Shown: positions 1-64,000 of the stretch, in pieces | Layout: every line of letters starts with the position of its first letter | Position numbering within the stretch: the stretch's first letter is position 1 | Source: Glycocaulis abyssi | Lineage (GTDB): Bacteria; Pseudomonadota; Alphaproteobacteria; Caulobacterales; Maricaulaceae | NCBI RefSeq assembly: GCF_041429775.1 | Contig: NZ_CP163421.1 | Coordinates: 1,575,001 to 1,639,000, forward strand | Length of the DNA stretch: 64,000 bases | Direction of reading: 5' to 3' | Position numbers and translations under genes: made by a program | The notes under the pieces: model-generated | The model's input: the letters and a program-made list of their open reading frames with translations, nothing else | Told to the model about the DNA's origin: nothing | Databases searched by the model: none

Positions 1-834
1 CTGTCGGCGCTACTGGGCGGCAGCTGGATGGTTCTGGAAGCGGCCAATCCGCTCACGGCGCGTATCGTATGGGGCTTTGTGCCGCTCTGGCTGGTTCTGA
101 GCATCGCGGCTATCCGCTATGCCAGCCCCCTCACCGCCAACCTGCTGGGCGCGGGCCTGCTTGCCTGGCTCTATACACTCGCGCGCTGGCTGATCGGCGG
201 CGATGATTTTGGCGGATACGCCCTGTTCGTCACGCTCGCGCTGGTTTGCGCGGCTGGCACTCTGGTGCTGGCGCTGACTGAAGAGCGCGGGCTGACGCTC
301 AGCCGCATCGCCTCGCGCTGGCTGATGACCGGCGCGGTAGCCAGCGCGTTTGCCGCCCAGTTCTCCCTCGAGCGGGGATATGACGGTGCCACGGGCGCCC
401 TTATCCCTGCCGGGCTGGTCTGCGTCGCCATTATCGGCGTGGCCGCATTCATACGCCTGCGCGCAGGCACGATGCGCCCGCTGCTGGCCTACTCCTTACC
501 GCTTATTGCACTTTGTGGTCTGGGGCTGGCCCTTGTTCCGGCCTTCGCACCGGAATGGGCCGGCGCGCTGGAGATCATGGCGGGCGCCGCCGTCTTTGCC
601 ATAGCCGCCGCCATGGTAGCAGAGGGCGCACAGGCGGGCCGGGGCTTTACCGGCGGGCTGGGGCTCGTGCTGTTCATCGCCCAGGCCCTGCATGTTTACA
701 CGGCGCTGTTCGGCAGCCTGCTGGACACGGCGCTGTTCTTCCTGATTGGCGGATTGCTGCTTATCGCGATGTCGGTCATCGCCATGCGGCTGCAGCGCCG
801 CAAACAGGCGCGCACGGAGGAGGTGCTGCCATGA
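1..834 (+). CDS. Multi-spanning membrane protein, DUF2157/DUF4401-like (5' end outside window)
   Basis: The frame is open from the first base of the window, so the N-terminus is missing; 277 residues are visible. They consist almost wholly of hydrophobic helices (about eight) separated by short loops, ending in a basic tail (RLQRRKQAR). No catalytic motif is visible. The stop codon overlaps the start of the next gene (ATGA), and that gene encodes a GDYXXLXY protein. In many bacteria a DUF2157/DUF4401 membrane protein and a GDYXXLXY protein are encoded as an adjacent pair, and this context is the main basis for the family call. The function of the pair is not known. An internal ATG at position 28 could be mistaken for the start. 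Confidence 0.6.
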   Translation: MSALLGGSWMVLEAANPLTARIVWGFVPLWLVLSIAAIRYASPLTANLLGAGLLAWLYTLARWLIGGDDFGGYALFVTLALVCAAGTLVLALTEERGLTLSRIASRWLMTGAVASAFAAQFSLERGYDGATGALIPAGLVCVAIIGVAAFIRLRAGTMRPLLAYSLPLIALCGLGLALVPAFAPEWAGALEIMAGAAVFAIAAAMVAEGAQAGRGFTGGLGLVLFIAQALHVYTALFGSLLDTALFFLIGGLLLIAMSVIAMRLQRRKQARTEEVLP

Positions 835-1382
835 GCGTGATGATCCGCCTGCTCTTGATTGCCGCGGGCATGACGGCCCTGCTGGCGCTGATGGTCATCA
901 ACCAGGCCAATGCCCGTGCTGGCGGCACGGAAATCCGCCTCGCCATGGAGCCGGTCGATCCGCGCGACCTGCTGCTGGGCCATTATGTGGAACTGGTCAC
1001 GCCCTTGCAGCGCCTTGAAACCGCGCAGCTGCAAGGCGGGAGCGAACACGTGTTCGCGCAAGGCGACCGGATCTGGGTCGGGCTGGAGAGCGATGCAGAC
1101 GGCTCCTCCCTACCCGTATCGGTCTATCCTTCACCACGCAGCGGCACCTATATCGAAGGGCGGGTGCGCCATGCCGGCTATGTCCGTGACGAGCCGGGCC
1201 AGTGGCTGACCGTCCACTATAATATCGAGCGCTATTTTGCCTCGCCCGAGGCCGCGCTGGAGCTGGAGGCGCTGCGCAACGAATCGCGCCTGCGCCTGAT
1301 CGTGTCACTTGGCGGTTCAGGCAGCGCGGTCATCCGTGGTCTGGAAATCGACGGCGAAGATCATCTCGACCGACTGTTCTGA
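831..1382 (+). CDS. GDYXXLXY domain protein
   Basis: A 183-residue protein with one N-terminal hydrophobic segment (about residues 3-22, an anchor or signal) followed by a soluble domain. The family-defining region is PVDPRDLLLGHYVEL near residues 41-55, a variant of G-D-Y-x-x-L-x-Y in which H replaces D. The ATG at 831 overlaps the stop of the upstream membrane protein by four bases, indicating translational coupling, and a GGAGGAGG-like ribosome site lies just upstream. The same frame stays open far upstream inside the neighbour, but that extension is not membrane-like or conserved-looking. The role is unknown; a periplasmic partner of the upstream membrane protein is a reasonable inference. 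Confidence 0.75.
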   Translation: MSVMIRLLLIAAGMTALLALMVINQANARAGGTEIRLAMEPVDPRDLLLGHYVELVTPLQRLETAQLQGGSEHVFAQGDRIWVGLESDADGSSLPVSVYPSPRSGTYIEGRVRHAGYVRDEPGQWLTVHYNIERYFASPEAALELEALRNESRLRLIVSLGGSGSAVIRGLEIDGEDHLDRLF

Positions 1383-1393
1383 AGGACCGTACG

Positions 1394-2026
1394 ATGACGA
1401 TAAAGCTATACGCCAATGCCGGCTGGGGATCGGCTATCGTGGAGGCGCAGCTCGCCTGGTACGGCATTGATTTCCAGCTGGTGGAAAGCGGCGACCTTTT
1501 CCAGGACGCCGCCGCGCGAGAGAAGCTGGCCACCGTCAATCCGCTGGCTCAGGTGCCGACGCTTGTTCCGGATTCGGGCGAGATCCTGACCGAGAGCGCC
1601 GCCATCACGCTGTATCTGGCGGACCTGACGGGGAGCGACGCGCTGGTACCAGGTCCGGACAGCCCTGAGCGGTCCGCCTTCCTGCGATGGCTGGTCTTCA
1701 TCGTGGCCAATATCTACCCGACTTATACCTATGCCGACGATCCGTCCCGCTTCGTGGCGGAGGAATCCGCCCGCAAGCCCTTCTTCAAGGCCGTCAACGC
1801 CTACGCCCAGAAGCTGTACACGCAGCTGGACGGTGCGGCTGGCAGCCCGTGGTTTCTCGGCGAGCGTATGAGCGCGCTGGATATCTATATCGGCGTGATG
1901 ACCAACTGGCGCCCCGGCAAGGCGTGGCACGAAGCCAACTCGCCCCGCCTGGCCGCCATTGCCGGCAGGGTTGGCGAGAACCCTGCCGTGGGCGCCGTTC
2001 TGGCGCGCAATTTCCCTGACGGCTAG
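1394..2026 (+). CDS. Glutathione S-transferase family protein
   Basis: A 210-residue cytoplasmic protein with the GST layout. It has an N-terminal thioredoxin-like domain (residues 1-80) containing the cis-proline segment NPLAQVPTL and the glutathione-binding ESAAI motif, then an all-helical C-terminal domain. It starts at ATG 1394 behind GAAGGA, 11 bases after the GDYXXLXY gene, so it may be co-transcribed with that gene. The substrate cannot be predicted. Another GST lies at 28071-28688 and is only distantly similar. The family call is secure; the physiological role is not. Confidence 0.85.
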   Translation: MTIKLYANAGWGSAIVEAQLAWYGIDFQLVESGDLFQDAAAREKLATVNPLAQVPTLVPDSGEILTESAAITLYLADLTGSDALVPGPDSPERSAFLRWLVFIVANIYPTYTYADDPSRFVAEESARKPFFKAVNAYAQKLYTQLDGAAGSPWFLGERMSALDIYIGVMTNWRPGKAWHEANSPRLAAIAGRVGENPAVGAVLARNFPDG

Positions 2027-2037
2027 CGCGCCGCAAA

Positions 2038-2748
2038 TTACCGCCTGAACACCCTCACAAAGACCGGGTAGAGCAGCATGCCCGCCAGCAGGCCGCCGAC
2101 ATGGCCGGCCCAGGCGATGGGTATGGAATAGAACATGCCGCCAATCGCGATCAGCACATTGATGAGCAGCCAGGGAATGGCGAGGCGCAGCATCCCTGCG
2201 CGGCCGCCATTGGCCCAGCCCGCCGCTGCAAACACGCCCGATACCGCCGTAGACGCCCCCACCATGAATGTGGGCTCGTTCAGATGGACCAGCGCGTGCA
2301 GCCCTGCTCCCGCGATGGCACAGGTGAAGTAGAAGGCGAGAAATCCCGCCGCAGCGAAAAAGCCCCGCCCGAAGGGCGCGGCTGCGGCACTGCCCACCGC
2401 CAGCAAAATTCCCATATTGAGCAGGACGTGCCACCAGCCCGCATGCACAAAGACGTGCAGAATGTAAGGGCTGAGACCGCCAAGCGGCGGCTCTGGCGGC
2501 GGATAAGGCAACATTTCCGGAGCCGTCACGAGCGCGCCTGACCACATGATAAGACCATGCAGGACATGGTTATTGGCCGCTGCCCAGCTATCAACGCCGT
2601 GCACCGCCAGGGTAAGCGCGCACAGGGCCAGCACCAGGCCGGAGACACCCGGCCCAAGGAATGGCACACGCACCGCCGCCGCCCGGTCTGCAGGATCGTG
2701 TTCGCCGGGGCCTGCACCGCCGGGTGCGCCAGGTTCCTGTTCAGTCAA
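2038..2748 (-). CDS. Rhomboid-family intramembrane serine protease
   Basis: The frame encodes a six-helix membrane protein with rhomboid signatures in order: an H-x2-x3-N segment (HVLLNMGILL), the serine motif GASTAVSG (canonical GxSG region with T in the second position of the usual GASG), and the catalytic-histidine helix GHVGGLLAG. These give the Ser-His dyad of a rhomboid protease cutting substrates within the membrane. I chose a TTG at 2748 because AAGGAAAA lies seven bases upstream and the longer frame (to 2901) would run through the hfaA promoter and start. This gives 236 residues. A GTG slightly upstream is an alternative. It is divergent from hfaA. The substrate is unknown. Confidence 0.8.
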   Translation of the reverse strand: MTEQEPGAPGGAGPGEHDPADRAAAVRVPFLGPGVSGLVLALCALTLAVHGVDSWAAANNHVLHGLIMWSGALVTAPEMLPYPPPEPPLGGLSPYILHVFVHAGWWHVLLNMGILLAVGSAAAAPFGRGFFAAAGFLAFYFTCAIAGAGLHALVHLNEPTFMVGASTAVSGVFAAAGWANGGRAGMLRLAIPWLLINVLIAIGGMFYSIPIAWAGHVGGLLAGMLLYPVFVRVFRR

Positions 2749-2785
2749 TGGTTTTTCCTTTTCGAAACCCACCGCAGACGGCGGC

Positions 2786-2800
2786 TGGCACACGCGTTGC
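2786..2800 (+). promoter_or_regulatory. Sigma-54 (-24/-12) promoter of hfaABD
   Basis: TGGCAC-ACGCG-TTGC is an exact match to the sigma-54 consensus TGGCAC-N5-TTGC. It lies 46 bases upstream of the hfaA ATG, leaving room for a leader of about 35 bases. An exact match of ten fixed positions is expected roughly once in ten such windows by chance, so its placement in this short divergent intergenic region is what makes it convincing. The rhomboid gene starts on the other strand at 2748. Confidence 0.7.
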
Positions 2801-2845
2801 AGCCACCAGGTCCAAGCGTATCCAAACAGGACACTGGAAAAGATT

Positions 2846-3313
2846 ATGCCGCGTTTTGCCAAAGTCACCCTCGCCACCGCAGCCATCGCGCTTGCAGGCA
2901 CCAGTATAGCCCAGGCCCAGCAGGCCGGGGATAACTGGAACCAGCCCTATGGCATGGCGCAAGGCGATGAGAACCGCCCCTATGCCGGCCAGCGCGGGCG
3001 TGGTGCTAACCGCGTCGTGATCAATGGCATCATCCAGACAGGCGTTGGCGTCTCGGCGCAAGGCACAGCTACCGGTTCGACCGGTCTTCGCGGCGGTGTG
3101 GGCGGCCATGGCCAGCACACCGGCTCCTCAGCCACCGCCATCGCCAACCAGCTCAACGTTGTCGTGAATGGCAACTACAACACGGTGGTCGTGAATTCGC
3201 GCCAGATCAACAATGGCGACGTCACGGCCAATGCCAGCGCCTCTCGCGCGGCGCAGCAAGCCAACACGCAAACCTCCTCCTCTACCCCTCAAAGTCCGGA
3301 GTCGCCCCAATGA
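2846..3313 (+). CDS. hfaA: Holdfast anchoring protein HfaA
   Basis: A 155-residue secreted protein with a signal peptide (hydrophobic stretch at residues 6-20, cleavage near IAQAQ). The mature part is rich in Asn, Gln, Val and Gly, with curlin-like VVVNGNYNTVVVNSRQ around residue 110, suggesting an amyloid-like or beta-rich fibre subunit. In Caulobacter, HfaA, HfaB and HfaD form the complex that anchors the polysaccharide holdfast to the pole. Identity here comes from the gene order small curlin-like protein / CsgG-like lipoprotein / large repetitive protein. The stop overlaps the hfaB start (ATGA). ATG 2846 was chosen because it begins the signal peptide; the longer frame is non-coding promoter sequence. 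Confidence 0.8.
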   Translation: MPRFAKVTLATAAIALAGTSIAQAQQAGDNWNQPYGMAQGDENRPYAGQRGRGANRVVINGIIQTGVGVSAQGTATGSTGLRGGVGGHGQHTGSSATAIANQLNVVVNGNYNTVVVNSRQINNGDVTANASASRAAQQANTQTSSSTPQSPESPQ

Positions 3314-4302
3314 CCCGAATTAAAAGCCTTTTCGTGGCCGCCGCATCGGCTCTTGCCGTATCGGCCTGCGCCACCTCCAATTCCGGCTCTGACGGGCTGT
3401 ATGCAACGCCGACGGGCAATGCGCCGGTTACGGCCAACCCGACCCCGTACTCGCAAGCGCTGGTATGCATTTCCGGCCATGCGCGCCAGCAGGGCCGTCC
3501 GGCACCGCGCGTCGCGGTGGGCCGCATCGCGGACTATACCGGACAGCTGGCGCCTGAAGGCGGTACGCGTGTCACCCAAGGCGCATCGCTGATGGCGATG
3601 AGCGCCTTTGCCAAGGCTGGTGCACGGCTGGTGGAGCGTTTCGACACATCGGTGGCCGAACTGGAGCTGCGGTATACCAACAGCCAGCTGATCGGCGACG
3701 AAGTTGAAGAGCAGGGCTTTCGCCAGATCTATGCCGGTGCGATGCCCGGTTCGGACTATTTCCTGGTCGGCGGCATTACCGAGCTCAACTCCAATATCCG
3801 CTCCAACGGTCAGGATCTGTTTGCCGGCGACAGCGTTGATTCCAGCCCGGCAGCGGTCTTCTCGCGCCGCGTCTATGTGATGAATGTCGCGCTTGATCTG
3901 CGCCTTGTGGACAGCCGCACGCTCGAAGTGGTCGATGTTGTGTCCTACCAGAAGCAGATCATTGGCCGCGAGCTCTCGGCTGGCATTTTCAGCTTCTTTG
4001 GCGATGCGGTGGTGGATCTGTCCGCCGGTGGCCGCTCGCTTGAGCCGGTCCAGCTCGCCGTACGCGCCGTCATCGAACGCGCCGTGCTTGAAATCTCGTC
4101 CCAGCTTTATGGCGTCCGTGCTGAATCGGTCTGCCAGTTCAATGATCCCATCGGCCCGTCGAATGTTACCGGCGGCGTCCAGCTCAATACGGCTTATGCC
4201 GGTACGGAGGCCCCCTATGTCCAGGCTCGCACTGACGTCAATCGTGGCCATGACCGCCGCGATAGCGACATCCGCAGCGTCCTTCGCGGCGTCTATCGAT
4301 AG
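3310..4302 (+). CDS. hfaB: Holdfast anchor secretion lipoprotein HfaB (CsgG family)
   Basis: A 330-residue CsgG-family protein. The N-terminus is a lipoprotein signal with lipobox VSAC, so Cys20 should be lipidated and the protein placed in the outer membrane. The middle carries the CsgG fold (VAVGRIADYTGQL near residue 74, FLVGGITELN near 151, then beta-rich segments). CsgG proteins form oligomeric secretion pores for curli-type subunits; in Caulobacter HfaB plays this part for HfaA and HfaD. It overlaps hfaA by four bases upstream and hfaD by 86 bases downstream, so the three genes form one tightly packed operon. Confidence 0.85.
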   Translation: MTRIKSLFVAAASALAVSACATSNSGSDGLYATPTGNAPVTANPTPYSQALVCISGHARQQGRPAPRVAVGRIADYTGQLAPEGGTRVTQGASLMAMSAFAKAGARLVERFDTSVAELELRYTNSQLIGDEVEEQGFRQIYAGAMPGSDYFLVGGITELNSNIRSNGQDLFAGDSVDSSPAAVFSRRVYVMNVALDLRLVDSRTLEVVDVVSYQKQIIGRELSAGIFSFFGDAVVDLSAGGRSLEPVQLAVRAVIERAVLEISSQLYGVRAESVCQFNDPIGPSNVTGGVQLNTAYAGTEAPYVQARTDVNRGHDRRDSDIRSVLRGVYR

Positions 4303-5428
4303 GATAGAGAACGACCAGGACAACAGCGCCCCGGTCGACGCCACTGTCGAAGTCGAAGCTGTCACGACGGAGATTGCTACCGCCATTGCTACGGCGCAGA
4401 GCAACTCGGCCGGCGGCAGCTTTACCAACGAAACCGAGATCGACTCGACGCAGGTCACAAACGGCGCGACCAGTGCCACGACCGATATCGAGGCAGATTC
4501 GGTGTGGGGGCTGTCGACCGGCTTTGCCACCGCGCAGGGCAATGCCCTGACGGTGGACGGCGAAGACGGTCTCGACATTGACGCCGAGCAGACGGCCGGT
4601 GCCGGTGCCAGCGTATCGGCGCTGTCCGCGCTGCGCCTGAACACCTATGGCGGCAATACCGCTCAATCGGCCATCGCCAGCGCCAACGCCGTCGAGGTGA
4701 TGGGTTCAGGCAATATGCCGATGAATGTCCGCCAGTCTTCTGAAGCCGATGTCGAAGCGCGCTCCGAGATCGAGGCCGAAGAGGTCGAAACGGCGCTGGC
4801 CACCGCGCAGAGCGCGGGCAACAGCCTGACCGTAACCGGCTATGAGGCGAACATCATCGCGCTCATCGACCAGGAAAACAGCGGCAATGTGCGCTCAACC
4901 GTCGATGCCGACATCGCCCATGCCAACTGGGGCGTCACCGCGATGAGCGAAGCCTCCGGCAATACCGCCTCGTCCCAGAATGACTGGGGCTATGGCCATC
5001 TGCAGGGCGGCCAGAACAATTCAGGCGAGGTGCGCGCCACGACAACGCTGGCCGTCGGCACGTTTGGTGACGGTCCGGTCGTCGGTTCGGCCCACGCCGT
5101 TGGCAATAACGCGCTGGTGTCCAATATCGGGGCAGATGCCTATAGCGGCGTGACGCAGAACAATTCGGCCGCGGTAACGGGACAGGTCTCCATGCAGCTG
5201 GGAACCGGCATGGCCGCCTACGGCACCAGCTCGGCCATCGGCAATGCCCAATCGGCCTATATCTGTGCGACCTGCCCGGTGGGCCTGAACGCTCCGGTGA
5301 ACCAGGTCAATTCCGGCGCGATCAGCTCGGTTACGCAGATGCGGGCCAATGGCTATGTCGGCGGCATGACCGGATCGGCCACAGCCGTCGGCAATGTCTC
5401 GACCTTCTCCACGGTCACAGGAAACTAG
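4217..5428 (+). CDS. hfaD: Holdfast attachment protein HfaD, repetitive adhesin
   Basis: A 403-residue secreted protein beginning with a signal peptide (hydrophobic residues 5-24, cleavage near SFAAS). The mature chain is acidic and repetitive: units with the pattern A-T-A-Q-x-N-S or A-x-G-N-x recur (TAIATAQSNS, TALATAQSAGNS, SATAVGNVS), as expected for a beta-helical or beta-roll surface protein. A single CxxC (YICATC) lies near residue 350. HfaD anchors the holdfast in Caulobacter. The start ATG 4217 sits inside hfaB with GGAGG upstream, giving an 86-base overlap in another frame. The frame is open far upstream within hfaB, but only the 4217 start yields a signal peptide. Confidence 0.75.
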   Translation: MSRLALTSIVAMTAAIATSAASFAASIDRIENDQDNSAPVDATVEVEAVTTEIATAIATAQSNSAGGSFTNETEIDSTQVTNGATSATTDIEADSVWGLSTGFATAQGNALTVDGEDGLDIDAEQTAGAGASVSALSALRLNTYGGNTAQSAIASANAVEVMGSGNMPMNVRQSSEADVEARSEIEAEEVETALATAQSAGNSLTVTGYEANIIALIDQENSGNVRSTVDADIAHANWGVTAMSEASGNTASSQNDWGYGHLQGGQNNSGEVRATTTLAVGTFGDGPVVGSAHAVGNNALVSNIGADAYSGVTQNNSAAVTGQVSMQLGTGMAAYGTSSAIGNAQSAYICATCPVGLNAPVNQVNSGAISSVTQMRANGYVGGMTGSATAVGNVSTFSTVTGN

Positions 5429-5450
5429 ACGAGATCACAGGGAACTAGAC
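5415..5450. repeat. Tandem near-repeat at the hfaD / antitoxin junction
   Basis: TCACAGGAAACTAGAC at 5415-5430 is repeated with one mismatch as TCACAGGGAACTAGAC at 5435-5450, a 20-base period. The first copy holds the hfaD stop and the second the stop of the opposing antitoxin gene. This may be a duplication scar where the toxin-antitoxin module joined the locus. Confidence 0.6.
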
Positions 5451-5798
5451 CAGGTCGTCCAGATCGACATTCAGCGCTCCGGCCAGCCGCTTGAGCGCTG
5501 ATACGCTGCCCTCCTTGCGGCCTGTCTCGATCTCCGAGAGGAAGGCCGGGCTGATCCCGGCCCTGGAGGCCAGCGCGCGGGCGGTCAGCCCGCGATGACG
5601 GCGCCAGACACGCACCGGATTGCCGCCAGCCACCAGCTCGGCAACCACGCTGGCAGGGACCAGCTCTTCCTCGCCGCTGCGCAGGCGCGCGGCTGTCTTT
5701 TCAGCAGCCGCGATATCCGCCGCGTCCAGCAGGGCCTCGTACTGCTTCAGCGGGATGACCACCAGCTTTTCGCCCGATGGCGTGGTTATGGTCTGCAT
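5445..5798 (-). CDS. Antitoxin with Phd-like N-terminus and C-terminal Xre helix-turn-helix
   Basis: A 117-residue protein. The N-terminal part (IPLKQYEALLDAADIAAA) resembles the Phd/YefM start of many antitoxins. The C-terminal half is a classic Xre HTH (residues about 67-112; LTARALASRAGISPAFLSEI, then the family-typical TGRKEGSVSALKRLAGAL). It lies directly after the RelE-like toxin, overlapping it in the longest reading; I prefer ATG 5798 because AGGAGCG precedes it, with ATG 5816 as the alternative. By family knowledge it neutralises the toxin and represses the operon, probably at the palindrome at 6068-6084. Convergent with hfaD. Confidence 0.85.
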   Translation of the reverse strand: MQTITTPSGEKLVVIPLKQYEALLDAADIAAAEKTAARLRSGEEELVPASVVAELVAGGNPVRVWRRHRGLTARALASRAGISPAFLSEIETGRKEGSVSALKRLAGALNVDLDDLV

Positions 5799-5808
5799 GG
5801 CACCGCTC

Positions 5809-6060
5809 CTACTCATAGATGCTGCCTTGCGCCGCGATCTTCAGTATCTCAAGCACGCGGCCCTGATCGTCCATGATCACCCGCCAGTCCCCCACCCGCA
5901 GGCGGAGATAGGGTGATCCGGCCAGAGCCTTCACGTTATTGGCAAGGCTTGCGGTGTTTTCAGCGAACTGACTGATCTTGGCCATGATGCGCTGTGCATC
6001 CGTGACCGGCATACGGCGCAATGCCTTTACCGCTTGCTTGCTGTAAGCAATCACTTTCAC
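5809..6060 (-). CDS. RelE/ParE-superfamily toxin (HigB-like arrangement)
   Basis: An 83-residue basic protein with the RelE/ParE fold signature: KQAVKALRRMP near the start, a helical hairpin, then the strand pattern YLRLRVGDWRVIMDD and a terminal ILKIAAQGSIY. Proteins of this family are mRNA interferases acting at the ribosome, or gyrase poisons (ParE); the short sequence does not decide between them, though the RVGDWRVI strand is commoner in RelE-type members. The toxin gene comes before the antitoxin gene, as in higBA systems and unlike relBE. The operator and promoter are squeezed into the 39-base gap to the flaEY-like stop. Confidence 0.85.
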   Translation of the reverse strand: MKVIAYSKQAVKALRRMPVTDAQRIMAKISQFAENTASLANNVKALAGSPYLRLRVGDWRVIMDDQGRVLEILKIAAQGSIYE

Positions 6061-6067
6061 GCTATAT

Positions 6068-6084
6068 ATTCGCCTATAGCGAAT
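6068..6084. promoter_or_regulatory. Palindromic operator of the toxin-antitoxin operon
   Basis: ATTCGC-CTATA-GCGAAT is a perfect 6+6 inverted repeat starting eight bases upstream of the toxin ATG. It overlaps a TATA-rich stretch that could serve as the -10 region. It is the likely autoregulatory binding site for the Xre-type antitoxin (inference). Confidence 0.7.
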
Positions 6085-6099
6085 TTATGTCAAGATTTT

Positions 6100-8850
6100 C
6101 TAGAAAAAGCCCAGCGTGTCCGCTTGCGGGTTGCCGGCCATCAGCCGGTCCAGGCCCGCATTATAGTTGGCGAGCTGGGCCTGCATGTAGGCCGGCACCT
6201 GCCCGCCTTTCTTGCCCGCGCCCGGACCTTCCAGCAGCTGTTTGAGCGCTGGATCCTGCGTCAGCTCGCGCCAGGCACGCTGGATGACGTTCATCGCTTC
6301 GGTCAGGGCCTCGCTTGCCGCAATCGCGCCATCGCGGCTGGAAATACTGTAGCTGCCACCAAGCCTGAGCGAGAAGGATGGCGGCGCGGCCGCGCTCTCA
6401 TCGCGCGTGCTCTTCTTGGTCAGCGATTTTCCGGTGATCGTGCCGGAGGGAAGCCCCAGGCTTTCCAGCGCATTCTGGCCGTCTGAGCCGGCTTTCAGCT
6501 CGATGCTGACCCCGTCGCGCGGGGTGATGCGCAAAAACTCTTCGCCCGTGCGCCGCCCGACGGCTGACGTGCCATTAAGCAGCAGGACCGCGTTCAGCTT
6601 GAAGGTCAGCGAGCGCATGGTCTCGTTCGCGTCGATGGTAATCTTCTGCGCGCGCCGGCCATTGACCGAAATATAGAAATGGTCGCCTTCGCGTGCCGCA
6701 CTCTGGGCGGTCACCACCCGGCTGTCGGCATAGACGATCTTGCCGCTCGGCAGGCCGAGCTTTGACAGGACCGAATCGCCCTGCGGATCAAGGATAATGC
6801 CCGCACCTTGCGAGACGCCGCCGCGCCCGGAAATCTGCTGCGTCCACTCATGCGCGCCAGTGGCCGCATCGAAGCTGGCCGCGAACGCGTTGCGCGTGCC
6901 GTTCTGGTTTGCGCCGGGCAGTTCGCCATTCGTCGTGCCGGACAGATAGACCTTGCCGCCCGACACCTGAATTCCGGTGGCGAGATCATCAACGCCCGTG
7001 CCGAGGAAGGTCGTGTAGCTGACATTGGCCTCCGCCCCGTCCTCGATTTTCACGAGGAAGGCATCGCGCCCGCCTTCATTGGCTGCCAGAGGCGCGCTCG
7101 GCGCGAAGGCCGCCCCCGCGCCGCCAGTCAGATAGATCGCGCCGTCATCATCCACCGTGATGGCCGTGATGCGCCCGCCGCCCAGCGCACCCATGTCCAG
7201 CGTCCAGACCGGATCGCCGGTGCCGTCATCGCCGGGCGCGAACTTGGTGACGACCGCCCGCCCGTCAACTTCGCTGGCGATCAGCAGGCCGCCATCCTGC
7301 GCATTGGTAACGGCGCGCGCGCGTTCAATGCCTGCGCTGGCCTCCACGCCGCGCGTATAGAGCACGCTGCCGTCTGCCCCGATCGCGCGGACATAGCCAT
7401 CAAGGCTGCCCTGATTGGCCATGCCGCCAAAACTGCCGCGCGCTTCACCGACAACGTAGATCGTGCCGTCATCGCCAATGGTCACGGCGTTGGCACGGTC
7501 ATCGCCGGCTGCGCCAAAGCGCTGGGCCCATTGCTCCACGCCATCGGCATTGAATTTCACGACAAGGGAATCCTCGCCGCCCAGATCGTTCGTGCCGCCA
7601 AGCGCGCCTTTTACCGATCCCGCAACGACGACATTGCCCGCGCTGTCCACGGCAACCGATGCGCCATTGGCCTCGCCCGCTGCGCCCAGCACCCGGCTCC
7701 AGACTTCCTTGCCGTTGGAATCGTAGCGCATGAGGACCAGATCGGACTCGCCCCTGATATCCTGTCCGCTGACGCCGGAACTGGTGCGGCCAACAACATA
7801 AATGCCTCCATCGGGGGCCTGCGTAATCGAATCAATGGTCAGCGGGTTGGCTGCTTCAGAGCTGCGCGTCTCGCCATTGGGAAGCGGCACATCGGTGATG
7901 GTGCCGTCCGCTTCGATACGCTGTGCGAACTGGACCGTTGGCGTACCATCCAGCCCGGTGATTTTTGAGAGCTGCCCAGCCGCGCTGTCACCTGTCCCGG
8001 TCACGCCCGCCATATAGATGGCCGGCTTGCCTTGCGGCGCCGAAAACGAGACCTGCTCGGTCAGCACGCCATTGATGCGCAGCGCCCAGTCATTGGCCGT
8101 GACGATACCGGCTGGCCCCACTTCGCCCACACGGACAGATGAGAAGCGGGTGACAACCTCCTGCTCTTCCAGCCTGGAATTGATGAAGTCGGTGACATTG
8201 CCCATCGTGCGCGGTGTCGCGCCCATTTCATTGAGATCGATGGCGACATTGATGTCACCGCCATTCTTGCGCACCGTCACGGTAAACTCGACATCACCCT
8301 GAAAGGCCGTGACCGCCTGATCGGCCGGCCCTTTGTGAATGATGCCGGTTGTGTACTCGCTGATGCCGCGGCTGACCGCGACCTCGCTCTCCGCTTTGGT
8401 CAGCTGTGTGTTCTTCAGAACCGAAATCTCGTCCAGCTTCAGATTGGAAAAGAAATCGTCCATCTGGCCAAGACCTTCCTGGAAACGGCGGTCCCAGAAG
8501 GCCATATCGACCGGATTTGTATTGCGTTCACTGGCTGCAGCGGCCAGCGATTGCAGCGCGCGAAGGCCGGTGAACATGGCGTAGAGCTTTTTCTCGTCCT
8601 GGCTGACATTCAGCTTGGAAAAAGCGCTGGCCTCTGAATCAAAGAAGCGGCCATTGGCCAGAACCGAGCGGCGCACCGCGTCCAGCGCCGTCACCTCGCC
8701 GCGCGGATCCCACGGCGGCAGCACGTCCTTGTCACGGGTGGAACCTTGCGTCTGCTGCGCGGGCGCGCGCGTGTTCGCCGCTGCGTTGCGCGCAGCGTTC
8801 TGCGCGGAAAACCACGCACCCAGAACATCGCCTGACAGGCCGGTAATCAC
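6100..8850 (-). CDS. flaEY: FlaEY-like flagellar regulatory protein with SBBP beta-propeller repeats
   Basis: A 916-residue protein. The N-terminal 300 residues are helical and flagellar-like. From about 300 to 680 there are repeated bladed units of the SBBP type (patterns such as GGIYVVGRTSSG, GTIYVVGEARG, GAIYLTGGAG, KVYLSGTTNG, each preceded by A-x-x-V-D-x-x-G). A C-terminal part carries two related modules ending LGLPSGKI and LGLPSGTI, about 100 residues apart. In Caulobacter a protein of this design (FlaEY) lies in the flagellin gene cluster and affects flagellin expression/filament assembly; the neighbourhood here agrees. GTG 8850 is preferred because AGGGAA lies upstream; a TTG at 8895 is also in frame. 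Exact biochemical function unknown. Confidence 0.65.
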   Translation of the reverse strand: MITGLSGDVLGAWFSAQNAARNAAANTRAPAQQTQGSTRDKDVLPPWDPRGEVTALDAVRRSVLANGRFFDSEASAFSKLNVSQDEKKLYAMFTGLRALQSLAAAASERNTNPVDMAFWDRRFQEGLGQMDDFFSNLKLDEISVLKNTQLTKAESEVAVSRGISEYTTGIIHKGPADQAVTAFQGDVEFTVTVRKNGGDINVAIDLNEMGATPRTMGNVTDFINSRLEEQEVVTRFSSVRVGEVGPAGIVTANDWALRINGVLTEQVSFSAPQGKPAIYMAGVTGTGDSAAGQLSKITGLDGTPTVQFAQRIEADGTITDVPLPNGETRSSEAANPLTIDSITQAPDGGIYVVGRTSSGVSGQDIRGESDLVLMRYDSNGKEVWSRVLGAAGEANGASVAVDSAGNVVVAGSVKGALGGTNDLGGEDSLVVKFNADGVEQWAQRFGAAGDDRANAVTIGDDGTIYVVGEARGSFGGMANQGSLDGYVRAIGADGSVLYTRGVEASAGIERARAVTNAQDGGLLIASEVDGRAVVTKFAPGDDGTGDPVWTLDMGALGGGRITAITVDDDGAIYLTGGAGAAFAPSAPLAANEGGRDAFLVKIEDGAEANVSYTTFLGTGVDDLATGIQVSGGKVYLSGTTNGELPGANQNGTRNAFAASFDAATGAHEWTQQISGRGGVSQGAGIILDPQGDSVLSKLGLPSGKIVYADSRVVTAQSAAREGDHFYISVNGRRAQKITIDANETMRSLTFKLNAVLLLNGTSAVGRRTGEEFLRITPRDGVSIELKAGSDGQNALESLGLPSGTITGKSLTKKSTRDESAAAPPSFSLRLGGSYSISSRDGAIAASEALTEAMNVIQRAWRELTQDPALKQLLEGPGAGKKGGQVPAYMQAQLANYNAGLDRLMAGNPQADTLGFF

Positions 8851-8953
8851 GTGTCGTTCCCTGCGGACAGAATCGCCCACCGGCCAGCTTCGCAAACCAT
8901 CACCAACAAAAGGTTAGTCCGCTGTACAACGCCGCGTCCCTCGTCAACCAAGG

Positions 8954-8968
8954 CTAAGACAGTGTTAA
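8954..8968. promoter_or_regulatory. CtrA-like box between flaEY-like gene and pseB
   Basis: CTAA-GACAGTG-TTAA matches the spacing of the alphaproteobacterial CtrA consensus TTAA-N7-TTAA with one mismatch. It lies about 60 bases from the pseB start and 100 from the flaEY-like start, and a second GTTAAC lies downstream. Assignment is by pattern only. Confidence 0.35.
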
Positions 8969-9020
8969 CGGCTGAAGGCCGAAGGTTAACGCGCATTCGT
9001 GATTCGATATTTCCTTGTGA

Positions 9021-10118
<1,098 letters not shown>

Positions 10119-10189
10119 CCTCCCTTCCCTGAACTCCCGGCCAAGCGAAGCACAGAGCCGGGACCTTGCGCAGGAAAATCGGAACAAGA

Positions 10190-10326
10190 CCGGGTTATCG
10201 AGGCTGTCTGCCGATGTCTCCCCCCGTTTACGGGGGGAGTGGTCCGAAGGACCGAGGGGGGGTGTTCCCAATAGCTCCCCCCTCCGTCAGCTTCGCTGAC
10301 ACCTCCCCCGTAAACGGGGGAGGAAA
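10190..10326. repeat. Long palindromic repeat between pseB and pseC
   Basis: Two arms, CCCCCGTTTACGGGGGGAG near 10215-10234 and CTCCCCCGTAAACGGGGGAG near 10303-10323, are near-perfect inverted copies flanking further short hairpins (TCCGAAGGACCGAG and GTCAGCTTCGCTGAC). The unit can fold into one large stem and lies between the two convergent stops. It looks like a dispersed REP-type element that may also end transcription on both strands. Confidence 0.6.
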
Positions 10327-10333
10327 CCGATCT

Positions 10334-11512
10334 CTAACCCAGCACCTCAGCCAGCGCCGCGCACACCCGCTCCACATCGCCCGTGCCCATGCGCGTGAAG
10401 AGGGGCAGCGATAATGTCTGCACATAATGCGCCTCGGCACCTGGCAGGCTCCGGCAGCCATAGCGGCGGACATAGTAGGGCTGGGTGTGGACCGGGATGT
10501 AGTGGACCTGTGTGCCGATGCCACGCTCTTTCAGGGCATTCATCACGACCGCGCGCGTGCGCCCGGCGGCCTCGAAATCGATTTGCACATTCATCAGATG
10601 CCGGCACGGATCGCTGCCTTGCGGATCAGCGGGCAGGCGCACCAGCGGCGCAAGGGCATGCAGGTGCTCGCGATAAGCTACCGTCAGCGCGCGGCGTTTG
10701 GCGGCGAACTGCGCCATGCGGGCGAGCTGCGCCCGGCCAAGCGCGGCATTGATATCCGGCAGGCGGTAATTCCAGCCCAGAGACGCCATCTCGTGATACC
10801 AGGGCTCGCCCGCGCCTTCGGCCCGCTCAAACCTCGCCGCATCGCGCTCAATGCCGTGGCTGCGCTGGCGCGCCATGCGCGCGGCGAGATCGGGACTGTT
10901 CGTGGTCACCATCCCGCCCTCACCGGTGGTGAGCGATTTGACCGGGTGGAAAGAGAAGGTCGCCGCTTCGCTATGCGTGCAGGCCCCGACCATCGCGCCT
11001 GATGCGCCGCGCGAGGCGATAGCGTGGCAACTGTCTTCAATGATCGCCAGGCCGTGCTGGCGGGCGAGGGCCGCAATCGCCTCCATGTCGCACGGCACAC
11101 CGGCCAGATGCACGGGCAGTACGGCCTTCGCCCTGCCCCCTGCCCGCTCCAGCGCATCTGCCAACGTGTCAGCGGTCAGCAGGCCCGTCGCCGGGTCCAC
11201 ATCGGCAAACACAATCTCCGCCCCGCAATAGCGCGCGGCATTGGCGGTCGCCATGAAGGTGATGGACGGGACAATGCAGACATCCCCCTCGCCCACCCCC
11301 AGCGCATCCAGCGCGAGGTGAAGCGCCGTCGTGCCATTGGAGCATGCAATGGCGTGGGCGGCCCCGGTGAACCGCGCAAACTCCGCCTCGAATGCGGGGA
11401 TTTCCGGCCCGGTCGTCAGATAATCGGATTGCAGCGCGCGCACGGCGGCGGCGATATCAACCTCGTCAATATCCTGGCGCCCATAGGCAAGTAAATCAGC
11501 CTGCTGCGTCAT
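10334..11512 (-). CDS. pseC: UDP-4-amino-4,6-dideoxy-N-acetyl-altrosamine transaminase, PseC/FlmB
   Basis: A 392-residue PLP-dependent aminotransferase of the DegT/DnrJ/EryC1 family, catalysing the second pseudaminic-acid step. Motifs seen: the substrate/cofactor loop CSNGTTALHLAL (near residue 58), the EDSCHAIASR segment, and the PLP-lysine region TFSFHPVKSLTTGEGG (Lys near residue 193). Length matches PseC. It is convergent with pseB across a palindromic repeat instead of lying in an operon with it, so the two enzymes must be expressed from separate promoters. Other DegT family members are possible on motifs alone, but the complete pse gene set in the same window settles the call. Confidence 0.9.
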   Translation of the reverse strand: MTQQADLLAYGRQDIDEVDIAAAVRALQSDYLTTGPEIPAFEAEFARFTGAAHAIACSNGTTALHLALDALGVGEGDVCIVPSITFMATANAARYCGAEIVFADVDPATGLLTADTLADALERAGGRAKAVLPVHLAGVPCDMEAIAALARQHGLAIIEDSCHAIASRGASGAMVGACTHSEAATFSFHPVKSLTTGEGGMVTTNSPDLAARMARQRSHGIERDAARFERAEGAGEPWYHEMASLGWNYRLPDINAALGRAQLARMAQFAAKRRALTVAYREHLHALAPLVRLPADPQGSDPCRHLMNVQIDFEAAGRTRAVVMNALKERGIGTQVHYIPVHTQPYYVRRYGCRSLPGAEAHYVQTLSLPLFTRMGTGDVERVCAALAEVLG

Positions 11513-12088
11513 CGGGGTGCTCCGTAGCCCGTCTCATGTTGCAGACCAGCATGGCGTGAGTCGCGCGCCTGCCATCGCCCGCCCGGTTTGCAGGCAGACG
11601 CGCTCTTAAGGCGAGCACAGAGGGTGGATTCGTCAGGAAAGGCTCTGAATCGATAAGTCCATATTGACTCACCGGCAGACGTGCCACGCGATGTTCATGC
11701 GGTTCTGGTGATCCGTATTTGCAGAAAAACTCGAGGCCGTGTCCGCACGGCCTCATTTCCTGTGCCTGCTTAGTATTGGCAATCATCAGAACTTCCACGC
11801 TCCAAAGAATTGTGGCATTTTTACTACATTCTGTTGCGTTGCAGCGAAGTTGCGGCAATTAATGTTGCGGCGCACCAACGGTTGCGTAAAGCTAATGTGA
11901 CAAAGCGCGGCGTCAGACCAGCGCAAAGCCTCTGCAATGCGATCCCGCCAGCCGCACGACCATGCGGAGGAGACGGTGTGATGCATGCACATGCGGCAAA
12001 CGGAAATCACGGCACTGCCGATACCCGACCCATCCCCTCTGCAAGCCTGCCGGACAACGGCTTCAGAACACATTCAAGGGGATTATCA
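11513..12088. other. Non-coding region between pseC and the ammonium transporter
   Basis: This 576-base gap holds no convincing gene. A 120-codon open frame on the minus strand has no recognisable family features. The clear elements are a strong hairpin near 11733-11754 and, at the right-hand end, the leader of the ammonium transporter with an AAGGGG ribosome site just before ATG 12089. The section from about 11760 to 11900 is noticeably AT-richer than its surroundings and may carry promoters. Confidence 0.6.
11725..11755 (-). terminator. Isolated intrinsic terminator-like hairpin
   Basis: Read on the minus strand, GAGGCCGTG-CGGA-CACGGCCTC forms a perfect nine-base-pair stem followed by GAGTTTTT. 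No gene ends here, so it could mark the end of a small untranslated transcript or a leader attenuator. Confidence 0.55.
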
Positions 12089-13458
12089 ATGAATTCAGAT
12101 CAGATCGGCGCGCCCAGGCGTGCGCGTCCACTCGCCTGGGCTGGCGCGCTGGCACTCGGCGGCGCCCTGGCATTCGCGGCGCCCGCCTCGGCGCAGGTAA
12201 CCGATGAAGCCGCCTATATTTTCAACACGCTCCTCTTCCTGATTGGCGGCTTCCTCGTCATGTGGATGGCGGCGGCTTTGCCATGCTGGAAGCGGGTTCG
12301 GTGCGGGGCAAACACGCTGCGGCTATCTGCCTGAAAAACATCGGCCTTTATTCGATAGCCGGCATCATGTTCTACCTTGTTGGCTATAATCTGATGTATT
12401 TCGGCGTCGACCAGAGCGGGGGCTATTTCGGCATTCCCTTCCCCTGGTCGCCAGATGAGCTGACCGGCGACGAAATCATCGACATCGCGGAAAACGGCTA
12501 CTCGACCGCCTCTGACTGGTTCTTCCAGATGGTGTTCGTGGCCACCACCGCCTCCATCGTGTCCGGGGCAGTGGCCGAGCGCGTGCGCATCGGTGCCTTC
12601 TTCCTGTTCGTTGTCGCGCTGACGGCCGTCATCTACCCGATCCAGGGCGCCTGGACATGGGGCGAAGGCTGGCTGGATGCTGCCGGCTTCTCCGACTTTG
12701 CGGGCTCCACCATTGTTCACTCCGTCGGCGGCTGGGCGGCACTGGCCGGTATCATCCTGCTGGGTGCACGCACCGGGCGTTTTGTCGATGGCAAGGCGGT
12801 GCCGATGCACTCCTCCAGCCTGCCGCTGGCAACGCTTGGCACGTTTGTGCTGTGGCTCGGCTGGTTCGGCTTTAACGGTGCCTCGCAACTGGCTCTGGGT
12901 TCGGCTGCCGATGCGACCGCCGTCGCCCAGATATTCGCCAACACCAACATGGCGGCTGCTGGCGGCGTTGTGGCCACCTATCTGCTCACGCTGGCTCTGG
13001 GACGCGGCAAGGCCAATCTCGGCGCGGTGCTGAACGGTGCACTGGCCGGCCTGGTCTCGATCACCGCCGAGCCTCTCACCCCCACAATCGGGCAGGCCAT
13101 CCTGTTCGGCGCGGTGGGCGGCGTTATCGCCACCTTTGGCGCGATCCTGCTGGAAAAGCTGCGTCTTGACGATGTGGTGGGGGCCATCCCCGTCCACCTG
13201 TTTGCCGGCATCTGGGGCACGATGATCGTGCCGCTGACCAATCCCGATGCCAGCTTTGTCACCCAGGCCATCGGCGTGGGCGCCATCGGCGCGTTCGTGT
13301 TCACCGCCAGCTTTGTTGTTTTCCTGGTGCTGAAAATCACCGTCGGCATCCGCCTGAAGCCGGATGAGGAGACGGTAGGCGGCGACTACACCGAGCTTGG
13401 CCATAGCGCCTATCCGGAGTTCCTGCCGGGAAAGGAGAAAGCCCCGGCAGCAACATGA
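12089..13458 (+). pseudogene. amt: Ammonium transporter (Amt family), interrupted by a one-base deletion
   Basis: The region encodes a full-length Amt protein: signal peptide (cleavage near PASAQ), first helix YIFNTLLFLIGGFLVMWMAA, then GFAMLEAGSVR and all later helices with family motifs (ASDWFFQMVFVATTASI, HSVGGWAALAG, FGFNGAS, HLFAGIWGTM). The first 62 codons (12089-12274) and the rest (from 12274) are in different frames. Re-reading one base at 12274 restores MWMAAGFAMLEAG exactly as in the family, so a single G or C is missing from GGCGGCGGC. No slippery heptamer for programmed shifting is seen. The rest is intact, so a sequencing error or very recent mutation is likely. No glnK gene is adjacent; the next gene is a TorF-type porin. 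Confidence 0.85.
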
Positions 13459-13783
13459 CGCCAATGGCGGACCGGGCGGGTTTCACCCCCTCCCGGCCGC
13501 CCTTCACCGGTCACACCGGGGCAGAACTGCCCGCGCCAGAAGCGGTTTCGCCAACGCGCCCGACACCTGCCGGCCCACCTCGCAAGCCGGCAACGAAGGC
13601 TCGTCCGAAAAAACGGCAGCGCCTGTTCCAGATGACCATTCTCGACCTGACCGGTTCCCCGCCCGCCCTGAAGGGCTGGCCAGTTCCGGTGCGGTACGGC
13701 GCGCGCAACAGCCAGACAGAGCGCACGCCCTTTCGAAACGGCCGGATGCGGGGCGGCCAGACACACAATAAAGGGGATTAGAC
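13459..13783. other. Gap between ammonium transporter and TorF-type porin
   Basis: A 325-base stretch. A 108-codon frame overlapping the transporter stop is open but has low-complexity Pro/Arg composition and no family features, so I do not call it. The AAAGGGG ribosome site and leader of the porin lie at the right edge. Confidence 0.5.
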
Positions 13784-14509
13784 ATGAAATATCTCAACAC
13801 CTTGCAAGGCCGCACAACCAGCCTTGCCGCACTGCTCGCCGTTTCGGCATCAGCCCTGGCCATCGCTCCGGCAGCCCACGCCAGGGACGGGCTGGAGATC
13901 GAGGCCAATGTGGCCCTGGTCAGTGATTACCGCTTCCGCGGGGTCTCGCTGTCCGACAAGGATCCGGCCATCCAGGGCGGGTTCGATATCAGCTTTGCCA
14001 GCGGCTTCTATGTTGGTACCTGGGCATCGAGCATCGAGCCGGTTGGCGCGTCCGAGCTGGAGCTTGACCTCTATGCCGGGTTTGCCTTTGAAGCAGGCGG
14101 CGCCGAGTTCGATGTCGGGGCGCTGCTCTACACCTATCCCGGCGAATCCGATGCGCATTACTGGGAGTTCTACGGCTCTGCCGGCTTCACCACGGGCGCA
14201 CTGGAATCCACCTTCGGCCTGGCCTACGCCCCCGAACAGGACAATATCGGCGGCGATGACAACCTCTATGTCTTCTACGAGGCTGCCTATCCGCTGGGCG
14301 AGACAGGTCTCAGCCTGACCGGCTCGGTGGGATATGAAACCGGAGCCTTTGGTGACCCCGACGGCGATGGCAATGACAAATGGGACTGGTCGCTGGGGCT
14401 GGCATGGACGGCTCTGGGCGTCGACTGGTCGCTGGCCTATATCGACACCTCGGAGAATTTCCGTGAAGGCAATGCCACGGCAGTGCTGAGCATCTCCAAG
14501 GCATTCTAG
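13784..14509 (+). CDS. TorF-family putative porin (Gcw_chp type)
   Basis: A 241-residue outer-membrane beta-barrel protein with a signal peptide (cleavage near AAHAR, residue 34). The mature part begins with the family signature VALVSDYRFRGVSLSDKDPA and continues as alternating amphipathic strands rich in aromatic residues, ending in a C-terminal Phe typical of barrels inserted by the Bam machinery. Members of this family are often encoded next to ammonium transporters and PII genes, as here, so a role in uptake of nitrogen compounds is plausible but unproven. ATG 13784 follows AAAGGGGATTAG. Confidence 0.85.
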   Translation: MKYLNTLQGRTTSLAALLAVSASALAIAPAAHARDGLEIEANVALVSDYRFRGVSLSDKDPAIQGGFDISFASGFYVGTWASSIEPVGASELELDLYAGFAFEAGGAEFDVGALLYTYPGESDAHYWEFYGSAGFTTGALESTFGLAYAPEQDNIGGDDNLYVFYEAAYPLGETGLSLTGSVGYETGAFGDPDGDGNDKWDWSLGLAWTALGVDWSLAYIDTSENFREGNATAVLSISKAF

Positions 14510-14535
14510 CCCGATACGGGGCGTTGAAATGCGAA

Positions 14536-14564
14536 GGGCGCGGCCATCTGGCCGCGCCCTTTAT
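14536..14564. terminator. Terminator between porin and flagellin 1 (convergent)
   Basis: GGGCGCGGCC-ATCT-GGCCGCGCCC followed by TTTATT on the plus strand. It ends the porin transcript and could also act on the opposing flagellin transcript. Confidence 0.8.
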
Positions 14565-14586
14565 TCGTCCCCCTCGGACGAAATCC

Positions 14587-15420
14587 CTATCGTCCGAAGA
14601 GCGACAGGATGATCTGAGGTTCGGCGTTGGCGATCGAGAGTGCCTGAACACCGAGCTGCTGTTTGACCTGCAAGGCGGTCAGCTGAGCGCTTTCCCTGGC
14701 AAGGTCTGCGTCCACCAGATTGCCTACCCCTGCTGAAAGACTGTCACTGAGCTTTCCGATGAAGGTCCGGTGGGCCTCCATCTTCTTCAGGTCCGAGCCG
14801 AGGCGTGCCAAAGCTGCGTTGACGTTATCAAGGCTCGCATTGACGAAGGACACAGCGCTCGCCGCCAGCGAGACGGTGCCAAGGCTCGCCGTACCCGACA
14901 GGGTGATGATCGTGCCGGAGAAGCTCATATCCTGCGTGCTCAGCGTGACCGAGCGGGCCGCGTCCGCGTCTGCCAGGAAGGCAATGCCGCCACTGATGGA
15001 GCCGTTGAGCATGTTGGCGCCATCAAAATCGGCATTCTGCAGAATGACCTGGATCTGGTTTATCAGTGCCTTGAAGTCACTGTCGTAGGCAGCGCGGGCA
15101 AAGCTGTCGATGGACGCGTCCATCGCGGCGGTGGCCTTCTCGCGCATCTCGATGAGCAGATCGGATATCGCCTCACCGGCTGCAATCGCCACATCGCCGA
15201 TGGAGACTGCCCGGTCGAGTGATGTCTTGACCGATCCCAGCGCCCCGATATCGGCCCGCATCGACTGGGCAACGGCGAACACCGAGGAATTGTCCTTCGC
15301 TCCGCCAATCTTCAGCCCCGTGTTGATACGGTTCTGGGTGGTCTGCAGGTCCGTGTTGGTCTTGTTCAGGTTCTGCAATGCGAGCATTGCGGATACGTTT
15401 GTCTGGACGCTTAGCGCCAT
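14587..15420 (-). CDS. Flagellin (divergent copy, FljJ-like position)
   Basis: A 277-residue flagellin with conserved D0/D1 ends: N-terminal SVQTNVSAMLALQNLNKTN and RINTGLKI, C-terminal NLVDADLARESAQLTALQVK ending in LFGR. The central region is short, as in other alphaproteobacterial flagellins. It differs more from the two other copies than they do from each other (for example GLKIGGAKDNSSVFAVAQ instead of GLSVASAKDNGGIYAIAQ), so it may be the minor filament component corresponding to Caulobacter FljJ (inference). ATG 15420 follows GGGAGAAG, and a sigma-54 site lies 54 bases upstream. It should be exported and be a target of FlmG. Confidence 0.93.
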   Translation of the reverse strand: MALSVQTNVSAMLALQNLNKTNTDLQTTQNRINTGLKIGGAKDNSSVFAVAQSMRADIGALGSVKTSLDRAVSIGDVAIAAGEAISDLLIEMREKATAAMDASIDSFARAAYDSDFKALINQIQVILQNADFDGANMLNGSISGGIAFLADADAARSVTLSTQDMSFSGTIITLSGTASLGTVSLAASAVSFVNASLDNVNAALARLGSDLKKMEAHRTFIGKLSDSLSAGVGNLVDADLARESAQLTALQVKQQLGVQALSIANAEPQIILSLFGR

Positions 15421-15473
15421 CGGTCTTCTCCCAGAGTCCCGCCGCCTTTTGGCAGCCCTTCGCGCCTGACGGA

Positions 15474-15488
15474 GCAAGAGCGGGGCCA
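15474..15488 (-). promoter_or_regulatory. Sigma-54 promoter of flagellin 1
   Basis: Minus strand TGGCCC-CGCTC-TTGC; the GG/GC core and spacing of a -24/-12 element are intact. It sits 54 bases before the start codon. Confidence 0.75.
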
Positions 15489-15531
15489 TCAGGGTTAATT
15501 TGGGATTATCTGAGCAAAACCATATAGTTAT

Positions 15532-15568
15532 AAAAACGAAAAACGCCTCCGCTTATGGCGGGAGGCGG
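15532..15568 (-). terminator. Terminator after flaG
   Basis: On the minus strand the stem GCCTCCCGC-CATAA-GCGGAGGC is followed by GTTTTTCGTTTTT, a standard intrinsic terminator located just after flaG and before the flagellin 1 promoter. Confidence 0.75.
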
Positions 15569-15594
15569 CTTAGGGGCAAAAACTCCCTGCCTCA

Positions 15595-15615
15595 GCCGGT
15601 CAAATTCTGCCGGGC
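15595..15615. promoter_or_regulatory. FlbD (ftr)-like enhancer site upstream of flagellin 1
   Basis: GCCGG-TCAAATTCT-GCCGGGC resembles the CCGGC-AAA-GCCGG palindromes (ftr elements) bound by FlbD upstream of sigma-54 flagellar promoters in Caulobacter. It is about 110 bases upstream of the -24 box, a normal enhancer distance. Confidence 0.5.
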
Positions 15616-15626
15616 AGGCGCCAGTG

Positions 15627-16001
15627 TCAGGCGGTTTCGTTGATAAGCCCGCCAGTCTCGTTCTGCAGGAAGGAGACAAGATCACCGAAGCTTTCCGGCG
15701 GCCAGCGGCGAAGCGTTTCACCGGTGTCAGGGTCCATGAGCTTGTAGATGAAGCGGCCGGCCTTGTCCTCGTCTCGTTCGATCTGGAGCCGGGTACGCCC
15801 ATTGGCGCTGAGCTCGGCGCGCATCCTTTCTATGGCTTCGCTCTGGCGCAAGGTGTCGCGGGAATCTGAACCGGGCTGGCGCGTACCGGCCTCAACCGGC
15901 GGAACCACATTCGGTTCGGCGCTGACAGGCGCGGTGCTCATGGCTATGCCGCTGACCGGCACAACGAGCTCTCGCCCTGATATGGGAACTATAGCATTCA
16001 T
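15627..16001 (-). CDS. flaG: FlaG-family flagellar protein
   Basis: A 124-residue protein. The N-terminal half is a low-complexity linker rich in Pro, Val and Ser. The C-terminal half has the FlaG pattern: helix SEAIERMRAEL, strand TRLQIERDEDKAGRFIYKLM, the turn DPDTGETLRRWPPE and helix FGDLVSFLQ. FlaG proteins influence filament length in other bacteria. It lies between two flagellin genes on the same strand, with a terminator on each side, so it probably has its own promoter, which I could not identify. Confidence 0.8.
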   Translation of the reverse strand: MNAIVPISGRELVVPVSGIAMSTAPVSAEPNVVPPVEAGTRQPGSDSRDTLRQSEAIERMRAELSANGRTRLQIERDEDKAGRFIYKLMDPDTGETLRRWPPESFGDLVSFLQNETGGLINETA

Positions 16002-16095
16002 AACGTCACCTGGCTGGCGCTCCTATCTGCAGACGCCCCCATTCCCCCTAAAAATTCCGATCCTTTTCGTCGCCCGCGGGCTGCAAGATCCTTCA

Positions 16096-16140
16096 GAAAA
16101 GAAAGCGGCGGAGGCAGAACCCCACGTAATGCCCCCGCCA
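16096..16140 (-). terminator. Terminator after flagellin 2
   Basis: On the minus strand GGCGGGGGCA and TGCCTCCGCC form a ten-base stem around a 13-base loop, followed by GCTTTCTTTTC. Confidence 0.65.
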
Positions 16141-16157
16141 CTCTCCCCACCACTAAC

Positions 16158-16985
16158 CTAGCGGAAGAAGCCCAGCACCGTGGACGGTGCAGAGTTGGCA
16201 ATCGACAGCGCCTGGATGCCAAGCTGCTGCTTGACCTGCAGGGACTGCAGACGGGCCGATTCCTTCGCGAGATCGGCGTCGACAAGGTTGCCGATACCCT
16301 TTTCAAGGCTGTCGGAAAGCTTGCTGACGAACGTTTTGTGGATTTCCAGCGACTTCGAACCCGTGCCCAGACGCGACAGCGCCGAGTTCAGGTTGGTCAG
16401 GGCCGACTCGATGGCCGTGACGGCTGCAGTCGCATCGGACTGAGACGCGATATCCGTACCACCGGACAGGCCGATAATGGTGCCGGACAGCGACAGGTCT
16501 TCGTCTGTCACGCTGATCGTGTTGGTGCCCTTGGCATTGGCCAGAGCCGAAATGCCGCCGGACATCGAACCGTCGATCAGGTTGGAGCCATTGAACTCGG
16601 CGTTTTCCACGATCGTCGAGATCTGGTCACGCAGAGCCTTGAAGTCTTCGCTGAGAGCCGTACGCGACGCACTGTCCAGCGACACGTCCGACGCAGCCAG
16701 CGCCTTTTCCTTCATCTCGATCAGAAGATCGGAGATGGCGTCACCGGCCGCCAGACTGACGTCGACAACAGAGATGGCAAGGTCGAGGGAGTTGTTGACA
16801 GCCCGCAGGCCGCCGACTTCCGCACGCATGTTCTGGGCGATGGCGTAGATGCCACCATTGTCCTTGGCAGACGCGACCGACAGACCGGTGTTGATCCGGT
16901 TCTGAACGGTTTGCAGTTCCTGATTGGTGCGGTTGAGGTTTTGCAGGGCGACCATCGCGCCCACATTGGTATTTACACTAGCCAT
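16158..16985 (-). CDS. Flagellin (copy 2, FljK/FljL-like)
   Basis: A 275-residue flagellin starting ASVNTNVGAMVALQNLNRTN and ending LQVKQQLGIQALSIANSAPS with a terminal FFR. It has the alphaproteobacterial short central domain. ATG 16985 follows AAGGAG at a seven-base spacing, and a sigma-54 promoter (17061-17075) plus three palindromic enhancer-like sites lie upstream, the strongest control region in the cluster, which suggests a major filament subunit. It is very similar to the copy at 17340-18170, pointing to a tandem duplication. Likely O-glycosylated with pseudaminic acid by FlmG. Confidence 0.95.
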   Translation of the reverse strand: MASVNTNVGAMVALQNLNRTNQELQTVQNRINTGLSVASAKDNGGIYAIAQNMRAEVGGLRAVNNSLDLAISVVDVSLAAGDAISDLLIEMKEKALAASDVSLDSASRTALSEDFKALRDQISTIVENAEFNGSNLIDGSMSGGISALANAKGTNTISVTDEDLSLSGTIIGLSGGTDIASQSDATAAVTAIESALTNLNSALSRLGTGSKSLEIHKTFVSKLSDSLEKGIGNLVDADLAKESARLQSLQVKQQLGIQALSIANSAPSTVLGFFR

Positions 16986-17060
16986 TTCTTGGCTCCTTTT
17001 CACGTTCTATGGTGTGACGCGCGTTTTGCGTGCCAGGTCTTCTGACCCGGAGGGCTCCCA

Positions 17061-17075
17061 GCAAGGGTGGGGCCA
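17061..17075 (-). promoter_or_regulatory. Sigma-54 promoter of flagellin 2
   Basis: Minus strand TGGCCC-CACCC-TTGC, the same -24/-12 pattern as for flagellin 1, 76 bases upstream of the start codon. Confidence 0.75.
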
Positions 17076-17162
17076 AAACGAATCACTTGAATGCAAAAAT
17101 CAGAAAACCCTATTAATTTCACGTGGTTATAAATATCAGCAAAACCTGAACGTGAAGCACGG

Positions 17163-17230
17163 ACGGCAAATTATGCCGGGCAGACCCCCAAAAGCCCGGC
17201 AGAACTTGCCGGGCAGGCAGTTTTTGCCGG
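17163..17230. promoter_or_regulatory. Cluster of three FlbD (ftr)-like palindromes
   Basis: Three similar palindromes lie about 90-155 bases upstream of the flagellin 2 sigma-54 box: ACGGCAAATTATGCCGGG (17163-17180), GCCCGGCA-GAAC-TTGCCGGGC (from 17194, the best, with 8-base arms) and GGCAGTTTTTGCCGG (17216-17230). They match the ftr pattern used by FlbD to activate sigma-54 flagellar promoters in Caulobacter. Confidence 0.6.
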
Positions 17231-17297
17231 TTATCGAATCACTAAAATTTACGACGAATCAGCGATTTATTGATGAAATGCTAACGCCGTTCGCGAG

Positions 17298-17327
17298 CAA
17301 AAAAGGGCCGCCCCGAAGAGCGGCCCT
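17298..17327 (-). terminator. Terminator after flagellin 3
   Basis: Minus strand AGGGCCGC-loop-GCGGCCCT followed by TTTTTTG, 13 bases after the flagellin stop. Confidence 0.85.
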
Positions 17328-17339
17328 GGTTTTCTGCCC

Positions 17340-18170
17340 CTACCGGAAGAAGCTGAGAACGGACTGCGGCGCAGAGTTGGCAATCGACAAAGCCTGAATG
17401 CCAAGCTGCTGCTTGACCTGCAGGGATTGAAGTTTGGCCAACTCCTTGGCCATGTCCGCATCGACAAGGTTGCCGATACCGCTTTCCAGAGCGTCAGAGA
17501 GTTTGGTGACGAACGTCTGATGGATCTCCAGCGCCTTTGATTTGGTGCCCAGACGCGCAAGCGCGCTGTTCACGTTCTCCAGCGAGGTGGCGATCTGCGA
17601 GGCGATATCCGAAGCGGCGCTCGCTGTACCGAACGAGGCCGTCGAGGTGATCGTCACGATGGTGCCGGAGAGCGAAAGATTCTCCGTTCCCACCGTGATC
17701 GTCTTCGAACCGTCCGAGTTCGCCAGAGCGATAAAGCCGTTCGTTGCACTGCCATCGATCAGGTTGAGGCCGTTGAACTCGGCATTCTCGACGATTGTCG
17801 CGATCTGGTCGCGCAATGCCTTGAAGTCCTCGTTCAGGGCGACCCGGCTGGGCGAATCCAGCGACGTGTCGCCGGCTGCCAGAGCCTTTTCCTTCATCTC
17901 GATGAGCAGATCAGAAATTGCCTCGCCCGCGGCCAGGGTGACATCCACTGTTGAGATGCCGCGGTTCAGACTGTCCTGAACGACACCATACGCGCTCACA
18001 TCCGCCCGCATACGCTGGGCAATGGCGTAGATGCCGCCATTATCCTTCGCGTTTGCGACGCTCAAGCCGGTATTGATCCGGTTTTGCGTGGTTTGCAGTT
18101 GCATATTGGTCTTGTTCAGGTTCTGCAGGGCCACCATGGACCCATAGTTCGTGTTCACGGAATTTGTCAT
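17340..18170 (-). CDS. Flagellin (copy 3, FljK/FljL-like)
   Basis: A 276-residue flagellin, start TNSVNTNYGSMVALQNLNKT, C-terminus KQQLGIQALSIANSAPQ ending FFR. D0/D1 coiled-coil ends are nearly identical to copy 2, while the central residues 120-200 differ more. ATG 18170 follows GGAGGAACCCCAC. A sigma-54 site (18229-18243) lies 59 bases upstream, and ftr-like palindromes are found at 18321 and 18382. It has its own terminator. Having several flagellins that differ mainly in the exposed region is the normal state in Caulobacter relatives. Confidence 0.95.
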   Translation of the reverse strand: MTNSVNTNYGSMVALQNLNKTNMQLQTTQNRINTGLSVANAKDNGGIYAIAQRMRADVSAYGVVQDSLNRGISTVDVTLAAGEAISDLLIEMKEKALAAGDTSLDSPSRVALNEDFKALRDQIATIVENAEFNGLNLIDGSATNGFIALANSDGSKTITVGTENLSLSGTIVTITSTASFGTASAASDIASQIATSLENVNSALARLGTKSKALEIHQTFVTKLSDALESGIGNLVDADMAKELAKLQSLQVKQQLGIQALSIANSAPQSVLSFFR

Positions 18171-18228
18171 TGTGGGGTTCCTCCATTCTGGAAGTGGGTA
18201 AGGGACGTTTTGTCCTGCCCTGCCTTGC

Positions 18229-18243
18229 GCAAACCCCGTGCCG
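18229..18243 (-). promoter_or_regulatory. Sigma-54 promoter of flagellin 3
   Basis: Minus strand CGGCAC-GGGGT-TTGC, one mismatch to TGGCAC-N5-TTGC, 59 bases before the start codon. Confidence 0.75.
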
Positions 18244-18320
18244 TTTGACACCGCGATGCCACCCGGTCAGCTGCTTGTTTTCAATAGGGAATATAGCGCC
18301 AGCCCAATCCGCCGCGCGCG

Positions 18321-18398
18321 CCCGGCCAAAACTGCCGGACGCAATCTGGTCTGTGGGCAAAATGCGCCGCCTGAACAGCGCGCAGCCAAAACGGCCGG
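18321..18398. promoter_or_regulatory. Two ftr-like palindromes upstream of flagellin 3
   Basis: CCCGGCCAAAACTGCCGGA (18321-18339) and GCAGCCAAAACGGCCGG (18382-18398) resemble the flagellin 2 enhancer-like sites and lie 80-155 bases upstream of the sigma-54 box. Confidence 0.45.
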
Positions 18399-18442
18399 AG
18401 GACGCATCCGGCCCCTGTCAGATGTCCCGGCTCGAAAATCCG

Positions 18443-18817
18443 TCAGGCGGCGCTGGCTGCGCCCTGCCCCTGGGGTGCCAGGCCCTGCATGATGGTGCGG
18501 TTGATCTCCACCAGTGTGTCGACCGCATCATTGTCGCGGATCGCCTCGCTGGTCTGGCGCGAGACGAAGATGGAGAGCGAGATGATCGCCGCGCGCAGCG
18601 ACTCGGGCAGCTTGTTGTCCTCGCTGGAACAATCGGCGGCAAAGGCCGTCCACATGCGCCGGTTCCAGTCGAGCGCATCGGCGCGTTTTGACAGCTCGGA
18701 CGGCCCGCACTCGCGCGCCACCATCAGGGCGCGGGTCACCTGCCCGAACAGACGGTACTCCGCCGAACGCGGATCTTCTGTGCGGGCTGCCGTGGTCTGG
18801 TAGGCTTGGTAGGACAT
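18443..18817 (-). CDS. flaF: Flagellin biosynthesis regulator FlaF
   Basis: A 124-residue all-helical protein typical of FlaF: N-terminal SYQAYQTTAARTEDPRSAEY, then the region LDWNRRMWTAFAADC and LPESLRAAIISLSIFV. In Caulobacter FlaF is needed for flagellin synthesis and secretion and works against FlbT. It is eight bases downstream of flbT on the same strand, so the two form an operon reading toward the flagellin genes. A Gly/Ala/Gln tail follows the conserved domain. Confidence 0.92.
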   Translation of the reverse strand: MSYQAYQTTAARTEDPRSAEYRLFGQVTRALMVARECGPSELSKRADALDWNRRMWTAFAADCSSEDNKLPESLRAAIISLSIFVSRQTSEAIRDNDAVDTLVEINRTIMQGLAPQGQGAASAA

Positions 18818-18825
18818 GGAACGGT

Positions 18826-19236
18826 CTAACCCTTCGACGCGGCCGGTGCACGGCCCGTGCGCTGATCTTCGTAGCTGATGAGTTTGCGGCAGCGGATGAG
18901 CGCCTTGTAGAAGTCGCCGGCCATGACATCGCGGCTGACCGACACGCAGTCCGCCAGCACTTCGGGATTGGTCAGCGCGTTCATGAACTCTGTCATGCGC
19001 AGCACGAACTGGTCGTAAACGGCCCCTTCGGCCCGCCCTTCCAGATACATCATCATCACGGGGAAATAGATGCGCCGCGCGGGGCTGTCGGCCTCATGCT
19101 CCTGCATGATGTCCTTTTCGCGCAGGACCGATGCCTTGTTCTGCAGCACCAGCGTGGCCCGGCGGTCGCCATTTTCCACAACCGCCCCGTTTAGCACGAA
19201 TTTCTCGCCCGGTTTCAAGGATAGCTTGAGCGGCAT
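18826..19236 (-). CDS. flbT: Flagellin mRNA regulator FlbT
   Basis: A 136-residue protein matching FlbT throughout: start PLKLSLKPGEKFVLNGAVVE, central RATLVLQNKASVLREKDIM and ARRIYFPVMMMYLEG. In Caulobacter FlbT binds the 5' leader of flagellin mRNA and reduces its translation until the hook is complete. It is divergent from flmG across a 184-base region with a CtrA-like box. Its pairing with FlaF and the three flagellins indicates that the same post-transcriptional checkpoint exists here. Confidence 0.93.
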   Translation of the reverse strand: MPLKLSLKPGEKFVLNGAVVENGDRRATLVLQNKASVLREKDIMQEHEADSPARRIYFPVMMMYLEGRAEGAVYDQFVLRMTEFMNALTNPEVLADCVSVSRDVMAGDFYKALIRCRKLISYEDQRTGRAPAASKG

Positions 19237-19349
19237 GGAACGACCCCCTTAACAGTTCTTGCAGGTATGCAGCCCTGTTGCACGCGATGTTGTCCAAACG
19301 GGGTGAACAAAGCGTTGCTCACGCAACATAAATTGCACATCGCCAATCG

Positions 19350-19364
19350 TTAGCAGCTTCTTAA
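19350..19364. promoter_or_regulatory. CtrA-like box between flbT and flmG
   Basis: TTAG-CAGCTTC-TTAA has the N7 spacing of the CtrA consensus with one mismatch. It lies in the divergent region and could serve either gene. Confidence 0.4.
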
Positions 19365-19420
19365 GCGAAGCAGGGCTGTTTCGGCATTGTTACACTTCCA
19401 GCGACGGGCAGGGCCAGACA

Positions 19421-21211
19421 ATGACGATGCTTCTCGATCTTGATGCAGAACTCGCCAAGGGTGTGGAGGAGGTTATCAACCCGTCCGAAGAGGCGCGGGC
19501 CGCCAGCATACCCGGCCTTGATCTTGATGCCAGCCCGGCTGCGAAATCCGATCCGAAAGTCGCCGCGCGCCTGCGCCGGGCCATGGGTCTGGTCGATGAC
19601 GGCAAGGCAGCCGAGGGCGCACGCATCATCCTGAAACTGCTGGACACCCACCCGGACCATCCGGTCGTGAACCAGGCCATGGGCATGGCGCTGGAACATC
19701 TGGGCCGGCTGTCAAAGGCGCTGGAATTTTATGAGCGGGCGCTGCAGCGCGACCCGTCAAATGCGGAAGTCTACAAGAGCCTCGGCATGCTGGCCTCCAA
19801 GCTGGGCCTCTTGCCGACGGCAGAAAAATTCATGCGCATCTATCTGAAGATTGCCCCCGATGCGAAGGGCGGCACCGTACAGCTGGCCGGCATTTTGCGC
19901 GATCAGGCAAAGTTCGAGGACGCGATCGAGCTGTTGCGTCAGGCGATCTACGGCGATCAGGAAAACGCCGATCTGTGGAATGCGATGGGCACGACGGTGA
20001 TGGAAAGCGGCGAAGCCGCCGAGGCTATCACCTTCCATGCCGAAGCGCTGCGGTTGCGGCCCGGCTATGCGCGCGCTGCACATAACCTGGCCCATGCGCT
20101 GGAACTGACCGGAGATGTCGAAGGCGCGCTGACCCATTTCAAGGCAGCCATAGACAGCGCCGAAGCAGAGGCGGACCGGGTAATTTCCACCCATGGCTAT
20201 TCCCACACCCTCCTGTCTGCCGGGCGGCTGCCCGAAGGCTGGGAACTCTATCAGGCGCGCCTGAACATGCATTACCGCTTCGCCACCAACTTCCTCATCC
20301 CGGCGCGGCCATGGGATGGCGCTGACCGGGCGGAGCTGAAGGGCAAAACGCTGGTTGTCGTCGGTGAGCAGGGGGTTGGCGACGAAGTGCTCTTCGCCAA
20401 CACCTTCCATGACGCACAAGAAGCGGTTGGACCGGACGGTGAGCTGCGTATCGCCTGCGAGAAACGCCTGGTGCCGCTCATGCAGCGTTCCTTCCCCAAT
20501 GCCCGTGTCGAGCGCCACTACACGGTCGAACGCGAAGGCCGCCAGCATCGCCACGCGCCGGACCTGTTCAAGGACGGCAAGGTCAATCTGTGGGCACCAG
20601 CGGGGAATCTGTGCCGCGCCTTTCGCGCCAGCACCGATGACTTCCCCTCGCAGGCAGGCTTTCTGACTGCCGATCCGGCCCGTGTCGAACGATTCCGCGA
20701 ACAGCTGGCCGCACTGGGGCCGGGCCGCAAGGTCGGCATTCTGTGGAAATCGCTGAAAATGAACGCGGCACGCTCCAAGCACTTTGCGCCGTTCGAGATG
20801 TGGAAGCCGGTCCTGAAAACGCCTGGAGCCATTTTCATCAACCTGCAGTATGGCGAGGTGGACGAGGAGCTGGCCGAGGCCGAGGCCCGGTTCGGTGTGA
20901 AAATCCATCAGCTGCAAGGCATTGATCTGAAAGACGATCTCGACGGCGTTGCGGCGCTGGGCAAGGCTTGTGACCTCGTCATGGGCCCGATGAACGCCAC
21001 CACAAACCTGACGGCGGCCGTCGGCGGCCTGGTCTGGTTCATCCGGCCGATCAATGTGGCCTGGACCATGCTGGGGGAGCCGGAAATGCTCTGGTATCCC
21101 GGCAGCCGCACCTTTGCCGGCGAACGCTATCGCGACTGGGCTGGCGGCATGAAGCGGATGGCGGGCGAGTTCAGGGCATTTGTCGACGCGCACGCCCGCA
21201 ACGCCGCCTGA
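19421..21211 (+). CDS. flmG: Flagellin O-glycosyltransferase FlmG-like (TPR plus GT domain)
   Basis: A 596-residue modular protein. Residues about 45-280 are tandem TPR units (VNQAMGMALEHLGRLSKALE, SNAEVYKSLGMLASKLG, ADLWNAMGTTVMESGEAAEA). Residues about 300-590 form a GT-B-like domain with the nucleotide-binding pattern KTLVVVGEQGVGDEVLFAN and the C-terminal GPMNATTNLTAAVGGLVWFI. This architecture matches FlmG of Caulobacter, whose TPR part binds flagellin and whose GT part transfers pseudaminic acid. It sits between flaF/flbT/flagellins and the pseFGHI operon, uniting acceptor, donor and transferase genes. Similar proteins have also been annotated as FlbA. Confidence 0.82.
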   Translation: MTMLLDLDAELAKGVEEVINPSEEARAASIPGLDLDASPAAKSDPKVAARLRRAMGLVDDGKAAEGARIILKLLDTHPDHPVVNQAMGMALEHLGRLSKALEFYERALQRDPSNAEVYKSLGMLASKLGLLPTAEKFMRIYLKIAPDAKGGTVQLAGILRDQAKFEDAIELLRQAIYGDQENADLWNAMGTTVMESGEAAEAITFHAEALRLRPGYARAAHNLAHALELTGDVEGALTHFKAAIDSAEAEADRVISTHGYSHTLLSAGRLPEGWELYQARLNMHYRFATNFLIPARPWDGADRAELKGKTLVVVGEQGVGDEVLFANTFHDAQEAVGPDGELRIACEKRLVPLMQRSFPNARVERHYTVEREGRQHRHAPDLFKDGKVNLWAPAGNLCRAFRASTDDFPSQAGFLTADPARVERFREQLAALGPGRKVGILWKSLKMNAARSKHFAPFEMWKPVLKTPGAIFINLQYGEVDEELAEAEARFGVKIHQLQGIDLKDDLDGVAALGKACDLVMGPMNATTNLTAAVGGLVWFIRPINVAWTMLGEPEMLWYPGSRTFAGERYRDWAGGMKRMAGEFRAFVDAHARNAA

Positions 21212-21232
21212 ACCCCGGCAGGGACGAACCCT

Positions 21233-22282
21233 TCAGCCTTCAAAATCGTCCCAGCTGCAAGGCTGGGCAAAGCGGACGGCCTTGGCCAGCTTCTGCCCCA
21301 TGATGGCGTCATAATGCCGGGGAGCGAGGCCATGGCCCGGCCGTACGCTGCGAACATCGTCCGGCCCGACCACCGCCCCAGCGGGCAAGTCGCGCACGAA
21401 ATAGAGCGAGCGGCGGAACTGCACATTGCCCTGCTCGCTGGCCTTCACCACATAATTGACCGAGCCGATGGCGCTGTGCGCAGCCTTCAGGGACCGGGCG
21501 AGACGGGCAAATTCCTCCGGCTCCAGCGAGAAGGCGGCATCAGGCCCGCCATCGCCGCGCGCGAGGGTGAAGTGCTTTTCCACCACGCTAGCGCCAAGCG
21601 CCACCGCCGCAATGGCGGTCGTATCCTCCAGCGTATGGTCTGACAGGCCCGCCAGCGTACCGAAACGGGCGGCCATGTCGGTCATGGTGGCAAGATTGTA
21701 GTCGGCTGCCGGGGCCGGGTAGCCGCTGACGCAGCGCAACAGGGTGATAGCCTGCGCACCATGGGCGCGCGCCGTCGCAACCGCTTCCGTTATGGCATCG
21801 ATATCTGCCATTCCGGTAGACATGATGAGGGGCTTGCCCGTCTGAGCCACGCGGCGGATCAGCGGCGTATCCACCAGTTCGAAGGAAGCGATCTTGTAGG
21901 CTGGCGCGCCCAGACTTTCGAGCAGGTTAACCGCCGTATGGTCAAAGGGCGAGGAGAAGATGGTGATGCCAGTCTTGCGGGCATGGGCGAACAGGGCCTC
22001 GTGCCAGTCCCACGGGGTCGAAGCCTCGGCATAGAGGTCGTAAAGCCGTCGCCCGGCCCAGAGGCCGTCGCGTATCGTGAATTCCGGGGCATCACTGTCC
22101 AGTGTGATGGTATCGGCGCGATAAGTCTGCAGCTTGACAGCATCGGCACCCGCAGCGAGAGCAGCATCGATCATCGCCAGCGCCCGGTCGAGCGAGCCAT
22201 TATGATTACCTGACAGCTCGGCGATCAGATAGGGCGGATGACCGGCACCGATATGGCGGCCATTGATCACGAAATCTGTCAT
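21233..22282 (-). CDS. pseI: Pseudaminic acid synthase PseI
   Basis: A 349-residue NeuB-family enzyme condensing 6-deoxy-AltdiNAc with phosphoenolpyruvate. It shows the N-terminal barrel motifs AELSGNHNGSLDRAL and AGADAVKLQTY, the central SDHTLEDTTAIAAVALGA segment, and a C-terminal SAF (antifreeze-like) domain with RSLYFVRDLPAGAVVGPDDV. The ATG at 22282 overlaps the pseH stop (ATGA), fixing the start; a longer frame to 22339 is a non-coding extension. It is the last gene of the pseFGHI operon. Confidence 0.93.
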   Translation of the reverse strand: MTDFVINGRHIGAGHPPYLIAELSGNHNGSLDRALAMIDAALAAGADAVKLQTYRADTITLDSDAPEFTIRDGLWAGRRLYDLYAEASTPWDWHEALFAHARKTGITIFSSPFDHTAVNLLESLGAPAYKIASFELVDTPLIRRVAQTGKPLIMSTGMADIDAITEAVATARAHGAQAITLLRCVSGYPAPAADYNLATMTDMAARFGTLAGLSDHTLEDTTAIAAVALGASVVEKHFTLARGDGGPDAAFSLEPEEFARLARSLKAAHSAIGSVNYVVKASEQGNVQFRRSLYFVRDLPAGAVVGPDDVRSVRPGHGLAPRHYDAIMGQKLAKAVRFAQPCSWDDFEG

Positions 22283-22857
22283 CTTGCCGGTCCCTGCTTG
22301 GTGATCCTGTCGAGGGCGGACTGACGCAGACCACCCCATTTACGCCGGTCTAAGGCCAGCCGGTAAATGTTTGCTTCCCGGTTCCCATCGACGATACGGG
22401 TCGCGGTCTCCACCGTGCGAAAACCGAAACGGGTGTGCAGATCGATGACGCGCGTATTGCTCTCCAGCACCTCGCATCGCAGGGTTTCCAGCGCGAGCGG
22501 CCCGAACGCGTATTCCAGTGCAAGCCATTCCATGCGCGAGCCGGTGCCGCGCGGCGCATCCGGGCTGGCATAGAAGGCCCATTCGGCCTCGCCCGCGATC
22601 TCGCCAATCCGGGTAAAACCGACCACGCCGCATGGTCCGTCAGGGGTCTCGAAGATGAAATAGCGCCGCGACAGGTCATCGCGTGTCTGTGACCACCAGC
22701 GCGCATGCTCGCCCGGTGTGATGACGTGCGTGGTGTACATGTTGGCCCGCACGGCAGACGCGTTGCGCCAGGAGAGCACGGCGTCCAGGTCCGCGTCCGT
22801 CATTGGCCGCAGCCAGGCGGAAGTTCTGATCGCAATGACGGCTTCAGACACGGGCAT
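22279..22857 (-). CDS. pseH: UDP-4-amino-sugar N-acetyltransferase PseH
   Basis: A 192-residue GNAT-family protein that acetylates the 4-amino group made by PseC. Recognisable features are the start region LRPMTDADLDAVLSWRN, the acetyl-CoA-binding segment EWAFYASPDAPRGTGSRMEW, and LRCEVLESNTRVIDLHTRFG typical of this subgroup. ATG 22857 follows GGAGGT and overlaps the pseG stop by 14 bases; the longer frame up to 23031 lies inside pseG and is not a coding extension. Four-base overlap with pseI downstream. Confidence 0.88.
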   Translation of the reverse strand: MPVSEAVIAIRTSAWLRPMTDADLDAVLSWRNASAVRANMYTTHVITPGEHARWWSQTRDDLSRRYFIFETPDGPCGVVGFTRIGEIAGEAEWAFYASPDAPRGTGSRMEWLALEYAFGPLALETLRCEVLESNTRVIDLHTRFGFRTVETATRIVDGNREANIYRLALDRRKWGGLRQSALDRITKQGPAR

Positions 22858-23899
22858 GCAATACCTCCGCCATCCGTTCCGCGCCCTGCCCGTCAACGAG
22901 AGCACCAGCCAGCACCGAGACCGCAGGCAGGACAGCGGGATCGGCCAGCCATCCCTCCAGCCCGGTGCGCAGCCTGTCCTGCCAGCCCGGCTGGCGCACA
23001 TCACCTGCGTAAAGACCTGCTCCGCTGGCATCGATGGCCTGCGCTGCGGCAGGCTGGTTATCGGCCAGTGACAGGACGAGGCTGGGCAGGCCGAGGCACA
23101 GGCGCTCCAGTGCCGTGCCGCCCGATGCGCCGATGGCGATGTCGCTCTGCGCCATCAGGCCGGCGAGATCGGGCAGATCGACGTGTAGACGGGCGGCAAA
23201 CCGGGCCCCGGCAAGCCGGGCCTCGATCGCGGCGCGATGCGGGGCGCTGCGCCCCAGCACCACGTCCAGCGCCAGCGTGTGCCGATCCAGCACCGGGCTG
23301 ATCACATCGAAAACCGCGCCGGTGACATTGTCGACATCGACCCCGCCCATGGCGAGCAGGAGCCGCTCCGGCCTTGGCGCCTCTGCCCGGCGCTTCAGGC
23401 TTTCTGGACGCCGGCTGGCGACAGCCGGGCGCAGCAGCGCAAAGCCCGCCCCGCAAAAAAGTCGGCAACCGGCTGGCAAGTGTAGCGCATAGGCTCCGGC
23501 CTGGCGGTGGATTCCGGAATCAAACAGCAGCGCACAGTCATGGGGCCGGTCCGCCAGATCGTCGATCACGCATATCCGTTCAGGGGCTTGCCCGCAGGCC
23601 CGTTCCCAGCGCGCATCAAGCCGGTAGTGATCGACCGCCAGCCAGCGCGGCTGCAGCTCTGCCACCAGGGCGGCAGTGGCCTGTGCATCCTCGCTCCAGC
23701 TGCTTAAAGGCGGCAGTTGATGCAAGTGATGGCCACGCCGGGCAATGAGCGAGAAGTCAAACCCCGGCGCCGCGTTGCACGCGAAATGGGCCTGCCATCC
23801 GCGAGCGGCAAGCGCATCGGCGAGGGTCAGGCAGCGCATGAGATGGCCTGCACCGCTGGCCAGCGAGGCATCAGGCCGGATGAGCAGGCGCGCCGTCAC
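22844..23899 (-). CDS. pseG: UDP-2,4-diacetamido-trideoxy-altropyranose hydrolase PseG
   Basis: A 351-residue GT-B-fold hydrolase related to MurG that removes UDP in the fourth pseudaminic-acid step. The start RLLIRPDASLASGAGHLMRC carries the glycine loop and the catalytic His of the GxGHxxR motif. The C-terminal nucleotide site is visible as SDIAIGASGGTALERLCLGL followed by PSLVLSLADNQ. The ATG overlaps the pseF stop by four bases, and the end overlaps pseH by 14. Confidence 0.92.
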   Translation of the reverse strand: MTARLLIRPDASLASGAGHLMRCLTLADALAARGWQAHFACNAAPGFDFSLIARRGHHLHQLPPLSSWSEDAQATAALVAELQPRWLAVDHYRLDARWERACGQAPERICVIDDLADRPHDCALLFDSGIHRQAGAYALHLPAGCRLFCGAGFALLRPAVASRRPESLKRRAEAPRPERLLLAMGGVDVDNVTGAVFDVISPVLDRHTLALDVVLGRSAPHRAAIEARLAGARFAARLHVDLPDLAGLMAQSDIAIGASGGTALERLCLGLPSLVLSLADNQPAAAQAIDASGAGLYAGDVRQPGWQDRLRTGLEGWLADPAVLPAVSVLAGALVDGQGAERMAEVLHARV

Positions 23900-24585
23900 G
23901 CCCTGTCCTGCACAGTCAGGGCGAACAGGCGCTCGGCCCGGGCCAGATCATCAGGGGTGTCGATGTCCACCGCTTCGTGCCCAGCCAGTACGATCAGGCC
24001 CGACCGGGCCGTGAAGACCGGCTTTTTCGCCCGCCAGGCTGCGGCCCGGCCCCAATAGAACTGGCCGCTATCGTAAAAGCGCTCGGGCAGGTCCTGCGTG
24101 CGTGTCGACAGATGTTCAGGATCGTCCATCATCACCCGCCCGGCCGCATCGCGCCGCAAGGCGCGTTCGATCGGATGCGGATAGCGCTGGGCAGACAGGA
24201 CGTAATCACGCTCGGGATCGGCCAGCAGGGCATCCAGCCCTTCGCGCAGACGCTTCGGCGTTGTCATCACGGCTGTCGGCAGGATGCAGCAGGCGATTTC
24301 CGCTTCGCCGTCAACCGCAGTCAGGGCATGCGCCATCACGTCCATCAGGCCGGTATGATCATCGGCCAGCTCCGCCGGGCGCACAAAGGGCGTTTCGGCC
24401 CCCTGCTCACGTGCGATGGCGGCAATGGCGGGGTCATCGGTCGACACGATCACCCGGTCAAAGCAGCCGGACTGGCACGCCGCCGCAACCGCCCAGCCCA
24501 GCATGGGCCGGCCGTGGAAGGGGGCGATGTTCTTGCCCGGTATACGCTTGCTGCCTGCGCGGGCGGGAATCACGGCGAGCCTCAC
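23896..24585 (-). CDS. pseF: Pseudaminic acid cytidylyltransferase PseF
   Basis: A 229-residue CMP-sugar synthetase that activates pseudaminic acid with CTP. The signature IPARAGSKRIPGKNI stands at residues 6-20, followed by FHGRPMLGWAV and VSTDDPAIAAIA; the C-terminus has the VDIDTPDDLARAE motif of the family. The start is GTG at 24585 with AAGGAG eight bases upstream. It is the first gene of the pseF-pseG-pseH-pseI operon, whose genes all overlap by 4-14 bases, so equimolar expression is likely. It is divergent from the MoxR gene. Confidence 0.92.
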   Translation of the reverse strand: MRLAVIPARAGSKRIPGKNIAPFHGRPMLGWAVAAACQSGCFDRVIVSTDDPAIAAIAREQGAETPFVRPAELADDHTGLMDVMAHALTAVDGEAEIACCILPTAVMTTPKRLREGLDALLADPERDYVLSAQRYPHPIERALRRDAAGRVMMDDPEHLSTRTQDLPERFYDSGQFYWGRAAAWRAKKPVFTARSGLIVLAGHEAVDIDTPDDLARAERLFALTVQDRA

Positions 24586-24760
24586 CTAGCGCGCTCCTTG
24601 GCTGAGGGTTGTGATTTTGGCCATGGCTAGCGCGATTCTGCCGTTTCTAGGTTGGTGCAACGCAAAAGAAAATGCCGCGCGGCACTCGCGATTTGCGTTT
24701 TCGCGTTCTAGTTTCTCCCAAGGTTTGACAGTGAAACGCACCACTAAGGGGTTAACGATC

Positions 24761-25609
24761 ATGCGCTTTGAAGGCACCAGCCAGTATGTCGCGACAGAGG
24801 AACTGGCCGCAGCGGTGAACGCGGCCGTCACGCTGGAGCGGCCCTTGCTGGTCAAGGGCGAGCCCGGCACCGGCAAGACGGAGCTGGCCCGCCAGATCGC
24901 GAGCGCCATGAACGCCCCGCTGCTGGAATGGCACATCAAGTCCACCACCAAGGCCCAGCAGGGCTTGTACGAGTATGACGCGGTGGCCCGCCTGCGCGAC
25001 AGCCAGCTGGGCGATGACAAGGTGCATGATGTGCGCAACTACATCCGCAAGGGGAAGCTCTGGGAAGCCTTCACCCACGAGACGCGGCCCATCCTGCTGA
25101 TCGACGAGATCGACAAGGCTGATATCGAGTTTCCGAACGACCTCCTGCAGGAGCTCGACCGGATGGAGTTCCATGTCTACGAGACGGGCGAGACGGTGAA
25201 GGCCGAAGCGCGCCCCATCGTCATCATCACCTCGAACAATGAAAAGGAATTGCCGGACGCCTTCCTGCGTCGCTGCTTCTTCCATTTCATCGCCTTCCCG
25301 GACGAGGCGACGATGCGCGCCATCGTGGAGGTGCACTTCCCGGGCCTCAAAGGGCGCCTGCTCTCCGAAGCGCTGAAGAAATTCTACGAGGTGCGCCACG
25401 TCCCCGGCCTGAAGAAGAAACCCTCAACTTCCGAGCTTCTCGACTGGCTGAAACTCCTGCTGGTCGAAGACGTGGACCCGGAACTGCTGCGCGAGAAGGA
25501 TCCGCGGAAATTGATCCCGCCGCTCCACGGCGCACTCCTGAAAAACGAGCAGGACGTGCAGCTGTTTGAAAAACTCGCCTTCATGGCGAGACGGGATGCA
25601 GCGCAGTAG
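24761..25609 (+). CDS. MoxR-family AAA+ ATPase
   Basis: A 282-residue ATPase: Walker A GEPGTGKTELA near residue 33, Walker B ILLIDEIDKAD near 114, sensor region IVIITSNNEKELPDAFLRR near 150, and a helical lid. MoxR proteins act as chaperone-like ATPases with a von Willebrand factor A partner; that partner (26733-27911) lies downstream, but here two small genes separate the pair. ATG 24761 follows AAGGGG. An upstream in-frame extension to 24611 lacks conservation features. The target enzyme is unknown. Confidence 0.88.
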   Translation: MRFEGTSQYVATEELAAAVNAAVTLERPLLVKGEPGTGKTELARQIASAMNAPLLEWHIKSTTKAQQGLYEYDAVARLRDSQLGDDKVHDVRNYIRKGKLWEAFTHETRPILLIDEIDKADIEFPNDLLQELDRMEFHVYETGETVKAEARPIVIITSNNEKELPDAFLRRCFFHFIAFPDEATMRAIVEVHFPGLKGRLLSEALKKFYEVRHVPGLKKKPSTSELLDWLKLLLVEDVDPELLREKDPRKLIPPLHGALLKNEQDVQLFEKLAFMARRDAAQ

Positions 25610-25618
25610 GGGGACGAT

Positions 25619-26230
25619 GTGGGCTGGTACGACGGATTTGTGGGCTGGGCACAGACTGTCGACTGGCAGGCTTGGGGCCTGTTCGCGAATGCGGCGGCCA
25701 TCCTCACTGCGGCTATCATTGCCGCAAGAACTGCCAGCAGTGTATTTAAATCCAAATCCCACAGCAAAGTGTTTGATTTATCTGAACGAATTATGTTTCT
25801 CGTGTATGGCGCATCCGAAGTCGTTCAAGATCTACGGCCCGACGATTATTACCTCGAAAGCTTCGGGGACGAACTTCATTTTCAGCACAAGTCCACGGTT
25901 CACATAAAAAATCGCGATTTATTTGATGAAATAAGAAAAAACTTACCGTTGGCTAAGGCTTTTTTGGATGACTCCGTGTTCCAAGCAATGAGCTCCATAG
26001 TTCGTGACTATGATCAAATCGGAAAGTGGCTCCTAGACATTGCTGATCATAAAATTTCTAACTTGGACCTCGGTGAAGATTATTCCGAACGCAGAAGCGA
26101 TCACATCAAGCAGTCAGTAATTAATTTGAGAGACGAATCCGAAGCTGGGGTCTATTGCCGCATACAAAGAAGTATAACTACAATAGAAAGAATTCTAATT
26201 CCAATCTTGAAGGCTGAACGAAAGTATTGA
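25619..26230 (+). CDS. Hypothetical protein with N-terminal membrane helix, low-GC orphan
   Basis: A 203-residue protein of no family I recognise. It has one hydrophobic segment at about residues 18-38 (WGLFANAAAILTAAIIAART), then a charged, mostly helical cytoplasmic domain with the aromatic-rich patch YDQIGKWLLDIADH and a basic C-terminus. The start is GTG 25619 with AGGGGG upstream, nine bases after the MoxR stop. Its base composition is clearly more AT-rich than both neighbours and its codons include many A/T-ending ones, suggesting acquisition by transfer and insertion into a moxR-VWA operon. Single-helix proteins of this size occur in defence islands, but nothing else here supports that. 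Confidence 0.7.
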   Translation: MGWYDGFVGWAQTVDWQAWGLFANAAAILTAAIIAARTASSVFKSKSHSKVFDLSERIMFLVYGASEVVQDLRPDDYYLESFGDELHFQHKSTVHIKNRDLFDEIRKNLPLAKAFLDDSVFQAMSSIVRDYDQIGKWLLDIADHKISNLDLGEDYSERRSDHIKQSVINLRDESEAGVYCRIQRSITTIERILIPILKAERKY

Positions 26231-26397
26231 TTGCCACCCTCGCTGCTGTGCGCCATGACATCAGCGAAAGTCGGTCGGATCTTTCCCGCTGTGCAGCCCC
26301 ATTTTGGAACCCTCCCGCTCTGGCACCGTTAGTCAGGGGATGCGTCCGGCATCAATGACCGGCGCGAATGATAATGCCTGAACCAAGGAGGCTCCCC

Positions 26398-26655
26398 ATG
26401 GCGACGAGTGCCAGCAAGCGCGTAGAGAATATCCGTGAAACGGGTGAAAAGACCCTGAAATCGGTCAGCCGGGCTGCCGAGAAGGAACTGGAAAGCGCCG
26501 CGAAGACCACGCGCCGTCAGGCCCGGAAAGTGGCCAAGCGCGCCGGAAAAATCGAGGACCAGGCCGTCGGCTACGTCAAGGACAACCCCTATGCCTCGCT
26601 CGGCATTGCCGCCGGTATCGGCGTCATTGCGGGCGCCCTGCTCGCCCGCCGCTAG
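26398..26655 (+). CDS. DUF883 family protein (ElaB/YqjD-like)
   Basis: An 85-residue protein: a charged amphipathic helix rich in Lys, Glu and Ala over residues 1-60, then a C-terminal membrane segment NPYASLGIAAGIGVIAGALL ending in ARR. This is the layout of the ElaB/YqjD/DUF883 family, C-tail-anchored inner-membrane proteins, some of which bind ribosomes in stationary phase. ATG 26398 is preceded by a perfect AAGGAGG. It sits between the orphan gene and the VWA gene with a 167-base leader, so it probably has its own promoter. Confidence 0.85.
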   Translation: MATSASKRVENIRETGEKTLKSVSRAAEKELESAAKTTRRQARKVAKRAGKIEDQAVGYVKDNPYASLGIAAGIGVIAGALLARR

Positions 26656-26732
26656 GGCTTTACCCATGGCGGGCCACCTATGGCTTTTTGGGCGCTTGCA
26701 GCATAGCCGCGCGAGCGCCTATCCTAGCCATC

Positions 26733-27911
26733 ATGTTCCATCGCTTCTTCACCGAACTGCGCGCCGCCAAAGTCCCGGTTTCGACACGGGAATACCTCAC
26801 TTTGCTCGAAGCGCTGGAGAAGGGCGCGGTTTCGCCCGCCATCGATGATTTCTATGCGGTCTCCCGCGCGGCGCTGGTGAAAGACGAGCGCAATTTCGAC
26901 AAGTTCGATCAGGTGTTCGGCCATGTCTTCAAGGGCGTGGAGCTTCTTGGCGAGATGTTCAACGAGGCCGAAATCCCGCAAGACTGGCTGCGCAACGAGA
27001 TGCGCCGTCATCTGACCGAAGAGGAAATGGCCGAGCTGGAGGCGATGGATTTCGACGAGCTGATGGACACGCTCAATCAGCGCCTCCAGGAGCAGACCGA
27101 GCGCCATGAGGGCGGCAATAAGTGGATTGGCACAGGCGGCACCAGCCCGTTCGGCCATTCTGGCTATAACCCGTCCGGCGTGCGCATTGGCGGCCAGAGC
27201 CAGCACAAGAAGGCCGCCAAGGTATGGGAGGCGCGCCGCTACAAGGATTATGATTCCGACCGGGAGCTCGGCACCCGCAATCTCAAACTCGCGCTTCGCC
27301 GCCTGCGCAAATTTGCCCGCGAAGGCGCGGCCGAGGAGCTGGATCTGTCGGGTACGATCAACGCCACCGCCAGGCAGGGCTGGCTGGATGTGAAGATGCG
27401 GCCCGAACGGCGTAACGCCATCAAGGTGCTGGTGTTTTTCGATGTGGGCGGGTCTATGGACCCCTATATCCAGCTGACCGAGCGGCTCTTCTCGGCGGCG
27501 AAATCGGTCTTCAAATCGCTCGATTATTTCTACTTCCACAACTGCATCTATGAGGGGGTGTGGAAGTCGAACCTGCGCCGCCAGTCAGAGACCATGCCGC
27601 TCTTTGATGTGCTGCACAAATACCCGCACGACTACAAGGTGGTGATTGTGGGCGATGCCTCGATGGCGCCCTACGAGATCACCCATCCGGGCGGTTCGGT
27701 GGAGCACTGGAATGGCGAGGCGGGTGCGGTCTGGCTCAAACGCATCGTCGATACCTACCCCCACCTCATCTGGCTCAATCCGCAGCCCGACAAATGGTGG
27801 CAGCACACCTATTCCATCGAGCTGATCCGCCAGATCATCGGCCCGCAGCGCATGTTCCCGCTGACGCTGGAGGGGCTTGATGGCGCGATGAAGGAACTGG
27901 CGAGGCGGTAG
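26733..27911 (+). CDS. VWA-domain protein, CoxE-like partner of MoxR
   Basis: A 392-residue protein. The N-terminal helical part (MFHRFFTELRAAKVPVSTRE) and the C-terminal von Willebrand A-like domain fit the CoxE/YehP type found with MoxR ATPases. The MIDAS-like motif reads FFDVGGSMDPY (near residue 236), a common variant of DxSxS in this group. Conserved LDLSGTINATARQGWLDVKM precedes it. The usual partner moxR is 1.1 kb upstream on the same strand. The likely role is assembly or metal loading of an unidentified enzyme. ATG 26733 gives the usual family start. Confidence 0.85.
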   Translation: MFHRFFTELRAAKVPVSTREYLTLLEALEKGAVSPAIDDFYAVSRAALVKDERNFDKFDQVFGHVFKGVELLGEMFNEAEIPQDWLRNEMRRHLTEEEMAELEAMDFDELMDTLNQRLQEQTERHEGGNKWIGTGGTSPFGHSGYNPSGVRIGGQSQHKKAAKVWEARRYKDYDSDRELGTRNLKLALRRLRKFAREGAAEELDLSGTINATARQGWLDVKMRPERRNAIKVLVFFDVGGSMDPYIQLTERLFSAAKSVFKSLDYFYFHNCIYEGVWKSNLRRQSETMPLFDVLHKYPHDYKVVIVGDASMAPYEITHPGGSVEHWNGEAGAVWLKRIVDTYPHLIWLNPQPDKWWQHTYSIELIRQIIGPQRMFPLTLEGLDGAMKELARR

Positions 27912-27917
27912 CTACAC

Positions 27918-28063
27918 TTTCGTCGTTCCCGCGCAGGCGGGAACCCAGAGCCACATTCAACGCCTTTGCCCTACATTCTCTGGATCCCCGCCTGCGCGGG
28001 GATGACGAGAAATGATGAAGCAAATACAGCGTTTTCCCGGCGAACGCCGGGATCCAGAGTAAA
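27918..28063. repeat. REP-type palindromic repeat cluster (inverted doublet plus one)
   Basis: A 36-base unit, TTTCGTCGTTCCCGCGCAGG continuing to CCCAGAGCCA at 27953, is followed after about 25 bases by an inverted relative (TCTGGATCCCCGCCTGCGCG, then GGGATGACGA near 27977-28006). A third diverged copy (TTTTCCCGGCGAACGCCGGG) lies at 28032. Each unit folds on itself, and the first two can pair with each other. The first unit is identical to 35587-35622. Confidence 0.8.
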
Positions 28064-28070
28064 CCGCCCC

Positions 28071-28688
28071 CTACCCCGCCATCGCCGTGTCGCCCGCATG
28101 GGGCAGGGAAAGCGCGCTTTCCACGCGGCGCACCCAGCCCTGCACGGCGGGGAAATCTGCAAGGTCAAACCCGCCCTCATGGGCGACGCGGGTGTAGGCG
28201 ACGAGCGCGATGTCAGCCAGGGTCAGCTGTTCGGCAACGAAATATTCCCGCGCCAGCAGGCGCATCTCCATCACGCCGAGCGCCCGGCGTCCGCCAGAGA
28301 GGAGCCCCGGATCGAGATCGCTGGCGCGGCGCGCATGAAAGCGCAGCTGGCTGCGGCGCACGGCGATATAGGGCTCGTGGGAGTATTGCTCCCAGAACAG
28401 CCATTCCATCATCTTGGCCCGGTCAAACGGGTCTTGCGGGATCAGGTCAGAGCCTTCGGCCATGTAGATGAGGATGGCGTTGGACTGGGCGAGCGTGCGG
28501 CCATCACTGCGCTCCAGCAGCGGCACCTGGCCTGCCGGGTTCAGCGCCAGAAACTCATCGGTGCGGCTGGCGCCCTTGAAAATGTCGATCTCGATCCATT
28601 CAAAATCGAGGCCGAGATGGCGCGCCGTCCACAGGGTTTTCAGGCAATTGCCGCTCTCTTTGTGACCATAGAGTCTGAAGGCGTCCAT
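28071..28688 (-). CDS. Glutathione S-transferase family protein
   Basis: A 205-residue GST: N-terminal thioredoxin-like domain (residues 1-80; start MDAFRLYGHKESGNCLKTLW, cis-proline LNPAGQVPLL, glutathione-binding LAQSNAILIYMA) and an alpha-helical C-terminal domain. SGNCLK carries a Ser/Cys in the catalytic region as in the bacterial beta/theta-like classes. ATG 28688 is chosen over an upstream extension because the conserved domain begins exactly there and GGGAGCGG precedes it. Divergent from the chorismate mutase gene; function unknown. Confidence 0.85.
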   Translation of the reverse strand: MDAFRLYGHKESGNCLKTLWTARHLGLDFEWIEIDIFKGASRTDEFLALNPAGQVPLLERSDGRTLAQSNAILIYMAEGSDLIPQDPFDRAKMMEWLFWEQYSHEPYIAVRRSQLRFHARRASDLDPGLLSGGRRALGVMEMRLLAREYFVAEQLTLADIALVAYTRVAHEGGFDLADFPAVQGWVRRVESALSLPHAGDTAMAG

Positions 28689-28840
28689 TTGCCGCTCCCG
28701 TATCCGCCAATCCATTACCCGGCATGGTAGAAGCGTGCGTGCGATTCTGACAGCGCAATCGGCGCGCAGTATATGAAGGCTTTCCAGCCGCGCCTCAGGG
28801 CCTGTATGACGACAGCCATACCCGACAGGATGTTTGCGAC

Positions 28841-29194
28841 ATGACACTGCCCTTCGACGCTGATGATCTGAACCGCCGCACGCCGCCGCAGGAGTGCGCG
28901 AGCATGGCCGAAGTGCGCGACGGGGTGGACCGGCTGGACCGGGCGCTGATCGGCCTGATCGCCGAGCGTACGCGCTATATGGATGCGGCCGCGCGCATCA
29001 AGCCGTCACGCGATGTGGTGCGCGATGAAGACCGGATCGAGGATGTGATTGCCAAGGTGAAGGCGGCAGCGCGCAAAGCGGGCGTGCCGGAAAGCCTTGC
29101 CGAGCCGGTCTGGCGCGAACTGGTGGAGCGTTCCATCCAGCATGAATTGCAGGTGTGGGACGCCACGCGTGAGCCGCAGCGCAAGCGGTCTTAA
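28841..29194 (+). CDS. Chorismate mutase (AroQ class II)
   Basis: A 117-residue all-helical protein with the AroQ fold: VRDGVDRLDRALIGLIAERT (Arg and Asp near the active site), the loop KPSRDVVRDEDRIEDV with the second catalytic Arg/Lys set, and LAEPVWRELVERSIQHEL at the end. It would convert chorismate to prephenate in Phe/Tyr synthesis; small proteins of this form can also be isochorismate-pyruvate lyases (PchB), which cannot be excluded. No aromatic or siderophore genes are adjacent. The stop overlaps the stop of the opposing HPt gene. Confidence 0.85.
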   Translation: MTLPFDADDLNRRTPPQECASMAEVRDGVDRLDRALIGLIAERTRYMDAAARIKPSRDVVRDEDRIEDVIAKVKAAARKAGVPESLAEPVWRELVERSIQHELQVWDATREPQRKRS

Positions 29195-29544
29195 GCCGCG
29201 CGGCGTTCCAGCTCGGTATCGATGGCGGCGAGTGTTTCATCGGCCACAGCGCGGATAGCCTCCAGCGCAGCCGGATCGTTGGCGTGGCTCTCCTGCGCGG
29301 CACAGGCATCGCCCAGCGCCATCGCGCCGACGCCGCGCGCCGCGCCTTTGAGCGTATGCACCAGCCTCTGCCACAATACGGCGTCATCGCCAGCGCGTGC
29401 CAATGCATCGAGCGTGGAGACGATCTGACCACGCAACAGCCCGTACAGCTCGACCTCCAGCGCGACATCCCCGCCAGTATAGCGGTGAAGGTGTGCGCCA
29501 TCGAGCAGAGCGGTGTCTGCGTGTGTCCGGCTTCTGTCGAGCAT
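29191..29544 (-). CDS. HPt (histidine phosphotransfer) domain protein
   Basis: A 117-residue stand-alone HPt protein. The four-helix bundle is evident, with the phosphorylatable His in LVHTLKGAARGVGAMAL (His near residue 64). Such proteins relay phosphate between hybrid histidine kinases and response regulators. No kinase gene is nearby. ATG 29544 fits the domain; the longer frame to 29655 includes intergenic sequence. It is convergent with chorismate mutase, the two coding regions sharing four bases. Confidence 0.8.
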   Translation of the reverse strand: MLDRSRTHADTALLDGAHLHRYTGGDVALEVELYGLLRGQIVSTLDALARAGDDAVLWQRLVHTLKGAARGVGAMALGDACAAQESHANDPAALEAIRAVADETLAAIDTELERRAA

Positions 29545-29770
29545 GTGAATTCCGCTTCCCTGAATTGGCGCGGGAGTATGGGGCTGGCACGTTAACACTT
29601 GGCTCACAAACACGCTTAACAAAGGAACAAACCGCACAGGATTTCCGTTTGCCACTGGAAGGGCCGGGCCGCCGACCCTAGCTAGAGGGCATGGACACGC
29701 TCAAGGGTTCAGGCCGCAGCTTGCGCCGCCCAGCCGGGATATAAAAGTCATCAAGGAGGAGACGCCCGCC

Positions 29771-30511
29771 ATGTTTATCGACCTTACCACCCGCACTGCC
29801 GCCGCTGCATTTGCCAGTTTCGGCCTGATAAGCGCTGCCGCGTGTGCGGACAGCGCAGCCACCCACCAAGAGGAAACAGAAACGATGAGCAATTTCTCCC
29901 TCCCCGACCTTCCCTATGCCTATGACGCGCTGGAACCGGTGATCGATGCCGAAACCATGGAGCTGCACCATTCGCGCCACCATCAGGCTTATGTGAACGG
30001 CCTCAACGGCGCGCTGGAAGACCGCTCCGACCTGCAAGGCGTATCGCTGGAAGATATTCTGGCGCGCGTGTCAGACCTGCCGGGTGCCTTCCGCAATCAT
30101 GGCGGCGGCCACTGGAACCACGCCTTCTTCTGGGAAAGCATGACCGCGCCTGCCGATAGCGGCGCGCCCAGCGGCGCGTTTGCCGAGGCGATCAATGCGC
30201 AGTTCGGCTCTCTCGACGAGATGAAGAGCCAGTTCAATTCCGCCGGTGCCGGCCAGTTCGGCTCGGGCTGGGCCTGGCTGATCGTCAACGGCGAAGGAGA
30301 TCTGGAAATCACCGCCACGCCGAACCAGGACAATCCGCTGATGGATGTCGCCGGTACGCGCGGCACCCCCATCCTTGGCAATGATGTGTGGGAACACGCC
30401 TATTACGTGACCTACCGCAATCGCCGCGCCGACTATCTCGACGCCTGGTGGCAGGTGGTGAACTGGGATGTCGCGTCCGAGCGCTATGACGCCGCTATGG
30501 CGGGTAATTAG
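29771..30511 (+). CDS. sod: Superoxide dismutase (Mn/Fe), with putative export signal
   Basis: A 246-residue protein whose last 208 residues are a complete Fe/Mn SOD: metal ligands in LHHSRHHQAYVNGL, HGGGHWNHAFFW, and DVWEHAYY; GGGHWNH and the Gln of TPNQDNPLM are the residue choices usual in Mn-type enzymes. Before this stands a 38-residue leader with a hydrophobic stretch and the lipobox-like ISAAAC, so the long form could be exported, perhaps as a lipoprotein. ATG 29771 has a strong AAGGAGGAG site. A second start, MSNFSLPDLPYAYD at 29885, has AGAGGAAAC upstream and is where cytoplasmic SODs begin, so two products are possible. A terminator follows. Confidence 0.92.
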   Translation: MFIDLTTRTAAAAFASFGLISAAACADSAATHQEETETMSNFSLPDLPYAYDALEPVIDAETMELHHSRHHQAYVNGLNGALEDRSDLQGVSLEDILARVSDLPGAFRNHGGGHWNHAFFWESMTAPADSGAPSGAFAEAINAQFGSLDEMKSQFNSAGAGQFGSGWAWLIVNGEGDLEITATPNQDNPLMDVAGTRGTPILGNDVWEHAYYVTYRNRRADYLDAWWQVVNWDVASERYDAAMAGN

Positions 30512-30545
30512 GGGCCCTTCCACTTGCCCTGAACGACGCAGGAAG

Positions 30546-30572
30546 CCCCGGACGGAAACGTCCGGGGTTTTC
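30546..30572 (+). terminator. Terminator after superoxide dismutase
   Basis: CCCCGGACG-GAAA-CGTCCGGGG followed by TTTTC: a nine-base stem with a stable GAAA tetraloop, 35 bases after the stop. Confidence 0.85.
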
Positions 30573-30582
30573 TATTCCTGCC

Positions 30583-31803
30583 CTACCCCAACCGCCGCGC
30601 CTCGGCGCTGCCCTCGGACAGCACGTCTTCGCGCACCGGGCGCGGCGCGCCAAACAGGTGGCCCTGACCATAGGCGATGTCGAGATCGAGGATTTCGACC
30701 ACCATCGCCTCGGTCTCGATCTTCTCCGCGATAATATCGACGCCGTAGCGGGCAAAGAGGCTCGCAATGTCTTCCGGTGCGATCGTGCCGGGCTCGCGGC
30801 CAGCGACTGGCATGTGGCCGCCCGCCATCTCGATCAGGCGCACGCCCTCCACCTTGGCAAAGCGCACGCCCGCGCGCTGCAGCTCGGCCAGATCCAGATT
30901 GAGATTACTGACCTGATCGATTGAGAAGCGGAAACCGTAATCAGCGAGGCGCGCCATGTGGCGCGCGGCGACCGAGGAGCGTCCGTCAAAGGCGGCTTGC
31001 GGCATCTCGAAGATCAGCGACGTGGCGAGGTCTGAATTGCGCCGCAGGAAATCGAGGAAGGGCGGGAAGAACTCCTCATCGGTGAGCGAGCGGATGGAGA
31101 TATTGCAGAAAATCCCGACACGCCGGTCCGATTTGGTGAGCTTGCGCACAATCTGCACACAGCGCAGCAGGAGGAGATTATCGACCTCCGCGATCAGGCC
31201 ATGCTCCTCGGCCGCTTTCAGGAAACCCGCAGGCGTGACCACATTGCCCTTGGCATCACGCAGGCGGGTGAAGCCTTCGTAAAAGTAAGTCCGCCGCTGG
31301 GGCAGGCCGACCACGGGCTGCAGATAGAGATCAACCCGGTTGGCGTCCAGCGCATCGCGGATCAGCTCCACGCGCGCAGAGCTGGACACGTTCGCCGCCT
31401 GCCCCGCGCCCGCCATTTCCAGCTTCTGCAATATCTCGTTGAGCAGCTCATCGCCCGGCCCTTCATCGCGCGCCGGGGCGGCAGAGCGCGCATAGGTGGC
31501 AGGCGTAATCTGGGCTGACGGGCGGGCGGGCTGTGTGGCAAGCTGTGTCTCGACCTCTTCGATGCGCGCGCTGGCCAGTTCCAGTTCCTCGATCAGGGAA
31601 AGGTTCGCGGCGCGCAGCTCGTGCAGCGCCTTCTCGGTGGCCCGGCGTTCCTCGGCGCGCGCGGCCGCGGCATGAGCCTGCCCGGCGATCAGGAACACGA
31701 CCGCGCCCATGACCCAGGCGAGCCCGGAGCTCATCAGGCCAAACCGCTCAAACGCCAGCGCCGCCACGATGGCGACCATCGCGTAGGTGATGACGACGAG
31801 CAT
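30583..31803 (-). CDS. tipF: TipF-like degenerate EAL protein
   Basis: A 406-residue protein: two membrane helices within residues 1-45, a coiled coil at about 48-100, a linker, and an EAL domain from about 150. Catalytic positions are altered: EGF replaces EAL in FYEGFTRL, DQVSN replaces DDFGTG, and AEKIETE replaces AEGVETE. The domain should therefore bind but not cleave cyclic di-GMP. This order (two helices, coiled coil, degenerate EAL) is that of Caulobacter TipF, which marks the new pole and recruits flagellar basal-body components. ATG 31803 is taken as start; a TTG at 31830 is also in frame. A diguanylate-binding protein of another pathway is the alternative. Confidence 0.72.
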   Translation of the reverse strand: MLVVITYAMVAIVAALAFERFGLMSSGLAWVMGAVVFLIAGQAHAAAARAEERRATEKALHELRAANLSLIEELELASARIEEVETQLATQPARPSAQITPATYARSAAPARDEGPGDELLNEILQKLEMAGAGQAANVSSSARVELIRDALDANRVDLYLQPVVGLPQRRTYFYEGFTRLRDAKGNVVTPAGFLKAAEEHGLIAEVDNLLLLRCVQIVRKLTKSDRRVGIFCNISIRSLTDEEFFPPFLDFLRRNSDLATSLIFEMPQAAFDGRSSVAARHMARLADYGFRFSIDQVSNLNLDLAELQRAGVRFAKVEGVRLIEMAGGHMPVAGREPGTIAPEDIASLFARYGVDIIAEKIETEAMVVEILDLDIAYGQGHLFGAPRPVREDVLSEGSAEARRLG

Positions 31804-32044
31804 GTCTGTCGCGCGCGGTATGATGGCCAAGCCTCCGTTACGTCCCCGTCAGGCGCGAATCGCATGCCCGACAGGAAAGCTTACGCTGCTATCGCCGTAA
31901 TGTCAGACACCGCAACGCAAAAGGGCTGCCCATAAACCTGAGATCCCGGAAGCGCGCAGCGCTGTCCGGGACCTTGTGCAGAATAGTTCTGAGACAGGCC
32001 CCGGATCGCTGCGCGTCCGGGGTTTCATATCCAGCGGCACTCAC

Positions 32045-32078
32045 GAAAAAAGGGGCGGACCTTTCAGCCCGCCCCTTC
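32045..32078 (-). terminator. Terminator after OmpA-type lipoprotein
   Basis: Minus strand AAGGGGCGG-loop-CCGCCCCTT followed by TTTTTC, 23 bases after the stop. Confidence 0.8.
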
Positions 32079-32101
32079 ATCAGATTGCAGCGGTCACACG
32101 C

Positions 32102-32758
32102 CTAGCTTTGCGTATGCGGTGCGATCTTGATCTCGACGCGGCGGTTGAGCGCGCGCCCCGCATCGGTGGCGTTGGAGGCAACCGGATAATCCGGGCCCGC
32201 GCCGGTGATGAAGAAGCGGCGGCCATCCACGCCAACCTGCTGCAGATAACCGGCAACAGCCTGCGCGCGCTGCGCCGACAGGCGCATGTTCAGCTCACGC
32301 CCGCCCGTGGAGTCCGTATGGCCGATCACGTCGACATAGGTCGCCGGATAGGTCTGCAGAACGTCGGCCACATCGTTGAGGATGGGGAAGAAGTTCGGCT
32401 CGATATTCGACTGGCCGGTGGCAAAGGTCACATTGCCCGGCATGACCAGGTAAAGGTCCTGGCCTTCACGGCGCACGGTGACGCCGGACCCGCGCAGGCG
32501 CTCGCGCATCTCGCGCTCCTGGCGGTCCATATAATTGCCGACGGCCGCACCGGCGAGGGCGCCGATGCCGGCACCGATCAGCGCATTGCGGCGGTCATCG
32601 CCGCCCGCCAGCGTGCCCAGGGCAGCGCCAGCCAGCGCGCCGCCGATGGCACCCGTACCGGTGCGGTTCTGGGTGACATTGCCGTACTGGTCGGTGGTGG
32701 TGCAGGCCGCCGCCATGGTCAACGCCATGCCGGCAACGGTGAGAGAACGAAAGATCAT
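32102..32758 (-). CDS. OmpA-family outer-membrane lipoprotein (YiaD-like)
   Basis: A 218-residue lipoprotein: signal with lipobox AAAC (Cys19), then a glycine-zipper segment (GAIGGALAGAALGTLAGG and NALIGAGIGALAGAAVGN) that may insert in the membrane, and a C-terminal OmpA domain (about residues 100-215) with the peptidoglycan-binding pattern DVIGHTDSTGGRELNMRLSA and NRRVEIKI. It links outer membrane and peptidoglycan. ATG 32758 gives a proper lipoprotein signal; the eight-residue extension upstream does not. It is divergent from groES. Confidence 0.9.
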   Translation of the reverse strand: MIFRSLTVAGMALTMAAACTTTDQYGNVTQNRTGTGAIGGALAGAALGTLAGGDDRRNALIGAGIGALAGAAVGNYMDRQEREMRERLRGSGVTVRREGQDLYLVMPGNVTFATGQSNIEPNFFPILNDVADVLQTYPATYVDVIGHTDSTGGRELNMRLSAQRAQAVAGYLQQVGVDGRRFFITGAGPDYPVASNATDAGRALNRRVEIKIAPHTQS

Positions 32759-32920
32759 GGCTATCAAGCTCCATGGTGACATTAAAAAGTTGGGCCCCGA
32801 ACACTAGCGCGTCCGATGCGCTCTGACCACGACAGTTGCGCGACAGGGCGATGAACGCAGCTTGAACAGGGGTATAAAACGCGCGAGCGGAAAAATCGCT
32901 CCAACATTCTCTGACAGCCC

Positions 32921-32949
32921 CTTGACGCCAACCGGCCCCCTGCTTATCT
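32921..32949 (+). promoter_or_regulatory. Putative groESL promoter
   Basis: CTTGAC (32921) and TTATCT (32944) form a -35/-10 pair with about 17-base spacing. CTTGA plus the intervening CCCCC also resembles heat-shock sigma-32 promoters of alphaproteobacteria. The CIRCE-like element begins nine bases downstream. Confidence 0.5.
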
Positions 32950-32957
32950 CCGGCGAG

Positions 32958-32984
32958 CTGGCAGCCGGTGGCACCGAGTGCTAA
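32958..32984. promoter_or_regulatory. Degenerate CIRCE (HrcA operator) before groES
   Basis: The right half GAGTGCTAA is a perfect match to CIRCE (TTAGCACTC-N9-GAGTGCTAA). The left half, CTGGCAGCC, keeps the nine-base spacing but matches only five of nine positions. Confidence 0.6.
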
Positions 32985-33056
32985 CGGCATTGAACCAGAA
33001 CTCATTTGTTTGCGGCGGGCGACTGCCTGCGCCCAAGAAAACGGAGACGTGACGCG

Positions 33057-33344
33057 ATGACTTTTCGTCCTCTGCATGACCGCGTGCTGGTAAAGCGCGT
33101 CGAGGAAGAATCCAAGACCAAGGGCGGGATCATCATTCCCGACACGGCCAAGGAGAAGCCCCAGGAAGGCGAAGTGATCGCCGCTGGCAGCGGCACGATC
33201 AAGGATGATGGCACTGTGCGCCCGCTGGACGTGAAAGCCGGTGACCGCATCCTGTTCGGCAAGTGGTCGGGCACCGAAGTGACGGTTGACGGCCAGGAAC
33301 TCCTCATCATGAAGGAATCCGACATCCTCGGGATCGTCGGCTAG
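33057..33344 (+). CDS. groES: Co-chaperonin GroES
   Basis: A 95-residue GroES with conserved start [16 protein letters not shown], the mobile loop [17 protein letters not shown] that contacts GroEL, and end [16 protein letters not shown]. It caps the GroEL ring for ATP-dependent folding. ATG 33057 matches the family start and follows ACGGAGACG. It is 49 bases upstream of groEL in the usual operon, behind a heat-shock type promoter and CIRCE-like operator. Confidence 0.97.
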
Positions 33345-33372
33345 GTCTGTTTCCCCCTATTCAATCGACTGA

Positions 33373-35112
<1,740 letters not shown>

Positions 35113-35135
35113 CTCTATCCTCTTGGCGACTACGG

Positions 35136-35166
35136 AAAAGGGCGGCTCCATCGAGCCGCCCTTTTT
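35136..35166 (+). terminator. Terminator of groESL
   Basis: AAAGGGCGGCTC-CATC-GAGCCGCCCTTTTT: a long perfect stem with a T tract. Confidence 0.9.
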
Positions 35167-35199
35167 CTATGCGCTCTCACCATTTTCCGAAGACCCCTC

Positions 35200-35690
35200 C
35201 ACCTTCGGTCCCCGGCTTGACCGGGGACCCAGGAAAAGCCTGCAGCGCGCCTGAACGGCGATCAACTCTCACGATCTGATGGTACCCTACACTCTGGGTC
35301 CCCCGTCGGGGCGGGGGACCCCGGTGGAGGGGGTATCGCTGAAACTGGATATATAGCGGTATCGGTAAAACAGCCGGGGTCTCCCGCACCGACGGGAGAC
35401 CCAGCTTTTTTCTGTCCTCCCCCACATCCGTGGGGTCGGTTCCGGCCATGAGGCCGGGCGGGCGCCCGCGACTGCCTGCCCCCGGCCCCGATCGGGGGTT
35501 CGCGGAACATCGCAACGCGGATGCGTTGCGGGGCTAGGTAATCTGGGCACCGGCTTTCGCCGGTGAAACGCTGGATGGGAGACCCGTTTCGTCGTTCCCG
35601 CGCAGGCGGGAACCCAGAGCCATAGTCACCATCAGAGCTCTACAATCTCTGGACCCCCACCTTCGTGGGGGTGACGACGTCAAGTTTGCT
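35200..35690. repeat. Intergenic array of REP-type palindromes
   Basis: The 688-base gap between groEL and the NagZ-like gene holds no gene; open frames here are fragments. It is filled with self-complementary units: GGTCCCCGGCTTGACCGGGG near 35208, GGGTCCCCCGTCGGGGCGGG near 35297, GGTCTCCCGCACCGACGGGA near 35377, the unit at 35587-35622 identical to that at 27918, and its inverted relative CTGGACCCCCACCTTCGTGG near 35650. The order unit / inverted relative and their spacing repeat what is seen at 27.9 kb. Confidence 0.75.
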
Positions 35691-35719
35691 GAACAGGTCG
35701 GACAGGCCGCGAAAAACCC

Positions 35720-36838
35720 CTACCCCCTCACATGCCCCTCAAGCGCGTCGAGGCGTTGATTGGCCTGTGTAATGCGTTCCTGAGACAGCTCGCCGCGTTC
35801 GATGGCCGCCATCACCCAGCGCTGGACATTGGCTGGCAGGTCGGGGTCGGGATTGGCCGAGTTGGAGATGAGCAACAGGTCATTGCCGGCTTTGAGCGCG
35901 CCGATGACGGCCTGCTCGCGGGTGTAATGGTGGCGGATCGCGCCCATGTCGAGATCATCGGTGATGACCACGCCCTCATAGCCCATCACCTGCCGCAGGA
36001 GCCCGTGCAGCACGCGCCGCGATAGCGTCACCGGCAGGCCATCAGGCTCCAGACGACGGTTGATGAGGTGCGCGCCCATCATCAGATGGGCATGGCCGGA
36101 GCGCATGAGCTGGCCGAACGGGGCAGCCTCCTCGAATGTCCAGGTATCGCTGATATCGACATAGCCATCATGGCTGTCGCCGCGTGAGCGGCCATGACCG
36201 GGGAAGTGCTTGATGGCGCAGGCCACACCTTGCGCCTCGAACGCCTCGATAAAGGCCGCGCACCATGTGGCCACGCTGTCAGGATCAGGGCCATAGGCGC
36301 GGCCATACTGGCCGATCGCGTCATTGGCCGGGTCGTAGAGGTCGGCGATGGGCGCAAGGTTCATGTTGAAGCCGGCATCAGCCAGCTCGCGCGCGGCCAC
36401 CGCGAAGAGTTCGGCCCCCGCCTCCAGCCCGCGCATGGTCAGCTCGGTCGCGCGCGGTATGCGGGTAAAGCCCATCTCGGCATTGAGCCGCTGGACCACC
36501 CCGCCCTCCTGATCGATGGCAAGCCACGCATCAGCCGATGCCGCACGCAGCCTTGCCGCCAGTGCCAGCGCCGGATCACGCTCGCGCGCATTATGGCGCA
36601 GCATGAGAACGCCGCCGATGGAGCGCTCCTCAAGGTGGCGCACCATGGCATCGGCGCCCTCGCCGCCCGGATCAGCGCCGACAAATCCCATGACGATCAG
36701 CCGGGCAATCTGCGCCTCCAGCGGACGCACCGGAACTTCGGCAATGCGTGGAAGGTGTTCGGGCTGCGCGCTGGCCAGTCCTGCACCCGCACCGGCAAGG
36801 CCAAGCCCGGCCAGAAGCTGGCGGCGATCCATTGTCAT
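35720..36838 (-). CDS. Beta-N-acetylhexosaminidase, GH3 (NagZ-like) with Tat-type signal
   Basis: A 372-residue glycoside hydrolase family 3 enzyme. Family motifs: AIDQEGGVVQRLN near residue 125, KHFPGHGRSRGDSHDGY (the His/Asp acid-base loop of NagZ) near 200, and VITDDLDMGAI with the nucleophile Asp near 285. NagZ removes GlcNAc from muropeptides during wall recycling, normally in the cytoplasm. Here the N-terminus MTMDRRQLLAGLGLAGAGAG is a twin-arginine signal ending near ASAQ, so export is predicted. ATG 36838 (or 36832) was chosen for this signal. Another GH3 specificity is possible. Confidence 0.8.
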   Translation of the reverse strand: MTMDRRQLLAGLGLAGAGAGLASAQPEHLPRIAEVPVRPLEAQIARLIVMGFVGADPGGEGADAMVRHLEERSIGGVLMLRHNARERDPALALAARLRAASADAWLAIDQEGGVVQRLNAEMGFTRIPRATELTMRGLEAGAELFAVAARELADAGFNMNLAPIADLYDPANDAIGQYGRAYGPDPDSVATWCAAFIEAFEAQGVACAIKHFPGHGRSRGDSHDGYVDISDTWTFEEAAPFGQLMRSGHAHLMMGAHLINRRLEPDGLPVTLSRRVLHGLLRQVMGYEGVVITDDLDMGAIRHHYTREQAVIGALKAGNDLLLISNSANPDPDLPANVQRWVMAAIERGELSQERITQANQRLDALEGHVRG

Positions 36839-37004
36839 GCCTGCAATCCCCTCAAACTTTCCCCGCGCCCGATTAGGCAGCGCCGAAGCCTGCCTGTCCA
36901 GTGCGCGATGGCACCGCTGCCCTTCGCACAATTAAGCCCGCTGTCATCTCCGTGTAATTCGCCGCGGCGCGTAATGGCGCACGAGTTAAGGGAGGAACAC
37001 ATCC

Positions 37005-37904
37005 ATGAAACATCTCATCTGGGCTGTCGCGGCCAGCCCGCTGCTCATCGCCGCCACGCCGGCACCACCCGATGCGCCGCCGCCGCCGCGCGAGACCGAA
37101 CGCCGCGTCATCCTCATCCATGACGGCGCAGTGGAGATCGGTGACGAGGCCGGGCGCATCGTGGAGGAAGCCCTCGGGGAAGGCCGGCGGGGGCGCCTGG
37201 TCTTCGACTTCGACTTTGACAATGATACCGGCTGGAGCGAGGAGCACCGCGCGGCCCTGCGCGAGGCGATGGAAACCCTGCGCGAGACGCTGGCGACCCT
37301 GCCCGGCGGGCCGGAGGGCGGATTCCGCTTTGAATGGCGCGACATGGACGGGTTTGACCGCGAAGCCCATCGCGACCGCGTACGCGTGCTGGCGGAGCGC
37401 GCCCGTGAAAGGGCCGAAGAAGCCGGCATGCGCGCCCGCGAGATGGGCCGCCTTGCCCGCCTTGAAGGCGAACGCGTCCGCGTGATCGGGCTGCATGCCG
37501 GTGCGCGCGGCATGGAGGCGGGCCTGCGTGCCATAGACGAGGCGCTGGAGCGCGGAGAGGTCTGGCGCAATGGCGAACGGCGCGCCATGACCAGTGAGGA
37601 ACGCGCGGAGATGGAAGCCACCCGCGCCCGGCTGGAAGCGCGTATCGCCGAGTTCCGCGAGGAGCACGCCGTCCTGCTCGGAGACGATGCAGGAGGTGAA
37701 CGCCGCGCCGTGGCCCTGCGCCCGGCCCGCACCGAAGGCGCCGACCGCCGCCGGGTGCGCTTGGAAGACCGCGATGGCCGCCTGCGCGTCTGGATTGATG
37801 GTGAGGAGCTGGAGGGCGACGCCCTGACCGGCTGGCTCAATTCCAGCGAGGGCCAGCGCATGATCCGCCAGCGCCCCGAACCGCCACTTCTGGGCGGGGA
37901 GTGA
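37005..37904 (+). CDS. Hypothetical secreted charged-helix protein
   Basis: A 299-residue protein with a signal peptide (residues 1-19, cleavage near AATPA) and a short Pro-rich linker. The rest is dominated by Arg and Glu: long uninterrupted helical stretches (RDRVRVLAERARERAEEAGM; TRARLEARIAEFREEH) that may form coiled coils. The end RRRVRLEDRDGRLRVWIDGE looks like a short beta hairpin. No family is recognised. It stands alone between the divergent NagZ-like gene and hisS and is followed by a good terminator. The composition suggests an envelope stress or structural protein, but this is only a guess. Confidence 0.65.
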   Translation: MKHLIWAVAASPLLIAATPAPPDAPPPPRETERRVILIHDGAVEIGDEAGRIVEEALGEGRRGRLVFDFDFDNDTGWSEEHRAALREAMETLRETLATLPGGPEGGFRFEWRDMDGFDREAHRDRVRVLAERARERAEEAGMRAREMGRLARLEGERVRVIGLHAGARGMEAGLRAIDEALERGEVWRNGERRAMTSEERAEMEATRARLEARIAEFREEHAVLLGDDAGGERRAVALRPARTEGADRRRVRLEDRDGRLRVWIDGEELEGDALTGWLNSSEGQRMIRQRPEPPLLGGE

Positions 37905-37935
37905 GGGGATGGAGCGAGACAGCTGAACGCGAGAA

Positions 37936-37972
37936 CAAAAAAGGCCCGGCATCCAGAAGATGCCGGGCTTTG
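37936..37972. terminator. Terminator between hypothetical gene and hisS
   Basis: GCCCGGCATC-CAGAA-GATGCCGGGC, flanked by AAAAAA on the left and TTTG on the right, so it can act on either strand. Confidence 0.75.
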
Positions 37973-38131
37973 AAATTTTGGTTGGTCGATAAGAGACGTC
38001 TCCTCCCCAGAGCCGTCACTCAAGAAGACAAGACGGTCAGGCCCTGTCTGTTAATGAACGTGACTCAGAAGACAGGTTTCAGTCAACCCCTTTGTGCAAG
38101 GCAGGTTTTCGTTTTTGCCGCAGCGCACCCA

Positions 38132-39607
38132 TCATCCGCGCGCGGACAGACGGGTGAGGATCGCCGATACCAGTTCGCTGCGCGGCACGGAGAATTGCTG
38201 CTTCTGCTCTTTCCACTCATCGCGGTCGGTGATCGATTCGGCCAGCTGCGCGCCGAGATTGAGATCCTTGATCTGGACCGTGCCGCTGGCGAACTCCTCC
38301 TCACCGCAGATGACGGCAAAGGCCGCATCGCGCCGGTCGGCATATTTGAGCTGCTTGCCCATATTGCCATTGCCGGTGAAGGCTTCCGCGCGCAGCCCCG
38401 CGCTGCGCAGCTCAGCTGCCATGATGAAGTAGTCCGCCATGCGCGCCTTGTCGGCAGCGACCACGATGACCAGCGGCGCAGCATCGGCCCCTTCCAGCCG
38501 TCCCAGTGCAGAAAGCGCGGCGGCAAAGCGGCTAACCCCGAAGGAGAAGCCCGTCGCGGGCACTTGCTGGCCGGTAAAGCGCGCGACAAGATCGTCATAG
38601 CGCCCGCCAGAGGCGACCGAGCCGAACTGCATCGGGCTGCCGTCGGGATAGGTGGGGGTGGCCAGCAGCTCGGTCTCGAAGACCGGACCGGTATAATAGC
38701 CAAGGCCGCGCACGACGGAGGGATCAAATACGGCGAGCGATTCTGAAATGCCCAGCGCCGTCAGGATAGCGTTGATTTCCTCCAGCGCCTCCACACCGGC
38801 CCTGGCGGCAGTTTCGCCGGCGCTACCTGCAAGGCGAGCCGTTACCTCCGCGCGGCTGCCGCCTGCCTTGGAGGCTTCAAGGAAGCCAAGCACGCGCGCG
38901 CGGCCCGCCTCGTCCAGCCCCGCACCCTCGGTGAAGTCTCCGCTCTCATCCTTGCGGCCCTTGCCGAGCAGAAGCTCCACGCCCTCCATGCCCAGACGGT
39001 CCAGCTTGTCGATGGCGCGCAGCACGCGCATGCGGCGGGTCTCATCGGCGGACCCGAGGCTCTCCAGCACGCCATCAAGCAGGCGGCGGTCATTTACCCG
39101 GATAACGAACTCGCTGTCGGTCAAGCCAGCGGCGCGCATCACTTCGGCGGCGAGCGCGATCATCTCCGCATCGGCGGCAGGGCCGGACGCGCCGACATTA
39201 TCCGCGTCGCACTGGACGAACTGGCGAAAACGGCCCGGCCCCGGCTTCTCATTGCGCCACACCTCGCCGAACTGGTAGCGGCGATAGGGTTTGACCAGAT
39301 CCTGAAAGCCTTCCGCCGCAAAGCGCGCGAGCGGAGCGGTCAGATCATAGCGCAGCGCCATCCACTGCCCGTCATCATCCTGCATCGCGAACACGCCTTC
39401 ATTCGGACGGTCCTCGTCCGGCAGGAATTTGCCGAGTGCATCGGCATATTCGAACGCAGGCGTTTCCAGCGGCTCAAAGCCCCAGCGCTCGTAAACGGCA
39501 GAGGCAGCTGTCACCAGCGCGCGCTCGGCCCGGATCACATGGGCGGCCCGGTCCTCGAACCCGCGCGGGCGGCGCGCCTTGGGGCGGAAGGTTTTCTCTT
39601 TGGCCAT
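38132..39607 (-). CDS. hisS: Histidine-tRNA ligase
   Basis: A 491-residue class II tRNA synthetase. Motif 2 reads YQFGEVWRNEKPGPGRFRQF, followed by QCDADNVG; the His-specific region is VVRGLGYYTGPVFE (near residue 305) and the motif 3 area GGRYDDLVARF with FSFGVSRFAAAL. A C-terminal anticodon-binding domain completes it. The family-specific MAKEKTFRPKARRPRGFEDR start supports ATG 39607. It charges tRNA-His in the cytoplasm and has no operon partner here. Confidence 0.96.
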   Translation of the reverse strand: MAKEKTFRPKARRPRGFEDRAAHVIRAERALVTAASAVYERWGFEPLETPAFEYADALGKFLPDEDRPNEGVFAMQDDDGQWMALRYDLTAPLARFAAEGFQDLVKPYRRYQFGEVWRNEKPGPGRFRQFVQCDADNVGASGPAADAEMIALAAEVMRAAGLTDSEFVIRVNDRRLLDGVLESLGSADETRRMRVLRAIDKLDRLGMEGVELLLGKGRKDESGDFTEGAGLDEAGRARVLGFLEASKAGGSRAEVTARLAGSAGETAARAGVEALEEINAILTALGISESLAVFDPSVVRGLGYYTGPVFETELLATPTYPDGSPMQFGSVASGGRYDDLVARFTGQQVPATGFSFGVSRFAAALSALGRLEGADAAPLVIVVAADKARMADYFIMAAELRSAGLRAEAFTGNGNMGKQLKYADRRDAAFAVICGEEEFASGTVQIKDLNLGAQLAESITDRDEWKEQKQQFSVPRSELVSAILTRLSARG

Positions 39608-39740
39608 GGGACAGGTCCGGTCTGGATGGAAACGCTATCGAAAGGAGGGCCGGAGTAGCCTTTGCACGCGCCGCTTTCAAGCGGCCCGCCCCTTGCACGG
39701 TCATCAACTAGCCGTCCAAACTTTAAAGGCCAGTGTTCCA

Positions 39741-40193
39741 ATGCAGCTCATTCGCGCCCTCGCCGCATCCCTTCTCCTGCTCGCCGCTGGGGCCGCACCG
39801 GCCTTCGCGCAGGACGCAGGCAGGCTGATTGCGCTCTCTGAACGCCTGCAGGGCGAGGCGCAAATGCGGGCGGACATGCTGGAGGCAGGCAGCGCTCCGG
39901 CCATCGACGCGGACGATGCTTTTCTGGCTGACACGGCCCGCTTCTCGGCGGACATGCGCGCGCTCGCGCTTCATATCGATGCGCATGGCGGCCCGGCCGA
40001 CCTGCCCTGCATCTTCCGGGGCATGGCCGAGGACGCCGACATGCGCCGCACGGCGCTGGAGGCTGACCCGGCAAGCGCAGAAGACTACCGCCAGCTGGCG
40101 CGCACCTTCTCCCACGCCGTCATCATAGCAGCCGATGTGGAAACCGAAGGCCCGGATACTGGCTTTCCGCCTTCCTGTCCGTCTGCGGGATAG
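39741..40193 (+). CDS. Small secreted hypothetical protein
   Basis: A 150-residue protein with a clear signal peptide (MQLIRALAASLLLLAAGAAP, cleavage near AFAQD). The mature part is mainly helical, with two Cys (LPCIF and SCPSAG) that could pair in the periplasm. No family is recognised. The frame extends upstream to 39579 but that part overlaps the hisS start region and lacks signal features; ATG 39741 is preferred. The sequence after the stop holds a hairpin (CCCCGGAC-ACAAAGC-GTCCGGGG, 40201-40223) that can end transcription. Confidence 0.65.
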   Translation: MQLIRALAASLLLLAAGAAPAFAQDAGRLIALSERLQGEAQMRADMLEAGSAPAIDADDAFLADTARFSADMRALALHIDAHGGPADLPCIFRGMAEDADMRRTALEADPASAEDYRQLARTFSHAVIIAADVETEGPDTGFPPSCPSAG

Positions 40194-40200
40194 ATGAAAC

Positions 40201-40345
40201 CCCGGACACAAAGCGTCCGGGGCCCCTCTCAACGTGTTCTGCATCCGGTCCCGGATGGCCCTTCGGGCCTCCGGGAGTTCAGATCGAACTATTGCTGAAA
40301 CCCCGGAACCGCTTTCGCGGTATCCGGGGCCTGTCGCGAAAGCCG
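40201..40345. repeat. Hairpin-rich spacer before the sulfotransferase gene
   Basis: Contains CCCCGGAC-ACAAAGC-GTCCGGGG at 40201-40223 (terminator-like) and CCCCGGA-ACCGCTTTCGCGGT-TCCGGGG-type pairing at 40303-40331. These resemble other short GC hairpins in the window, including the one after SOD at 30546. Confidence 0.55.
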
Positions 40346-40419
40346 CGACCGCCTCGGGCTTGAGATGTTCGATCACCAGTGCGAAATGGTGCCTCTGTTT
40401 TAATCGAAGGAATATCGCT

Positions 40420-41202
40420 TTGGCGGATCAGAACCCGAAAATGCTCCTTGCGTCGATACCGAAGTCAGGAACAAACCTCTTTCGGGTGGCGATGTTCAAC
40501 TATCTCGCACATCTAAAGGGTGATCTCGAACCTAAAACCTATGATGACATGATCGCGGCATTCCCCAATGAAATTGCTAACTACAAGAAGGGGGATGAGA
40601 AAAAGCCAAACAGACAATATTTGCCAGAAAAATACTCTGATTTTGTTTATGGGCACGCCATCACCGCTGCCTGCAAACTTACAGGGCCCATAATCGGTCT
40701 ATACAGAAACCCGCTGGATCAGCTCATATCCGCTTATTTTTATTTTTACACCAGAAACAACTCAAACACATCACACCCACGTGATATTATAGAAGAACGA
40801 ACTCCGAGGTTCATTCGCCCATACAAGCGGATGCGCGAGATGGAGGCAGGCGGTCGAGCGCTGCTACTGTCATATGAGGATATGATTGAGCGCCCGTCGG
40901 ACTGTATCGCCAGAGCTGCTGACTTCTATAAGCTTCCTGTATCGGACGAGCTTGCATCGATGGCCGCCGAACACTCATCCATCAAACGCGCCAAGAAGTT
41001 TGAAGATGAGAATGGTCATATGCACACACCAAACCGCTCGAAAGCGAAAAAACTCATCGGAAAAAACAACCGATTTGTTCGCGATGGCCGTATCGGCCAG
41101 TGGCAAGACTGGTTTACTGACGATGACGTCAACCAGATCAAGGCCAAGCTGGTGGACGCCGGAATAGACCCTGACGATTTTGTCTATTCGCCACGCGTGT
41201 AA
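40420..41202 (+). CDS. Sulfotransferase domain protein
   Basis: A 260-residue protein with PAPS-dependent sulfotransferase motifs: the 5'-phosphosulfate loop ASIPKSGTNLFRVAM at about residues 11-25, the 3'-phosphate region GLYRNPLDQLISAYFYFY (Arg and Ser ligands), and a C-terminal RDGRIGQWQDWFTDDD resembling the terminal RKGxxGDW motif. It would transfer sulfate to a hydroxyl of a carbohydrate or small molecule; the acceptor is unknown. The start is TTG 40420 with AAGGA eight bases upstream; the next ATG is at 40441 but would leave little room before the loop. It is more AT-rich than its neighbours and stands alone, suggesting horizontal origin. Confidence 0.8.
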   Translation: MADQNPKMLLASIPKSGTNLFRVAMFNYLAHLKGDLEPKTYDDMIAAFPNEIANYKKGDEKKPNRQYLPEKYSDFVYGHAITAACKLTGPIIGLYRNPLDQLISAYFYFYTRNNSNTSHPRDIIEERTPRFIRPYKRMREMEAGGRALLLSYEDMIERPSDCIARAADFYKLPVSDELASMAAEHSSIKRAKKFEDENGHMHTPNRSKAKKLIGKNNRFVRDGRIGQWQDWFTDDDVNQIKAKLVDAGIDPDDFVYSPRV

Positions 41203-41224
41203 AGCTCTTATCGTTCTCGCAAAT

Positions 41225-41255
41225 GAAACCCCGATCCGTTGCCGGACCGGGGTCT
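41225..41255 (+). terminator. Hairpin after sulfotransferase gene
   Basis: ACCCCGATCCG-TTGC-CGGACCGGGGT: an imperfect long stem after the stop, followed by CTGTCATCTG without a strong T tract. Confidence 0.5.
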
Positions 41256-41289
41256 GTCATCTGAAACAGGTCAGATAAGCGGCTTACGC

Positions 41290-41916
41290 CTAGTCCACGT
41301 ATTTCACGTTGCAGCCATAGGGCTGGGTCTCGGGCATTTCCACCGCTTCACCCGCCAGCACGGCGTTCAGCGCGATCTGCGCATAGGGGATGGGTTCGGG
41401 ATCGCCAGCGCGCGGGCGCGGCTGGTCATCAATACCGCCATTATAGCGCAGCGTGCCTTCGCTATCGATGACATACATGTGCGGCGTGGTGCGCGCATCA
41501 TAGGCCCGGCCGATAATGCCCGGCGCGTCCATGAAGACATGGGCGACATTCGAGGCGCCGCGCTCTTCATTGAGCTCCAGCGCGCGCTCGGCGCTGACAT
41601 AGCCCTGCTCGCCCGGTGCCGAGGAGATCACCTGGATCCAGACAACGCCGTTTTCAGCCGCTTCATCCTGCAGGGCCTGCATATTGCCCTGATAGTGACG
41701 CACGACGAACGGGCAGTCATGGTTGGTCCATTCCAGCATGACGGTCTGGCCGGCAAAATCGGCCAGCGACACGGTCTCGCCGGTCGCGGTCGTGGCGGTG
41801 AAGTCGGGCGCGCGCTCGCCAATGACAGGCTGCGCATGGGCGGCAGCGCCGAAGCTCAGCGCGGTCGCGGCAAGAAGGCTGGCGGTAAGCGTAAAGGTGC
41901 GGCGGGAAATGGCCAT
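41290..41916 (-). CDS. Exported redoxin (thioredoxin/peroxiredoxin fold)
   Basis: A 208-residue protein with a twin-arginine signal (MAISRRTFTLTASLLAATAL, cleavage near AHAQP). The mature protein is an AhpC/TSA-redoxin fold: GERAPDFTATTATGETVSLA and then EWTNHDCPFVVRHY, where a single Cys replaces the CxxC of thioredoxins. A second Cys is near the C-terminus (YGCNVKYVD) and could resolve a disulfide. It lies 46 bases downstream of a dsbD-like gene on the same strand, so it is probably reduced by that membrane protein and serves as a periplasmic peroxidase or thiol reductase. Confidence 0.82.
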   Translation of the reverse strand: MAISRRTFTLTASLLAATALSFGAAAHAQPVIGERAPDFTATTATGETVSLADFAGQTVMLEWTNHDCPFVVRHYQGNMQALQDEAAENGVVWIQVISSAPGEQGYVSAERALELNEERGASNVAHVFMDAPGIIGRAYDARTTPHMYVIDSEGTLRYNGGIDDQPRPRAGDPEPIPYAQIALNAVLAGEAVEMPETQPYGCNVKYVD

Positions 41917-41961
41917 GGCGGGAAGTCTCCTTCAGGTTAAAGGGCAAGGCTTCGAGTGGCA

Positions 41962-44109
41962 CTAGTTACCGGCGGCAGCCTCCACCGCCCGGATCATGAT
42001 GGTCTCAGTCAACAGCGGCGGAAGGATGTCTGGCTCTCCGCCATCTGCCGGGTACATCAGATAGAATGGAACACCGGGCGCGCCATGGTCAGCAAGTACC
42101 TGAGCGATCACAGGATCGCGATTGGTAAAGTCCGCGCGCAGCAAAGCGACATTGTTTTCGGCGAAGGCTGAGCGCACGCGATTATCGGCCAGCGCGCCCA
42201 GCTTGTTGACCTGACAGGTCACGCACCAGGCGGCGGTAAAGTCGACAAACACAGGCCGCCCCTCGGCGCGCAGCTCCTCCACTCTCGCCGGGCTCCACTC
42301 CTCATACTCACCATTACCCGCAGCGATGGCAGCTGGTTCCAGACTGGCTGTTGTCCACAGAGCGCCAGCGGCCAGCAGCACGCCTGCAACGCCCGCCGCG
42401 CGAGACATGAGGGTCGGCGAGCGCAAGGCCCAGACGGCAAAGCTGATCGCGAGGAATAGGACGAGTATCCACAAGACGCCCTGCGCACCGGTCTGCACGC
42501 TCAACACCCAGACCAGCCAGATGGCCGTGGCAAACATCGGGAAGGCGAGGAATTGCTTGAAGCGCTCCATCCACACGCCGGGCTTGGGCAGGAAGGCGAG
42601 CAGGCGCGGCTCGAAACTGACAATCACGAAGGGCAGGGCGAGACCAACGCCGAGGAAAGCAAAAATGGTCAGTGAGGCGAGCGGCGGCTGGGCCAGCGCA
42701 AAGGCGAGCGCGCTTGCCATAACCGGCGCCAGACACGGTGCGGCCACGAAGACGGCCAGAACGCCGGTGAGAAACGCACCGGAGCGGTCATTGCCCTGCA
42801 CATGGCCGCCAACGCTCTGCAAAGAGGTGCCGATCTCGAAGAAACCGAGGAAGTTGAGGCCGATGACGAACATCAGCGCGGCAAGGCCGGCGACTACCCA
42901 CGGCTCCTGCAGCTGGAAGCCCCACACCTCCATACCGCCAAGGCCGCGCAGCGCCAGTACCAGGCCGCCCAGCGCCAGGAAGGTGGCAATCACCCCTGCC
43001 CCGAAGATCAGGCCCAGCTCGCGCGCATGGGCGCGCTCGGCGCCGCGTTTTTGCACGATTGTAAGCGCTTTCATGGAGAGGATGGGAAACACGCACGGCA
43101 TGAGGTTGAGGATCAGGCCGCCGACCAGCGCAAACAGGGCCGCCTGCCAGAAGCTCATCGCAGGCGCGGACGTGCCGCCGCCCTCCCCACTGCCCGCAGC
43201 CGGTGCAGAGACCGGCGCGGCAAGCGTGTTGACCTCTTCACCGGCGATGGCCGTCACCTCAATGACGCGGCGCTCCCACCGATTACCGATGCGAGCCTCG
43301 AAGGCCAGCGCGCCGGTATGGTCAGCATTGATGGCGTTGCGTGTAAGGAAGCCGGGCGTCAGGTCGATGCGGGCGAACCCGGCCTCGACGCGCGCGGGCT
43401 GCGGCGCGCTGTGGTTCACCACGCCGCTATCATGCGGGAAGAAGTAGAGATCACGGATCGCGTCAGCACCCCCGGCAAAGCTGTCGCCCGCCAGCGTCAG
43501 CGCCAGCACATCATCCTTGCGCGCAAGGCCGGCCTCGATGGCGATATCAGTGCGCGGCGCGAGCGAGAAGGCCGTCTCGATCAGCGCAGCGCCTTGCCTG
43601 TCGACAGCGCTCTCGCCGACCTCCAGCGTGATCTCGAAATTTGCATCCTCGGGGATGCAGATATCCTCGCAGACCAGCCAGGTGCCCTCGCCGGTGATTG
43701 TCACCGGGCCGGGCTCTGCATCAGCCGGTACCGTCACCGGCACGGGCAGCGTAACCTGGTCCTCATAGCCGTAATTGGTCAGCGGGCCGATCCGGTAGGT
43801 GGACGGCGCAGGCCACGCCATCTCGCCAACCGTCCAGCCTTCGGGAAGGTCAAGGAAGAGACGCGTCGCCTCGCCGCTATCGCCAGGATTGCGCCAGTAA
43901 GTGTGCCAGTGGGGGGTGATTTCCTGATGCAGGGCGAGATGAAAGGTCTCGCCCGGCGCAACCGAGCTGCGCTCGCTGACAAGGCTCGCCTCGACCATGG
44001 GCCCGCTTGTGCCTTGCGCGGCAGCCAGACCCGTGAACAGGCAAAGGGCGATCAGAATTCCGGCAGGAAAGCTACGCAGCAAGACAGACTCCCGTTCGTC
44101 CCGTTTCAC
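41962..44109 (-). CDS. DsbD/ScsB-type thiol:disulfide transporter
   Basis: A 715-residue inner-membrane reductant conductor. A signal peptide (LIALCLFTGLAAAQG) is followed by a periplasmic DsbD-alpha-like domain (to about residue 310). An eight-helix domain carries the two transport Cys residues, in NLMPCVFPILSMKAL and VAAPCLAPVMASAL. A C-terminal thioredoxin domain has DFTAAWCVTCQVNKLGAL. Electrons pass from cytoplasmic thioredoxin through the membrane to periplasmic partners, here most likely the adjacent redoxin. The annotated start is GTG 44109; a TTG at 44082 with GGGAG upstream gives a tidier signal peptide. Confidence 0.9.
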   Translation of the reverse strand: MKRDERESVLLRSFPAGILIALCLFTGLAAAQGTSGPMVEASLVSERSSVAPGETFHLALHQEITPHWHTYWRNPGDSGEATRLFLDLPEGWTVGEMAWPAPSTYRIGPLTNYGYEDQVTLPVPVTVPADAEPGPVTITGEGTWLVCEDICIPEDANFEITLEVGESAVDRQGAALIETAFSLAPRTDIAIEAGLARKDDVLALTLAGDSFAGGADAIRDLYFFPHDSGVVNHSAPQPARVEAGFARIDLTPGFLTRNAINADHTGALAFEARIGNRWERRVIEVTAIAGEEVNTLAAPVSAPAAGSGEGGGTSAPAMSFWQAALFALVGGLILNLMPCVFPILSMKALTIVQKRGAERAHARELGLIFGAGVIATFLALGGLVLALRGLGGMEVWGFQLQEPWVVAGLAALMFVIGLNFLGFFEIGTSLQSVGGHVQGNDRSGAFLTGVLAVFVAAPCLAPVMASALAFALAQPPLASLTIFAFLGVGLALPFVIVSFEPRLLAFLPKPGVWMERFKQFLAFPMFATAIWLVWVLSVQTGAQGVLWILVLFLAISFAVWALRSPTLMSRAAGVAGVLLAAGALWTTASLEPAAIAAGNGEYEEWSPARVEELRAEGRPVFVDFTAAWCVTCQVNKLGALADNRVRSAFAENNVALLRADFTNRDPVIAQVLADHGAPGVPFYLMYPADGGEPDILPPLLTETIMIRAVEAAAGN

Positions 44110-44217
44110 GCCCGGCGCAAAATGCTGTCCCGGCTGAAGCTAGATATAGCTGTCATTCCAATCGGTAACGAGGGGGCTGACGGTCTTGTGATCCAGCCGC
44201 GCAAACCGATTATGCAA

Positions 44218-44243
44218 ATGGCGGCCCCAAAAGGGACCGCCAT
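44218..44243 (-). terminator. Hairpin after sapC-like gene
   Basis: ATGGCGGCCCC-AA-AAGGGACCGCCAT pairing with one mismatch, 31 bases after the stop; the following sequence is not T-rich, so activity is uncertain. Confidence 0.45.
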
Positions 44244-44273
44244 CGCAATTACACAAGCCTTGTCAGAAGCAGA

Positions 44274-45107
44274 TTACGCTTCGGGCGGAGGCGGGGTGAT
44301 CCCCGGCTGGGGCGCAGCAGCGGCCGCACCCAGCTGACGCGCGGTGGCACGGGCAACAATACCGTCCCAGCGCCCAACCGAAATCATGTGTGCATAGATC
44401 GCGCCGAGCGTGGCGTCATCACGAAGTTCGGCGAGCTTTTCAGGCGACAGAGCCCTGAGTTTCTCACCAGAAATGCCCCAGTAGGATGCAATCACCTGCG
44501 GCTCGCCGGTGGGCTGGCCCTGCTCGTCACGCGGCTGGAAGTGGGTTTTCTGCTCTTCGAACAGATCAAGCTCACGCAGGCGCTGGACCAGCTGCGTGGT
44601 GTTGCGGGCGTCTACTTCATAGCGCTGGACAAACTCGATCGCGTTCTGAACGAGGGGCGTGGCCTGGCCGCTTTCATCAAAGAAGGGCTGGTCGGGATTG
44701 TCCGAGATGAGATGTGAACCGGCATCAATGCACAGGGTGAAGCGTTCATTGTCCTCGGTGTGGACCGCGGCGACAAACGGGTAGCGGCGCACAAATGCCG
44801 GAACATAGGTGTTGCGCTCGAACAGGCCCGTCTCAGGGTCCACAAAAAGGTTGGTCGCCTCCTGAAGCCCCATGACCGCGACCGGCGTGTAGTTGGCGCC
44901 CAGGAAGATGATGGGATAGACACTGCTCGCCTGAGCGAACTCGCTCATGGTCAGCGGCAAGAAATGCGTCTGGTTCAGAAAGTCGAACGGACGATCACCA
45001 TACTTCAGGCCCTTGCCCTTGTGAGCCTCGAGATTGAGCGGCTCGGGCTTTTTGTAAAGCGGCAGCGTACCCTGAATTTTGGGCGCACCGGTTGCGGCAT
45101 CAGCCAT
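44274..45107 (-). CDS. SapC family protein
   Basis: A 277-residue protein with the SapC pattern: start region GTLPLYKKPEPLNLEAHKG, conserved FLPLTMSEFAQASSVYPIIF, PVAVMGLQEATNLFVD and YVPAFVRRYPFVAAV, and a C-terminal Ala/Pro/Gln-rich tail. No signal peptide is visible. SapC was first linked to surface-layer genes in Campylobacter; in Caulobacter relatives such genes commonly follow TonB-dependent receptors, as here (117 bases after the receptor gene, with a stable hairpin between). Biochemical function is unknown. ATG 45107 starts the conserved region. Confidence 0.85.
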   Translation of the reverse strand: MADAATGAPKIQGTLPLYKKPEPLNLEAHKGKGLKYGDRPFDFLNQTHFLPLTMSEFAQASSVYPIIFLGANYTPVAVMGLQEATNLFVDPETGLFERNTYVPAFVRRYPFVAAVHTEDNERFTLCIDAGSHLISDNPDQPFFDESGQATPLVQNAIEFVQRYEVDARNTTQLVQRLRELDLFEEQKTHFQPRDEQGQPTGEPQVIASYWGISGEKLRALSPEKLAELRDDATLGAIYAHMISVGRWDGIVARATARQLGAAAAAPQPGITPPPPEA

Positions 45108-45167
45108 TTGTAGTTCCCCTTGAAAAAACACTTGCGGGCTTGTTAGCGGAGCAGCCTTTCCAAGGCA

Positions 45168-45202
45168 ATACAGCCCCGCACGTTACCCGTGCAGGGCTGT
45201 AT
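45168..45202 (-). terminator. Strong hairpin between TonB receptor and sapC
   Basis: ATACAGCCC-C-GCACG-TTAC-CCGTGC-A-GGGCTGTAT forms a stem of about 15 pairs in the gap. It is not followed by a clean T run and may attenuate or stabilise mRNA rather than end transcription. Confidence 0.5.
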
Positions 45203-45224
45203 GCAAGGCTCTTGCCAGCGGCGG

Positions 45225-47345
45225 CTAGAAACGTGTCGCCAGCGCCACCCGCACACTCCGGCCCGGCAGCGGGATGAAGTCCTTCAGGAAAGAGGCGTGA
45301 ATGCGCGCTTCTTCATCGGTGATGTTACGCACCGCAAAGATCAGCTGGACATCGCGTTCGGCAAACGGGCGCCAGCGGGCATCCGCATTGAGAAGCGTGT
45401 AGCCGTCCGTCGGCAGTTCGTTCTCGAACACACGTGTCTGCTCGCTTACGAAGCGGGCTTCGGTGCGCAGCGAGAGCGGGCCGTTATCGGCCGTGACCGA
45501 GAGCGCGCCGGACATCGGCGAGATACGCGGCAGGTTGCCCCCGCCATCGATTTCGCCGCGCACATAATCGACGCTCGCTTCGCCGGTGAAGTCGAAACCG
45601 GACAGGGCAAACAGCGGCGCACTGACGCGTGCTTCGAAGCCGTACAGGCGTGCATCTTCCTGACGGAATTCCAGAACTGGCAGCCCGTCCTCTTCCGCTC
45701 CGGTCGGGAACAGCTCGATAAAGCCGTCATAATCGGCGTAGAACACCGACGCTTCGGCGCTCAGGCCATTTGCGCCCGTGTAGCGCGCCGTGCCCTCCAG
45801 CGACCATGCGACTTCGGTGGAGAGGTCCAGATTACCTACCTCATAAGCCTGGGTGGCCAGGTGTGGGCCGTCAGCAAACACTTCCACATCGCTGGGTGCG
45901 CGTTCGGAACGCGACAAGGTGCCAGCAAGGAACCAGCCTTCGGCCGGACGCAGGAATACCGCGCCGGATGCCGAGATCGAGTTGAAACGGCGATTGGCTC
46001 TCCGGGCCGTCAGTTCGCGCGTGTCGGCACGGGCACCAATTTCCACACCCCAGCTGTCAAAGTCCCAGCGCTCGGTTGCGAACAGGCCGAAATCCTGCGT
46101 GGTAACTGCCTCGATGAAGGCTTCATCACCGGTCGCCTCAAAGTCCTGGGTGAGCGCCGTGGCGCCCCAGGCACCCTGACGCTGGTTTCCATGGCCGTGG
46201 CGCAGCTCAACGCGGGCTTCAAAGCCCTCCTTGTCGAAAATGGTCTGCTCGTCATCTTCGATTTCGGCGTGCACATAGTCGGCATAGGCCAGCGACCAGC
46301 GCACCCGGTTAAAGAAACCGTTGAGGGCGATCTCGCCACGCAGATCCACGCGGGTCTGTTCCAGAACGAGGCGCGGCGCGTGCTCGTGATCGTGGTCATG
46401 ATCATGGTCGTCGTGATCATCGTCGTGATCGTCATCATCATGGTCATCGTGATGATCGTCGTGGGCATGGACGTGACCGGGGATGCCGTATTCGGCCTCG
46501 GTGCGCTTGAACCCGATACCTACAAAACCCCAATTGCCGACAATCGACGTCCCCACGGAGCCGGATTCGAACACATAGTCGGTGTCCGGGGCGAAGCCGA
46601 ATGCCTCGTCCTCGTGATCATGATCGTCGTCGTGATCGTCGTCATCATGGTCATGGTCATGATCCTCTTCCATGGCGCGCAGGCGTGCGGATTCCGCAAA
46701 GTCTGGAATGTCATAGGCCCTGGCCTGACGGCGCTGGAACTCGCCTTGAGCGACCAGCTGGCCCCACACGAAGCCGGCGCGCGCAAAGCCCTCACGGCCT
46801 TCATTGCCGGATGTCGCACCCAGATAAACTTCACCAAACACCGGAGTTTCCGGCATGGTTTCAGGGATACGGCCGTCAAACACGTTGACCACGCCGCCAA
46901 TCGCGCCGCCGCCAAATCCGATGGCAGCCGGGCCGCGCAGCACTTCCACGCCGGTGGAGCCGAGCACATCCACTGCCACGGCATGGTCCGGGCTGGAGGA
47001 GGAGGCATCAAGCCCGTCGAGCCCGTTGATCAGCACACGCACGCGCTCCGACCCCAGCCCCCGGATAACCGGGCGGCCCGAGGCCGGGCCAAAGAAGGTG
47101 GTCGACACACCGGGCAGGCGTTCGAGCGTCTGGGCAATATTGCTGGACAGGTCGCGTAGCAGGTCATCACGGTCAAGCACATCGACAGAGCCGGTCACGG
47201 AGTCACGCTCCACCAGAAGCGCAGACGAGGTGACCGTGATGGTTTCCACATCATCGGAGAGTGTGTCGGCCAGCGCGCCGCCCGAAGCGGCGGCGAGGAC
47301 TGAGACGCTGGCGGCCAGCATCAGGGATGTGCGCGGATGTTTCAT
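45225..47345 (-). CDS. znuD: TonB-dependent receptor with His/Asp-rich loops (probable zinc receptor, ZnuD-like)
   Basis: A 706-residue outer-membrane receptor: signal peptide (cleavage near GALAD), plug domain (TITVTSSALLVERDSVTGSV; LPGVSTTFFGPASGRPVIRG) and a 22-strand barrel ending in a C-terminal RVALATRF. Two long surface-loop segments, at about residues 224-248 and 288-325, consist almost entirely of His and Asp, a mark of zinc-capturing receptors such as ZnuD. The divergent neighbour is a Zur-like Fur-family regulator, with palindromic sites between them. ATG 47345 follows GCAGGAGCC and begins the signal peptide. The substrate could also be nickel, copper or a metallophore, but zinc is favoured. 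Confidence 0.85.
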   Translation of the reverse strand: MKHPRTSLMLAASVSVLAAASGGALADTLSDDVETITVTSSALLVERDSVTGSVDVLDRDDLLRDLSSNIAQTLERLPGVSTTFFGPASGRPVIRGLGSERVRVLINGLDGLDASSSSPDHAVAVDVLGSTGVEVLRGPAAIGFGGGAIGGVVNVFDGRIPETMPETPVFGEVYLGATSGNEGREGFARAGFVWGQLVAQGEFQRRQARAYDIPDFAESARLRAMEEDHDHDHDDDDHDDDHDHEDEAFGFAPDTDYVFESGSVGTSIVGNWGFVGIGFKRTEAEYGIPGHVHAHDDHHDDHDDDDHDDDHDDHDHDHDHEHAPRLVLEQTRVDLRGEIALNGFFNRVRWSLAYADYVHAEIEDDEQTIFDKEGFEARVELRHGHGNQRQGAWGATALTQDFEATGDEAFIEAVTTQDFGLFATERWDFDSWGVEIGARADTRELTARRANRRFNSISASGAVFLRPAEGWFLAGTLSRSERAPSDVEVFADGPHLATQAYEVGNLDLSTEVAWSLEGTARYTGANGLSAEASVFYADYDGFIELFPTGAEEDGLPVLEFRQEDARLYGFEARVSAPLFALSGFDFTGEASVDYVRGEIDGGGNLPRISPMSGALSVTADNGPLSLRTEARFVSEQTRVFENELPTDGYTLLNADARWRPFAERDVQLIFAVRNITDEEARIHASFLKDFIPLPGRSVRVALATRF

Positions 47346-47395
47346 GACGGCTCCTGCATTCGTGGGGAGATCACGCCACCGGACAAACCAACAGC

Positions 47396-47438
47396 GCAAC
47401 GTTATACTGTTGCGTGATGTCATATTATTACATAACAC
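47396..47438. promoter_or_regulatory. Candidate Zur operators between receptor and regulator genes
   Basis: Two adjoining imperfect palindromes lie in the AT-rich centre of the divergent region: GCAACGTTATACTGTTGC (47396-47413) and a site centred on TGTCATATTATTACA (47418-47432), which has the TGTnAT-N3-ATnACA symmetry. Fur-family metal regulators bind sites of this sort; repression of both genes is inferred. Confidence 0.55.
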
Positions 47439-47516
47439 TCGCTGGCAACCCCGCCTACTGCACCCATATGCAGAAAGGCTCGCGCTTTTGCCGCGTTCGC
47501 TGTATCGGTGAGGCTT

Positions 47517-47951
47517 ATGGGACACACGCATACCAGTACCGAGACCAAGCTCGCCAAGGCCGACGCCCTGTGCGCGCAGAAAGGCCTGTCGCTGACTCCC
47601 TTGCGCAAGCGCGTGCTGGAATTACTGCTGGAAGCGGGCGGGCCGGTGAAGGCGTATGACCTTCTCGCCGCGCTCAAACCCGATGGCAGCGCCCAGCCGC
47701 CGACCATTTATCGCGCGCTCGATTTTCTGACCCAGGCGGGCCTCGCCCACCGGGTGGAGGCGCTCAATGCCTATCTGGCTTGCGTGCACGGGCATGGCGA
47801 CGAGATTGCCGAGCTGTTCATCTGCGAGGCCTGCGGCACGGTGCGCGAGCAGCACGCCCCTGCCCTGCCCGACCATACGCCGGAAGGCTTTCAGATCGCC
47901 CGCTCGGTGCTGGAGCATTACGGGCGCTGCGCTCAATGCAGCAAGGCGTGA
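47517..47951 (+). CDS. zur: Fur-family transcriptional regulator, Zur-like
   Basis: A 144-residue Fur-family protein. The winged helix is visible (SLTPLRKRVLELLLEAGGPV; PPTIYRALDFLTQAGLAHRV), followed by a metal-binding dimerisation domain with ACVHGHGDEIAELFICEACG and a terminal CAQC, forming the structural Zn(Cys)4 site. These features and the divergent His-rich receptor point to Zur, the zinc-responsive repressor, rather than Fur. ATG 47517 follows GGTGAGG. Members with this short HGH-containing segment are typical of Zur. Confidence 0.85.
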   Translation: MGHTHTSTETKLAKADALCAQKGLSLTPLRKRVLELLLEAGGPVKAYDLLAALKPDGSAQPPTIYRALDFLTQAGLAHRVEALNAYLACVHGHGDEIAELFICEACGTVREQHAPALPDHTPEGFQIARSVLEHYGRCAQCSKA

Positions 47952-48009
47952 CGCGCCTGCCCGAACCGGCCTAGGCTTTTACCGGTCAGACAAAAGGCGG
48001 GAGGCCAGC

Positions 48010-48933
48010 ATGCAAGAGCTGTGGCGCGGCAATGCCAACGCATGGGAATGCGATGAGCTGGGGCACATGAATGTGCGCTTCTATATCGCCAAAGCCATGC
48101 AGGCGGTCGGCACGCTGTCCGACCTTGCCGGCATGCGCCATGCCTTCCGCAGCGATGCCATCGCCACGCTTATCACGCGCGAGCTGCAGGTGCGCTATCT
48201 GGCCGAGTGCCATGCCGGTGTGCCGCTGGTCATCCATGGCGGGGTGACGCAGATTGGCGAGGACAGCGTGGAGCTGGCCCTCATCATGGAGCACACCGTC
48301 AAGGAGCGCCCGGCGGCGAGCTTCCTCATCCAGCTCGATCATTGCGACCCGCGTTCGGGCAAGCCCTTCAACTGGTCAGACCGTCTGCGTGAGGGGCTGG
48401 AAGCCTTGCGCATCGAGCGGCCCGCCGAAGTGACGGCGCGCACCCTTACCGCCTCCAAGCCGCGCAGCGACATCTCGCTGAAACTAGCCGACAAGCTGGG
48501 CATGGCGGTGACAGGGCGCGGGCGCTTCGGGCCGGAAGATGCCGATATTTTCGGGCGCATGCGCGCGGAAAGCGCCATCGGCAAGACCTCCGACAGCGTG
48601 ATCCATTTCAAGGACGGCTTCCCCGAAGAATGGTCCGCCCATGGCGACGGGGCCGGGCTGGAGCTTGGCGGGGCGCTGCTCGAAGCGCGCATCATCTATC
48701 GCCGCCTGCCGCTGCCCGGTGATGGCTATCTGATGCGGTCAGGGCTTATCGGCGCGAACGAGAACGTGCGCTCGCTGGTCCACTGGATGCTTGATCCGGT
48801 CACCGGCCAGCCGCTCTGGTCCATCGAGGGCGTCGCCTGCATGATGGACCTGAAAGCCCGCCGCCTGTTCAAGACCCCGCCTGAACGGCTGGCGGAATTG
48901 CGCGCGAAGGTGATTGAGGGTTTGAGCGTTTAG
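48010..48933 (+). CDS. Acyl-CoA thioesterase-like double hotdog protein
   Basis: A 307-residue protein with two hotdog-type halves. The first has WECDELGHMNVRFYIAKAMQ, matching the 4-hydroxybenzoyl-CoA thioesterase pattern with a catalytic Asp and GHxN. The second covers about residues 165-300 (GLELGGALLEARIIYRRLP). It probably hydrolyses an acyl-CoA; the acyl group is unknown. ATG 48010 is preceded by GGGAGG at good spacing; upstream open sequence belongs to the zur gene region. It may be co-transcribed with the following DUF6438 gene, 14 bases downstream. Confidence 0.78.
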   Translation: MQELWRGNANAWECDELGHMNVRFYIAKAMQAVGTLSDLAGMRHAFRSDAIATLITRELQVRYLAECHAGVPLVIHGGVTQIGEDSVELALIMEHTVKERPAASFLIQLDHCDPRSGKPFNWSDRLREGLEALRIERPAEVTARTLTASKPRSDISLKLADKLGMAVTGRGRFGPEDADIFGRMRAESAIGKTSDSVIHFKDGFPEEWSAHGDGAGLELGGALLEARIIYRRLPLPGDGYLMRSGLIGANENVRSLVHWMLDPVTGQPLWSIEGVACMMDLKARRLFKTPPERLAELRAKVIEGLSV

Positions 48934-48947
48934 GGGAGGGAAATCCC

Positions 48948-49538
48948 ATGCTCGCTGCTTTGGCTGGACTGGTCGCAGCAGGCTTGGTCGCGCAGGCCGA
49001 GCACCAGGTAGCGCCTGCTTTGATCGTCTTCACCGAGACGAACTGCTATGGCCCCTGCCCCGCATACCGCTTCGCGATCTTTCCTGAAGATGAGTATGCG
49101 ATGTGCGGCTTCGCCCATGTGGACTCGCCAGGGGTCACGCCGGGCACCCTGCCCGAAGGCGCCTTCGCCGCCGCCGCCGACCTTGTCCTGAAATCCGGAT
49201 TGCTGAACGAACCCTCGATTGTTCCGGGCATCTTCGCCTGCAGCCGCGTGTATACCGACCAGTCCTCGATGCGGGTGGAAGCGATCTTCGAAGATGGCTC
49301 GGCCAGAGAATTTGAGTGGTACATTGGCTGCTATTTGCGGAACGGACTGCCTCATCCGATTTCAGTGCGCGCCGGGGAATTCCGGGCGGCAATGCACACA
49401 CTGATCGGATACGAAACCAGAGTTCAGTCCGAAGCTACGCGAGACGCCGTCACTCCTGACGATCTCTTTAGAACGTCGAGGAGCGAAGCGTCATGCCCGA
49501 TACCCTATCCGGTGACGCGCACCCTTGAGGAGGAATAG
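48948..49538 (+). CDS. DUF6438 domain protein, secreted
   Basis: A 196-residue protein with an N-terminal signal (MLAALAGLVAAGLVAQ). The domain signature is the ETNCYGPCPAYRFAIFPEDE segment near residues 30-50, as in DUF6438 (GCYGxCPxY). Four further Cys occur in the chain, so disulfides are likely in the periplasm. Function of the family is unknown. ATG 48948 follows GGGGAGGG. Its stop is almost adjacent to the stop of the opposing membrane protein gene. Confidence 0.75.
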   Translation: MLAALAGLVAAGLVAQAEHQVAPALIVFTETNCYGPCPAYRFAIFPEDEYAMCGFAHVDSPGVTPGTLPEGAFAAAADLVLKSGLLNEPSIVPGIFACSRVYTDQSSMRVEAIFEDGSAREFEWYIGCYLRNGLPHPISVRAGEFRAAMHTLIGYETRVQSEATRDAVTPDDLFRTSRSEASCPIPYPVTRTLEEE

Positions 49539-49539
49539 G

Positions 49540-50487
49540 TCACCCGGGCAGTAGGTCAGCCTTGCCGTCGAGGATTGACGGGCGGGGCACAGCCGACAAG
49601 GGCGGAGCCGGCTTGCCCGCCGCCGCTGCGGCTTCGCAGGCCTGACGCCATTTCATGTCCCAAAGATATAGCTCGGCGGCAAAAAGTTGCTCCAGCAGCA
49701 CCGTGAAACTCCACGCAAGCGCGCAATAGACGATCACAGAGAACCAGATCCAGTCCGGGAACGGCACATCCGTCTGGTCATTCAAAATGAACACAATCAC
49801 TGGCGGAACGAAGACCACTCCGGCGGCGAGGCCGCTTAGGACAAACCCGGTGGCGAACTCGATCTTGTGCGCCCTGCCAACGGCGAGACCGCGCCGGATC
49901 GGCTGGGCATGACGCTCCCAAGCAACGGCCGGATAAATCAGAAACGCTATCATCCGCACGCCCTTGTTCAGCGCGTCAAACAGGGCGCCGATCGAGGAGG
50001 TGTTATCCGCACCGGAAAAGAGACGCGCTATGTTCTCGGCCGTCGGCTCCTGTGCATGCCCCTCCTGCTTGGGCCGAAGGGCGGCTTCCGCAATCGTCAG
50101 GATGAACCAGAGCAGCGCCCAGACCAGTGTGACGTGAAGGCTGCGAACCGAATTCCAAAACGCGGTGAAGAACGGCCAGAGCAGACCGGGCTCTCCTCCA
50201 TTTTCGATGATGCGTATCTGTTCGAGCAGGACGAAGGCGGCCAGCGATATGACATAGGAAAAAAGGAAGAGCGTGGCGAACGTCAGCGCCAGTGCCGCAG
50301 GAAGCGGCGTCTCGTTCCATGGGAACTGGAAATACAAATACGCGGTGACCGGCGCATAAATGCACCAGACCAGCAGCAATGGCGCGATCATCACCGGATA
50401 GCGCAACGGAATGCGCGCGATAACGGCAAACAGCGCCCCGGCGTTTTTGATGCCCTCGAACATTCCCTCATTAGAAGGCTCGATCAC
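49540..50487 (-). CDS. Multi-spanning membrane protein of unknown function
   Basis: A 315-residue protein with about six hydrophobic helices (VMIAPLLLVWCIYAPVTAYL, LALTFATLFLFSYVISLAAF, LVWALLWFILTIAEAAL and three near the C-terminus), between which lies a cytoplasmic segment with many charges. The C-terminal 40 residues are Ala/Pro-rich and hydrophilic. No enzymatic motif is seen. Start is GTG 50487; ATG 50463 is an alternative but its GAGGGA site is too close. The gene stands alone between converging neighbours. Confidence 0.65.
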   Translation of the reverse strand: MIEPSNEGMFEGIKNAGALFAVIARIPLRYPVMIAPLLLVWCIYAPVTAYLYFQFPWNETPLPAALALTFATLFLFSYVISLAAFVLLEQIRIIENGGEPGLLWPFFTAFWNSVRSLHVTLVWALLWFILTIAEAALRPKQEGHAQEPTAENIARLFSGADNTSSIGALFDALNKGVRMIAFLIYPAVAWERHAQPIRRGLAVGRAHKIEFATGFVLSGLAAGVVFVPPVIVFILNDQTDVPFPDWIWFSVIVYCALAWSFTVLLEQLFAAELYLWDMKWRQACEAAAAAGKPAPPLSAVPRPSILDGKADLLPG

Positions 50488-50522
50488 GCCAGATCAACAA
50501 TTTATCGAGGCTTCGCACGTAA

Positions 50523-50555
50523 CAAAAAGGCCGGGCGTTGCCACCCGGCCTTTTC
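50523..50555 (-). terminator. Terminator of the beta-oxidation operon
   Basis: AAAAGGCCGGG-TGGCAACG-CCCGGCCTTTTTGT on the minus strand, 23 bases after the last gene; the A/T-flanked stem also works toward the other strand. Confidence 0.85.
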
Positions 50556-50577
50556 CGTCAGTCATGAGACCTGAAGA

Positions 50578-52776
50578 TCAGGCCGCCTGCTTGGGCGCAA
50601 ACCGGCCGTAGAAGGTCTCTTTCTTCGCCGCCATGTCGCGCAGAAGCTGCGGCACCTCGAACGGCTTGCCGTACTTTTTGGCCAGCTCGTCCGCACGCTT
50701 GACGAACTTTTCCGTACCGACGGTGTCGATGAAGGAGATCACGCCGCCGGTATAGGGCGCAAAGCCCCAGCCCAGGATGGAGCCGACATCGGCCTCGCGC
50801 GGGTCCTCGACGATGCCTTCAGCCATGGTGCGGGCCGCCTCGATGGCCTGCGCATAGAGGATACGGTCCTTGATCTCGGCGACGCTCGGCTGCTCGCCCG
50901 CAGGGAGGAGTTTGCCGCCAGGAGCGAACTGATCGAGTTCGTCCCACAGCCGCTTGCCGCCTTCCTCATAGACATAGAAGCCCTTGCCATTCTTGCGGCC
51001 ATAGCGGCCGAGCTCGTACATCTTCTCGATGACCTGCGCGTTGGGCGTGTCCTCGAACTGGTCACCCAGATCCTTCTTGGTCTGCTGGAGCACCTTGTAG
51101 CCCAGATCGATGGCCACCTCGTCCTGCAGGGAGAGCGGGCCGACGGGCATGCCCGCCATTTTCGCCGCGTTCTCGATGAGGGCGGGTTTGACGCCTTCGG
51201 TCAGCAGGTACATGCCCTGCTCGATATAGCGCATCACGCAGCGATTGGCGTAGAAGCCGCGCGTATCGGCCACCACAATCGGCGTCTTCTTGATCTTGCC
51301 GACGAAATCGATGGCGCGGCTGACGGCGAGATCGCCCGTCTTCTCGCCAACAATCAGCTCGACCAGATTCATCTTTTCGACCGGCGAGAAGAAGTGAATG
51401 CCGATGAAATTGTCCGGACGCTCCGAAGCCTTCGCCAGCGAGCTGATCGGAATGGTGGAGGTGTTCGAACCAAAGATCGCGCCCTTGGGCATCACGGCTT
51501 CGGCTTTCTTGGTGATCTCGGCTTTCAGGTCGGAGTTTTCAAACACCGCCTCGACGACCAGATCAACGTCCTTCAGCGCGCCGTAATCGGTCGTGGCCGT
51601 GATGAGATCAGCCAGCTTTTTGGCCTTCTCCTCGCTGATCTTGCCGCGTTTGACGCCCTTGGCGAAGAAGTCGACCGCGTGCTGCTTGCCCTTGTCGGCG
51701 CCTTCCTGATTGACGTCGATCAGCACGACCTCGATCCCGGCCTGGGCCGACACGGTGGTGATGCCTGCACCCATGAAGCCTGCGCCGATGACGCCGATCT
51801 TCTTGATCTCGGATTTCTCCTGACCGGCGGGGCGGCGGCTGCCCTTGTCCAGCGATTGCTTGGACAGGAAGAGCGAGCGGATCATGTTGCGGCTTTCCGG
51901 GCGCATCAGCAGCTTGGTGAAGTAGCGGCTCTCAATACGCAGACCCGCATCGATCGGCACCTGCAGGCCCTCATAGACGCAGGACAGGATATAGCGCTGG
52001 GCCGGATAGTTCCCGTAGGTCTCTTTGAGCAGCATCGGGGATGCGCCCGCGAAAATCTGCATGCCCGCCGGGTGGAAAGGACCACCGCCGGGGATTTTGA
52101 ACTTGTCCTGATCCCAGGGCTGTTTGGACCCCAGCGGATTGGCTTTGACCAGCTCCTTGGCCTTGGCAACGATTTCAGAGACCGGCGCCACTTCGTGCAC
52201 CACGCCCTGCTGCTTGGCCGTATCGGCATCCAGCTGCTTGCCCTGGAGCATGACCGGGGCCGCATTCATCACGCCGACAAGGCGCGGCAGGCGCTGCGTG
52301 CCGCCACCGCCCGGCAGAACGCCGACAAGGCTTTCCGGCAGGCCGAGCTTGGCACCGGTATCGTTTGCCATCACGCGGTAATGGCAGGCCAGCGTCACCT
52401 CGAACCCGCCGCCAAGCGCCAGGCCATTAATGGCCGCCGCGACCGGCTTGCCGCAGGTTTCCAGCGCGCGGAGCTGGGAGTTCAGGCGGAAGGCGGTGTC
52501 AAACAGTTTCTGCTTGGCTTCCTCTTCGGAGAGGCCTTTCAGGTCCATCATGCCTGCACCCAGCTCGGAGAGGTCCGCGCCTGCGCAGAACGCCTTCTTG
52601 CCGGAGGTAATGACCGCGCCTTTGATGGAATCATCCGAGCCGATCTTGTCGACAATCTGGCCTAGCTCGGCCATGACCGCGGCCGAAAGCACGTTCATGG
52701 ATACGTTCGGACTGTCGAACGTGATGAGGGCAATGCCGTCGCCATCCAGTTCGAATTTGAAATGTGTGTAGCTCAT
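50578..52776 (-). CDS. fadJ: Enoyl-CoA hydratase / 3-hydroxyacyl-CoA dehydrogenase (FadB/FadJ-type)
   Basis: A 732-residue bifunctional enzyme. The N-terminal crotonase half (to about 190) has AINGLALGGGFEVTLACHYR and LGLPESLVGVLPGGGGTQRL with the catalytic Glu residues. The NAD-binding half starts KKIGVIGAGFMGAGITTVSA (about residue 330) and has the His-containing GIHFFSPVEKMNLVELI, followed by two HAD C-terminal domains. It catalyses steps two and three of fatty-acid beta-oxidation. It is the last gene of a five-gene unit with the thiolase 24 bases upstream. Confidence 0.95.
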   Translation of the reverse strand: MSYTHFKFELDGDGIALITFDSPNVSMNVLSAAVMAELGQIVDKIGSDDSIKGAVITSGKKAFCAGADLSELGAGMMDLKGLSEEEAKQKLFDTAFRLNSQLRALETCGKPVAAAINGLALGGGFEVTLACHYRVMANDTGAKLGLPESLVGVLPGGGGTQRLPRLVGVMNAAPVMLQGKQLDADTAKQQGVVHEVAPVSEIVAKAKELVKANPLGSKQPWDQDKFKIPGGGPFHPAGMQIFAGASPMLLKETYGNYPAQRYILSCVYEGLQVPIDAGLRIESRYFTKLLMRPESRNMIRSLFLSKQSLDKGSRRPAGQEKSEIKKIGVIGAGFMGAGITTVSAQAGIEVVLIDVNQEGADKGKQHAVDFFAKGVKRGKISEEKAKKLADLITATTDYGALKDVDLVVEAVFENSDLKAEITKKAEAVMPKGAIFGSNTSTIPISSLAKASERPDNFIGIHFFSPVEKMNLVELIVGEKTGDLAVSRAIDFVGKIKKTPIVVADTRGFYANRCVMRYIEQGMYLLTEGVKPALIENAAKMAGMPVGPLSLQDEVAIDLGYKVLQQTKKDLGDQFEDTPNAQVIEKMYELGRYGRKNGKGFYVYEEGGKRLWDELDQFAPGGKLLPAGEQPSVAEIKDRILYAQAIEAARTMAEGIVEDPREADVGSILGWGFAPYTGGVISFIDTVGTEKFVKRADELAKKYGKPFEVPQLLRDMAAKKETFYGRFAPKQAA

Positions 52777-52800
52777 TTTGTTTCTCCTTCGACCTGTGAC

Positions 52801-54009
52801 CTAGACCCGCTCGATGATGGTGGCTGTGCCCATGCCGCCGCCGACGCAGAGCGTGGCCAGCGCCGTACCCTTGCCGGTGCGCTCCAGCTCATCCAGCAGG
52901 GTGCCGAGGATCATCGCGCCGGTGGCGCCCAGCGGGTGGCCGAGCGCAATCGCGCCGCCATTGACGTTCACCTTGTCGTGCGGGACGCCCAGATCTTCCA
53001 TGAAGCGCAGGACGACCGCGGCAAACGCCTCGTTCATCTCGTAAAGGTCGATGTCTTGGGGGGTCATGCCGGCTTTCTTCAGCGCCTTGCGCGCAGACGG
53101 CGCCGGGCCGGTCAGCATGATGGTCGGCTCAGAGCCGATGGAGGCCATTGAGCGGATACGCGCGCGGGGTTTGAGACCCAGCTTTTCGCCCATTTCCTTG
53201 TTGCCGATCAGCACGGTCGCTGCCCCATCCACGATGCCCGACGAGTTGCCCGCATGGTGGACGAAGTTGATCTTCTCCACGTCCGGGTAGCGCTGGATCG
53301 CCACGTTATCGAGGCCGACAAAGGCCGCGAGATCACGGAAGGCGGGTTTGAGGCTCGCGAGCGACTGCATGTCGGTTTCAGGGCGCATATACTCGTCATG
53401 GTCCAGCTGCGTCAGGCCGAGCTGGTTCTTCACCGGCACAACCGACTTCTTGAACCGGCCCTCATCCCACGCCTTCTTGGCGCGCTTCTGGCTCTCCACG
53501 GCGTACGCGTCAACGTCATCGCGCGAATAGCCGTATTTGGAGGCGATCAGGTCTGCCGAGATGCCTTGCGGCACGAAGTAATGGTCAAACGCCATTTCCG
53601 GATCGACAACCATCGCCCCGCCATCAGAGCCCATGGGCACGCGGCTCATGGCTTCCACGCCGCCGCCAATGGCCATGTCGGCCTCGCCGGACATGACTTT
53701 CGCCGCCGCGAGGTTCACCGCTTCAAGGCCAGAGGCGCAGAAGCGGTTCACTTGAGCGCCGGCCACGTTCTCGGCATAGCGCGCATTGAGCACGGCTGCG
53801 CGGGCGATATCCGCGCCCTGCTCTCCCACCGGCGACACGCAGCCCAGGATCACATCATCGATCACGCTGGTATCGAGATTATTGCGCTCGCGGATGGCTT
53901 CGAGCTGCTGGGTGGCCAGCTGCAGCGCGGTGATCTCGTGCAGCGTGCCATTCTTCTTGCCCTTGCCGCGCGGGGTGCGCGTAGCGTCGTAAATATATGC
54001 GTCGGTCAT
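52801..54009 (-). CDS. fadA: Acetyl-CoA C-acyltransferase (thiolase)
   Basis: A 402-residue thiolase with the acyl-enzyme Cys in [15 protein letters not shown] (about residue 91), the catalytic His in [11 protein letters not shown], and the second Cys in [11 protein letters not shown] near the C-terminus. It performs the last step of beta-oxidation, cutting 3-ketoacyl-CoA. Coupling with the downstream FadJ-type protein suggests a two-subunit trifunctional complex. ATG 54009 follows GGGAGGAA. The start [20 protein letters not shown] is typical of the group. Confidence 0.95.
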
Positions 54010-54048
54010 GGGGATATTCCTCCCGTCTGGGGTGTTCTTGTTCAGGTC

Positions 54049-55224
54049 TTAAAGCGTCCGTGAAATCAGAAGCTTCATGATCTCGTTGGTGCCGCCATAG
54101 ATGCGTTGCACGCGCGCATCGCGCCACATGCGGGCAATCGGGTACTCGTTCATAAAGCCGTAGCCGCCATGTAGCTGCACGCATTCGTCGATCAGCTCGC
54201 ACTGGATGTCGGTGACCCAGTATTTCGCCATCGAGGCGGTGGCGGCATCCAGCTTGCCCTGGATCAGAAGGTCCGAGCAATACTGGCAGAACACTTCGGC
54301 AATGGTTGCCTTGGTTTTCAGTTCTGCGAGCTTGAACTGGGTGTTCTGGAACTCGATGATCGACTTGCCGAACGCCTTGCGGTCCTTCACGTAGGCGATG
54401 GTTTCGGCGAGCGCGCGCTTCATCATGCCGACGCCCTGAACGGCGATCTGCAAGCGTTCCTGCGGCAATTGCTCCATCAGCTGGATGAAGCCGAGCCCCT
54501 CGCCTTCGCCCAGAAGCGCATCGGCCGGCACCCACATGTCCTCGAAGAACAGCTCGGCGGTGTCCTGTGCTTTCAGGCCCACCTTGTCGAGATTGCGTCC
54601 GCGCCGGAAGCCTTCCAGCCCGTCGGTCTCGACCATGAAGAGCGAGGTGCCCTTGGCGCCAGCTTTGGGATCGGTCTTGGCCACGACAATGATGAAATTG
54701 GCCGTGCCGCCATTGGTGATGAAGGTCTTCGCGCCATTGATGCGATAGCCATTGCCATCCTTCACCGCGGTCGTCTTCACGCCCTGAAGGTCAGAGCCCG
54801 CGCCCGGCTCGGTCATGGCGATAGCACCCACATACTCACCGGAAATGAGCTTGGGGATCAGCTTCTCTTTTTGCTCTTTCGTGCCGTAATGCCAGACATA
54901 CGGGCCGACGATGGAGTTGTGGAGTGACGCACCCCAGCCATCTACGCCAAGCTCTGCAACGGCCATGTGGAACACATAGTCATGGCGCCAGTCACCGCCC
55001 GCGCCGCCAAACTCTTCCGGTGCTGCCGGGCAGAGCAGACCCGCCTCGCCCGCCTTGGTCCAGACATCGCGGTCAACCGCGCCTTCCTTCTCCCAGCGGT
55101 CACCGTGGGGCAGGCATTCCTTCTCCAGGAAACCGCGCACGGCGTGGTCGAACATGTTGACGTCTTCCTGGTCGAGCCAGGCGGGCTTGGGATTGGCCAG
55201 AATGGCGGCGGCATTGGCGGACAT
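54049..55224 (-). CDS. Acyl-CoA dehydrogenase
   Basis: A 391-residue flavoenzyme of standard acyl-CoA dehydrogenase length. Motifs: IAMTEPGAGSDLQGVKTTA (FAD/substrate contact) and the C-terminal signature ECVQLHGGYGFMNEYPIARM followed by VQRIYGGTNEIMK. It makes the trans-2-enoyl-CoA for the downstream FadJ-type enzyme and donates electrons to ETF. The chain length preferred cannot be predicted. It lies 39 bases upstream of the thiolase and 26 bases after the longer dehydrogenase. Confidence 0.93.
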   Translation of the reverse strand: MSANAAAILANPKPAWLDQEDVNMFDHAVRGFLEKECLPHGDRWEKEGAVDRDVWTKAGEAGLLCPAAPEEFGGAGGDWRHDYVFHMAVAELGVDGWGASLHNSIVGPYVWHYGTKEQKEKLIPKLISGEYVGAIAMTEPGAGSDLQGVKTTAVKDGNGYRINGAKTFITNGGTANFIIVVAKTDPKAGAKGTSLFMVETDGLEGFRRGRNLDKVGLKAQDTAELFFEDMWVPADALLGEGEGLGFIQLMEQLPQERLQIAVQGVGMMKRALAETIAYVKDRKAFGKSIIEFQNTQFKLAELKTKATIAEVFCQYCSDLLIQGKLDAATASMAKYWVTDIQCELIDECVQLHGGYGFMNEYPIARMWRDARVQRIYGGTNEIMKLLISRTL

Positions 55225-55250
55225 GGAAGCGTCTCCTGTAGGCGTTTGGA

Positions 55251-57041
55251 TCAGAACTGTTCGGCGGTCAGGGCCATCATGGTCTCGGCCCCGGCCTCAA
55301 CCTTGGCCAGATGCGCATCGGCGTCCGGCAGCCAGCGCTGCAGGAAGTAATGCCCGGTCGCCAGCTTGGAAGCGTAGATGGGATCGTCAGAACCTTCCGC
55401 GATCTTCTCCAGCGACACTTTCGCCATCCGGCCCCACATCCAGGCAAAGCAGGTCAGGCCGAACAGGTGGAGATAATCGGTCGATGCCGCGCCGGCATTG
55501 TCGAAATTCTCCAGCCCCTTCTCGACCAGCCAGTTGGTAGCTTTTTGCAGCTTGGCCTTGGTTGCGGCGAGGCCGTCCAGGAAGGGTTCGAGCTCCTTAT
55601 TGCCTTTATTGTCGGCCACGAAGGCGTCCATCTCGGCAAAGAAGGTGTTGATCGGGCGCATGCCGTTCATGGCGAGCTTGCGGCCCACCAGATCGAGCGC
55701 CTGAACGCCGTTCGTGCCTTCATAGATGAGGGTGATGCGTGCATCGCGCAGAAGCTGTTCGATGCCCCATTCGCGGGTGAAGCCCGACCCGCCATGGATC
55801 TGCAGGCCCTTTGAGACGCTGTCATAGCCCTTGTCGGTCAGATACGCCTTCACGATAGGGGTCAGCAGCGCCATGTAGTCGCCAGATTTGGTGCGCGTTT
55901 CCTCATCCGCGCCCTTGTGTTCCAGATCGCCCTGCAGCGCGGTCCACAGCGTGAAGGCGCGGCCTGCCTCGACGAACACTTTCTGGTCCATCAGCATGCG
56001 GCGCACATCGGGGTGGACGATGATCGGATCAGCCGGGCCATCAGGGTTTTTCGGCCCTGTCAGCGAGCGGCCCTGAATGCGGTCTTTGGCGAAGGCCAGC
56101 GAGTACTGATAGGCGGTCTCGGCCAGCGCGAGGCCCTGCAGGCCAACGCCCAGGCGGGCTTCGTTCATCATCACGAACATGATGCGCAGGCCCTTATTCT
56201 CCTCGCCGACTAGCCAGCCTGTCGCGTCATCATAATTCATCACGCAGGTGGCATTGCCGTGAATGCCCATCTTCTCTTCCAGCCCGCCACACTTCACGCC
56301 ATTGCGCTTGCCCGGATTGCCGTTCTCGTCGGGGATGAATTTCGGCACCACAAACAGCGATATACCCTTCACGCCCGCCGGTGCGCCTTCGACGCGCGCC
56401 AGAACCAGGTGGATGATATTCTTGCTCATCGGATGCTCACCGGCCGAGATCCAGATCTTCTGGCCCGTGATGCGATAACTGCCGTCGCCATTGGGCACAG
56501 CCTTGGTGCGCAGCATGCCAAGGTCAGTGCCGCAATGCGGCTCGGTCAGGTTCATCGTGCCTGACCACTCGCCGGAGATCATTTTCGGCAGGTAGAGCTG
56601 CTTCTGCTCGTCCGAGCCGCCCACATAGAGCGCCTGTGCAGCGCCGCCGGTGAGGCCCGGATACATGCCGAACGCCATGTTGGTGGCGGTCACCATCTCG
56701 TTGAAGGCCAGGTTCAGATAGTGCGGCAGGCCCTGCCCGCCATATTCGGGATCGGCTGACAGCGCCGTCCAGCCACCCTCGGTCAGCTGGTCATAGGCTT
56801 CCTTGAAGCCTTTGGGGACCACAACTTCGCCGTCGGGCTGAAGCTGGCAACCCTCATGGTCGCCCACCTTGTTGAGCGGGTAGAGCACGTTCTCGCAGAA
56901 CTTGCCGCCCTCGTCGAGAATGGCATCGACAATGTCCGCGCTGGCGTCGGCAAAGCCCGGCAGGTTGCCGTATTGCTGGACGTTGAGCACATCGTTGAGG
57001 ACAAAGCGCTGGTCACGGATCGGGGCGCGGTAGCTGGGCAT
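55251..57041 (-). CDS. Acyl-CoA dehydrogenase, long form with extra C-terminal domain
   Basis: A 596-residue acyl-CoA dehydrogenase of the type with an added C-terminal helical domain (about residues 470-590), often labelled FadE-like or DmdC-like. Motifs: MNLTEPHCGTDLGMLRTKAV and IHGGSGFTREWGIEQLLRDA, then ITLIYEGTNGVQALDLVGRK. It starts with the family sequence YRAPIRDQRFVLNDVL. As the first enzyme gene after the MerR regulator, it introduces the double bond in longer acyl chains. It is followed directly by a second, short dehydrogenase. Confidence 0.93.
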   Translation of the reverse strand: MPSYRAPIRDQRFVLNDVLNVQQYGNLPGFADASADIVDAILDEGGKFCENVLYPLNKVGDHEGCQLQPDGEVVVPKGFKEAYDQLTEGGWTALSADPEYGGQGLPHYLNLAFNEMVTATNMAFGMYPGLTGGAAQALYVGGSDEQKQLYLPKMISGEWSGTMNLTEPHCGTDLGMLRTKAVPNGDGSYRITGQKIWISAGEHPMSKNIIHLVLARVEGAPAGVKGISLFVVPKFIPDENGNPGKRNGVKCGGLEEKMGIHGNATCVMNYDDATGWLVGEENKGLRIMFVMMNEARLGVGLQGLALAETAYQYSLAFAKDRIQGRSLTGPKNPDGPADPIIVHPDVRRMLMDQKVFVEAGRAFTLWTALQGDLEHKGADEETRTKSGDYMALLTPIVKAYLTDKGYDSVSKGLQIHGGSGFTREWGIEQLLRDARITLIYEGTNGVQALDLVGRKLAMNGMRPINTFFAEMDAFVADNKGNKELEPFLDGLAATKAKLQKATNWLVEKGLENFDNAGAASTDYLHLFGLTCFAWMWGRMAKVSLEKIAEGSDDPIYASKLATGHYFLQRWLPDADAHLAKVEAGAETMMALTAEQF

Positions 57042-57098
57042 GAGGGGTGTCTCCGGGTCGCAAATTGAAAATCATTCAGTCAGCATGGTGCAGGCGGG

Positions 57099-57581
57099 CT
57101 AGTCCGGCGGTCCGACCGACCATTGTACAAGGCGCGCAGCAGCAAGCGCCTCGAAGGCGCGCGCGCGGCGTTTGATGTCTTCGGGCGGCTCGCGGTCATT
57201 GAGCCGCTCTTCCATCCACACGACGCCTGCTTCCAGCTCGCCTATCGCGTCATCTATGTCGTCGCGCTGGCGTTTCAGGTCTTCGATACGCGCGCGGAAA
57301 CGCTCAATGGAGTTTTCCAGATGACCGCGACTGGCGTGCTCTGTCGCCTCAAGATCAAGCATTTCCTTGATCTCGGCCAGCGAAAACCCGACGCGCTTGC
57401 CGCGCAGGATGAGGATGAGGCGCGCCCGGTCCGCCGCCGTGTAGAGCCGGGTTGCGCCCTTGCGCTGCGGCGTGATGAGCCCCTGCTGCTCGTAAAACCG
57501 CAAGGCACGCGGCGTCACGCCGAACGAGGCGGCGAGATCACGTATCGAATAGAGTGTCTCGGACGGGGGCGTGGCCTTCAT
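57099..57581 (-). CDS. MerR-family regulator of the fatty-acid operon
   Basis: A 160-residue MerR protein: winged HTH at the N-terminus (YSIRDLAASFGVTPRALRFY; GLITPQRKGATRLYTAADRA) and a long dimerisation helix with HLENSIERFRARIEDLKRQR. No metal-binding Cys is seen, so an acyl-CoA or similar ligand is more probable. Members of this subgroup (LiuR/FadR-like) control branched-chain or fatty-acid degradation in proteobacteria. It heads the operon, 57 bases upstream of the long dehydrogenase. ATG 57581 was chosen because the HTH begins just after; the longer frame runs through the operator. Confidence 0.87.
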   Translation of the reverse strand: MKATPPSETLYSIRDLAASFGVTPRALRFYEQQGLITPQRKGATRLYTAADRARLILILRGKRVGFSLAEIKEMLDLEATEHASRGHLENSIERFRARIEDLKRQRDDIDDAIGELEAGVVWMEERLNDREPPEDIKRRARAFEALAAARLVQWSVGPPD

Positions 57582-57600
57582 GCGCGCACTTTCGATCAAG

Positions 57601-57622
57601 TTGACGTTCACGTCAACGTCAA
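57601..57622. promoter_or_regulatory. Perfect palindromic operator upstream of the MerR-family gene
   Basis: TTGACGT-TC-ACGTCAA (57601-57616) is a perfect 7+7 inverted repeat, and a second ACGTCAA half-site overlaps its right end (57616-57622). It stands 20 bases before the MerR start, where these regulators usually bind their own promoter. Confidence 0.75.
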
Positions 57623-57718
57623 TTCGAGTTAACGCGCGGCATCCTGCATGCCGCCTTGACCGCGCCCCAATGGCGCGCTTGGCTCTGGCTCGAGACTGCA
57701 CCGAGGGAATGATACGCC

Positions 57719-59722
57719 ATGCCTGTCAGCACCATACTACTCGCCCTGTCACTGGCGGCAACGCCGCCTGCCGGGCCGTCGCGGCTTGATCCGACCGACA
57801 TCGAGGCGCTGGAGGCCCTGCTGCGCGCGATGGATGCCGCCGAGGAGGAACAGGAGGCGGCCAGTGATCAGGACGCTGCCGATGAGGCTCTTCCTGTCAA
57901 TGATGAGCTCGATGACAGCGCCGCGCCCGCAGACGATATCGGGCAGGAAGACGCAGCCGGAGACGACGGGGCCATTGACGAAGAAGCCCGCGACGAGGCC
58001 ATCGTAGACGAGGAGGCCGTTGAAAGCCCGGCGCAGCCGGATGCTCCCGATGCCGATCTGGCTGACGAAACAGGTGATGAAACAGGCGAAAGCCCGGAGC
58101 CGTCAGAGGCTCCCGAGGCCAGCCCGGCTGACGAAATGGACGAAAGCCCGGCCAGTGACGCGCAAGCACCGGATGCCGAAATGGCGGCGGATGATGATGA
58201 GGCGGCGCAGCCCGCCTCCCCCGAAGCCAGCGCCATGCCTGCGCTGCGCCGGATGACGCCCCATGTCGGCATGGACCAGTATGAAGCGGTGCGCGGCACG
58301 GCTCTGGGCGATGGCGTCGCGCTAAGCTGGAATATCAAGGTCGGGCCGCTGGATAGCTCCGGCGCTCCAGATGCCGACACGCCGCTGGCCAATGGGGCAG
58401 GGCTGCGATCGCGCACTTTCATCGCCGGAAACAGCTGGGCGGCGGAGCGCTCCGACAGCGGGACATGGCTTTATGACTTCGAGGCCAACCGCATCCTGAC
58501 GCTCAATAGCGCCAGCAGCAGCTATAGCAACACATCGATTTACGCCGCCGTCCGGCGCAATGTGGACATCTACGCAGCCCTGTCGCAGGGCGGACAGGCT
58601 GAAGAGATCGCGTTCGGGCCGCAGACAAGCTTTCACCGGTTCTGGCTGGAGGCTGCCATGAGCGTGGCCGCCGCACCGGCGGACCTGACGCAAACCACGC
58701 GGCCAGCCGAGGCGCATGATGGCGCAACCGGCGACGGCACCGTCACCAGCTGGTATCGCGAAGAAGGCGGTTCGCCCGTGGCCAGCGCGTGGACCGGGTG
58801 CGAGGGCGTGGAGCTGAGCCCTGCCCGGCACCGCAATCTCATCACGGCCTTCGCCCACCGGGTGGCTATTCATCCTGATATTGTGGCGGCCTTGCGCGAT
58901 GGCGGTGAGCCATTGTGCGCGCTGTCATTTGCCGTCATCAGCCCTGAAAGCCCGCAAGGCCGGGTCGAGCACTGGCGGCTGGACAGCACAGAATCGATGG
59001 CGTTTGCCGCGCTCGGCTTTGAAGATGCCAGCCTTGGTTCCGGCAATCAGGACCTCATAGATGCAGAGTTGCGCGCTGCCATTGCCTCGGCGCTGAGCGG
59101 TGAGCTGGGCGACCCGCCCTCCCCGCCTGATTTCATGGTGGAAATACAGGGCCTGCAGCGCGAAGACGATTTTGCCGGTGCCTTGCTGACGCTCACGCAG
59201 GAAACCACCCATTTTGATCTGTGCCCGGCCGAGACGATCGGTTCTGAGCGTCTCGCATGTGCCGGTGCCGAGAGGCTGGCCGCGGCAGGCGTGGGCAATG
59301 CCGGGTTCGAGGCCATATCCGAAGCCACGCAGGCCGCCGGCGAAGGCGCGCACCGTCTCGCGGTGGAGCGCCTGCTGCCCTATCTGGACCGTGACGGTCA
59401 CGCAGGCTCGGCCGCCCGCGCCATGGTGGCCCGCCAGCTGATCGAATGGGGCGAGGAAGGGCTGACCGAACACCCCGATCTCGATCCGGCCGGGCTGCTC
59501 ACCGAGGCGCTGGCGATGGACCCGTTTGCCGCGAACCTCTACTGGCATCTCGCCACGCGCTATATGGCCGCCGGAGCGCCAGACGAGGCGTGGTTCTTCC
59601 TCGACACAGGGCGCGCCCTGCCCGGACGTGCGTCCACACCCACGCTCGACCAGGCAGACAGCCTGGAACGGCGGCTGCGATTGCTTGCTCCGGCTCTGTT
59701 CCCCGGCCATGCAGAACAGTGA
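57719..59722 (+). CDS. Large secreted acidic protein of unknown function
   Basis: A 667-residue protein with a short signal peptide (MPVSTILLALSLAATPPAGP). Residues about 40-175 are an extremely acidic, Ala/Asp/Glu/Pro-rich linker with degenerate repeats such as DETGDETGESPEPSEAPEAS. The rest is a folded region: a beta-rich part (GVALSWNIKVGPLD; SRTFIAGNSWAAERSDSGTW), then a helical part with TPR-like character near the end (AANLYWHLATRYMAAGAPDE). Four or more Cys are present. No family is recognised. It lies between the MerR gene (divergent) and podJ, 192 bases from podJ on the same strand, so it may be part of the envelope programme at the pole, an inference from position only. Confidence 0.7.
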   Translation: MPVSTILLALSLAATPPAGPSRLDPTDIEALEALLRAMDAAEEEQEAASDQDAADEALPVNDELDDSAAPADDIGQEDAAGDDGAIDEEARDEAIVDEEAVESPAQPDAPDADLADETGDETGESPEPSEAPEASPADEMDESPASDAQAPDAEMAADDDEAAQPASPEASAMPALRRMTPHVGMDQYEAVRGTALGDGVALSWNIKVGPLDSSGAPDADTPLANGAGLRSRTFIAGNSWAAERSDSGTWLYDFEANRILTLNSASSSYSNTSIYAAVRRNVDIYAALSQGGQAEEIAFGPQTSFHRFWLEAAMSVAAAPADLTQTTRPAEAHDGATGDGTVTSWYREEGGSPVASAWTGCEGVELSPARHRNLITAFAHRVAIHPDIVAALRDGGEPLCALSFAVISPESPQGRVEHWRLDSTESMAFAALGFEDASLGSGNQDLIDAELRAAIASALSGELGDPPSPPDFMVEIQGLQREDDFAGALLTLTQETTHFDLCPAETIGSERLACAGAERLAAAGVGNAGFEAISEATQAAGEGAHRLAVERLLPYLDRDGHAGSAARAMVARQLIEWGEEGLTEHPDLDPAGLLTEALAMDPFAANLYWHLATRYMAAGAPDEAWFFLDTGRALPGRASTPTLDQADSLERRLRLLAPALFPGHAEQ

Positions 59723-59853
59723 CCGCAATTTAAGGAAACTTTACGTGCCGTTAACCGCATCGCGGGCTCTTGTTAACTGTTAAGGACGGGGGTGGAACGC
59801 CCGTGTGCAACGGATAGCTGTGGAAACACCACATATTGCGGTCAGCGATCCGG

Positions 59854-59868
59854 TTTACACAATATTAA
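59854..59868 (+). promoter_or_regulatory. CtrA-like box upstream of podJ
   Basis: TTTA-CACAATA-TTAA: CtrA-type spacing with one mismatch, 46 bases before the podJ start. Further TTAAC words at about 59750-59780 lie in the same leader. Confidence 0.4.
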
Positions 59869-59914
59869 CCGTTCCGCTACCTTCGCCCTATCGGGTCGGG
59901 AGCGCGTGAGTCGG

Positions 59915-62900
59915 ATGACATCCGGGACACCTTGGAGCGTTAAAGGCATCGACCCGCGCGCGCGGGCGATGGCCAAGACAGCTGCGCGCCGCGAGGGCAT
60001 GACACTCGGCGAGTGGCTGAACCGCGTCATCCTCGAAGACGGCCCTCTGTCCAGCGACTGGTCCGACCGGCTGAGCGCCTTTCCCGGCTTCACCGCGCCC
60101 GATGGTGATGGCGGCGGTGGCGGCGATGATCTCCATGAAATGATCGCGCGTCTGGGTGCCCGCATCGAGGCAGCAGAGTCGCGCGCGCAACTGGCTATCT
60201 CTGGCGTCGATCAGTCGGTAAACGGGCTGGCCCGGCGTCTGGAGCGTATCGAGGACGGGCTGGAGGACGAGGAAGAGTCCACCCAGGCGGCCCTCACCCG
60301 CATGCGCGCCAGCCAGGACGAGCTGATGGACCGGCTGCGCAAGCTGGAGCGTAATGGCGGCAGCGGTGACACCGCGCCGGTGCGCGCGGTCGAGACGGCG
60401 CTGGGCAAGGTGGCCGCGCGGCTTTACGAGACCGAGCGCGATTTCCGCGCCGAGATTGACGGGCTGCTGGACCGTGAGGACCGCCGCAAGGATGGCGCGG
60501 AAAAATCGATCCGCACGCTGGCCGAACGCATTGAGGAGGCCGAGCGGCGCACGCGCGCCGAAGAGCAGTCACTGCGCGATCTGGTGGAGCAGCGCCACCG
60601 CGACATGACCAGCGCGCTTGAAGGCATGCATGACAGCTCGCGGACCATGCAGCGCCGCCTTGTCGCCGCCGAAAGCGCTACCCATCAGGCCGCCGATGCG
60701 CTGGCCAAATCCCATGAGCGTCTGGAAGCGCGCCTTGCCCAGCTGGAGCAGGGCAACAGCTCTGCCATGACGCAGGAACAGTTCCAGCAGCGCTTTGACC
60801 GGCTGGCGACCGAGCTGGCCGAAGTGATCCGCGATACCCGCCGGGAGTTTGCCGGACAGCTTGATGCGCTGGCGCGCTCTGGCGGTCAGGGCGGCCGTTT
60901 CGAGCAGGCCCTGCAGGCGACCGAAGCGCGCCTGTCTGCCGCTGAAACGCGTCAGGCCGATACGCTGGCGCGCATCAGCCAGGAAGTCTCCCGCCTCGCC
61001 CGTGCTATCGACCGGCGCTTCACCGACAATGAAAGCCGGATGGAAGCGCGTCTGCGCGAGGATGAGCAGCGCCGCCACCAGCTGCGCAATCAGGCCGATA
61101 TCGAAGCGCGCCTTGACGATGTGCGCCGGGAAAGCAGTCATGCTGTCCGGCAGATCGGCGAACAGGTGGCAAAGCTCGGCGAAACGCTGGCCGAGCGCGT
61201 CAACAATGCCGAGGAACGCTCTGCCAGGGCGCTGGAGGCCGCTGGCGAACGCATGGCCCGCGTGGTGGAAACACTCGATGCCAATGGGCGCGCACGTCCC
61301 GAGGACGATGTGCTTCAGGAGCGCATTGCCGCCTCGGAAGAACGCACCGCCCAGCGTATCGCCGAGGCGATGGAAGGCGTGCACGCCCGCCTCGACGCCG
61401 CGCGCAGCGAGACCGCCGACACGCTTTCGCCCGTCCAGCGCGCCATGACGGCGCTCGCCGAGCGGCTGGAAGCCATCGAGCAGAATGCGCTGCACGAACC
61501 GCCCCGGCGCAAGATGCCGCCAGCAGCGTTTGAAAAGCGCGCTGAAACAGCAAGCGAACCGGCGCCAGAGGCCGACAGCTTTGCCAGCCCGCTCCAGCCG
61601 CCGCCCGGCCAGCGGGACGCGGCCCTGCAGGGCGAGTTCGCCATTAGCGGCGCTGACAGCTTTGTCGTTGCGGTGGAAGACCCGCTCACCAGCACGCAGC
61701 GCCAGGATTTCGACGAGCCGGCAGACAGCCACGCAGATGACGATGTCTGGCAGGAAGCGCCGCAGCCCGCGCCGATGCCCGAACCCTCCCGGCGCACGCG
61801 CGCCTCGCAAGTGCTGGGCGCTACGGCGGACGCCGAGTTCCTCTCTGCGGCGCGGCGCAAGATCCGCATGGGCGGTTCTGACCCGGCACGCTTTGACTAT
61901 GCTGCCGCGCAAACTCCCAAGGCTGAAGGGTCACGCAGCCGCTGGCTGCTGGCGGGGGTGAGCCTTCTGGGTTTCCTCGCGCTGGGCGCGGCGGCTGCCT
62001 TCGTGCTGACCGATGGCTTTAATCGCGGCACGCAGACGGCTCAGAGCGATATTTCTCCTGAAGCGCTGTCCAGCCTGTTTGCCGATGTGCGCACCGAACC
62101 GACCGCACAGGCAGAACCGGCTCCGGCTGAACCTGCCAGCGCGGACGAGAGCGCATCAGCCAGCGGCGATGAGGCAGCGGCGGCGGACGCGCTGGATACG
62201 CCGGTCGAGGTGAGCGCGGCTCCGGCACGGCCCGTTCAGACCCCCTCGCCTTCCACGCAGCAGGCAGAAACCCCTGCAACGGCCCAGCCTGCCGCCAATA
62301 CGCTTCCCGACACCCCTATTACCCTGGAGGCCGCCGCGACCGCTGGCGATCCGGTGGCACGCTACCAGCTGGCTCTCCAGCGGTTTGAGGCGGGCGACAC
62401 GCAAGGCGGCGTCACCCTGATACGCCGGGCCGCCGAACAAGGCGTACCCGACGCCCAGTTCCGCTATGGCCGCATGCTGGAGCGTGGCGAGGGCGTGACG
62501 GCTGATCCTGAATCTGCCCGCCAGTGGATCGTGCGCGCGGCGGAGAACGGCCATCTGCGCGCCATGTACGAGGCTGGCGTGGCGTATGTGAACCTGTCCC
62601 CCACACCGGCCAACCAGCAGGCTGCCGCGCGCTGGTTTGAGCAGGCCGCCCTGCACGGCATGGGCGACAGCCAGTTCAATCTGGGCCTCTTGTTTGAAGA
62701 GGGCTTTGGCGTGCCGCAAAGCGCGGCTGATGCCTATGCCTGGTTCCTGATTGCGGCAGCGGGCGGAGACAGCGCCGCCTCCGAGCGCGCCGCTGGCCTG
62801 CGCCGGGAGCTCTCTGCCGAGGAGCGCGCTGCCGCCGAGGATGCCGCCCGCAATTTCGCGCCGCGCACGCTGGACCCTCAGGCGCAGGGACGCTACCCCG

Positions 62901-63115
62901 CACAAGCTTGGGAACAGGGTACCAGCCCCCGGCTGATTGCACGGGCGCAGGAATTACTGCTTGCGATGGGTTATGATACCGGTCCGGCTGACGGGGCCTA
63001 TGGCCCGCGAACCCGAGAGGCAGTGGTGGCATACCAGCGCGCACAAGGACTGGAAGCGAGCGGAGCGATCGACACCGCTCTGGTCTCCCGGCTCGAGCGC
63101 GGCCCGTCCCGGTAG
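59915..63115 (+). CDS. podJ: Polar localization factor PodJ
   Basis: A 1066-residue polar organiser. The N-terminus has the PodJ signature PWSVKGIDPRARAMAKTAAR then GMTLGEWLNRVI. Residues about 80-530 are mainly coiled coil (heptads such as LMDRLRKLE), followed by a disordered Pro/Ala/Glu part. One membrane helix lies near residue 675 (LLAGVSLLGFLALGAAAAFV). The periplasmic part carries Sel1 repeats (about 805-970; GVPDAQFRYGRMLERGEGV) and a C-terminal peptidoglycan-binding domain (AQELLLAMGYDTGPADGAYG). In Caulobacter, PodJ recruits PleC and pilus/holdfast factors to the new pole. ATG 59915 fits the signature; a GTG slightly upstream is possible. Confidence 0.9.
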   Translation: MTSGTPWSVKGIDPRARAMAKTAARREGMTLGEWLNRVILEDGPLSSDWSDRLSAFPGFTAPDGDGGGGGDDLHEMIARLGARIEAAESRAQLAISGVDQSVNGLARRLERIEDGLEDEEESTQAALTRMRASQDELMDRLRKLERNGGSGDTAPVRAVETALGKVAARLYETERDFRAEIDGLLDREDRRKDGAEKSIRTLAERIEEAERRTRAEEQSLRDLVEQRHRDMTSALEGMHDSSRTMQRRLVAAESATHQAADALAKSHERLEARLAQLEQGNSSAMTQEQFQQRFDRLATELAEVIRDTRREFAGQLDALARSGGQGGRFEQALQATEARLSAAETRQADTLARISQEVSRLARAIDRRFTDNESRMEARLREDEQRRHQLRNQADIEARLDDVRRESSHAVRQIGEQVAKLGETLAERVNNAEERSARALEAAGERMARVVETLDANGRARPEDDVLQERIAASEERTAQRIAEAMEGVHARLDAARSETADTLSPVQRAMTALAERLEAIEQNALHEPPRRKMPPAAFEKRAETASEPAPEADSFASPLQPPPGQRDAALQGEFAISGADSFVVAVEDPLTSTQRQDFDEPADSHADDDVWQEAPQPAPMPEPSRRTRASQVLGATADAEFLSAARRKIRMGGSDPARFDYAAAQTPKAEGSRSRWLLAGVSLLGFLALGAAAAFVLTDGFNRGTQTAQSDISPEALSSLFADVRTEPTAQAEPAPAEPASADESASASGDEAAAADALDTPVEVSAAPARPVQTPSPSTQQAETPATAQPAANTLPDTPITLEAAATAGDPVARYQLALQRFEAGDTQGGVTLIRRAAEQGVPDAQFRYGRMLERGEGVTADPESARQWIVRAAENGHLRAMYEAGVAYVNLSPTPANQQAAARWFEQAALHGMGDSQFNLGLLFEEGFGVPQSAADAYAWFLIAAAGGDSAASERAAGLRRELSAEERAAAEDAARNFAPRTLDPQAQGRYPAQAWEQGTSPRLIARAQELLLAMGYDTGPADGAYGPRTREAVVAYQRAQGLEASGAIDTALVSRLERGPSR

Positions 63116-63124
63116 GGCGGAGCG

Positions 63125-64000
63125 ATGGACATCTACCTTCCCATCGCGGAAGTCTCGGTAAATATCTTTCTGATACTCGGCCTTGGCCTGGCGGTCGGCT
63201 TCCTGTCGGGCATGTTCGGGGTTGGCGGCGGCTTCCTGATGACGCCGATCCTCATCTTCATCGGCATTCCGCCTCCGGTGGCGGTGGCGACCCAGACCAA
63301 CCAGATCGTCGCCTCGTCCGCATCGGGCGCCCTTGCCCATTTCCGGCGCAAGAGCCTCGATCTGAAGATGGGGCTCTACCTGCTTGCAGGTGGCATTGCG
63401 GGGTCGATCGGCGGGGTGCAGCTATTCTCCTTCCTGCAGGCTACCGGCCAGATCAATCTGGTGATCTCGCTGTGTTACGTGGGCTTTCTGGGCATTATCG
63501 GCGCGCTGATGCTGGTGGAGAGCGCGGGCGCGCTCTGGCGGCGCTACCGGCAGGGCAAGGCGGGCATCACGCCGCGGCCCAGGCGGCGCAGGCGCGGCCT
63601 GATCGATGCCCTGCCCTTCAAGGTGCGCTTTCCCGTCTCCGGCCTTTATATCAGCCTGATCCCGGTTATCGGCATTGGCGCGCTGGTGGGCCTGCTGGCG
63701 GCCCTGATGGGGGTGGGCGGCGGCTTCGTCATGGTCCCGGCGATGATCTACATCCTTCGCATGCCGACCTCGGTCGTGATCGGCACCTCCCTGTTCCAGA
63801 TCCTGTTCGTCACCGCGCTGACCACCTTCCTGCAGGCGGCGCAGAACCAGACGGTCGATCTGGTACTGGCGGCCCTGCTCATCATTGGCGGGGTTATCGG
63901 CGCGCAGTTCGGCGCGCGCGCCGGCCAGCGCATCCGGGCCGAGGAATTGCGCGCGGCGCTTGCCCTGATGGTGCTGGCGGTCTGCCTCAAACTCGCCTTC
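63125..64000 (+). CDS. TauE/SafE (TSUP) family transporter, 3' end outside window
   Basis: The first 292 codons of a multi-spanning membrane protein. It has the two internal repeats of the TSUP family, each with the GVGGGF signature: LSGMFGVGGGFLMTPILIF near residue 30 and LLAALMGVGGGFVMVPAMIY near 200. Between them is an Arg-rich cytoplasmic loop. TSUP proteins export sulfite, sulfoacetate or related organosulfur anions; the substrate here is open. The ATG at 63125 is ten bases after podJ, with GGAG upstream. The frame runs to the end of the window without a stop. Confidence 0.88.
   Translation, partial: MDIYLPIAEVSVNIFLILGLGLAVGFLSGMFGVGGGFLMTPILIFIGIPPPVAVATQTNQIVASSASGALAHFRRKSLDLKMGLYLLAGGIAGSIGGVQLFSFLQATGQINLVISLCYVGFLGIIGALMLVESAGALWRRYRQGKAGITPRPRRRRRGLIDALPFKVRFPVSGLYISLIPVIGIGALVGLLAALMGVGGGFVMVPAMIYILRMPTSVVIGTSLFQILFVTALTTFLQAAQNQTVDLVLAALLIIGGVIGAQFGARAGQRIRAEELRAALALMVLAVCLKLAF

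Follow-up and report, generated by a model that had tools for sequence, protein, structure and literature searches.

The hfaABD operon of Glycocaulis abyssi, which encodes the holdfast anchor, is preceded by an exact match to the sigma-54 consensus, and this raises two questions: whether a sigma-54 promoter transcribes the anchor genes, and which activator would open it. Both were addressed in the window (the whole 64,000-nucleotide stretch of contig NZ_CP163421.1 analyzed here), in the complete genome and in relatives across the order.

The sigma-54 box before hfaABD

The sequence TGGCACACGCGTTGC at 2786-2800 of the plus strand is an exact TGGCACN5TTGC, as the initial annotation had reported, and its -24 GG and -12 GC are ten bases apart. 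The annotation had placed it 46 bases before hfaA; the box is indeed close to the gene, at a measured 45 nt from the ATG (2846). Sigma-54 polymerase usually initiates about 12 nt downstream of the -12 GC, and the predicted start region in Table 1 follows this geometry. The three genes downstream (hfaA, hfaB and hfaD) all exceed their NCBIfam equivalog cut-offs. As read, hfaA overlaps hfaB and hfaB overlaps hfaD, so that a single transcript is likely; the second overlap amounts to 86 nt with hfaD read from the ATG at 4217, and the true hfaD start may lie later. On the other side, the divergent intergenic gap is 97 nt if the rhomboid-domain gene starts at the TTG at 2746-2748. The window's HfaB and its counterpart in Glycocaulis albus share 96% identity.

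Table 1. Features of the window discussed in the text, in order of position
Feature	Position	Strand	Remarks
Divergent rhomboid-domain gene	2038..2748	-	Pfam PF01694, 61.4 bits; TTG start is our reading
Putative sigma-54 core promoter of hfaABD (-24 TGGCAC, -12 TTGC)	2786..2800	+	exact consensus; kept in 107 of 134 readable relatives
Predicted transcription start region	2811..2814	+	about 12 nt past the GC of the -12 element; expected from the usual sigma-54 geometry
Leader element CGTATCCAAACAGGACA, candidate activator site	2817..2833	+	common with the spmX-like gene in Glycocaulis and neighboring genera
hfaA, holdfast anchoring protein, 155 aa	2846..3313	+	NCBIfam NF037934, 74.4 bits, cut-off 50
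hfaB, CsgG-like anchoring protein, 330 aa	3310..4302	+	NCBIfam NF037935, 409.8 bits, cut-off 300; Pfam CsgG
hfaD, holdfast anchor protein, 403 aa	4217..5428	+	NCBIfam NF037936, 139 bits, cut-off 100, matched from residue 34
Sigma-54-like box of flagellin 1 (comparison)	15474..15488	-	one mismatch; flagellin families below
Sigma-54-like box of flagellin 2 (comparison)	17061..17075	-	one mismatch; flagellin families below
Palindromes neighboring that before flagellin 2	17163-17179 and 17214-17230		11 and 11 of 12 letters
Palindrome CCGGCAAGTTCTGCCGG before flagellin 2, presumed FlbD (ftr-type) site	17196..17212	-	12 of 12 letters
Sigma-54-like box of flagellin 3 (comparison)	18229..18243	-	one mismatch; flagellin families below
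Palindrome as CCGGCAAGTTCTGCCGG, before flagellin 3	18322..18338	-	11 of 12 letters

A consensus match by itself carries little weight, and a motif in the window alone is weak evidence. The window contains 82 matches with up to two mismatches to the motif, compared to 90 expected, and 12 matches to TGGCN7TTGC, compared to 4.6 expected. Over the whole genome (3.05 Mb) the exact TGGCACN5TTGC occurs ten times and the reversed pattern three times. All ten occurrences were inspected. Eight fall within mechanically called open reading frames, and the exact consensus was accordingly rejected as proof of a promoter; a gene start lies directly downstream of the match only at hfaA and at a flagellar rod gene of the FlgE/F/G type. 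The hfaA box stands above chance because it is conserved before hfaA in relatives, as described in the following section. The protein partners of such a promoter are encoded in this genome, both rpoN and activators with the GAFTGA motif; an rpoN gene was detected in 78 of 80 genomes, and the two in which none was detected are 69% and 86% complete.

Conservation of the core across the order

Matches to HfaB were found in 69 of 137 genomes of the family and in 248 of 398 genomes of the order, weak CsgG-type matches included. Our set comprises 136 hfaA upstream regions, of which 134 were readable. It was put together from 66 of the 69 family matches (three weak ones were dropped), 40 order matches that we picked among the matches listed, and 30 loci from 80 genomes. 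This is a non-random sample, rich in Maricaulaceae-type and Caulobacter-type genomes. Another 80 named loci overlap the genomes of this set; they were inspected and left out of the counts.

A box with at least nine of the ten consensus letters is found on the sense strand before hfaA in 107 of the 134 readable genomes, with all ten letters in 84. Its carriers span 22 of 24 genera and all four families, Caulobacter-type genomes included, and among them are Glycocaulis albus, Caulobacter ginsengisoli, Alkalicaulis satelles, Marinicauda pacifica and several Asticcacaulis. By comparison, 29 of 2660 dinucleotide shuffles (1.1%) reached this threshold, as did none of the 134 regions on the opposite strand. 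The distance from the end of the box to the mapped HfaA start is 30-60 nt in 79 of the 107 genomes; the remaining distances deviate, at least in part because HfaA starts were mapped by similarity. The core is conserved against its flanks. TGGC and the final TGC are invariant among the 107 boxes, position six varies between C (86 boxes) and T (21), and the letters of the spacer are mixed. Variation of this kind is what selection on a -24/-12 promoter would produce.

Conservation in close relatives had been set beforehand as a test of the box, and the box passed it, being present in 6/6 genomes of the genus Glycocaulis as well as in the 107 of the wider set. The accompanying suggestion of a wiring specific to the lineage was not supported by the comparison. 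Caulobacter-type genomes have the box just as often (23 of 24 genomes of g28, the genus of Caulobacter ginsengisoli), with the same genes behind the same core; it is the loss that is lineage-specific. From the distribution, the sigma-54 promoter of hfaABD looks ancestral with scattered losses, and it would date to the common ancestor of the holdfast-bearing Caulobacterales. That the anchor operon has a sigma-54 promoter, taken alone, is in our judgment very probable. In the passages of open-licence papers that our literature search covered, no statement of sigma-54 control of hfaA was found; an earlier report of such control in Caulobacter is quite possible.

Additional HfaB-like (CsgG-type) genes of approximately 41-55% identity are located away from the main hfa locus in genomes G093, G070, G274, G356 and other relatives, where they sometimes form neighboring pairs.

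Candidate activators of the hfaA promoter

In the mechanism that we propose, the sigma-54 RNA polymerase would bind the core at 2786-2800 as a closed complex, which an activator with a GAFTGA loop would open for the transcription of hfaA, hfaB and hfaD. The Sigma54_activat model matches seven loci in the genome, and GAFTGA is encoded by two of them. The first, L119, is FlbD (777.8 bits, cut-off 750). The second, L118, has receiver, AAA+ and HTH_8 domains and exceeds no NCBIfam cut-off among the matches listed; we call it TacA-like by elimination among the activators. GAFTGA is missing from L120, which is NtrX (775.2 bits, cut-off 600), and from the NtrC-like L123 (259.4 bits, under its cut-off of 558.6). 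The four sigma-54 activators of C. crescentus are described as NtrC, NtrX, FlbD and TacA, of which FlbD and TacA have GAFTGA (PMC10274813). L120 and L123 sit at approximately 758-763 kb of the genome, and their lack of GAFTGA is as reported for Caulobacter; L123 covers only the first 49 of the 168 positions of the Sigma54_activat model. A TacA-like protein with at least 62% identity was found in 51 of the 51 genomes searched, four times as a partial gene, whether the box at hfaA was present or absent.

The leader of hfaA carries a second element (2817-2833) that it has in common with an spmX-like gene. It is the only place in the window that matches CGTNYYNRAASRGGACA, and it overlaps the region of the ribosome-binding site. 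The spmX-like gene (L282) encodes a muramidase domain, and its best NCBIfam model is SpmX, at 122.8 bits under a cut-off of 700. Its core is CGGCAACCAATTTGC, and its leader GGGCGTTTCGGAACGGGACAC resembles the hfaA leader AAGCGTATCCAAACAGGACAC. A joint pattern composed by us from the two leaders, TTGC-N8-34-CGTNYYNRAASRGGACA, was run over 23 genomes of four genera, where it matches 34 times (twice in 13 genomes, once in eight and never in two); the reversed control matches once. We inspected 30 of the 34, and they belong to 13 hfaA genes, three of these named by eye after the script had classed them as 'other', and to 17 spmX-like genes, each preceded by a GG-N10-GC core. With a looser pattern, five Glycocaulis genomes had 17 matches, compared to 11 for the control, and the genome of the window had two, compared to three. 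The looser pattern therefore has weight only in that its matches at hfaA and at the spmX-like gene, and no others, recur in all five genomes. A matrix built from nine spmX-like leaders alone scored the hfaA leader at p below 0.01 in 6/6 Glycocaulis genomes, and in 0/13 of genus g15 and 0/2 of g14, where the examples shown are borderline (0.0106). With this matrix the spmX-type element was not found in the hfaA leaders of the Caulobacter-type, f2 and f4 genomes, and for that reason it is no order-wide marker of TacA control.

To our knowledge, no TacA binding site is known with which the leader element could be compared. The element could instead belong to the translation start, as a ribosome-binding stretch or RNA element that the two genes have in common by chance, in which case the core would stand and the element would say nothing of the activator. 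This we regard as rather doubtful, with arguments on both sides. The element does contain AGGA or GGGA near the start codon, and a short hairpin (GUCUUC-AAA-GAGGAC) is predicted in the leaders of g15. Against this, the leaders fold no better than their shuffles (mean z per genus of -1.4 to +1.2), on which ground a conserved hairpin over the ribosome-binding site was rejected; the best of 87 other mechanical open-reading-frame leaders in the window has a matrix score of 9.0, compared to 15.0 for hfaA; and in Glycocaulis 12 nt, other purines among them, separate the hfaA element from the ATG. The distance from TTGC to the element also bears on the matter. It is 16-17 nt at the Glycocaulis hfaA genes and 25-28 nt at the spmX-like genes, about one helical turn apart, a difference that would suit DNA binding and that was noticed after the fact.

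The other candidate is FlbD, which would activate hfaA together with the late flagellar genes, so that the anchor would be produced in the swarmer half of the dividing cell at the time of flagellum completion. The initial annotation had tied hfaA to these genes through sigma-54 boxes at three flagellin genes of the window; all three boxes are present, each one letter off TGGCACN5TTGC. The flagellins are preceded by palindromes of the form CCGGCAN5TGCCGG, which we take to be FlbD ftr sites, with best scores of 10, 12 and 11 of 12 letters at flagellins 1, 2 and 3. Among 4000 random stretches of the window, 431 reach at least 10 and 53 at least 11; since 11% of random stretches reach 10, the palindrome of flagellin 1 is not significant alone. 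The best score is 9 at the window's hfaA, inside the gene, 8 at the spmX-like gene and 10 at the FlgE/F/G-type gene. Scores of at least 11 were found in none of 106 hfaA regions (3 of 1060 shuffles), and a score of 10 in 8 of the 106, compared to 49 of 1060 shuffles (4.6%); these counts are limited as a test of FlbD by the motif, which was drawn from the window's own flagellin promoters and not from published ftr letters.

Like the middle and late flagellar promoters under FlbD in Caulobacter, the hfaA promoter would use the same sigma factor through a similar core, as do the flagellins of the window; unlike them, it has no prominent palindromes of the flagellin type. Sharing of the sigma factor is the part of the proposed flagellar tie that holds up as likely. 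Sharing of the activator is less likely, given the lack of palindromes at 11 letters or more and the element in common with the spmX-like gene, and the hfaA promoter is probably outside the late flagellar class. Several points speak for FlbD. In C. crescentus, transcription of hfaA falls in the predivisional stage, a timing that would fit FlbD no less than TacA; a TTAACC-type half-site lies 47-51 nt before the core in all 26 of the Caulobacter- and Phenylobacterium-type regions examined (genera g28 and g29); FlbD with its GAFTGA loop is encoded in the genome; and this protein is reported to drive sigma-54 flagellar promoters in C. crescentus (PMC3930126). On balance we consider FlbD an unlikely activator of hfaA.

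The lack of flagellin-type palindromes and the element in common with the spmX-like gene, spmX being under TacA in Caulobacter, lead us to favor TacA over FlbD, and the sequence comparisons make TacA the reasonably probable activator of hfaA, with 2817-2833 as its putative site. In C. crescentus, TacA is reported to drive spmX and staR at the G1-S transition, under control of ShkA by c-di-GMP (PMC7010744). An RpoN motif is reported at the mapped spmX start, and starts of this kind are described in two classes, one of the swarmer-to-stalked transition and one of flagellar genes (PMC4287350). The hfaA promoter resembles spmX and staR in the position of its core close before the gene and in serving a developmental gene of the attachment stage; within Glycocaulis and its neighbors, its leader element is also found at an spmX-like gene. 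It differs in that the spmX-type element was not found at the hfaA of Caulobacter, and TacA control of spmX is known only from Caulobacter.

The flagellar mutants of C. crescentus require shkA for their extra holdfast production and adhesion, an effect that the authors assign to the tacA programme, and Hershey and colleagues report that PleD affects holdfast production through the same programme (PMC7885107). The parts of that paper available to us name no holdfast gene as a direct target. A conserved sigma-54 promoter on the anchor operon, together with an element in common with the spmX-like gene, makes hfaABD a concrete candidate for such a target. For the joint proposal, an ancestral sigma-54 promoter of hfaABD that is activated by TacA, we would put the chances slightly above even.

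The three flagellin genes (14587-18251) lie near open reading frames that by eye resemble a flagellin-sugar pathway of the nonulosonic acid type (9027-11512 and 21233-24585), with dehydratase, aminotransferase, nucleotide-sugar and synthase-like members.

Accessory sites and lineages without the box

The sites around the core differ between lineages. The TTAACC-type half-sites, which are of the kind bound by CtrA, occur in 34 of 106 regions overall, compared to 4.0% of shuffles, and in 0/6 of Glycocaulis (g1), 0/13 of g15 and 0/16 of g12. The Caulobacter-type hfa promoter thus has the half-site, whereas that of Glycocaulis has the spmX-type leader element in its stead. A perfect palindrome TTCCCC-N5-GGGGAA is located exactly 23 nt before the TGGC of the core in 8 of 23 genomes searched, seven of them in g12 (for example L053 of genome G064) and one in g7 (G030). 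In combination with the core it occurs once per genome, at hfaA only. A role as a general enhancer was rejected for this palindrome, since it is confined to hfaA in these eight genomes and is absent from the genome of the window.

It is very unlikely that an ordinary sigma-70 promoter under CtrA mainly drives hfaABD and leaves the sigma-54-like box minor or unused: the half-sites of the Caulobacter-type genomes, and the boxless lineages that retain hfa and so must use something else, would agree with it, but they are outweighed at the hfaA of the window by the lack of a sigma-70 consensus promoter in 2600-2950 and of any nearby TTAAN7TTAA with up to one mismatch, by the missing half-site in all six Glycocaulis regions, and by the -24/-12 letters, which an unused box would not keep across four families.

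Judged from these alignments, the sigma-54 core looks old and the accessory sites young. The accessory sites are the leader element in common with spmX in Glycocaulis and its neighbors, the TTCCCC-N5-GGGGAA palindrome in g12, and the TTAACC-type half-site in the Caulobacter- and Phenylobacterium-type genomes. We tentatively offer the broader idea, possible though not one that we would expect to hold in full, that the core is a long-standing constant of the dimorphic life cycle, retained across the order as neighboring sites were replaced family by family, with hfaABD as a direct target of TacA. If this were true, hfaABD would be the missing link that joins c-di-GMP, the ShkA-TacA relay and holdfast anchoring.

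No box with at least nine of ten letters was found in 27 of the 134 readable genomes. Two of these loci (L092 and L093) carry the box further upstream, and two (L089 and L096) are cut by contig ends. The remaining 23 are distributed over g18 (ten), g7 (five), g21 (four) and one each in g26, g28, g29 and g34. Loss of the box through loss of its protein partners was not supported: in the 18 of these 23 genomes that were searched, rpoN is present in 17, the single miss being a genome of 86% completeness, and the TacA-like protein in all 18. As most boxless genomes keep both genes, the promoter is dispensable. Lineages with hfa, rpoN and the TacA-like gene and without the box offer a natural comparison of promoter rewiring.

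Two kinds of boxless locus are of note. The ten in g18 (L058-L062 and L064-L068) have another conserved stretch just before the hfaA ATG, close to GCTAACACAATATCAACATTTGTAGTTCAGGAAGG and in a variant form in L059, which is possibly a replacement promoter. At four g21 loci (L101, L102, L107 and L260) and one g28 locus (L243) the sigma-54 site seems to have decayed in place and not to have moved, and TTAA-containing stretches persist upstream.
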